Origin: an uncultured Rhodospirillales bacterium
GTDB taxonomy: Bacteria > Pseudomonadota > Alphaproteobacteria > Azospirillales > Azospirillaceae
Length of the DNA stretch: 34,562 nt
Direction: 5' to 3'
Assembly: GCA_903927615.1 (NCBI GenBank)
Contig: CAIYNU010000005.1
Coordinates: forward strand, 1-34,562
Position numbers and translations under genes: made by a program. The notes below the pieces were generated by a model that saw only the letters and a program-made list of their open reading frames with translations, had not been told where the DNA came from and did not search any database. Each line of letters begins with the position of its first letter. The stretch's first letter is position 1. Positions 1 through 34,562 of this stretch are shown piece by piece.

Positions 1-10
1 TAAGCTTTTT

Positions 11-85
11 TGGAGCGGGCGAAGGGATTCGAACCCTCGACCCCAACCTTGGCAAGGTTGTGCTCTACCCCTGAGCTACGCCCGC
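11..85 (-). tRNA. tRNA-Gly (anticodon GCC)
   Basis: Read on the minus strand this folds as a full cloverleaf. The 7-bp acceptor stem pairs GCGGGCG with CGCCCGC, the D arm begins GCTC, the anticodon stem CAACC/GGTTG closes the loop TTGCCAA (anticodon GCC, glycine), and the T loop is TTCGAAT. The discriminator base is T and the 3' CCA is encoded (positions 11-13). It lies downstream of thiD on the same strand but has its own promoter-like sequence. Confidence 0.97.
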
Positions 86-132
86 GTCCATCGGTGCCGG
101 AAGTTTCGTTCGCGACCAGCGCCGTGGGGTGG

Positions 133-160
133 ATAATACGGATTGGCGGAGGCATTGCAA
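133..160 (-). promoter_or_regulatory. Probable sigma-70 promoter of tRNA-Gly
   Basis: On the minus strand there is TTGCAA (155-160), a 16-base spacer, then TATTAT (133-138). The predicted transcript starts about 40 bases before the tRNA 5' end at 85. The boxes are close to consensus and lie in the gap between thiD and the tRNA, so independent tRNA transcription is likely. This is judged by eye. Confidence 0.55.
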
Positions 161-196
161 GTCATGAAATCGCGTTTGATGAAATATTTTTGGCAC

Positions 197-1000
197 TCAC
201 GGAAAGAGGCGGACGGTGTGGCCGTGGTTCAGCGGACCGTGGCCGTGGCCGTGGCCGGGAGCGGTCAGAATGGCTTGCTCCAGATAGGCCCGGGCCCGGG
301 CCACCCCGTCGCGCAGTGGATAGCCTTGGGCCAGGGAGGTTGCGATGGCCGAGGCCAGGGTGCAACCGGTGCCATGGGTGTGCGGCGTGTGGATGCGGGA
401 GGACTGGAACACGATCTCGTCATCATCGGTGCTGAGCAGGTCGATGATGGTGTCACTCTCCAGGTGTCCCCCCTTGATCAGGACGGTTCGGGCGCCAAGG
501 CTGCGAATCAGTTCCGCGGCGTGACGCATGTCGGCCAGATCCCGGATTTCCGACATGCCGGTCAGCACCATGGCTTCGGGCAGATTGGGCGTGACGATTT
601 CGGCGTGGGGCAGCACCCGTTGCTTGAGCGCCAGCACGGCGTCGGGGTCCAGCAGATGGGCGCCGCTTTTGGCGACCATGACCGGGTCGACCACCAGTGG
701 AATGCCGATGCCGCGCTCATCGAAGACGTCTGCAATCGCTTCGATCACGGCAGCCGTATGGAGCATGCCGGTCTTGATGGCGTCAGCACCGATATCGGCG
801 AGCACGACCCGCATTTGTTGAGCGACAAAATCCGGGTTGACCGGAAAGACGCCAAAGACACCGAGGGTATTCTGGGCGGTCAGCGCCGTGATGGCCGTGG
901 TGGCGTAACCGCCCAGGGCGGCAACGGTCTTGATATCTCCCTGGATGCCGGCGCCTCCCCCTGAATCGGAGCCGGCGACGATCAGAACCCGCCCCCTCAT
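197..1000 (-). CDS. thiD: Hydroxymethylpyrimidine / phosphomethylpyrimidine kinase ThiD
   Basis: A 267-residue ribokinase-fold kinase that phosphorylates HMP and HMP-P to make the pyrimidine half of thiamine; it is cytoplasmic. The N-terminus carries the ThiD signature [15 protein letters not shown], followed by the LTAQNT segment and [11 protein letters not shown]. Near the C-terminus the anion-hole and catalytic motif [14 protein letters not shown] is intact. Length matches the family. The start codon overlaps the glmM stop as ATGA, so translation is probably coupled to glmM. The last 20 or so residues form an unusual His/Gly tail (alternating GH, then NHGH) beyond the catalytic fold, which could bind metal; that is inference. 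Confidence 0.95.
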
Positions 1001-2385
1001 GCCGCTTCCTCGACGGTGGTCGGGCAGCTCATCGCGGTGACGGCCTGAATCGTCTTCACGATGTCGGCGACCACCGCTTCCACCAACCCGGCATCGTCGC
1101 CCTCGGCCATGACCCGGATCAGCGGTTCGGTTCCGGACTTGCGGATCAGCAGCCGGCCAGATCGGGCCAGCCGTGCCTCGCCCTCGCGAATGGCCTCGCG
1201 CACCTCCGGCTGGTCCAACGGCGTGATGCCGCCATTGGGGACGTACCGGACGTTGGTCAGACGTTGGGGGACCGGTGCGAACACCCGGGTCAGGGCGCTG
1301 ATCGGGCGGTTGGTTTGTTGGGCGACCGCCAGCACTTGGAGTGCGGCGATGAGTCCGTCACCGGTTGTGGTGTAATCATTCAGAACGATGTGCCCCGATT
1401 GCTCGCCCCCGACATTATAACCGTCTTCGCGCATGCGCTCAACCACATAGCGATCGCCCACCGGGGTCCGGACCAGACTCAGGCCCAGTCCGTTAAGGTG
1501 ACGCTCCAGGCCAAGGTTGGACATCACCGTGGCGACAACGCCGCCGCCGCGCAGTTTGCCGGTTTCGGTCCAGGACTGGGCGACCAGGCCCATCAACTGA
1601 TCGCCGTCGATCTGGTGTCCGGTTTCATCAACCATGATCAACCGGTCCGCGTCGCCGTCGAGTGCCAGTCCCAGATGGGCGTGGCTGGCCAGCACCTGGG
1701 TGCGTAACGCCGCCGGCGCGGTGGCGCCGCAATCCCGGTTGATGTTGACGCCGTCGGGCTGGACGCCGATGGCCACCACCTCGGCGCCCAATTCGTAAAG
1801 CACCTTGGGGGCCACCCGATAGGCGGCGCCGTTGGCGCAGTCCACGGCGATTTTCAGGCCGTCCAGGCGCAGGCCGCGCGGAAAGGTGTGTTTGACATAT
1901 TCAATGTAGCGGCCGGTTGCGTCGTCCAACCGGCGGGCCCGGCCCAACTCGGCGGCGTGGGCAAGGTCCGAGGCGAAGGAGTCCTCGAGTCGCGCCTCGA
2001 TCTGGGCTTCAACCTGATCGCCAAGCTTGTAACCGTCAGGCCCGAACAACTTAATGCCGTTGTCTTCGAAGGGGTTATGCGAAGCCGAGATCATGACGCC
2101 GATATCGGCGCGCAAGCTACGGGTCAGCATCGCAACCGCCGGTGTCGGCAACGGCCCGACCAGCACCACGTCCATGCCCATGGAAATGAAGCCTGCCGTG
2201 AGTGCGGGTTCAATAAGATAGCCTGACAAGCGGGTGTCTTTGCCAATCACAACGCGATGGCGGTGGTTACCACGCCGGAACTGCAAGGCAGTCGCCATGG
2301 CCACCCGTAAAGCGGTTTCAGCGGTCATTGGTTCGCAATTGGCGGTGCCGCGAATACCATCGGTTCCGAAAAGCTGTCGAATCAT
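997..2385 (-). CDS. glmM: Phosphoglucosamine mutase GlmM
   Basis: A 462-residue alpha-D-phosphohexomutase that converts glucosamine-6-phosphate to glucosamine-1-phosphate on the way to UDP-GlcNAc, feeding peptidoglycan and lipid A. It opens with the family start FGTDGIRG. The phosphoserine loop ISASHNP puts the catalytic serine at residue 102, the same number as in E. coli. The Mg-binding loop DGDADR is near residue 240, and the C-terminal phosphate-binding loop [12 protein letters not shown] is present. The ATG is preceded by AAGGA at 7 bases. A 126-base gap separates it from the upstream folP. The glmM next to folP and ftsH arrangement is common in proteobacteria. Confidence 0.97.
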
Positions 2386-2511
2386 AAAATATCCTTGACT
2401 TTAGCGGTTCAAATCATCGCCGTGGGCAGCTTCGGCGGGGTGACAGTCGGGCGTTATCTTCCTCTTCCTACGGCGGCCGTCAAGCATCGTATGTTGATGG
2501 TTTACGGTTGC

Positions 2512-3612
2512 TCAGGGCGTCGGGTGCAGGCCTTCCCAGACGGCGCGGGCCTGTGCGAACTCCTCAAGATCGTGAACGCGCAGCACCTGGACCCCTTGGC
2601 CCAAGGCGTCCAGACCGGCCGCCAGGGTTCCCGGGAGCCGTGCCGGCGGCGGTTCGTTCCGGCTGAGCGCCGCGATGAAGCGTTTGCGCGATACGCCCAC
2701 CAGCAGCGCCGTGCCAAGCCCATGGAACAGACTGAGCTGGCGCAGGCATTCCAGATTGTGCGAGACGGTTTTGCCGAAGCCGATGCCGGGATCCACCGCG
2801 ATGTTATTGAGCGCGATGCCGGCGGCGCGGCAGGCAGCAACCCGGGCCTCAAGCCAGTCATAAACGTCCAGGGCGGCATCGGCGTAGTGCGGCGCCTCCT
2901 GCATGGTTGCGGGCGCCCCCTGCATGTGCATCAACACCACCGGTGCCCCGCCGGCCGCGGTCAGCGGCAGACTGTCGGGATCGCCGGTCAGGCCGGTGAT
3001 GTCGTTGATCAAGACGGCGCCGGCCGCCAGCGTGCGGCTCATGACCTGGGCGTGGCGGGTGTCGATGGACAGGCGGGCGCCCCGGGCGGCCAATCCGGTG
3101 ACGACGGGCAGGACCCGCGCCAACTCGTCTTCGGCGGTCACTGTGGCCGCTCCGGGCCGGGTCGACTCGCCCCCGACATCGATGAAATCGGCGCCGGCCG
3201 CCAGCAAAGCCTCACCCCGGGCGATGGCGCTGTCGGGGTCGTGGAACAGGCCGCCGTCGGAAAAGCTGTCCGGCGTGACGTTCAACACCGCCATCAGCCG
3301 CGGTCGTTCCAGGGACAGCCCGGCCAGCGGCGGACGGGGCTGGGTGAGGGCGGTCAGCAGACTGTCCAGGCGTTCAACCGCCGGGCGGCCGGCGGCCTGG
3401 CCCCAGGAAAAAATATCGGAGACTGGCGCCAGCGCCCGATGGATCGTCGCCCCATCGCGGACGATCAGTTCGGCGAGGGTGAAGGCAAAGCGCCCGCCGG
3501 CCAGCACCGGGGCGTTGTGGGCCAGCGCCGCGGGCAACAATCCGACCGGGCGGAGATAGAGCCGGGCGGTTGCACTGGGGTTAGGGCAGAAGCCGGTCAG
3601 GCCAAAAGCCAT
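2512..3612 (-). CDS. folP: Dihydropteroate synthase FolP with N-terminal extension
   Basis: It condenses p-aminobenzoate with hydroxymethyl-dihydropterin diphosphate in folate synthesis. The DHPS core begins near residue 104 with LMAVLNVTPDSFSDGG, then DVGGESTRPGA, SIDTRHA, the INDITG strand, VVLMHMQG, VDPGIGFGKT and LLVGVSRKRF, all hallmarks of the family. With the ATG at 3612 the protein is 366 residues, against about 280 for a typical DHPS; the first 100 residues (containing LYLRPVGLLP) are an extension I cannot assign. The frame stays open upstream into the ftsH coding region, but that part reads as a shadow. The ribosome binding sequence GGAGGGAGAG lies in the 3' arm of a hairpin (3627-3664). 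Confidence 0.93.
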   Translation of the reverse strand: MAFGLTGFCPNPSATARLYLRPVGLLPAALAHNAPVLAGGRFAFTLAELIVRDGATIHRALAPVSDIFSWGQAAGRPAVERLDSLLTALTQPRPPLAGLSLERPRLMAVLNVTPDSFSDGGLFHDPDSAIARGEALLAAGADFIDVGGESTRPGAATVTAEDELARVLPVVTGLAARGARLSIDTRHAQVMSRTLAAGAVLINDITGLTGDPDSLPLTAAGGAPVVLMHMQGAPATMQEAPHYADAALDVYDWLEARVAACRAAGIALNNIAVDPGIGFGKTVSHNLECLRQLSLFHGLGTALLVGVSRKRFIAALSRNEPPPARLPGTLAAGLDALGQGVQVLRVHDLEEFAQARAVWEGLHPTP

Positions 3613-3626
3613 TGACAAAGAACTCT

Positions 3627-3664
3627 CCCTCCCCACCGCGGGTTGAAGCCCGGGGTGGGGAGGG
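3627..3664 (-). promoter_or_regulatory. Strong hairpin between ftsH and folP that includes the folP ribosome binding site
   Basis: Arms 3627-3637 and 3654-3664 pair perfectly over 11 bases (CCCTCCCCACC with GGTGGGGAGGG). After one mismatch another 4 pairs (3639-3642 with 3649-3652) close a 6-base loop. It sits 36 bases after the ftsH stop. On the transcript the 3' arm GGTGGGGAGGG runs into AGAG, 10 bases before the folP ATG, so folding would hide the Shine-Dalgarno. It could act as a terminator or attenuator after ftsH, a translational gate for folP, or both. There is no clean U-tract. Confidence 0.6.
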
Positions 3665-3700
3665 ACGGTAGGGGGATGGTGGACGGGAAGCCGGAGGGGT

Positions 3701-5614
<1,914 letters not shown>

Positions 5615-5701
5615 GGTGACAGCCTTTCGTCGAACCCTGCGGGACGGTGGTCGGAGGCCCGCGCGAGCATCATCCCCCACAATACTCCGTTTCCAGCAGT
5701 T

Positions 5702-5729
5702 AGATAAGGTCTGCTTTAGGCTAGGCAAT
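5702..5729 (-). promoter_or_regulatory. Candidate heat-shock (RpoH-type) promoter of ftsH
   Basis: On the minus strand ATTG (5726-5729) is followed by a 17-base spacer and CTTATCT (5702-5708). The alphaproteobacterial RpoH consensus is roughly CTTG-N17/18-CYTATNT, so the -10 fits fully and the -35 fits at three of four bases. It overlaps the tilS stop codon and would give a leader of about 80 bases before the ftsH GTG. ftsH is a known heat-shock gene, which supports the reading, but it was found by eye. Confidence 0.35.
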
Positions 5730-7076
5730 ACCAAATGTCGGGCCGGCGAGCGGCACGGCCGGTGCGAACAGGATTTCGGCGATCACCGGCCGGTCGGGGC
5801 GGGCCATGCCCAGATGGGGCACGGCGAGCAGCCCCTGGTCGTCCCGCAGCGCCGGCAGTGCGGCGCGGGCGAGGAACGGTACCGCCAGGGCGTGTTTGGC
5901 GGGGACCCGGTCGCGAGCGTCGGCCCAACCGGGGAGTCCCAGGGCCCCCAGGGTGACCGGGCATCCCCGGTCGGTTCCCAACCGCACCAGGAAACGGCGG
6001 TCCCACCACAGCCGTTGGCCGGGGGTCAGCGGGACCGGGGCTCCGATCGCGGCGGGCTCGCGCACCACCAGCAGCCCCCGGTTGTGACGCACGATCCGGC
6101 AGCCGGCGAGGGTGCGGTCATGGGGGAGCCCTTGGCGGATGGCGTCGAGCAGGCGGTCGAGACGGTCACGCCGGGCCGGCGGGTCGGCGCGTCCGATCAC
6201 GGCCAGGCAACGGGCCAGGGCCCGGCGGCTGACCTCTTCGGTCGCCGCGGTTAACGGCGCGGGGTCAAGCCAGGCGAAACCGGCGGGGTTCAGGGTGGTA
6301 CACCGGGCCAGCAGCGTTGCCGTGAACTCGTCGAGGGCGGCGCGGGCCGAACCCAGCCGACGGGCGGTCTCGGCCAACCCGGCGGCGGTCAGACCTTCGC
6401 GGCCCAGCGCCGCCGCGGCGCCGCGTAATCGTCCCCGGGCGAATCGTTCGGCGGTGTTGGTCGGATCTTCGTGCCAGGAGAGGCCATGGGCGGCGGCGGT
6501 GGCCACCAATCGAGCCTTGGGCATGGACAGCAGAGGTCGGAGTAGCCGCAAGGCCGGCAGCTCGCGGATGGCGGCCATGCCGGCCAGACCGTCCAGGCCG
6601 CTGGCCCGTGCCAGCCGCAGCAGCAGCGTTTCGGCCTGGTCTTCCCGATGATGGGCGAGCATCACATGGAGGACACCGGCACCGGCGGCATGGTCGACCA
6701 GCAGGCGGTACCGTGCCGCGCGTGCGGCGTCTTGAAGGCCGGTCGCGGGTTTGTCGCCGTGCCAGGTCAGGATGGCATGGGTGATGCCCCGGGCCTGCAA
6801 CTGGTGGCCGACCGCGATCGCTTCGGCGGTCGACTCGAGACGAAGTCCATGATCCACGGTCAGCGCCAGTACGGACCCGCCCCGGGCTTGGCTCCACTGG
6901 TGGCACAACAGACATAAAGCCATGCTGTCAGCGCCGCCGGACACCGCCACCGCCAATTGAGGCTGCGGCTCGAACCCTCCCAGCCGCGCCATCTGCCTGT
7001 CAAATTCTTCCCTGCCGATCGGGACGGCGGTCCCGGTCCCGGCACCGTGACCGGGGCGGTCCGCGGTCGTTCCCAC
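5721..7076 (-). CDS. tilS: tRNA(Ile)-lysidine synthase TilS
   Basis: A 451-residue N-type ATP pyrophosphatase that attaches lysine to C34 of the CAU-anticodon tRNA-Ile, so that it reads AUA. The PP-loop SGGADS is near residue 45, followed by the LTVDHGLR strand, the tRNA-binding segment around [25 protein letters not shown] and WHEDPTN. The C-terminal third holds the accessory domains. The start is a GTG with an AAGG-like sequence 9 bases upstream; a start closer to the PP-loop is possible. It begins 15 bases after the cpoB stop, so it is likely in the tol transcript. Confidence 0.93.
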
Positions 7077-7091
7077 CGTGGCGGACCTTTT

Positions 7092-8111
7092 TTAGGGGCA
7101 GGTCAGCTTCTTGCGTTCCTGCTCGGCCCGCCGCTTGACGCTGGCGGCGGCGGTTGAGAACTGGGTCGCGAGTTGGTCAAAGGTCTTGCAGGCGTCGCTC
7201 TTCTGGTTCAGGGACGCCAGCGCCATTCCGAGCTTCAACAGATCGTCGGGCGCTTTGGGACTCTTGGGGAATTTCTGGAAGCCTTCGGCAAAGGCCACCG
7301 CGGCCTCGGTGTATTTGCCGCGGGCATAATAGGTTTCGCCCAACCAGTACTGGGCATTGGCGGCCAGCGGGCTGTCGTGGTGTTGGGCGACAAAGGCGAT
7401 CAGGGCCTTTTCCGCCTGATCGTACTCCGCCTTGTGGAGCAGGCCGTAGGCCTCATCATACTGTTCCTGGACGTTGGCCGGGACGCCGCCCAGACCCGGA
7501 CCGGTGGTCATGGCCGCAGGGGTCGGGGGCGTCGGGGCCGGCGTCGGCTCCGCCGGTCGGGCGACGGGCTTGCCGGACGATCCCCCGGGCACCGGGCTTG
7601 GGGCGGGTTTGGCGGTGGCTGCGGGCGGTGTCGGGGTCTCGGGGGGCTTGGTTGCGGTGGCGTTGCCGCCCTTGGCGTCCAGTTGCGAGAAGCGATACTC
7701 CAGGTCGGTGGACATTTTGTCCAGCCGCTCGCGCAATTGGGTGACTTCGAACCCGGCCTCTTCGTACTTGCCGACCATTTGTTGGACCGTGCGCTCCAAC
7801 TGGGCCAGACGAACCTCGAAATCGGCGGCCTGGGTCGGCGCCACCGGCGGTCCGCCGGGGCTTTGGACGCTGCCGGCGCCGCGGTCAAGCTGCTGCTGGA
7901 GCATCATGACCTGGCTTTCCAACCGGACCAGACGATCCGACAGGTCGGTCTGATCGGCGTACTGGGCGAACGCCGGGGCGGTCCAGAGCCAGGTGCCGAC
8001 GGCCATTGTCCCCATCGCGGTCAGCACCGGTCCGAAGAGGCTCCACATCTGCGCCGGTCGGCGGCGTTGGGAAAAGAGCGGCATGTCGGGCATCTCGGGC
8101 ATCTCGGTCAT
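7092..8111 (-). CDS. cpoB: Cell division coordinator CpoB (YbgF), Tol-Pal associated
   Basis: A periplasmic protein that works with TolA and peptidoglycan synthases to couple outer-membrane constriction to septal wall synthesis. A Sec signal with an RRR n-region and a hydrophobic core ends near AFA. Then comes an N-terminal coiled coil (LSDRLVRLESQVMMLQQQ, and another around QLERTVQQMVGKYEE), a Pro/Ala/Thr-rich linker, and C-terminal TPR repeats from about YDEAYGLLHKAEYDQAEKAL. It is last in the tol cluster, 113 bases after pal. The start is uncertain: several Met codons (8111, then further in) share a MPEMPDMP-like stretch and none has a clear ribosome site. I used the ATG at 8111 (339 residues). 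Confidence 0.9.
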   Translation of the reverse strand: MTEMPEMPDMPLFSQRRRPAQMWSLFGPVLTAMGTMAVGTWLWTAPAFAQYADQTDLSDRLVRLESQVMMLQQQLDRGAGSVQSPGGPPVAPTQAADFEVRLAQLERTVQQMVGKYEEAGFEVTQLRERLDKMSTDLEYRFSQLDAKGGNATATKPPETPTPPAATAKPAPSPVPGGSSGKPVARPAEPTPAPTPPTPAAMTTGPGLGGVPANVQEQYDEAYGLLHKAEYDQAEKALIAFVAQHHDSPLAANAQYWLGETYYARGKYTEAAVAFAEGFQKFPKSPKAPDDLLKLGMALASLNQKSDACKTFDQLATQFSTAAASVKRRAEQERKKLTCP

Positions 8112-8224
8112 GGGCGACACCAAGCCGGTACGGGGTTGGCGCCGGGAGCCGGGTTTATGAAAAGAGGAGGGCCGACGGGCACGCCGCCGCGGGGTCGGAA
8201 CCCCGCGACGGTGTGACGCCCGTC

Positions 8225-8725
8225 TCAGTTGACGACGGTGACGCCGCGCCGGTTTTGGGCAAAGGACTCTTCGGTGTCGCCCACCACGGCGGGCCGTTCC
8301 TTGCCGTAGCTGATGATGGCGACCCGGTTGGGGCTGATGCCCAGCGCGGTCAGATAATTTTTGACGGCCGTGGCGCGACGGTTGCCGAGGCCAATGTTAT
8401 ATTCCCGGGTTCCGCGTTCGTCGCAGTGCCCTTCGATGGTGACGGTGAGCTGGCTGTACTGCTTCAGCCAATTCGCCTGCCGGTCGATGGTGGCCCGGCC
8501 CTCGGGCGTCAGGTCCGAACGGTCATACAGGAAGAACACCCGATCGCCGACATTGGCGGCCAAATCTTCCTGCGTTCCGGGCCGCACGGCGCCGGTTCCG
8601 GCACCGGTGGACAGGCCGTTGTTACCAAGGCCGGCGCCATTGGCATTTCCGGTATCCTTCGGCGTTGACGAGCACGCTGCCATCAGGACAACGGCGGCAA
8701 ACAGGCTCAATACCTTTAAGTACAT
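8225..8725 (-). CDS. pal: Peptidoglycan-associated lipoprotein Pal
   Basis: A 166-residue outer-membrane lipoprotein that binds peptidoglycan and TolB. The lipoprotein signal ends at the lipobox VLMAAC, so Cys17 would be acylated. The C-terminal OmpA-like domain has VFFLYDRSDL, the EGHCDERGTREYN motif that contacts diaminopimelate, and GNRRATAVKNYL. The ATG at 8725 is chosen because the lipoprotein signal starts there; the open frame upstream has no such character. A short G5-A-C5 palindrome on the plus strand overlaps the ribosome site just upstream of the start. It lies 73 bases after tolB and 113 before cpoB. Confidence 0.96.
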   Translation of the reverse strand: MYLKVLSLFAAVVLMAACSSTPKDTGNANGAGLGNNGLSTGAGTGAVRPGTQEDLAANVGDRVFFLYDRSDLTPEGRATIDRQANWLKQYSQLTVTIEGHCDERGTREYNIGLGNRRATAVKNYLTALGISPNRVAIISYGKERPAVVGDTEESFAQNRRGVTVVN

Positions 8726-8798
8726 GGGGGACCCCCTGGAAGCGATGGCCGAATCGGGCCAAAAGCGAACGTCGTTGCGGAAAAGTACTGAACGTTGA

Positions 8799-10130
8799 TT
8801 AAGGAAGCAAGGGCGACCAAGCCGGATCCGAAGCATCCACGGGCGTGGTCACCCGCCGTTCGTTACCGCCAAAGAGATTTACGGCAAAGAGGCTGGCACT
8901 TTTGCCACGGCCATCGGCGGAGGAACCCTCGCGGAAGAACATCAGCACCCGGCCATTGGGCGCCCAGGTCGGTCCTTCGGCGTGATAGGCCTCCACCAGG
9001 GTGCGTTCCCCCGAACCGTCGGGGTGGATCACGCCGATGGCGAAGCGACCGCCGGCAAGCTTGGTGAAGGCGATGTATTCGCCGGTGGGCGACCATACCG
9101 GGCCGCCGTACCGTCCCGCGCCAAAGCTGATTCGCTTGAGGCCGGAACCGTCGGCGTTCATCACGTAAATCTGCTGGGTGCCGCCGCGATCGGATTCGAA
9201 CGCGATCTGCCGGCCGTCCGGAGAGTACGAGGCCGAGGTGTCGATGCTGGGGCCGTCGGTGAGCTGGGTCTGGTGGCGGGTCTGGAGATCGAGGGTGTAG
9301 ATGTTGCTGTTAGCCCCGCCCGACAGGCTCATGATGACCTTGCCGCCGTCCGGAGAAAAGCGCGGGGCGTAGGTCATGCCGGGAAAGTCGCCCAGCACCT
9401 GCTGACGTCCGGTCTCGATATTGAACAGGTAGACCCGGGGCTTGCCGCCGTAATAGGACAGGTAGGTGATTTCCTGGGAGTTCGGCGAAAAGCGCGGAGT
9501 CAGCACCAGGGTGTTGTCGTTGGTCAGGAACTGGTGGCGTTCGCCGTCCTGATCCATGATCGCCAGCCGCTTCTGACGCTTGAGGGCCGGGCCGCTTTCG
9601 GCGATGTAGACGATGCGGCTGTCGAAATAGCCGTTAACGCCGGTGATTCGCTTGAAAATGGCGTCGGCGACCTTGTGGGCGACCCGGCGCCAGTTGTCGG
9701 GGGTCGACATGAAGGCCAAGCCGGTCAACTGCTGCTCGGCCACCACGTCCCACAGCCGGAACTCGACCCGGAGTTGGCCATCGGGCTGGACCGCCGCCGC
9801 ACCGGTGACCAGGGCTTGGGCTTGAAGCAGCTTCCAGTCGGCAAAGCGCGGGACGCCTTGAAGCGCCGCGGGGTCCTGGACGAAGGCGGTCGGGTCCACC
9901 GGCCGGAAATATCCCGACCGTTCCAGGTCGGCCGATACCACCGAGGCCAGCCGCTGTCCGGTGTCACTGGTGCCGAAGAAAGGCGTGACGGCGATGGGGA
10001 TCGGTTGGATGGTGCCGTGGGTCAGGTCAAGATTGAGGTCGGCACGGGCCGGAGCCGTGACGGTCAGGATGGTCAGCACCAGCACGGCGCCGAATCCGCT
10101 CCAGACTCTTGGCAGGAAGGTGGCCATCAT
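8799..10130 (-). CDS. tolB: Tol-Pal system periplasmic protein TolB
   Basis: A 443-residue periplasmic beta-propeller protein that binds Pal and cycles with TolA. A signal peptide ends near APARA around residue 30. The N-terminal domain (PIAVTPFFG) is followed by propeller repeats in which the TolB motif recurs, such as [23 protein letters not shown] and [12 protein letters not shown]. The C-terminus ends DPAWSPLLP, as in the family. The start is the ATG at 10130, immediately followed by a second ATG, and begins just after the tolA stop. Confidence 0.97.
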
Positions 10131-10132
10131 GG

Positions 10133-11107
10133 TCAGAACAGGTCCTCTGGATGGAAGGTGAAAATACCGTTACGCCACTCGTCGTACTTTTCGGGTGGCA
10201 GGGGCAGGGGTTGGCAGGCGGGATTTCTGACGGCACGCAACGCCGCTCCCGCCGCGGCATTGTAAAGCGGATCGGTGATCATTCGGGCGCGATCCGACGC
10301 CTGGATTTCGGCGCTGGTGACGGTGCCGTTGCGAGCGATCTCGAGAACGATATGAATCGCCATGCCTTTATAGTCACCCGGGAAGACATTCCAGCAGGGG
10401 CGGACCTTCTCGATCACGCCATCCTTCTCGTCCGAGGTGAGCGTGTTGGCCAGGTTCCGGGTCGCCCCGGACGCCGGGGGCGCGGGCTGCTCGGGGTGAG
10501 GTGGAGCCGGTGTGGGACTGGGCTGCGGTAAGGTGTGCTTCAGCTTTTCCACGTCCTTGAGGATGGCATCCAAGGGATTGACGGTCGGCTTGGGCGGCTC
10601 AACTTTCGGCGGCGCCGGTTTGGGGGGCGTCGGTTTGGGGGGCGTCGGTTTGGGTGGCTCGGGCTTGGGGGGCGTCGGTTTGGGTGGCTCGGGCTTGGGC
10701 GGTGTCGGTTTGGGCGGCTCGACTTTCGGCGGTTCGGGCTTGGGCGGCGCCGGTTTGGGCGGCTCGACTTTCGGCGGTTCGGGCTTGGGCGGCTCGACCA
10801 CCGGCGGCTCTGGCTTGGGTGGTTCCGGTTTGGGCGGCGCCGGCTTGGGTGGCGTCGGTGGGGGTGGCTCGACCTTCGGCACAGGCGGCGGCGGGACCAC
10901 CACCGGCTTGACCGGGGGCGGTGGCGCCGGCCGCAGGGGGCGGGGCTCGCCTTGGGTCGGGCTGGCGGTGGGGCCGACCTGAACCACGTCGATCGGGATC
11001 GTTGCCGGTTCCAACTCCAGCGGATGGTCGAACATCGGCACCACCAGCACCGTCAGCAACACGAGGGCCAGGTGCAGGATGGCCGAGGCGATGACACCGT
11101 TCCGCAT
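10133..11107 (-). CDS. tolA: Cell envelope integrity protein TolA with Pro-rich linker
   Basis: A 324-residue inner-membrane anchored protein that transmits TolQR energy to the outer membrane. The single N-terminal TM is [20 protein letters not shown]. Domain II, usually an Ala/Lys-rich helix, is here about 140 residues of PKPEPP, PKPTPP and PKVEPP repeats, more like the periplasmic spacer of TonB. The C-terminal domain III has two cysteines (VRPCWNV and NPACQPL) and the VVL-type strands expected of TolA. The ATG at 11107 is chosen because the membrane anchor begins there, 4 bases after the tolR stop; no good ribosome site is visible, so coupling with tolR is likely. Confidence 0.92.
10706..10793. 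repeat. Tandem near-exact 45-base repeat inside tolA linker
   Basis: Positions 10706-10748 and 10751-10793 are identical over 43 bases with a 45-base period. Shorter related units (the GGCGTCGGTTTGGG theme) run from about 10620 to 10870. They encode the [13 protein letters not shown] repeats of TolA. Exact identity at the DNA level points to recent duplication, so linker length may vary between strains. Confidence 0.85.
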
Positions 11108-11111
11108 GGCG

Positions 11112-11600
11112 TCAACGGTGGGTCGGGTTGGACCGGGCCGGGGTCGATTGGGGGGCCGCCGGGGTGGGGAGCGAAGCGGCGAGGCCGATCTTGGTGTAGC
11201 CGGCGTTGGCGATGGCGCCCAGCACCTCAACCATGGTGCCGTAATTGTTCTTCTTGTCGCCGCGGACCATGATCCTGGTCTCCGGATCAATGTCGGGGAT
11301 CGTCTTCAGCGCCGCCACCAGGCCGGTCAGAGTGACCAGGCTTTCCTGGACGTAAATGGTGCCGTCTTCCTTGACCGAGACCGTCAGCGGCTTCTTGTCG
11401 GCGGCGGTCGACGGCTTGGCCTGGGTTTGCGGCAGGTTCACCGGGACGCTGACGGTCAGCAGCGGCGCGGTGACCATGAACACGATCAACAGAACCAGCA
11501 TGACGTCGACGAACGGCGTCACATTGATTTCGGACATGGGCTTGTAGAGACGGCGGTGTCCACCCCGTCCGCCGACTTTAGCCCCGAGCGGTGCGCCCAT
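11112..11600 (-). CDS. tolR: Tol-Pal system protein TolR (ExbD/TolR family)
   Basis: A 162-residue inner-membrane protein forming the proton channel with TolQ. After a short basic cytoplasmic segment comes the family opening MSEINVTPFVDVMLVLLIVFMVTAPLL, a single TM with the conserved channel aspartate in FVDV. The periplasmic part has LPQTQAK, LTVSVKEDG and the DKKNNYGTMVEVLGAIANAG segment near the end. The ATG at 11600 lies 2 bases after the tolQ stop; the open frame upstream inside tolQ is a shadow. An Ala/Pro/Thr-rich tail follows the fold. Confidence 0.95.
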   Translation of the reverse strand: MGAPLGAKVGGRGGHRRLYKPMSEINVTPFVDVMLVLLIVFMVTAPLLTVSVPVNLPQTQAKPSTAADKKPLTVSVKEDGTIYVQESLVTLTGLVAALKTIPDIDPETRIMVRGDKKNNYGTMVEVLGAIANAGYTKIGLAASLPTPAAPQSTPARSNPTHR

Positions 11601-11602
11601 GA

Positions 11603-12337
<735 letters not shown>

Positions 12338-12374
12338 ATCCGTCGGTTTCCTCGGCGTAGGTTTTGAGCCTTGG

Positions 12375-12815
12375 TTATTGCTCGTCTCCGGCCAGTCGTC
12401 GCAAACCATTGCCGATCACCGGCGGTATTCGGGCCGCGCGACCCGCCTGGGTGATGCAGGCCAGGCGGATCAGCGCCCGGACCAGCGGCTCCTGACCGCG
12501 TCGCACCTGCTGTTCAGCGGTTAGGCTTGCGCCGCGGATCTCGACAATCCGGGTCCGGACTTCAAGGGAATCATCGAGTCGGGCCGGACTGAGGTAGTCG
12601 ATTTCGCATCTGCGTACCGCAAACATCACACCGTGGTCTGCCGTCATTTGAGCATGGGGGGTCCCAAGACAACGCATCATCTCGGTGCGGGCGCGTTCCA
12701 GAAAGTGCAGATAGCGGGCATAATAAACGATGCCGGCGGCGTCGGTGTCTTCGAAATAAACTCGGATCGGAAACAGGTGGCTGTCGGCGTCGAGACGGCC
12801 GTGGGCGTCAACCAT
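12375..12815 (-). CDS. ybgC: Tol-Pal associated acyl-CoA thioesterase YbgC
   Basis: A 146-residue hotdog-fold thioesterase, first gene of the classical tol operon. The 4HBT motif is [23 protein letters not shown] with the catalytic aspartate in [24 protein letters not shown] follows. The ATG at 12815 has GGAG 8 bases upstream and overlaps the ruvB end by 8 bases, so it is the best start. Several other in-frame ATGs upstream arise from the acidic GAT repeat of ruvB read in another frame. Its exact substrate in this organism cannot be told. Confidence 0.92.
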
Positions 12816-13944
12816 GGTCGGGGCTCCGGTCGTCATCGTCGTCATCACCATCATCTTTCGGGTCACGGTCTGCGGCCACGGCGGCCAGCCGGTCCAGCAG
12901 ATCGAACTGGCGGGCCGGTGCCGGGGTGGGCGGGGTCAGGCCTAAATAACGGAAGCCCGGGTCCGTGAGCATCCGCCCGCGCGGCGTCCGTTGCAACAGT
13001 CCCTGTTGCAGCAGGTAGGGCTCGATCACCTCTTCCAGCACGTCCCGTTGCTCCGAAAGCGCAGCGGCCAAAGTCTCGACCCCCACCGGTCCGCCGCCGT
13101 AGTTGCGGGCGATGCAGCCCAGGTAGCGGCGGTCCATAGCGTCGAGCCCGTTTTTGTCGACATCAAGGCGGGTCAGCGCCGCATCGGCCACCGCCGCGTC
13201 GACGGTGGCCGCCTGGTGGTACGCGGCGATGTCGCGGACCCGCCGCAGCAGCCGGCCCGCCACCCGCGGTGTGCCGCGGGCGCGCCGGGCGATTTCGGCG
13301 GCGCCGTCGGCGGTCATGGCCTGGCCCAGCACGCCCGCGCCGCGCCGGACGATCAGTTCCAACTCGGCCGGGGTGTAGAAGTCGAGCCGTAGCGGAATGC
13401 CGAACCGCTCGCGCAGCGGCCGGGTGATCAGGCCCGAGCGGGTGGTGGCGCCGACCAGGGTAAAGGGCGGCAGGTCGATCCGGATCGAGCGGGCCGCCGG
13501 TCCTTCGCCGATGATCAGGTCGAGCTGGTAATCCTCCATGGCCGGATAGAGGATTTCTTCCACCGCCGGTGACAGCCGATGAATTTCGTCGATGAACAGC
13601 ACGTCGTGGGGTTGCAGATTGGTCAGCAGCGCCGCCAGGTCACCGGCCCGGACAATCACCGGCCCCGAGGTGGCGCGAAACCCGACGCCCAACTCCCGGG
13701 CCACGATCTGAGCCAGCGTGGTCTTGCCCAGGCCGGGCGGTCCATGGAACAGTACATGGTCCAGCGGTTCGCCCCGGCTGCGGGCGCCGGCAATGAAGAT
13801 CGCCAGATTCTCGCGGACCGCCTGCTGGCCCACGAACTCGGCCAGAGTCTGCGGCCGGATGGTGGCCTCGGGGGCGTCGCCCGCCAGGAAATCGGGGCCG
13901 AGCGTCCGGTCGGCGGGTGGTGGCGGCGGTGCGGCGGCGGTCAT
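12808..13944 (-). CDS. ruvB: Holliday junction branch-migration helicase RuvB
   Basis: A 378-residue AAA+ motor that drives branch migration with RuvA. Walker A GPPGLGKT is at 68-75, Walker B and sensor residues include LFIDEIHR (117-123), and [19 protein letters not shown] and [15 protein letters not shown] follow. The C-terminal winged-helix domain covers [12 protein letters not shown] and [16 protein letters not shown]. It is longer than E. coli RuvB because of an acidic tail, [12 protein letters not shown], at the end, coded by GAT/GAC repeats. The start overlaps ruvA as ATGA. Confidence 0.97.
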
Positions 13945-14588
13945 CGCTCAGTGTCCCGGCGGCCCAAAGCCTGGAGACTGTGGCGGATCAGGGCCGACAG
14001 GGTGGCGGTCGGCCCCAGCGCCTTGACCGCGGCCAGTGCCGCCGCAAACGCCTCGCTGCGCCCATAGCCGAGATTGACCAGGGCCGAGACCGCATCGCCG
14101 ACGGCGGCGGCCTCGGGCGTGGCGGCGGCCGGGGGGAGGCCGGTGCCGGTCGGCCCGGCCGTCGTGGCCGCCGGGCCCAGGGCCAGGCCGCCGACCTTGT
14201 CCTTGAGTTCCGAGAGAATGCGCGTGGCCAGCTTGGGGCCGACCCCGTCGGCCCGGATCAGCGCGGCTTTATCCTGGGCGGCGATGGCCCGGACCAGATC
14301 ATCGGGACCCAGCACGCCCAACAGCGCATGGGCGACCCGGGCGCCGACGCCTTGCACGGTGATCAGCAACCGGAACCAGCTTCGTTCCGCGCCGTCGGCA
14401 AAACCGTAGAGCGTGATGGCGTCTTCCCGGACGTGGGTGTCCACCAGCACCGTGACGGCGGCGTCCACGGCCCCCAGGCGGGTCAGGGTCCGGGCCGAGC
14501 AGAACACCAGATAACCGACGCCACCGACATCGATCACCGCGTGATCGGCGCCCAGGCTGTCCAGCCGGCCGCTAAGTTTCGCAATCAT
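13941..14588 (-). CDS. ruvA: Holliday junction DNA-binding protein RuvA
   Basis: A 215-residue junction-binding subunit that loads RuvB. It opens [28 protein letters not shown], the family OB-fold start, and has helix-hairpin-helix motifs around [16 protein letters not shown] and [13 protein letters not shown] Pro/Ala-rich linker leads to the small C-terminal domain ([20 protein letters not shown]) that contacts RuvB. The ATG at 14588 overlaps the ruvC stop as ATGA; the open frame upstream is a shadow of ruvC. Confidence 0.96.
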
Positions 14589-15136
14589 GGCGGTTCCCGG
14601 GGGGTTCGCGGTTCTGGGGAGCCGGTGCCGGCCGGTTTGCTCCAGGCCAGACGGGTGGCGCGGTGATGGGCATGGCAGATGGCCACCGCCAGGGCATCGG
14701 CAGCATCCGCACTTTTCAGGGTGCAACCGGGCAGCAGCACCCGCATCATCATCTGAACCTGGGTCTTTTCCGCGTGACCGGCGCCGACCACCGATTTTTT
14801 TACCAGATTGGTCGGATATTCCGCCACCGGCAGGCCGCTGCGGGCCGGCACCAGCAGCGCCACGGCCCGGGCCATGCCCAGCTTGAGCGTCGAACTGGGG
14901 TTGCGGTTAACGAAGGTCTCTTCCACCGCGGCCTCGTCGGGCCGCCAGGTCTCCAGCACCGTGACCAGCGCATCGTGAAGCTGACAGAGCCGCTCGGCCA
15001 GGGAGCTGTCGCCGTCGGAATGAAGGGCACCGTCGGCCACATGTCGCAGGCTGTTGCCGGCTACGTCAATCACGCCCCAGCCGGTATGGCGGAGGCCGGG
15101 ATCAAGACCGATGATCCGAACGCTACGCTTGGTGAT
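14585..15136 (-). CDS. ruvC: Holliday junction resolvase RuvC, with no canonical start codon
   Basis: A nuclease that cuts Holliday junctions symmetrically. The frame includes the RuvC opening [15 protein letters not shown] and all four acidic catalytic residues: Asp12 (GLDPG), a Glu in AAVEETFVN near 72, and Asp144/Asp147 in the SADAADAL segment. No in-frame ATG, GTG or TTG exists before the motif; the first GTG (15073) would remove Asp12. The best start is the ATC at 15134-15136, with AAGGA 8 bases upstream, giving 183 residues. ATA and CTG further up are alternatives. A sequencing error is also possible. It follows yebC by 50 bases. Confidence 0.88.
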
Positions 15137-15155
15137 CGCCTGTTTCCTTATGCTT

Positions 15156-15176
15156 TCCAGGGGCGCTGTCCCTGGA
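15156..15176 (-). promoter_or_regulatory. Hairpin in the yebC-ruvC gap, just before the ruvC ribosome site
   Basis: Arms 15156-15162 and 15170-15176 (TCCAGGG with CCCTGGA) pair over 7 bases around a 7-base loop. It lies between the yebC stop and the AAGGA that serves ruvC. It could weaken read-through or affect ruvC translation; there is no U-tract. Confidence 0.4.
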
Positions 15177-15186
15177 TCCCGTGACG

Positions 15187-15936
15187 TTATCCCGTCAGCT
15201 TTTCCATCAGCGCCTCGGGGATGTCGAAGTTGCCTTCGACGGTCTGGACGTCGTCATTGTCCTCGAGGGCGTCGAGCAATTTCAACAGTGTCGCCGCGGC
15301 TTCCTCGTCGGGGATGACGGTGTTGAGCGGGACCCAGCCCAACCGCGCACTCTCGGCCGCGCCGAATTTGGCGTCCAGAGCATCCCGGGTTGCCGAAAAA
15401 CCCTCGACACTGGTGGTGACGGTATGGCCGTCGGCGTCGGAGTCGACATTCTCGGCCCCCGCGTCCAGCGCCGCCTCGAACATGGCCTCGGCCCCCGCCA
15501 CCGCGGCGGGGTAGCGTATCTGACCGACCCGGCTGAACAGAAAGCTCACCGAATTGGTCTCGCCCAGCGTGCCGCCGTGCTTGGTGAAGGCGGAACGGAC
15601 CTCGGCGGCAGTGCGGTTGCGGTTGTCGGTCAGCGCCTCGGCAATCAGGGCCACGCCGCCCGGCCCGTAACCCTCGTAACGGACCTCCTCATAGGCGGCG
15701 GTATCGCCGCCCGGCGATCCGCTCTTGATGGCCCGCTCGATGCGGTCGCGCGGCATATTCTGAGTTCGCGCGGCCTGGATGGCTGCCCGCAATCGGGGGT
15801 TGGCTGCCGGATCCGGCAACCCGGCCTTGGCCGCCACCGAGATTTCCCGCGCCAGCTTGTTGAAGACCTTAGCCCGTCGGACGTCCTGCGCGCCCTTGCG
15901 GTGCATGATGTTCTTGAACTGGGAATGACCGGCCAT
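15187..15936 (-). CDS. yebC: YebC/PmpR family transcriptional or translation regulator
   Basis: A 249-residue protein beginning [18 protein letters not shown], the invariant start of the family, followed by LARPGLPDP-like [24 protein letters not shown], and [28 protein letters not shown]. Family members bind DNA or help ribosomes through proline stretches; the activity here is not shown. The start is fixed by the family motif; the weak AAAGG upstream is 13 bases away. It heads the ruvCAB-tol block and, as is common, sits directly before ruvC. Confidence 0.95.
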
Positions 15937-16351
15937 ACGTCGTCGCTGCCTTTGTCTGCATGCTCGCAAAATCGATGATGTCCCGAGCGTTTACCAGATA
16001 TGGAGCCGGGATTCCATATTTTGTGGAGCCGGATTTTGGGGCGCCGTTTGGGGTAGGGGGCGCCGATGGCGGCGACTCGAGGTCGCGGTCCGAGATCGAA
16101 ACGGAGCGCGGTGACCGTGATGGCAAATGCCCCTAGTCAAAAGGCGTATTCGTGTTGCGATCAATTCACTGAGCGCGAATGCAATTGTATGGTCCATGCA
16201 TACAGATGAATTGCGAATACGATCAATAATATACAAATGTATGTTGCGCTTCATGTTGTAATGAAGATTGATTTATTGGTCATAGTTAGCTAATTAATAC
16301 TTCGACACATGCGGGGTGCGTGTGATCAATCCACAAACAGGAGCCCTTTCG
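15937..16351. promoter_or_regulatory. AT-rich intergenic region with several dyads, between divergent yebC and the orphan gene
   Basis: There is no convincing gene here. From about 16130 to 16320 the DNA is strikingly AT-rich for this genome. It holds inverted repeats ATATGGA/TCCATAT (15998-16004 and 16013-16019), TGTATG/CATACA (16186-16191 and 16199-16204), and CTTCAT/ATGAAG (16249-16254 and 16261-16266). GATCAAT occurs three times, at 16159, 16221 and 16324. It must carry the promoters for yebC (minus) and the orphan (plus), but I could not assign -35/-10 boxes with confidence. Confidence 0.5.
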
Positions 16352-16654
16352 ATGTCTGAAAATGTTGGAATCGTTCGCCCGAATGCCATTCAGGTCCATG
16401 TCGGCTCGGAATTTGGTCTGCTGTTGTTGAGCGGCGCCACCGCTTCCGTGACGTCGATTCCCGGCTGCACCACCGCCAAGGTGAATGTGGCGGCCGACAC
16501 TCCGGAGTTCTCGATTGGTGTGGCCTATCGCGTTGGTGGCATTCTGGTCGAAAACGGCCAGGCGTTTTCGATGCCCAAGGCGGTTTTTGAAGGGTATGGC
16601 GTCGGCCTTTATGCTCATGTGGCGACCTTCAAACAGCAGATCGTCGCGCCGTAA
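16352..16654 (+). CDS. Orphan hypothetical protein, 100 residues
   Basis: I do not recognise this protein. It starts MSENVGIVRPNAIQVHV and runs 100 residues with alternating hydrophobic and polar positions that suggest a beta-rich soluble fold; there is no signal peptide, TM or known motif. One cysteine is present. The ATG at 16352 has AGGAG 9 bases upstream, so it is well supported; an earlier GTG at 16316 adds 12 residues without a ribosome site. It is alone on the plus strand, faces the 319-residue gene, and is followed by a perfect 12-bp hairpin. Its codons look like the rest of the window, but its upstream DNA is AT-rich. Confidence 0.75.
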   Translation: MSENVGIVRPNAIQVHVGSEFGLLLLSGATASVTSIPGCTTAKVNVAADTPEFSIGVAYRVGGILVENGQAFSMPKAVFEGYGVGLYAHVATFKQQIVAP

Positions 16655-16671
16655 TCGAGGCGCAGCATAAG

Positions 16672-16699
16672 AGACCTCGCGGCCATCGCCGCGAGGTCT
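16672..16699. terminator. Perfect 12-bp hairpin between convergent genes
   Basis: AGACCTCGCGGC (16672-16683) pairs perfectly with 16688-16699 around the 4-base loop CATC. It lies 17 bases after the orphan stop and 7 bases before the end of the convergent 319-residue gene, so it probably serves as terminator in both directions. A U-tract is lacking, as in other hairpins of this window. Confidence 0.6.
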
Positions 16700-16705
16700 T
16701 CCGGG

Positions 16706-17665
16706 TCAGGCCATCACATCCATCGCCCGCGCCGCGGTGGATGTGATGGCGCCGTCGTTGGGCTGGCTGATGGAATTGGCGGCGTCAGCCACGTTCTTCT
16801 CCGCCTCACGGATGGCTTTGAGCGATGCCTTCCGGTCGTGGGCGTCGACCGCAAGTCGGGCCACCAGGCCTTTGAGGGTTGCCAGTGCCGTCTTGACCTG
16901 ATCGAACAGGGTTTGCCCAGTTCCGGGGTCCGAAGACGGGGGGCTGAAGGTCGCACCGGTGGCAATCAGCTGGTCAACCAGCGCCCGACGGGCCGCGGCG
17001 GGGTCGGTGATGACCTGATCGTCGGCATGAGCGCCGGTGTCGCCGGTGCCGCCGTTGGGGCCGTCTTTGGGTGTGGTGGCGGCGGTTGTCGGGTCGGTAT
17101 CGGCGTTGCTTGAGGGACCCGGACTTGAGGCACCCGGACTTGGGGTGCCCGGACTAGGGGGGGTGGCGCAATCGGTGGTCCCGGCGGCCGTGGCGGCGGC
17201 TTGGGCCGTTGCCTGGGCTTGGTTAACGTCGGCTGCGACCTGCGGCGGAGCGGCGGGGGTCCCGGCGGCTTGGTCGCATTCGCCGGCAGACGCCGTGCCT
17301 TCACCTTCGGTGGGGGCCGGGCTGTCATCGACGGCAGTCGTGCAGGTTTTGGCCGCGGCGCTGATTTCTTTGGCGAGTTGCGCCGCCCGGTGCGCCACGG
17401 TCTTCGGGTCGCCGCCCACCAGACACAGCACCTTGATCATCATCAGCAATTGCTTCAACCGGTCCGCGGCGCCGGCGGAACGCGAACTCCGCGCGGCCTT
17501 GGCGACTTGGGTGACGGTGGCCAGGGTCTGGCTGGATGCCGCCTGGAGTCCGGCGGCGGCGGTCGGGAGGCTGCGGGTGGCGCCGCGCGGGGGCGCGGTG
17601 AGCCCTGGCTGGGCCAAGGGGACGAATGGGCCGGTGGAACCGGTGGGCGAAACGCTGGTGGTCAC
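16706..17665 (-). CDS. Hypothetical low-complexity protein downstream of the UvrD-type helicase
   Basis: I do not recognise this 319-residue protein. It lacks a signal peptide and TM. Residues 1-60 are Ser/Thr/Ala/Pro-rich. A short helical segment (DRLKQLLMMIKVLCLVGGDPKTVAHRAAQLAKEI) sits at about 70-105. About 110-235 is a disordered stretch with SPGTPSPGASSPGPSS and many Thr/Ala/Pro. The end (about 225-319) is helical, including VDQLIATGATF and LATLKGLVARLAVDAHDRKASLKAIREAEKNV, which may be a coiled coil. The start is a GTG with AGGAG 10 bases upstream. It begins 23 bases after the helicase stop, so the two are probably co-transcribed. Confidence 0.75.
   Translation of the reverse strand: MTTSVSPTGSTGPFVPLAQPGLTAPPRGATRSLPTAAAGLQAASSQTLATVTQVAKAARSSRSAGAADRLKQLLMMIKVLCLVGGDPKTVAHRAAQLAKEISAAAKTCTTAVDDSPAPTEGEGTASAGECDQAAGTPAAPPQVAADVNQAQATAQAAATAAGTTDCATPPSPGTPSPGASSPGPSSNADTDPTTAATTPKDGPNGGTGDTGAHADDQVITDPAAARRALVDQLIATGATFSPPSSDPGTGQTLFDQVKTALATLKGLVARLAVDAHDRKASLKAIREAEKNVADAANSISQPNDGAITSTAARAMDVMA
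16711..16749. repeat. 12-bp perfect inverted repeat in the 3' end of the 319-residue gene
   Basis: CCATCACATCCA (16711-16722) is the exact reverse complement of 16738-16749, with a 15-base GC-rich spacer. It is coding (the last residues, TSTAARAMDVMA) and lies next to the 16672-16699 hairpin. The pair may form one compound terminator structure for the minus-strand gene. Confidence 0.6.
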
Positions 17666-17688
17666 GATGGCGGGACTCCTGACGGCGG

Positions 17689-20037
17689 TTACCCGGTTGC
17701 CGGGGCTGCGGCGATGAACGCCGCCAGCACCTTTTTGCGGCCGCCCTGGTCAAAATCGATTTCCAGCTTGTCGTGATCGACCGCGCGGACGGTGCCGGCG
17801 CCGAAGGTCGGATGCAGCACCCGGGATCCCGGCGCGTATGGGGTGCCGGTGGCCGGTCGGACCTCAACCCGGCGGGCAGACCCCTCGATCAGGGGCGGCG
17901 GGCGCTGGGGGCCGGTTCGGGGAAGGCCGGCGTGGGGGAAGGAGGAGGCTCCCCGGAAGCCGCCGCCGGAAACCGGTGGCGGGTGCATCTCGTCGTTTTC
18001 GATATGCTCGGCCGGCAATTCACCCAGGAACCGCGAGGGCAGGGTGTCGGTCCAGGTGGAATAGATGCGGCGGCGCCGGGCGTGGCTGATACAGGCCCGG
18101 CGGCGGGCGCGGGTCAGGCCGACATAGGCCAGCCGTCGTTCCTCTTCCAGGCCTGCCGCGCCGTTCTCTTCCATGGATCTCTGGCTGGGGAACAGGCCAT
18201 CCTCCCAGCCGGGCAGGAAGACCACGTCGAATTCCAGGCCCTTGGCGCCGTGCAGGGTCATGATGCTGACCTTGTCTTCGTTGCCGCCCTGGTTGGCCTC
18301 CATCACCAGCGCCACATGTTCAAGGAACCCTTGCAGGTTCTCGAAGTCGCCCATGCCGTTGATCAGTTCCTTGAGGTTGTCCAGCCGGCCGGGGGCTTCG
18401 GGTGTTTTGTCTTCCTGCCACATCCGGGTGTAGCCCGACTCGTCCAGAACCGTCCGGGCCAGATCGGTGTGGGCGATCCGCCCCTGGAGATCGCGCCAGC
18501 GTTCGAAGTCCTGGAGCAGGCTGCGTAACGCCTGACGCGGCTTGGGCTTGAGGTCGTCGGAGCCCGAGAGCTGCCAGGCCGCCTCGGTCATGGGGACGGC
18601 GTTGGCCCGTCGCACCTGATGGATCAGGTCCAGGGCCGCGGGGCCGATGCCGCGCTTGGGCAGGTTGATGATGCGCTCGAAGGCGAGGTCGTCGGCAGGC
18701 TGGGCGATGACCCGGAAATAGGCCAAGGCATCGCGGATTTCCTGGCGTTCGTAAAAGCGGGGGCCGCCGATCACCCGGTAGGGCAGGCCCAGGGTCAGGA
18801 ACCGTTCTTCGAATTCACGGGTCTGGGCACCGGTCCGCACCAACACCGCGATCTGCCCGAGGCTGGTGCCACGGCGCTGGTGGGCTTCGATTTCCTCTCC
18901 GACCCGGCGGGCTTCTTCCAGGCTGTCTTCCAGCCCCAGAATCCGGACCAGTTCACCGTCACCGGCGGCGGTCCACAGGGTCTTGCCCAGTCGCTTCTGA
19001 TTGTGGGCGATCAGTCCCGAGGCGGCGGCCAGGATATGGCCGCCCGACCGGTAATTCTCCTCCAGCCGGATCACCTGGGCGCCGGGGAAGTCCGTTTCAA
19101 AGCGCAGGATGTTGCCGATCTCGGCGCCGCGCCAGCCATAGATCGACTGGTCCTCGTCCCCGACACAGCATAGGTTGCGGTGCCCTTGGGCGAGCAGGCG
19201 CAACCACAAATATTGTGAGACGTTGGTATCCTGGTATTCGTCGACCAGCAGGTAGCGGAAGCGCCGATGATAAAGCGCCAGCACGTCCGGATGGGCCTGA
19301 AACACGGTCAGCATGTGTAACAACAGGTCGCCGAAATCACAGGCGTTGAGCGTCCGCAACCGGTCCTGGTAAGCGGTGTAAAGCGCCACCGCCTTGCCGG
19401 CGACCGCGTCCCCGGCCTCGGTTCGGGTGACCCGGTCGGGGGTCAGGCCCCGGTCCTTCCAGCGTTCGAACACCCCCAGCACCCGGCGCGGCGGCCATTT
19501 TTTGGGGTCGATCTTCGCATCGTCCAATAACTGCTTGACCAGTCGCTGTTGATCGTCGGTATCCAGGATGGTGAAGGCGCCGGTCAGCCCGACCAACTCG
19601 GCGTGCCGGCGCAGCATCCGTGCCGCCAGCGCGTGGAAGGTGCCGAGCCACCACCCTTCGACTCCGCTGGTCCCCAGCAGGGCCGCGACCCGGTCGCGCA
19701 TTTCCCGCGACGCCTTATTGGTGAACGTGACCGCCAGAATTTCGAACGGCGTCGCCCGGTGCGTGGTCAGCAGGTAGGCCAGCCGGGTGGTCAGCACTCG
19801 AGTCTTGCCGGTTCCGGCCCCGGCCAGCAGCAGGACCGGCCCGTCCAGGGCCTCCACCGCCCGGCGTTGCGCCGGATTGAGGCCGTCCAGGCTGAACCCG
19901 GGCGGCGGGGCCGCCTGTTCGGGGTCGGCCAGCGGCACGCCCGCCATCAGGTCGCCTAAAGGGTCGTCGGGCCAGGAGTCCTCGGGCGAGAACGAAGCGG
20001 GCGGGAGCGGGGCGGGGGAGAAGGGATCGGGCATCAT
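17689..20037 (-). CDS. uvrD: ATP-dependent DNA helicase UvrD/PcrA (superfamily 1)
   Basis: A 782-residue 3'-5' helicase used in nucleotide-excision and mismatch repair and in clearing RecA or RNA polymerase. After a 48-residue disordered extension rich in Pro and Asp comes the Q-motif LNPAQRRAV, Walker A LAGAGTGKT (71-79), motif Ia TFTNKASREM, motif II LLVDEYQDTN, motif III GDEDQSIYGWRGA, motif IV RLEENYRS, motif V TLHGAKGLEFDVVF, and motif VI YVGLTRARR. The C-terminus (SRVLHPTFGAGTV) is the Tudor-like domain that binds RNA polymerase. The first codons are ATGATG. No ribosome site is seen; a TATACT box lies 7 bases before the ATG. Confidence 0.96.
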   Translation of the reverse strand: MMPDPFSPAPLPPASFSPEDSWPDDPLGDLMAGVPLADPEQAAPPPGFSLDGLNPAQRRAVEALDGPVLLLAGAGTGKTRVLTTRLAYLLTTHRATPFEILAVTFTNKASREMRDRVAALLGTSGVEGWWLGTFHALAARMLRRHAELVGLTGAFTILDTDDQQRLVKQLLDDAKIDPKKWPPRRVLGVFERWKDRGLTPDRVTRTEAGDAVAGKAVALYTAYQDRLRTLNACDFGDLLLHMLTVFQAHPDVLALYHRRFRYLLVDEYQDTNVSQYLWLRLLAQGHRNLCCVGDEDQSIYGWRGAEIGNILRFETDFPGAQVIRLEENYRSGGHILAAASGLIAHNQKRLGKTLWTAAGDGELVRILGLEDSLEEARRVGEEIEAHQRRGTSLGQIAVLVRTGAQTREFEERFLTLGLPYRVIGGPRFYERQEIRDALAYFRVIAQPADDLAFERIINLPKRGIGPAALDLIHQVRRANAVPMTEAAWQLSGSDDLKPKPRQALRSLLQDFERWRDLQGRIAHTDLARTVLDESGYTRMWQEDKTPEAPGRLDNLKELINGMGDFENLQGFLEHVALVMEANQGGNEDKVSIMTLHGAKGLEFDVVFLPGWEDGLFPSQRSMEENGAAGLEEERRLAYVGLTRARRRACISHARRRRIYSTWTDTLPSRFLGELPAEHIENDEMHPPPVSGGGFRGASSFPHAGLPRTGPQRPPPLIEGSARRVEVRPATGTPYAPGSRVLHPTFGAGTVRAVDHDKLEIDFDQGGRKKVLAAFIAAAPATG

Positions 20038-20044
20038 GGCTGAC

Positions 20045-20050
20045 AGTATA
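20045..20050 (-). promoter_or_regulatory. Possible -10 box of a leaderless uvrD/pcrA transcript
   Basis: On the minus strand TATACT ends 7 bases before the uvrD ATG, so transcription could begin at or next to the start codon. No purine-rich ribosome site is seen in between. The -35 area (about 20068-20073) is not close to consensus, so this is weak. Confidence 0.3.
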
Positions 20051-20478
20051 CCACAGCATCGCCGTCGGGCAGCAGAGGATGATCCCGGCGAGCCGAAGCT
20101 TTGCCGTCATGAAGCCGCCCGATATCACCGGACCTGTTTATGGTTTGGGGAGTCCCTGCCGCGGCCGCGTGGGACCGGGATCGGCGCTGGCCCGGAGATC
20201 TGGACTGCGATCATGCCGGGTTCTTGGTCGATAAATTAACATTATTAATTGATACGTAGACAATATATACAATCAATAATGGCGATATGCCGGCCGCGGC
20301 CGCACCCCCCTCGGCCGCAACTCCCTCCCGATTGGCCAAGGTGACGCCGTGAACGATGATCGGTGAAAACAAAGGGGAATGAGCCATAGACCAGGGACCG
20401 CGACTTCAAGACAGTTTGTGCAATGCACCATACATGGCAGCGTTGCCGGTGGCCCGGATCGTTGCCGGCATGGCTCGA
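20051..20478. other. Intergenic region without a supported gene
   Basis: No reading frame here has a ribosome site or recognisable product. An AT-rich patch runs from about 20232 to 20280 and contains ATCAATAAT, a 9-mer also seen upstream of the orphan at 16222. A GCGGCCG/CGGCCGC inverted repeat (20296-20302 and 20312-20318) encloses CACCCCCCT. It may carry promoters for uvrD. An antisense frame at 20406-20669 (minus) was not judged real. Confidence 0.4.
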
Positions 20479-20507
20479 TTTACACCCTGAAACATCGGTG
20501 GTATGCT
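20479..20507 (+). promoter_or_regulatory. Likely sigma-70 promoter for the small ORF and the hydratase homologue
   Basis: TTTACA (20479-20484), a 17-base spacer, and TATGCT (20502-20507) match consensus at 5 of 6 and 4 of 6 positions. A start near 20514 would give a leader of about 74 bases before the small ORF at 20588 and reach the hydratase homologue at 20690. Confidence 0.5.
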
Positions 20508-20587
20508 TCCCCCGGCGAGCGAGGCCGTATTCCCGACCCGGAATGAGACTCGGGCTTTATTCTGATACTGTGTAAGGGAGGAAAACG

Positions 20588-20650
20588 GTGGGTTATTTCT
20601 ACAAGAGTATCGGCGGTTTTCCAGTGCTGATCTTTTCGGTCGACAAGTAA
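20588..20650 (+). CDS. Possible 20-residue small protein
   Basis: A GTG start with AAGGGAGGA ending 6 bases upstream opens a 20-codon frame, VGYFYKSIGGFPVLIFSVDK, ending TAA at 20648. The ribosome site is among the strongest in the window. The peptide is aromatic and hydrophobic with a basic residue near each end, so it could be a leader peptide or a small membrane-associated protein. It lies 81 bases after a good promoter and 39 bases before the hydratase homologue. It is too short for composition tests; a chance ORF cannot be excluded. Confidence 0.35.
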   Translation: MGYFYKSIGGFPVLIFSVDK

Positions 20651-20689
20651 GACCCAGCTCCAGAATCATGATCTGTCAGGAGGCAGCCG

Positions 20690-21418
20690 ATGGCCGGGGA
20701 CGCCAGGACCACCGAAAATATTGTCGTGGAACGCCGTGATCGGGTCGGACTGATCCGGCTTGACCGGCCCATGATCCTAACGGCGTTGTCGGTGTCGTAT
20801 TGTGTCGAACTGAATGCGGCTCTGGATGATTTGGCGGCGGACGACGACATTGGCGCCATCGTGCTGACCGGTTCCGACCACGCCTTCTCCGACCTGTTGC
20901 ACGACGCGGCCGACCATGCCGGCCGGGCCCACATCACCACCATAGGTAAGCCGGTGATCGCGGCGGTTGCTGGCTCTGTGCTGGGCGGCGGCTGCGAGCT
21001 GGCTATGATGTGCGACTTTATCCTGGCGGCTGATACGGCCCGGTTCGGCCCGCGGCCCGGGGCGGGTGGGCGTCAGGGGCTGACGTGGTTCGCAGGCACG
21101 TCCACCACGATGGAGATGGGGTGGCCTGACCGGTTGATGGACGCCGCCGAGGCGGAACGGGTGGGGCTGGTGTCCCGGGTGATTCCAGCGGCCGATCTGA
21201 TCGAGGAAGCGGTCAAGGTCGCCCAGATGATCGCCGGGATGTGTCCGTCGGTGATCATCACACTCAAGGAGGCCACCAACCGCGCCCGGGAAACCCCGCC
21301 GGCCGACGGACTCCGATCCGACTGCCCCTCCTTTTACGCCCCATGTGCCGTCGACGACCAGCCGGAGGGAATGCCCGCCGTCGCCGGGACGCGCCAATCC
21401 AAAATTCAGAACCATTAA
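20690..21418 (+). CDS. Degenerate enoyl-CoA hydratase/isomerase (crotonase) family protein
   Basis: A 242-residue crotonase homologue; the family is usually about 258. RVGLIRLDRP, DIGAIVLTGSDHAF, GKPVIAAVAGSVLGGGCELAMMCDFILAADTARFG, PGAGG, MDAAEAERVGLVSRVIPAADL and DQPEGMPAV align along the whole length. Glu103 (GGGCE) matches catalytic Glu144 of rat hydratase. The second catalytic Glu, in the QPEI stretch that normally joins FG to PGAGG, is missing: FGPRPGAGG shows a gap of about 7 residues. The oxyanion loop after HAF (normally AAGADIKEM) is shortened. A shifted LTG (see findings) suggests compensated indels. AGGAGG lies 6 bases before the ATG. It may be a pseudogene in decay or an inactive relative; the ORF is uninterrupted. 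Confidence 0.7.
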   Translation: MAGDARTTENIVVERRDRVGLIRLDRPMILTALSVSYCVELNAALDDLAADDDIGAIVLTGSDHAFSDLLHDAADHAGRAHITTIGKPVIAAVAGSVLGGGCELAMMCDFILAADTARFGPRPGAGGRQGLTWFAGTSTTMEMGWPDRLMDAAEAERVGLVSRVIPAADLIEEAVKVAQMIAGMCPSVIITLKEATNRARETPPADGLRSDCPSFYAPCAVDDQPEGMPAVAGTRQSKIQNH

Positions 21419-21508
21419 GCGGACTTGAAGTCCCGAGTCCCAAGGGCTGTTGGTGAAGGGGCCTGGGGGCACAGCCGCGTCTGCCATTCACCTGTTGAGG
21501 AGGAACTC

Positions 21509-24500
21509 TTGCCCGACGACACCGCTCTGGTTGGCCAGCCGGCCCGTGATGGCCACCGTTCGCGTCAGAGTCTGCGGTTCGTGACCGCGACCAGCCTGTT
21601 CGATGGCCATGATGCCGCCATCAACATCTTTCGACGGATGCTCCAGGCGGGCGGCGCCGAGGTGATTCATCTTGGGCATAACCGCTCTGTGGACGAGGTG
21701 GTGACGGCGGCGATCCAGGAGGATGCCCATGCCGTGGCCGTGAGTTCCTACCAGGGCGGCCATGTGGAGTACTTCAAATACATGGTGGACCTGCTGCGCG
21801 CGCGCGGCCGGCCGGACCTGAAGGTGTTCGGCGGCGGCGGCGGGGTCATCGTGCCCGACGAACGGGCCGACTTGCAGGGCTACGGCGTGACCCGGCTCTA
21901 TTCCCCGGAGGACGGGCTGCACCTGGGTTTGCAGGGCATCATTGCGGATATGCTGCGACGGGCCGACGGTGATCTGACTGCCGGGGCGGTGCCCGACTTC
22001 GGCGATCCGGCGGCGCTGACGGCGGGTGGCGGCGCCTTATTGGCCCGGTTGATCTCGGTGATCGAGGCGGGACGGTTGCCGGAGGATCAAGGTCAGGCGC
22101 TCCGGCAGGCCGCGGCGGCCAGCGCGGCGCCGGTATTGGGGGTGACCGGCACCGGGGGCGCCGGCAAGTCGTCCCTGACCGATGAATTGATCCGGCGTTT
22201 CCGGCTGTATAGCGGAGAGCCGAAAATCGCGGTCATTGCGGTGGATCCGACCCGCCGCCGCACCGGCGGCGCCTTGTTGGGTGACCGGATTCGGATGAAT
22301 GCCATCGGGGCGCCGAACGTCTTCATGCGGTCCTTGGCCACGCGCCACGCCGGCAACGAGGTGCCGGCCGCGGTGACCGACATCATTGCGGCGTGCAAGG
22401 TCGCCGGCTTTGATCTGGTGGTGGTCGAGACGCCGGGGATCGGCCAGGGCGATACCGGCATCGTTCCGTATGTGGACGTTCCGATTTACGTCATGACCCC
22501 GGAATATGGTGCGGCGAGCCAGCTTGAAAAGATCGATATGCTCGACTTCGCCCAGGTGGTGGTGATCAACAAATTCGATCGCAAGGGAGCGTTGGATGCG
22601 CTGCGCGATGTGCGCAAACAAGTTCAGCGCAACCGGGAAGCCTTCGGCACGCCCCCCGAACAGATGCCGGTGTTCGGGGCCATCGCCGCGCGGTTCAATG
22701 ATGTCGGCGTCACGGCGGTCTATCAGGAATTGCTGAGCATTCTGGCCGTCAAAGGGTTGGGCCGGTTGCCCGCGACCACCCTACCGCCGCTGTCGGTGCG
22801 GGCCTCGGATCCGGGTCACGCGGTGGTGCCGCCGTCGCGCCAGCGGTATCTGGCCGACATTGCCGCCACGGTGCGCGAGTACCATGGCGAGGTGCGCCAA
22901 CAGGTCAGCATCGCCCGGGAACGCCACCAGTTGCGCGCTGCCGCCGCCCTGTTGCGCGCCGCCGGCCGCCCGGACCAGGATGTCGAGGCCCTGGCCGGGG
23001 AACGTGACGCCGCGCTTGATCCCCGTTGCCGCAAGCTGCTGGCCATGTGGCCCAAAGTGCGCGAGAGCTACGCCGGCGATCAGTATCTTGTCCGCATCCG
23101 CGATCGGGAGATCAGGACTTCGCTGACCGGCACATCGTTGTCCGGTACCCGCATTCCAAAGGTGGTGCTGCCGCGTTTCGAAGACGAGGGCGAGATTCTG
23201 CGGTGGGTGTTGCTGGAGAACGTGCCGGGCAGCTTCCCCTATACCGCCGGCGTGTTTGCTTTTAAGCGCGAGAACGAGGATCCGACCCGGATGTTCGCCG
23301 GGGAGGGCGACGCTTTCCGGACCAATCACCGCTTCAAGTATCTGTCCAAGGATACCAAGTCCAAGCGCCTGTCCACCGCCTTTGATTCGGTCACGCTGTA
23401 TGGTTTCGATCCGGCCCTGCGCCCGGATATTTACGGCAAGGTCGGCAATTCCGGCGTATCGATTGCCACTCTCGACGACCTCAAGGTCCTTTATGACGGC
23501 TTTGATCTGTGCGATCCGATGACCTCGGTGTCCATGACCATCAACGGGCCGGCACCGACGATTTTGGCCATGTTTCTCAACACGGCCATTGATGGCCAGG
23601 TGGATCGTTTCGAAAGCGACAACGGCCGGCCGCCAACCGACGAAGAGATCGACAAGATTCGGGCCTGGGTGCTGGAAAATGTCCGGGGCACGGTCCAAGC
23701 TGACATCCTGAAGGAAGACCAGGGACAGAATACCTGCATCTTTTCGACCGAATTCGCACTGCGGATGATGGCAGATATTCAGGATTGGTTTGTTCACCAT
23801 AATGTCCGTAACTTCTATTCGGTGTCGATTTCGGGCTATCACATCGCCGAAGCAGGCGCCAATCCCATCTCGCAACTGGCCTTTACGCTCGCCAACGGCT
23901 TTACCTATGTCGAGGCCTATCTTGCGCGCGGCATGCAGATTGACGACTTTGCGCCCAATCTGTCGTTCTTCTTCTCCAACGGCATGGAACCGGAATATTC
24001 GGTGATGGGGCGGGTCGCCCGCCGCATCTGGTCCACCGCCATCCGGTTCCGCTACGGTGGTAACGAGCGGTCCCAGAAGCTGAAATATCATATTCAGACC
24101 TCTGGCCGGTCTCTGCATGCCCAGGAGATGGACTTCAACGACATCCGGACCACACTTCAGGCATTGATCGCGGTTTACGACAACTGCAACAGCCTGCACA
24201 CCAACGCCCATGACGAGGCCTTCACCACCCCGACCGCGGAAAGCGTGCGCCGGGCGCTGGCGATCCAGATGGTGATCAACCGCGAGTGGGGCCTGGCCAT
24301 CAATGAGAACCCCAACCAGGGCGCCTTCATCATCGAGGAATTGACCGATCTGGTCGAAGAGGCGGTGCTGGCCGAATTCGAACGGCTGTCGGAGCGTGGC
24401 GGCGTGCTGGGGGCCATGGAAACCGGCTATCAGCGCGGGCGCATCCAGGACGAGTCTCTTCACTACGAGACCTTGAAGCATGACGGCCGATTGCCGATTG

Positions 24501-24781
24501 TCGGCGTCAACACCTTCCTCAATCCCGAACCCGGTCCGGCGGTGGTGCCCAAGCTCCAACGCTCGTCGGACGACGAAAAGCAGAACCAACTCCAACGGCT
24601 GGCCGATTTCCACCGCCGCCATGCCGTCAGCGCCCAGCATGTGCTGACGCGCCTCAAGCAGGCGGCAACCACCGACCAGAATCTGTTCGGAGTCTTGATG
24701 GACGCGGTGCGGTACTGCTCGTTGGGGCAGATCACCGAGGCCTTGTTCGAAGTGGGGGGGCAGTACCGCCGGAATATGTAA
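21509..24781 (+). CDS. icmF: Fused acyl-CoA mutase IcmF (methylmalonyl/isobutyryl-CoA mutase family)
   Basis: A 1090-residue adenosylcobalamin enzyme that moves a carbonyl-CoA group, converting isobutyryl-CoA and butyryl-CoA and, in some relatives, isovaleryl-CoA. It holds three parts. Residues 20-160 form the B12-binding domain with SLFDGHDAA (His34 is the lower axial ligand) and GGGGVIVPDE. Residues 205-430 form the G-protein chaperone with Walker A GTGGAGKSS and NKFD. From about 530 comes the substrate-binding barrel, with GSFPYTAGVFAFKREN and SISGYHIAEAGANPISQLA (catalytic His near 778). The start is TTG at 21509 with GAGGAGG 5 bases upstream; there is no better start. The hydratase homologue 90 bases upstream may be co-transcribed. 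It is a complete gene. Confidence 0.93.
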   Translation: MPDDTALVGQPARDGHRSRQSLRFVTATSLFDGHDAAINIFRRMLQAGGAEVIHLGHNRSVDEVVTAAIQEDAHAVAVSSYQGGHVEYFKYMVDLLRARGRPDLKVFGGGGGVIVPDERADLQGYGVTRLYSPEDGLHLGLQGIIADMLRRADGDLTAGAVPDFGDPAALTAGGGALLARLISVIEAGRLPEDQGQALRQAAAASAAPVLGVTGTGGAGKSSLTDELIRRFRLYSGEPKIAVIAVDPTRRRTGGALLGDRIRMNAIGAPNVFMRSLATRHAGNEVPAAVTDIIAACKVAGFDLVVVETPGIGQGDTGIVPYVDVPIYVMTPEYGAASQLEKIDMLDFAQVVVINKFDRKGALDALRDVRKQVQRNREAFGTPPEQMPVFGAIAARFNDVGVTAVYQELLSILAVKGLGRLPATTLPPLSVRASDPGHAVVPPSRQRYLADIAATVREYHGEVRQQVSIARERHQLRAAAALLRAAGRPDQDVEALAGERDAALDPRCRKLLAMWPKVRESYAGDQYLVRIRDREIRTSLTGTSLSGTRIPKVVLPRFEDEGEILRWVLLENVPGSFPYTAGVFAFKRENEDPTRMFAGEGDAFRTNHRFKYLSKDTKSKRLSTAFDSVTLYGFDPALRPDIYGKVGNSGVSIATLDDLKVLYDGFDLCDPMTSVSMTINGPAPTILAMFLNTAIDGQVDRFESDNGRPPTDEEIDKIRAWVLENVRGTVQADILKEDQGQNTCIFSTEFALRMMADIQDWFVHHNVRNFYSVSISGYHIAEAGANPISQLAFTLANGFTYVEAYLARGMQIDDFAPNLSFFFSNGMEPEYSVMGRVARRIWSTAIRFRYGGNERSQKLKYHIQTSGRSLHAQEMDFNDIRTTLQALIAVYDNCNSLHTNAHDEAFTTPTAESVRRALAIQMVINREWGLAINENPNQGAFIIEELTDLVEEAVLAEFERLSERGGVLGAMETGYQRGRIQDESLHYETLKHDGRLPIVGVNTFLNPEPGPAVVPKLQRSSDDEKQNQLQRLADFHRRHAVSAQHVLTRLKQAATTDQNLFGVLMDAVRYCSLGQITEALFEVGGQYRRNM

Positions 24782-24800
24782 GCGCCCGACGTCATTTGGG

Positions 24801-24834
24801 GACCTCCGGGCGAATCAGGGTTCGCCCGGAGGTC
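24801..24834 (+). terminator. Perfect 14-bp hairpin after icmF
   Basis: GACCTCCGGGCGAA (24801-24814) pairs exactly with TTCGCCCGGAGGTC (24821-24834) around a 6-base loop. It begins 19 bases after the icmF stop. A U-tract is lacking, but placement and strength suggest transcription termination. Confidence 0.65.
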
Positions 24835-25076
24835 GTGAGATGAGGACATCCCGCCAGATGATGCATCCGGCCGGATGATGCCGGCGCGCAAAAAAATCGA
24901 TGGTCTGAGCGGACATCCTGATGCGGTCTCCAAGTGTCAGGCGGCACTTGGTCCATGGCTCTTGGCAGCGGGTGTACCGCTGTGCCATGGTAACGGCCAC
25001 GAGGCGGCGGCGGCCGTCGGCGGGAGGCTGGCGCGCCTTCGCGTATCAGGGTTTTTCAGTAGGGCTCGGGTCTCGG
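24835..25076. other. Structured leader-like gap before aroK
   Basis: No gene is supported. CAAGTG/CACTTG (24931-24936 and 24945-24950) is followed by CCATGGC/GCCATGG (24953-24959 and 24984-24990) around an inner AGCGG/CCGCT hairpin (24967-24971 and 24977-24981). It may be an RNA leader of aroK, or the start of a longer aroK frame, because the aroK frame is open from 24921. Confidence 0.3.
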
Positions 25077-25739
25077 ATGTCTCCGTTTACTTCACTCCGC
25101 CGGCCTGTGACGGCGCTTGGTCACACCGGTGGACCCGAAGGCGTGGCATTGCCGCGGACGGTGGTGCTGGTCGGCCTGATGGGGGCCGGCAAAACCGCCA
25201 TCGGTAAGCGCCTGGCGGCGCGGTTGGGCTTGCGGTTCGTCGACGCCGACGAAGAAATCGAAGCCGCGGCCGGCTGTTCCATTGAGGAATATTTCCTGGC
25301 CCATGGCGAGGCCGAGTTCCGCGACGGCGAGCGTCGGGTGATCGGACGGCTGTTGGAACAACCGGTGCATATTCTGGCCACGGGTGGCGGCGCGTTCATT
25401 GATCCTACCACCCGCAGCCTGATGCGCGGGCGAGTCCTGACCGTGTGGTTGCGGGCCGAACTGGATGTGCTGGTGGCGCGCACCGCCCGGAGGAACAACC
25501 GGCCATTGCTTAAGCAGGGAAAATCACCCCGTGACGTGCTTGAAGGGCTGATGACGCTTCGTTACCCCATCTACGCTGAGGCCGACCTTACCGTGGATAG
25601 CGATGATTGCTCCATCGACGACACCGTAGAGCGGGTATTGGCGGCAGTAGAGCATCGCCTGGGCCGATCCCTTGCCACCACCCTGCCGCTTCCCGAGGTG
25701 GTCGAGGACGGGGCCAAATCCACGAGGACCAAGCCATGA
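25077..25739 (+). CDS. aroK: Shikimate kinase AroK
   Basis: It phosphorylates shikimate at the 3-OH in the chorismate pathway. The P-loop is GLMGAGKTAIG, followed by FVDADEEIE (substrate-binding aspartate), EFRDGERRVI (shikimate-binding arginine), ATGGGAF, and the lid segment RTARRNNRPLL. The C-terminus runs about 30 residues past the usual fold. The start is uncertain: ATG at 25077 gives 220 residues, GTG or TTG near 25142-25150 would give about 196-198, closer to family size; I used the ATG. The end overlaps aroB as ATGA. Confidence 0.92.
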   Translation: MSPFTSLRRPVTALGHTGGPEGVALPRTVVLVGLMGAGKTAIGKRLAARLGLRFVDADEEIEAAAGCSIEEYFLAHGEAEFRDGERRVIGRLLEQPVHILATGGGAFIDPTTRSLMRGRVLTVWLRAELDVLVARTARRNNRPLLKQGKSPRDVLEGLMTLRYPIYAEADLTVDSDDCSIDDTVERVLAAVEHRLGRSLATTLPLPEVVEDGAKSTRTKP

Positions 25740-26842
25740 GAGATATCGTTCGGGTCGAGTTGGGCAGCCGCAGCTACGATATCGTGGTGGGGCCGGGCGT
25801 CCTGGCGGAGGCCGGCCGTTTGATTGCCGGGGTTGTCGGTAAACGTCGACGCTTGATCGTGGTGACGGACCAAACGGTGGCCAAGCAGCATCTGACGGCG
25901 TTGCAACACGCTCTTGACCGGGAAGGGCTGGCCGACGGCGGACCGGCGGTCATTCTTCCGCCGGGGGAGCGGACCAAAGATTTCGACCATCTGGAACAGT
26001 TGCTGGACGCGTTGCTTGGCCGCGGACTCGAGCGGTCGACGGTGTTGGTGGCCCTGGGCGGCGGTGTGGTCGGGGATCTGGTGGGCTTTGCCGCCGCGGT
26101 CGCGCTGCGTGGTGTGGATTTCATTCAGATTCCCACCACCCTGCTGGCCCAGGTGGACAGTTCGGTGGGCGGCAAGACCGGCATCAACAGCCGTCATGGC
26201 AAAAACCTGATCGGTGCCTTTCATCAGCCCCGACTGGTGCTGGCCGATACCCAGGTGGTGAATACTTTGCCGCGGCGCGATGTCGTGTCGGGGTATGCCG
26301 AGGTCGTCAAGTATGGGTTGATCGGTGATCCCGCGTTCTTTGAATGGCTGGAGCGCCACGGCACCGCCGTGGTGGCCGGTGATCAGGACGCCCGGCGGCA
26401 TGCGGTCCGGGTCAGTTGCCGGGCCAAGGCGGCGATCGTCGGCGCCGACGAACGCGAAGCGGGCGTTCGGGCGCTGCTCAATCTGGGCCATACGTTCGGG
26501 CATGCTCTGGAGGCGGCCTGTGAGTTCAACGACACCCTGAGCCATGGCGAGGCCATCGCCATCGGCATGGTCCTGGCGTTTGATTTGTCGGCCATGCTGG
26601 GCCTGGCACCGGCCGCCGATGCTCTCCGAGTCCGCCGCCATTTGTTCGAAATCGGCTTGCCCACCGGTCCCGGCGACGTGCCCGGATTACCATGGTGTCC
26701 TGAACACCTGCTTGCGCACATGACCCGGGACAAGAAGGTTAACGACGGCCAAATTTCGTTTGTGCTGGCCCGCGGCATCGGTCAGGCCTTTTTGGCCACC
26801 GACGTGGATACCGCCGACATATTGAAAGTGCTGGAGTCGTAA
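25736..26842 (+). CDS. aroB: 3-Dehydroquinate synthase AroB
   Basis: A 368-residue enzyme that makes 3-dehydroquinate from DAHP with NAD and a divalent metal, second step of the shikimate pathway. Visible motifs are PPGERTKDF, the NAD loop GGGVVGDLVGF, FIQIPTTLLAQVDSSVGGKTGIN, SGYAEVVKYGLI (catalytic Glu and Lys) and NLGHTFGHALE (zinc-binding His). The ATG overlaps the aroK stop, and GAGGA lies about 8 bases upstream. The aroK-aroB pair is standard in proteobacteria; both are likely on one transcript. Confidence 0.96.
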   Translation: MRDIVRVELGSRSYDIVVGPGVLAEAGRLIAGVVGKRRRLIVVTDQTVAKQHLTALQHALDREGLADGGPAVILPPGERTKDFDHLEQLLDALLGRGLERSTVLVALGGGVVGDLVGFAAAVALRGVDFIQIPTTLLAQVDSSVGGKTGINSRHGKNLIGAFHQPRLVLADTQVVNTLPRRDVVSGYAEVVKYGLIGDPAFFEWLERHGTAVVAGDQDARRHAVRVSCRAKAAIVGADEREAGVRALLNLGHTFGHALEAACEFNDTLSHGEAIAIGMVLAFDLSAMLGLAPAADALRVRRHLFEIGLPTGPGDVPGLPWCPEHLLAHMTRDKKVNDGQISFVLARGIGQAFLATDVDTADILKVLES

Positions 26843-27020
26843 TTGGTGTGGGCTTACGACTGGCGGTGCCATGGACCGCAGAGGCTGTGATCGCCGGCTT
26901 TGGGTCTGAAAGGGGCCGGTTCGTGATCATTGCCTGGGATCACGGTCGACAGTATGCTGCCCGCGCCTGCGCCGCCGGCCGCGGGTGGGCAGGGGCAGCG
27001 CCTTCGAGCGGGCAGATGCG

Positions 27021-28343
27021 ATGGACATGACGGTGTGGATCACGATCGGTACGATCCTGATCCTGGTTGCGATTTCGGCGTTCTTTTCCGGGGCGGAAAC
27101 TGCGCTGACGGGGGCATCGCGGGCGCGCATGCACCAGTTGGAACAGGAAGGCAACCGGCGTGCGCGACTGGTCAATCGGTTGCGCGAGCAAAAGGAACAG
27201 ATGATCGGGGCGTTGTTGCTGGGGAACAACGCCATCAACATTCTCGGTTCAGCCATGGCCACCAGCCTGATGATCCGGCTGTTCGGCGACCATGGCGTGC
27301 TCTATGCCACCGGAATCATGACTGGCCTGATTCTGATCTTTGCCGAAGTGATGCCCAAAACCTACGCCATCAATTACGCCGATAGCGCCGCGCTGCTGGT
27401 GGCGCGACCGGTGCGTTTTGCGGTGGTGGTGCTGGCGCCGGTGACCAAGGCGGTCGGGTGGTGCGTTTTGCACATGCTGCGCCTGTTGGGCGCCGATATC
27501 AGAACCCAAGGCATGGTTTCCAGCGAGGAGGAGTTGCGGGGCGCCATCGAGCTTCATCGCGGTGTCGACACCGAGGAGGAGGTTCGGGAGGAACGGGCGA
27601 TGCTGCGTTCGATTCTCGACCTGACCAATGTCGAAGTCAGCGAGATCATGACTCATCGCCGCAATGTGGTGGTGATCGATGCGTCGCTGCCGCCCAGCGA
27701 GATCGTCGATGCGGTGCTCAATAGCCCCTTCACCCGGGTCCCGTTGTGGCAGGGCGAGACCGATAACATCATCGGGGTCCTTCACGCCAAGGCGCTGTTA
27801 CGCGAAGTTCATGCCCATGGCGGCGAATTGGAGAAGATGGACATTCTGGCCATTGCCCAGAAGCCCTGGTTTACCCCGGATACCACGACACTCTTCGATC
27901 AGCTCCAGGCGTTTCGCCGCCGTCGCGAGCATTTCGCGCTGGTGGTGGACGAATACGGTAGCCTGATGGGCGTGGTGACTCTCGAGGACATTCTGGAGGA
28001 AATCGTCGGTGATATTGCCGATGAGCACGATGTCCAGGTTGCCGGTGTCCGCGCCGAGCCCGGCGGTTCGTATGTGGTTGATGGCTGGGTGACCATTCGC
28101 GACCTCAACCGGGAGTTCGAGTGGCGGTTGCCCGACGATCGCGCATCGACGATCGCCGGCTTGGTGCTCAACGAAGCCCGGCGGATTCCCAATGTCGGGC
28201 AAACTTTTGTATTCTACGAGTTCCGGTTCGAAATTCTTGGTCGCCAGCGCCACCAGATTACCTCACTGCGCATGACCCCGCCGGGGGTTGACGGTGCCGT
28301 GGCCGTGAAACCGGATGAAGGCGGCGATATCCGGGTTGCGTGA
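27021..28343 (+). CDS. CNNM/CorC-type membrane protein with DUF21 and CBS domains (hemolysin family)
   Basis: A 440-residue inner-membrane protein. The DUF21 domain (residues 1-190) has TM segments VWITIGTILILVAISAFFSG and others near 60-150, with FFSGAETALTGASRAR and LLLGNNAINILGSAMATSL typical of CNNM transporters for Mg or Co; the hemolysin label comes from family history. Two CBS motifs follow (VSEIMTHRRNVVVID and LMGVVTLEDILEEIVGDI), and a CorC_HlyC C-terminus contains GWVTIRDLNREF. The start is taken at the ATG before DMTVW; a GTG-type start at 26985 is possible but lacks support. In many alphaproteobacteria this gene follows aroB, as here. Substrate is unknown. Confidence 0.9.
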   Translation: MDMTVWITIGTILILVAISAFFSGAETALTGASRARMHQLEQEGNRRARLVNRLREQKEQMIGALLLGNNAINILGSAMATSLMIRLFGDHGVLYATGIMTGLILIFAEVMPKTYAINYADSAALLVARPVRFAVVVLAPVTKAVGWCVLHMLRLLGADIRTQGMVSSEEELRGAIELHRGVDTEEEVREERAMLRSILDLTNVEVSEIMTHRRNVVVIDASLPPSEIVDAVLNSPFTRVPLWQGETDNIIGVLHAKALLREVHAHGGELEKMDILAIAQKPWFTPDTTTLFDQLQAFRRRREHFALVVDEYGSLMGVVTLEDILEEIVGDIADEHDVQVAGVRAEPGGSYVVDGWVTIRDLNREFEWRLPDDRASTIAGLVLNEARRIPNVGQTFVFYEFRFEILGRQRHQITSLRMTPPGVDGAVAVKPDEGGDIRVA

Positions 28344-28441
28344 TGGGTTAAGCCGGCCGGCGCGGCTTGACAATCACGGCTTCGGAACCAAGTCCCTTCC
28401 GAAAGGGCAGTTCAACAATACCTGATTTGGAGGAGGCGAAG

Positions 28442-28924
28442 ATGCCGCAACGTCGATTGGTACCCGATGTTGTTCATGATCAAGACGTGGCGACATTGTC
28501 GCCGTTGGACTTGGTGATGACGGCCGTCAAGCGGATGGTTGACCGTGACATCAGTGCGGTGATTGTGACCGCCGACGGGACGGTCGCCAGCCCGATTGTT
28601 GGCATCTTTACCGAACGGGACCTGACCGCGCGCGTGGTCGGTTCAGGTCGCGAGCCCGGCCAAACCCACCTGAGCGAGGTGATGACCCGGAATCCCGACA
28701 CGCTTCCGCCGGGGGCGCAGGCCTTGGTGGCGCTCCAGTTCATGCGAAAACGGCACTACCGCCATCTTCCGGTGGTGGAGGACGATCATGTGGTCGGCAT
28801 GGTATCGATACGCGATTTATTTGCCGTCGCCACCGAACAGTTGGTACAGGACGTTCACGAGTGCGAAGCCATCGTGTTCGGCTCGGGATATTCAGTCGAT
28901 ACCATTGTGGACCGCCCCCACTAG
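28442..28924 (+). CDS. Two-CBS-domain protein
   Basis: A 160-residue soluble protein made almost wholly of a CBS pair. The first runs from about residue 12 to 72 with AVKRMVDRDISAVIV and PIVGIFTERDLTARVV; the second from about 78 to 135 with MTRNPDTLPPGAQALVALQFMRKRHYRHLPVV and VVGMVSIRDLFA. Such pairs bind adenine nucleotides and often sense energy state or regulate a partner. The partner is not known; the CNNM protein upstream, with its own CBS pair, and the DUF2889 protein downstream are candidates by position. The ATG at 28442 has GGAGGAGG 5 bases upstream; a preceding TTGACA at 28367 lacks a matching -10. Confidence 0.9.
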   Translation: MPQRRLVPDVVHDQDVATLSPLDLVMTAVKRMVDRDISAVIVTADGTVASPIVGIFTERDLTARVVGSGREPGQTHLSEVMTRNPDTLPPGAQALVALQFMRKRHYRHLPVVEDDHVVGMVSIRDLFAVATEQLVQDVHECEAIVFGSGYSVDTIVDRPH

Positions 28925-28972
28925 GCGGCCCCCGGCGGTGGGGTGGCGGCTTTCAACCAGCGCGGAGACCCG

Positions 28973-29557
28973 ATGGCCTTATCCGATCCCAGCCCACGCC
29001 AACATATCCACACGCGCCGCGTCACCTGCTGCGGCTTCCGTCGCGAGGACGGCTTGTGGGACATCGAAGGCCACCTGACCGATGTCAAGACCTACAGCTT
29101 TCACACGGTTCATCGGGGAGATATTGAGCCCGGCGATCCGGTTCACGAGATGCGGATACGCCTGACCATTACCGATGATTTCGTGGTGAAGGGGATTGAA
29201 GCCGTCATCGAGAAGTCACCCTTCCACATCTGCGGCGGCATTGTCGGCGCGTTTCAGCAGATGATCGGACTGACCATCGGCGCCGGGTGGAACCGTGCGA
29301 TCAAGGAACGCTTGGCGGGAATCAAGGGCTGTACCCATCTGACCGAACTCTTGGGTCCCATCGCAACCACCGCGTTCCAGACCATCTATCCGGTCCTGGT
29401 GCGTGAACGTGCTGCGGCGGCCGAAGCCAAAAGTCGTAAAGAACCAACTTCGACCGAGCGTCCCGTGCTGTTGGACGTTTGCCACGTGTTCGACAGTTCG
29501 GGGACCTTTGTTCGCGAGCATTGGCCCGACCATTATACCGGTGAACCGGCGGCCTGA
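28973..29557 (+). CDS. DUF2889 domain-containing protein
   Basis: A 194-residue protein of the DUF2889 family, function unknown. Family traits are the start HTRRVTCCGFRREDGLWDIEGHLTDVKTYSF, HEMRIRLTITDDFVVKGIEAVIEKSPFHICGGI, and GLTIGAGWNRAIKERLAGIKGCTHLTELLGPIATTAFQTI. Cys residues cluster (TCCGF, HICGG, GCTHL). No signal or TM is seen. The ATG at 28973 has GGAG 7 bases upstream; a GTG at 28943 would add 10 residues. It lies 48 bases after the CBS gene, so the two may be co-transcribed. Confidence 0.88.
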   Translation: MALSDPSPRQHIHTRRVTCCGFRREDGLWDIEGHLTDVKTYSFHTVHRGDIEPGDPVHEMRIRLTITDDFVVKGIEAVIEKSPFHICGGIVGAFQQMIGLTIGAGWNRAIKERLAGIKGCTHLTELLGPIATTAFQTIYPVLVRERAAAAEAKSRKEPTSTERPVLLDVCHVFDSSGTFVREHWPDHYTGEPAA

Positions 29558-29573
29558 CCGGGGCGGGGCGGGA

Positions 29574-29597
29574 TGTCACGAAGATGGCGTCGTGACA
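29574..29597. terminator. Inverted repeat between convergent genes
   Basis: TGTCACG (29574-29580) pairs with CGTGACA (29591-29597) around a 10-base loop. It is between the DUF2889 stop and the end of the minus-strand 393-residue gene. A second small stem, CAATC/GATTG, follows within the end of that gene. A weak bidirectional terminator is the likely role. Confidence 0.4.
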
Positions 29598-29600
29598 CGA

Positions 29601-30782
29601 TCAATCAAAAGATTGCGGACGCTTAGGTGAACCGCGGTCGACGATATAGACGCGCGGCGGGTGTGCGACATCCCAGCCGCGCAGGTCGTCGTGGAGCCGG
29701 GGGAAACGCGAGGTCTCGAGTCTGATCGAGAGGCCGCCGGAACGGACGGCCATCGCCAAGTGAACCATGTTAAAGACCAGTTTGACTAGATAGCCGGCCG
29801 CGGGTTCGACAAAAGGAAACGGGATCATGGGCAAGCTGGCGCCCTTGCCGACGAAGCCCTGGAGCGTCGATATAATATACTCGTAGTCCTTCTCGATGGT
29901 TTTCTCGATCCGCTCACATTTATCCGTCAACGATACCTTGCGGTCCTCCAGGATGATCTGGTTGACCCCGCGTGAAAATTGCTGGCAGGCTTCGGCGTTG
30001 AGCTTAGGGTCGATCCGCGCGAAGTAGGCCACGATGGAACGGTGCAGAACCTCCAGTTCCCGCCGCTTTTCATCTCGAAGGTCGTCGGCGAGGTCCTCAA
30101 AGGACACCATGGCCTCGATGGTCTCGGTCAGGGCCTGATGAACATTCTCGCGCCATTCTTCGGTGGGCTGGCTGGGACCAAGAGAGAGGGCCTGGCCCAA
30201 GCGTTCCAGCCCGATCAGCGCCCGATCCTTGGTGGCGGCGATCACGCCTTGCAATTCCCGACGCTTGTCTTCGTCGTCGGTGAGCAGGGAGTCGGGATCA
30301 TCCAACAGCGTGTCAACGGTGCAGAGGGTCTGGCGCGTTTCCTCAAGTCCGGTCAACAAGGCGCCGACATCGGGGATCACAGGTCCCTCGGGTTCGGGCG
30401 CTGCCACTGGCGGCGGCGGCTTGAGCGGCTTCATGTCGTCAAAGCGTTTGACGGTACCGCGGCCTTCCTTGTTTCGCCCCACCAACACGCAGGGTTGAAA
30501 CTCCACCAGGATGCTTTTGCCCGATACTGAATCGATGATGGCGCCGTTGTTGCCGCTGAACGCCGTTCGGGCCAGCAGGTAGGCTCGGCGACCATTGGGG
30601 TCCAGGCTCAGGTAAGGAAGCCAGCTATCGGCGCTGGGTGCGGCCGGCAGGATGCCATCCGGTAGAATAAACCAGAATTCATTGTCACGCCGGATGGACA
30701 GGGTCAGCTCATTACGCGCACGCTCAGCCTCGGTACAGACCGAATCCAAGACGGAGTGGAATGAAGAAGGTTGGGATGTCAT
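29601..30782 (-). CDS. Hypothetical protein, 393 residues
   Basis: I do not recognise it. It has no signal peptide or clear TM, except a modestly hydrophobic run near residues 325-345 (AAGYLVKLVFNMVHLAMAV). The N-terminal part (about 1-115) is a mixed fold, then a Pro-rich link (KPPPPVAAPEPEGP). The middle (130-310) is largely helical with many Glu, Lys and Leu, probably coiled coil. The C-terminal 90 residues begin PMIPFPFVEPAAGY and end in HPPRVYIVDRG. The ATG at 30782 has only weak GAGG upstream. It is separated by 375 bases from the RHH gene on the same strand, and its role cannot be inferred. Confidence 0.8.
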   Translation of the reverse strand: MTSQPSSFHSVLDSVCTEAERARNELTLSIRRDNEFWFILPDGILPAAPSADSWLPYLSLDPNGRRAYLLARTAFSGNNGAIIDSVSGKSILVEFQPCVLVGRNKEGRGTVKRFDDMKPLKPPPPVAAPEPEGPVIPDVGALLTGLEETRQTLCTVDTLLDDPDSLLTDDEDKRRELQGVIAATKDRALIGLERLGQALSLGPSQPTEEWRENVHQALTETIEAMVSFEDLADDLRDEKRRELEVLHRSIVAYFARIDPKLNAEACQQFSRGVNQIILEDRKVSLTDKCERIEKTIEKDYEYIISTLQGFVGKGASLPMIPFPFVEPAAGYLVKLVFNMVHLAMAVRSGGLSIRLETSRFPRLHDDLRGWDVAHPPRVYIVDRGSPKRPQSFD

Positions 30783-31156
30783 CGCGGCCGCAACCTCTAC
30801 CGACAGCCGCTAAGGCCAGGGACGCATCTTTATAGGCCATGGATCAGGAGTCTTGGAACCGCTTTGCGCAGCAAGGTGACGATAATCGTTCCCAGGGTCG
30901 GACGGCCAGCCGCGGCAACGGGCTGGTTGGCCCTTTTGAGCGCGTGATGCCGGGCGGCGTTGGCTGGGTTGCCGGTGTTCCCGGTCGCCATGGTGGATTG
31001 GGGGGGGGGCCGTTTGCGGTGTCGCCGTCTCGGGGAGTGGCCAATCGCAGTGGCCCGACGGCAAGGCGGCGAGAAAAGCACCGGGATTTGCAAAACCCCT
31101 AACCATGCCATCCCGAATGACGTCGAGCGTCGGCTGGACCGGAGCGACCGGGGCGT
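30783..31156. other. Intergenic region with a run of ten G
   Basis: No supported gene. It contains a run of ten G on the plus strand (31000-31009). A minus-strand frame of 93 codons (30830-31111) crosses it but has no ribosome site or recognisable product, so it is not called. The region could be a degraded gene or a leader for the 393-residue gene. Confidence 0.4.
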
Positions 31157-31477
31157 TCAGGGAAGCAACTCATGCCCGATCTCATCCAGATCCTTATTCC
31201 GATGCCTCACTTCCATACCATGAAGGGAGCGGATGATGTCCCGCATGATGAACGGAGTATCGTCGTCCTCGATACGGGCGGCCAGTCGGTGCAACATCGC
31301 TCGCAAATCATCGGGGAGGGCAACGTACAACTCCACCGCACGGCCAGCGATTTCCCGCGCCGGCAGTTGCTTGACCTCTGCCAAAGCCTCAAGTCGGGAA
31401 GCCACCGCCTTACCGACCGAGGCGCTGATGGTGTAACCGTGCATGTGGTGGATCGAGCCTTCGGCAACGGATGACAC
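31157..31477 (-). CDS. Small probable ribbon-helix-helix protein
   Basis: A 106-residue protein. Residues 14-50, GYTISASVGKAVASRLEALAEVKQLPAREIAGRAVELYVALP, look like a strand (YTISASV) followed by two helices, the pattern of ribbon-helix-helix DNA-binding proteins such as CopG or Arc. The rest is helical and charged (DDLRAMLHRLAARIEDDDTPFIMRDIIRSLHGME). Fold assignment is by pattern only. The GTG at 31477 is used, but ATG at 31444 is also possible; neither has a good ribosome site. It begins 32 bases after the TPR gene stop, so co-transcription with it is plausible. It could autoregulate that unit. Confidence 0.65.
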   Translation of the reverse strand: MSSVAEGSIHHMHGYTISASVGKAVASRLEALAEVKQLPAREIAGRAVELYVALPDDLRAMLHRLAARIEDDDTPFIMRDIIRSLHGMEVRHRNKDLDEIGHELLP

Positions 31478-31509
31478 ACGCCTCGGCGGCGAGGGAGTGG
31501 ACAGTGTCC

Positions 31510-32598
31510 TTAGTTGATCACGGACGCCGTTGCCGGCAGTCTTTGAACCGGCCCGACCAAATTCTCGGTGAAAATGATGTCGTTGCCGATCTTGAGCGAA
31601 CGGGCGGTCATTTTGGCCGCTTCGTCCGTTCGGCCAAGCGCGCTCAGAACCTCAGCCCAGCTTGAATAGACATCGGCGAAAGTGGGGTCCGCCGCCGTGG
31701 CCTGGCTGAACTTGGCAAAAGCATCATCGTAGCGGCCGAGCAACGCCAGTGAAAACCCCCATTCGCTGTAGGCCGCCGCGATCGCAGTGGTCGAGGCTTC
31801 AATCTTCGGGTTTGAAACCAACTGCTGAAACTTATCGATGGCCTGTTGATTAAGGCCCTCCCGGGCAAGCACCACACCCCAGTTCAGCAATGGCGCCGCG
31901 AAATTAGGGTCCTGGGCCAGGGCCGCCTGAAACTTTTCGATCGCACCGGCGCGGTCGGCCTGCTGGTAGAGCACGATGCCCCACAAATTATTCATCCACT
32001 TGAGGGACTTGGAGTCGGGCTTGCCCACTTCACGATGGATGATTTCGATCGTTGAGGTGAAATCCCGGGACACAAAATCCTTCTTGAATTGGTACGCCGC
32101 CAGCAGGTACGGATCAATGACCCGAGTCGCCTCATACGCGGTGTCATGGATAAGTTGCTTGATCTGTTCCTTTGGGGCTCGAACTTGAATGTAATTCTGC
32201 CGCTGGCTCGCGTCGGTACCGCGGAGAACAAATTCCATATCCTTGCCGCGGGTGACAATTTCGCCACTGAAACTGTAGGGGATCAGGCCCACAGTCTCCT
32301 GTGCGACCCGAATCAGCGGGGTCACTTTCAGGTAATCGGCCAGAACCACGAGCGGGCCCTTCTCGCCCTGGAGCTGGATCCCTCGCGCCTGGGCGGTGGA
32401 ATGGGCCTGCTTTTCGATCTCGTGCATCTCGTCGACCAGGCGATTGCGCACGACATCCGGGGTATAGCCGGTGTTTGTGGCCACCTCCGTCGGGACGTTG
32501 ATCCGATCGATGTGGACAGCTTGTGTGTCCGTTATCACGGCGAACCCAAACGCCAAGGCTGCCATCGTGAGCGGCAGGGTCAAGATACCCAAGTCCAT
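31510..32598 (-). CDS. Membrane-anchored or exported TPR-repeat protein
   Basis: A 362-residue protein. Residues 4-25 (GILTLPLTMAALAFGFAVIT) form one hydrophobic segment, either a signal anchor or a signal peptide. Residues 30-200 are a domain I do not recognise, with VNPTEVATNTGYTP-like INVPTEVATNTGY. From about 205, four TPR-like repeats follow, such as WGIVLYQQADRAGAIEKFQAAL, NWGVVLAREGLNQQAIDKF, EWGFSLALLGRYDDAFAKF and SWAEVLSALGRTDEAAKM. It probably scaffolds other proteins. The ATG at 32598 has AGGAG 8 bases upstream; the open frame above it adds 7 codons only. Confidence 0.85.
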   Translation of the reverse strand: MDLGILTLPLTMAALAFGFAVITDTQAVHIDRINVPTEVATNTGYTPDVVRNRLVDEMHEIEKQAHSTAQARGIQLQGEKGPLVVLADYLKVTPLIRVAQETVGLIPYSFSGEIVTRGKDMEFVLRGTDASQRQNYIQVRAPKEQIKQLIHDTAYEATRVIDPYLLAAYQFKKDFVSRDFTSTIEIIHREVGKPDSKSLKWMNNLWGIVLYQQADRAGAIEKFQAALAQDPNFAAPLLNWGVVLAREGLNQQAIDKFQQLVSNPKIEASTTAIAAAYSEWGFSLALLGRYDDAFAKFSQATAADPTFADVYSSWAEVLSALGRTDEAAKMTARSLKIGNDIIFTENLVGPVQRLPATASVIN

Positions 32599-32666
32599 CA
32601 GAATGCTCCTCTCCCCCAATCCACGGCCAACATACAGCCATAGAAATTAAAAAAACAGTGGTGACG

Positions 32667-32695
32667 ATGTTACGGTATCGGTCCGCCTAACGCAA
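32667..32695 (-). promoter_or_regulatory. Candidate promoter of the TPR gene
   Basis: On the minus strand TTGCGT (32690-32695), a 17-base spacer, and TAACAT (32667-32672) would start transcription about 60 bases before the TPR ATG. The -35 is only a partial match. It lies in the divergent gap with the binding-protein gene. Confidence 0.35.
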
Positions 32696-32802
32696 CCATA
32701 CCTGTTCGCCGGGCGCCCGCGACGCCGTCCGGCACGCGACCAGACCGAGACCATTCTGGGCGGCGACCCGACCGGCAACCCCACGACCGGCCGGATTTGC
32801 TC

Positions 32803-32832
32803 TTGATTTCGCGGCATTGAACCGGCTATCTG
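32803..32832 (+). promoter_or_regulatory. Candidate promoter of the peptide-binding protein gene
   Basis: TTGATT (32803-32808), an 18-base spacer and TATCTG (32827-32832) lie about 70 bases before the binding-protein ATG. Matches are 4 of 6 and 3 of 6. The rest of the gap from 32599 to 32903 shows only an A-rich stretch near 32647-32656 and GC-rich repeats, with no gene. Confidence 0.35.
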
Positions 32833-32903
32833 ATGCGTCAGCTTGGTGCCGGTATGGGATGGGGCAGAGTTGCTCGCGACATTTTTTGCAGAAGGAGCGC
32901 CTA

Positions 32904-34514
32904 ATGCGGGGATTAATCTATCGTCTGTTTATCGGTGCGGGATTGGTCATCGCGCTGGTGACGGGGGTGACCGCGCCGGTGCTGGCGGAGAAGGTCCTGA
33001 CCCGCGGCAACGGCGGCGAACCAAAGACCTTGGATCCGCATTTTACCGATGGCCGGACCGAGTCGAACATCTTTCGTGATTTGTTCGAAGGGCTGGTGGT
33101 CTATCGCCCGCACGGAAAAATTGATCCGGGTATTGCTGAGAGTTGGGACATCTCCGAAGACAATCTGATCTACACTTTTCATTTGCGAACGAATGCGAAA
33201 TGGTCGAACGGTGATCTGATCACCGCCGACGACTTTGTCTACAGCTTGCGCCGGTCCATCGCGCCGCAGCCCGGCAAAGATATCGCCTTTAACATGGCGG
33301 TGATCCGCAATGCCGAGGCGGTGATGAAAGGGCAGAAGCCGGCAACCGACCTGGCGGTTGAAGCCGTTGATCCCCATACCTTGCGGATCACGCTGCGCGG
33401 ACCGACCCCGTACTTCCTGGAATTGCTGTCGTCCGATAACGACGCGCTGCCGGTCCACCGTTCCAGCGTCGAGAAGTATGGCGCTCATTGGGCCGAACCG
33501 GGCAAGATGGTCAGCGATGGTCCCTATAGCTTGGCTGAGTGGGAGCCCCAAAAGCAGGTGGTCCTGGTCCGCAACACGAACTACTACGGTAATGAGACGG
33601 TTAAGATCGACAAGGTCATTTACTACCCGCTGACCAGCGCCAACGAAGAGTTGAAGTTGTTTAAAGCGGGTAAGCTCGATATGACGTTCGAGGTGCCCCA
33701 GGAACAGGTCAAGTGGATTTCGCTTAGCGATCCTAAAGAGTTTTGGAACAAGCCGTATGTTGCCACTTACTACTATGCGTTTAATCTGACCGCCGAGCCG
33801 TTTAAGGGAAATCTCAATCTGCGTAAGGCGTTGACCCTGGCCATTAACCGTGAAGCTTTGGTCGAGAAGGTCACGCGCGCCGGCGAGTTGCCTGGTTATA
33901 GCCTGGTGCCGCCGCTGATTCCCGGTTACAAGCATCAGGTTCTGCCGTTTATCGACGAGGCCTACGACGACCGTCTGGAAGAGGCCCGCAGGCTGTTCGC
34001 CGAGGCCGGCTACAGTCCGGCTCAGCCGCTCATCTTCGAGCTTCTTTACAACACCAGCGACAACAATCGGAAAATCGCGGATGCCATCATCGGCATGTGG
34101 AAGGAGGCGTTCGGCAAGGCTTTGACCGTCAACCCGGTCAATGTCGAGCGGACCGAATACCTTGATCGGCGGACGCGGCATCAATTTCAAGTGGTCCGCG
34201 CTGCCTGGATTGGGGAGTACGGGGATCCTACCGCGTTCCTCAATCTGATGCTGTCGCATGCGTTACCGCCACGGAATGACTCAGGCTTCAAGAATGCCGC
34301 CTATGATGACCTTCTGGAAAAGGCCGGCACCACCATCGATCCGGCGGAGCGTTCCGGGCTGCTTCAGCAGGCGGAACGGTTGTTGCTGAACGAGTACGCC
34401 ATCATCCCGATCTACCACTTTGCCGCCAAGTCGATGGTCAGCGGGAAAGTTAAGGGGCTGGTGTTTAATATTCGCGACGTTCATCCCAGCCGGTTCCTAG
34501 ATATTATCGAATAG
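32904..34514 (+). CDS. oppA: Peptide ABC transporter substrate-binding protein (OppA/MppA type)
   Basis: A 536-residue periplasmic binding protein of SBP family 5. A Sec signal peptide ends near APVLA (residue 28). The mature part opens with NGGEPKTLDPHFTDGRTESNIFRDLFEGLV, the OppA-like start, and has WSNGDLITADDFVYSLRR, VSDGPYSLAEW, the NLNLRKALTLAINREALVEKV hinge segment and the late AAWIGEYGDPTAFLNL motif, which is typical of OppA/MppA peptide binders rather than DppA. The ATG has AAGGAG 7 bases upstream. The permease and ATPase genes, if linked, would lie past the window end. Its specificity (oligopeptides or murein tripeptide) is inferred from family. Confidence 0.92.
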   Translation: MRGLIYRLFIGAGLVIALVTGVTAPVLAEKVLTRGNGGEPKTLDPHFTDGRTESNIFRDLFEGLVVYRPHGKIDPGIAESWDISEDNLIYTFHLRTNAKWSNGDLITADDFVYSLRRSIAPQPGKDIAFNMAVIRNAEAVMKGQKPATDLAVEAVDPHTLRITLRGPTPYFLELLSSDNDALPVHRSSVEKYGAHWAEPGKMVSDGPYSLAEWEPQKQVVLVRNTNYYGNETVKIDKVIYYPLTSANEELKLFKAGKLDMTFEVPQEQVKWISLSDPKEFWNKPYVATYYYAFNLTAEPFKGNLNLRKALTLAINREALVEKVTRAGELPGYSLVPPLIPGYKHQVLPFIDEAYDDRLEEARRLFAEAGYSPAQPLIFELLYNTSDNNRKIADAIIGMWKEAFGKALTVNPVNVERTEYLDRRTRHQFQVVRAAWIGEYGDPTAFLNLMLSHALPPRNDSGFKNAAYDDLLEKAGTTIDPAERSGLLQQAERLLLNEYAIIPIYHFAAKSMVSGKVKGLVFNIRDVHPSRFLDIIE

Positions 34515-34520
34515 CCCGTA

Positions 34521-34542
34521 CCGGCCGCTCATGAACGGCCGG
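34521..34542 (+). terminator. Hairpin after the peptide-binding protein gene
   Basis: CCGGCCG (34521-34527) pairs with CGGCCGG (34536-34542), with further TCA/TGA pairs inside an 8-base loop. It lies 7 bases after the stop. No U-tract is seen, so it may be a terminator or a transcript-stabilising hairpin before a downstream transporter gene. Confidence 0.5.
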
Positions 34543-34546
34543 ACCC

Positions 34547-34562
34547 TCGCCCCATGGGGCGA
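34547..34562. repeat. 16-base perfect palindrome at the window end
   Basis: TCGCCCCATGGGGCGA is its own reverse complement. It follows the previous hairpin by 4 bases and is cut by the window boundary, so its full extent is not known. It could be part of the transcription stop or a start-region palindrome for the next gene. Confidence 0.4.

Follow-up and report, generated by a model that had tools for sequence, protein, structure and literature searches.

The closest described counterparts of the gene analysed here are the canonical short-chain enoyl-CoA hydratases (ECH), as represented by the PRK05862 model, rat mitochondrial ECH/ECHS1, AcuH (5xzd) and EchA8 (3q0g); the residue numbers used below (Ala98, Gly141, Glu144 and Glu164) are presumably those of the rat enzyme. 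Isomerases of the crotonase family also need the oxyanion loop, and methylmalonyl-CoA decarboxylase (PRK11423), a member of the same crotonase superfamily as the protein considered here, has an acyl-CoA chemistry related to mutases. In PMC13126182, Ala98 in loop-2 is described as one of two oxyanion NH donors and Gly141 as the other, loop-2 also supplies an adenine contact, Glu144 serves to activate water, and C2 receives its proton from Glu164. Enoyl-CoA isomerases (ECI), according to PMC13126182, use one catalytic glutamate, which lies either at the position of Glu164 or close to Gly172.

In the window (the whole stretch of DNA that was analysed, 34,562 nt), an eroded ECH (crotonase) ORF encodes a protein of 242 aa that resembles canonical ECH in full-length sequence, in a GGGCE motif with Gly141 and Glu144, and in its match to the ECH fold, but differs from it by deletion of the loop-2 donor and of the Glu164 loop, by seemingly degraded C-terminal helices and by a score of 226 bits against PRK05862, its top NCBIfam model, which is under the equivalog cutoff of 396. 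Compared with ECI, the window protein is without the first glutamate-bearing loop, and its second loop (PGAGG) is without Glu. With regard to methylmalonyl-CoA decarboxylase, PRK11423 does not appear in the list of the 25 top-scoring models of the window protein, and the genome holds a separate copy over the cutoff (L003:1438-2265; 335.8 bits, cutoff 257) as well as a second methylmalonyl-CoA decarboxylase-like ORF (L004:1354-2292), called by eye. We consider that in-frame decay of a canonical short-chain ECH gene probably accounts for this locus.

The gene and its catalytic parts

The ORF (20690..21418, forward strand; assigned from ORF calls and from profile and structure-database sequence matches) runs in an uninterrupted frame from an ATG start to a TAA end. 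PF00378 matches its product with 138.8 bits (cutoff 27) over positions 3-246 of the 251 in the profile, i.e., over the full length; the nearest solved structures by sequence are AcuH (5xzd) and next mycobacterial and mitochondrial ECH, and identity to 25 homologues (alignment A1) is 47-54%. A ribosome-binding site, AGGAGG, read directly at 20678..20683 (forward strand), lies 6 nt ahead of the ATG, and a promoter-like site, TTTACA-17-TATGCT with TG (20479..20507, forward strand), was found as a consensus match only, one of three promoter-like sites across 20038-21520 versus 0.6 ± 0.8 in shuffles. Upstream, the divergent neighbour on the reverse strand (17689..20037, ORF calls) is presumably a uvrD-type helicase. 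GC3 of the gene is 0.79, and that of six neighbouring genes is 0.73-0.84; horizontal acquisition, which was also considered, is unsupported, GC3 being like that of the neighbours, but phylogenetic placement is weak owing to the long branch. On the opposite strand, a 236-aa open frame occupies 20777-21487, and 22 of the 29 homologue loci match its translation; this frame is probably a consequence of codon usage.

Homologue alignments place the junctions of two gaps within the gene, at 20888..20893 and 21053..21058 (both forward strand). The former is a gap of 14 codons after Ser67 (window 20890/20891), opposite AGADIKEM of oxyanion loop-2 in 29 homologues from the family and class; how this gap is split varies with the aligner, a DNA alignment giving 24 + 18 nt. 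The latter, a gap of 7 codons after Arg122 (window 21055/21056), takes out the Glu of QPE present in the 29 homologues and, with it, the Glu164 loop. GGGCE (residues 99-103; 20984..20998, forward strand) is retained and aligns as the counterpart of Gly141 and Glu144, with residue roles taken from PMC13126182; catalytic positions were mapped via the motifs AGADIK, GGGCE and QPE, not through residue-by-residue alignment to rat ECH. Across 110 homologues (29 from a whole-genome search with the window protein, one more, and the best 80 of 559 found), a set that includes close relatives and one identical pair and from which 81 are left under 90% identity, loop-2 reads AGAD in 109 and AGVD in one and is gapped in none, all 110 carry GGGCE as well as the Glu of QPE or of a variant motif, and no relative with either gap was seen. 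Because the loop-2 donor and the Glu164 loop are absent from its sequence, the window protein is very likely no longer a hydratase.

At 21117..21134 (forward strand), a shifted-frame 8-mer scan located the scar left by a 4-nt register shift and by the change that compensates it, where the LTG of the family reads GWPD. CTGACCGG at 21126 finds its match in 24 of 29 homologues, and only at register -4 relative to the in-frame alignment; it sits in the gene's sole cluster of shifted 8-mers, in which three overlapping 8-mers recur in at least 7 homologues; the shift region covers 21124-21134, and the frame is back within about five codons. No shifted 8-mer recurring in 5 or more others was found in a control scan of nine homologues. 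A 4-nt shift closed within some five codons supports a paired-indel reading. A search for further out-of-frame remains (8-residue consensus windows in the other two frames) gave one weak match, at the very C-terminus, which was put down to chance, since the DNA aligns well in frame there.

A preliminary description of this DNA had reported a clear full-length family alignment, a strong ribosome site and promoter, the absence of the oxyanion loop and of the second catalytic Glu region, and a family LTG readable in a shifted frame, hence paired indels. These claims agree, respectively, with the PF00378 match, with AGGAGG and the three promoter-like sites as consensus matches, with the 14- and 7-codon gaps seen in none of the 110 homologues, and with CTGACCGG at register -4.

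Divergence, predicted structure and pattern of change

Among the 95 columns that are at least 95% conserved, the window protein keeps 65, has 21 substituted and 9 deleted. In leave-one-out comparisons over the 110 homologues, 46 of its residues occur at their column in no other sequence (the others have a mean of 2.4 such residues and at most 15), seven of its prolines are never seen at their positions elsewhere (mean 0.04 and at most 1 in the others), and 21 conserved columns are changed (at most 5 in the others); with near-duplicates removed (81 homologues), these three counts are 46, 7 and 20 versus at most 16, 1 and 7. It also has four lysines, versus a homologue mean of 14. The window gene has a terminal branch of 0.97 substitutions per site in a tree built with 29 homologues, where the next longest is 0.33, and in a second tree, which includes a copy from congener G001, the G001 branch (1.44) is longer than that of the window gene (1.08). 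Judged by these trees, the window gene is not the sole fast one, the G001 copy being faster despite intact active-site motifs.

AlphaFold2 gave the window protein a mean pLDDT of 65.9, with residues 70-78, 123-136, 201-216 and 218-242 below 50, and gave an intact, presumed Skermanella homologue, modelled with the same 26 sequences, 80.2, with only residues 19-23 below 50; this control is itself unsteady and the alignment shallow (26 sequences), and, as the ranges over all five models lie nearer (63.4-65.9 versus 67.6-80.2), the contrast with the control is smaller than these means imply. Foldseek ranks ECH structures first for the window model. C-terminal helices of crotonases supply oligomer contacts, and those of the window protein (residues 201-242; 21290..21415, forward strand) appear degraded, holding five of the seven never-seen prolines and having a pLDDT of 35-45, versus 65-85 in the control, although low confidence is not proof of disorder. 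Phe279 of the C-terminal helix H10 contacts CoA, according to PMC13126182.

Departures from consensus number 10 of 52 at invariant columns, 11 of 34 at columns conserved to 95-99.9%, 12 of 36 at 85-95%, 21 of 35 at 70-85%, and 19 of 38 at 50-70%; the family's own expected departures in these five bins are about 0, 0.7, 3.6, 7.5 and 14.8. Losses thus fall on strictly and loosely conserved columns alike. Unprecedented residues are clustered (p 0.005 by the runs test; p 0.008 to 0.17 by window variance, according to window size), with none in segments 97-120 and 148-179, and a runs test on 80%-conserved columns gave p 0.004; the signal is weak at 95%-conserved columns (p 0.18 by the runs test; by window variance, p 0.04 for a width of 10 and above 0.13 at wider settings). 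Strongly conserved columns are changed in 2 of 38 cases in blocks 86-120 and 148-184 versus 16 of 34 in 121-147 and 185-242, a difference whose chi-square p of 0.0008 is to be discounted, as the regions were picked after looking. In a neutral substitution simulation from one homologue, 8.5-12% of runs with 57 of 235 codons changed were stop-free, and 4-38% with 30 to 70 changes; both gaps are multiples of three (42 and 21 nt). The spared segments suggest that constraint may have lasted in parts of the protein, and the open frame, the in-frame gaps and the two little-changed blocks stand against purely neutral decay. Selection that ended recently, selection acting on a portion of the protein, or a frame held open upstream of icmF would each fit this pattern.

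Crotonases in the genome and genus

The genome that contains the window (4.57 Mb, 104 contigs, 98.4% complete) has six PF00378 places, the window gene included, and no intact PRK05862-class ECH was found among the other five (four scanned, the fifth by eye). Fatty-acid oxidation genes still in this genome include four acyl-CoA dehydrogenase matches and two strong 3-hydroxyacyl-CoA dehydrogenase matches. A fused 3-hydroxyacyl-CoA dehydrogenase-crotonase (HCDH-ECH) scores below every curated cutoff listed; its crotonase part reads GGGCEL and VETG, and both glutamates are present by eye.

The gene at L146:2919-3704 is of PRK08139 class (414.4 bits, cutoff 313), for which the NCBIfam name is enoyl-CoA hydratase; where the two catalytic glutamates would lie, its translation has, by eye, GCQ and TPG, with glutamate at neither position. 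A formyltransferase-crotonase fusion lies at L144:834-2567 (reverse strand) and resembles what we take to be the hydrogenase maturation protein HypX.

Four congeners, all draft genomes (91-100% complete), were searched in full with the window protein and gave best E-values of 1.7e-26 (G001), 1.7e-13, 1.9e-7 and 6.4e-10; three of the four thus have no close match to the window ECH, and other crotonases are present there. The G001 copy (L034:1813-2466, contig C222) is, like the window gene, a damaged copy of the same class in the same genus, with PRK05862 as its top model and a score under the cutoff (242.3 bits). It differs from the window gene in that loops and both glutamates are intact and that it matches profile positions 37-251 only, with positions before 37 unmatched; its N-terminal part was not found in the 8 kb searched. 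The G001 copy is 50% identical to the presumed Skermanella ECH versus 41% to the window gene, and a weakly supported tree does not place the two genes of the genus as sisters. A search of the congeners for DNA remnants of the gene gave a best match of 5e-7, in the G001 copy, and many other short matches (E up to 1) that were taken as chance. By comparison, a match with an E-value of 1e-55 or lower is present in 55 of 82 genomes of the wider family, a count that takes in the window genome. The PRK05862-class ECH appears to be disappearing from the genus, an extent of loss that incomplete drafts could exaggerate.

Decay and its alternatives beside icmF

In-frame decay fits best, given the damage that the active site and the C-terminal helices show together, the long branch, the prolines in helices, a genome in which no intact member of the class was found, and congeners in which the class is lost or damaged. 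In-frame deletions would have removed loop-2 and the Glu164 loop, leaving the other oxyanion glycine and Glu144, and further changes would have struck the C-terminal helices and the stretch that follows Glu164; the gene may be eroding while its frame remains open, within a broader disappearance of this ECH class from the genus, and other genes, e.g., the fused dehydrogenase-crotonase, may cover fatty-acid oxidation. Activity loss, relaxed selection and redundancy are what we infer here. With regard to a disrupted reading frame as a mark of pseudogenes, the ORF is open and has only the compensated register shift. Such decay is an ordinary kind of gene-loss event, here well preserved; the gene would show a stage at which an enzyme is on its way from function to loss while the frame is still open, and best-match annotation would label it a functional enoyl-CoA hydratase and so credit the organism, wrongly, with having the canonical enzyme. 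To the extent that titles and the starts of abstracts tell, literature on crotonase pseudoenzymes, on IcmF together with ECH, and on in-frame-deleted ECH pseudogenes seemed to describe no such case. The preliminary description had left a choice between decay and a retooled, non-catalytic crotonase next to icmF, had named orthologues sharing the deletions as evidence against decay, and had proposed a search for an intact paralogue. The decay part fits best, given the branch, the prolines and the congeners, whereas retooling found no positive support; none of the 110 homologues is gapped, and no paralogue of PRK05862 class over the cutoff is present among the four other PF00378 places of the genome that were scanned.

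The gene named icmF (isobutyryl-CoA mutase fused; 21509..24781, forward strand) was delimited by ORF calls and takes its name from the preliminary description, not from a profile scan. It is present in all five genus genomes (78-100% identity), and no match at a strict E of 1e-300 was found in 76 other family genomes searched. Its upstream context differs among the four congeners, where no match to the window ECH lies beside icmF at E 1e-10 in 10-18 kb, and only weak matches (E up to 10) occur within the loci. Of 80 ECH loci elsewhere (at most 6 kb of flank each, some less), two, both from Nocardia, hold an icmF stretch (58% and 63% identity), and one further locus has a 33% mutase-like stretch. 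An origin of the window gene as a relict of an older icmF-linked operon was considered and is unsupported, since upstream genes differ in congeners and icmF is found in only those 2 of 80 ECH loci.

The open frame, the strong ribosome site, the gap lengths in multiples of three and the clustering of changes, including the contrast between regions chosen post hoc, would also be expected of a retained non-catalytic crotonase (for binding, scaffolding or as a subunit) that is held by blocks 86-120 and 148-184. We regard such retention as unlikely, however, as the C-terminal helices, which include the CoA contact Phe279 of PMC13126182, hold five new prolines and are predicted with low confidence, the form is seen in none of the 110 homologues, and linkage with icmF is conserved neither in congeners nor in the 80 ECH loci. 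A more specific version, a crotonase minus loop-2 and the Glu164 loop in which selection keeps the frame and residues 86-120 and 148-184, and which might act as an acyl-CoA binder or an IcmF partner, is slightly more doubtful again; if retained for a non-catalytic role, the protein would be an uncommon crotonase pseudoenzyme. A dead protein whose frame is held open to avoid polarity on icmF is improbable: icmF follows on the same strand after 90 nt that contain no terminator-like site, it is kept throughout the genus, and the register shift is seemingly compensated within five codons, but polarity leaves the clustering of amino-acid changes unexplained, and icmF carries its own ribosome-site-like GAGGAGGA, co-transcription being putative. 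A sequencing or assembly artefact, for which the register shift near 21124 could represent an error pair, is very improbable, as in-frame gaps of 42 and 21 nt and 46 scattered unprecedented residues are unlike sequencing errors; moreover, icmF and the next three genes, presumably aroK, aroB and a haemolysin-like gene, are found in the same order in congener G004.
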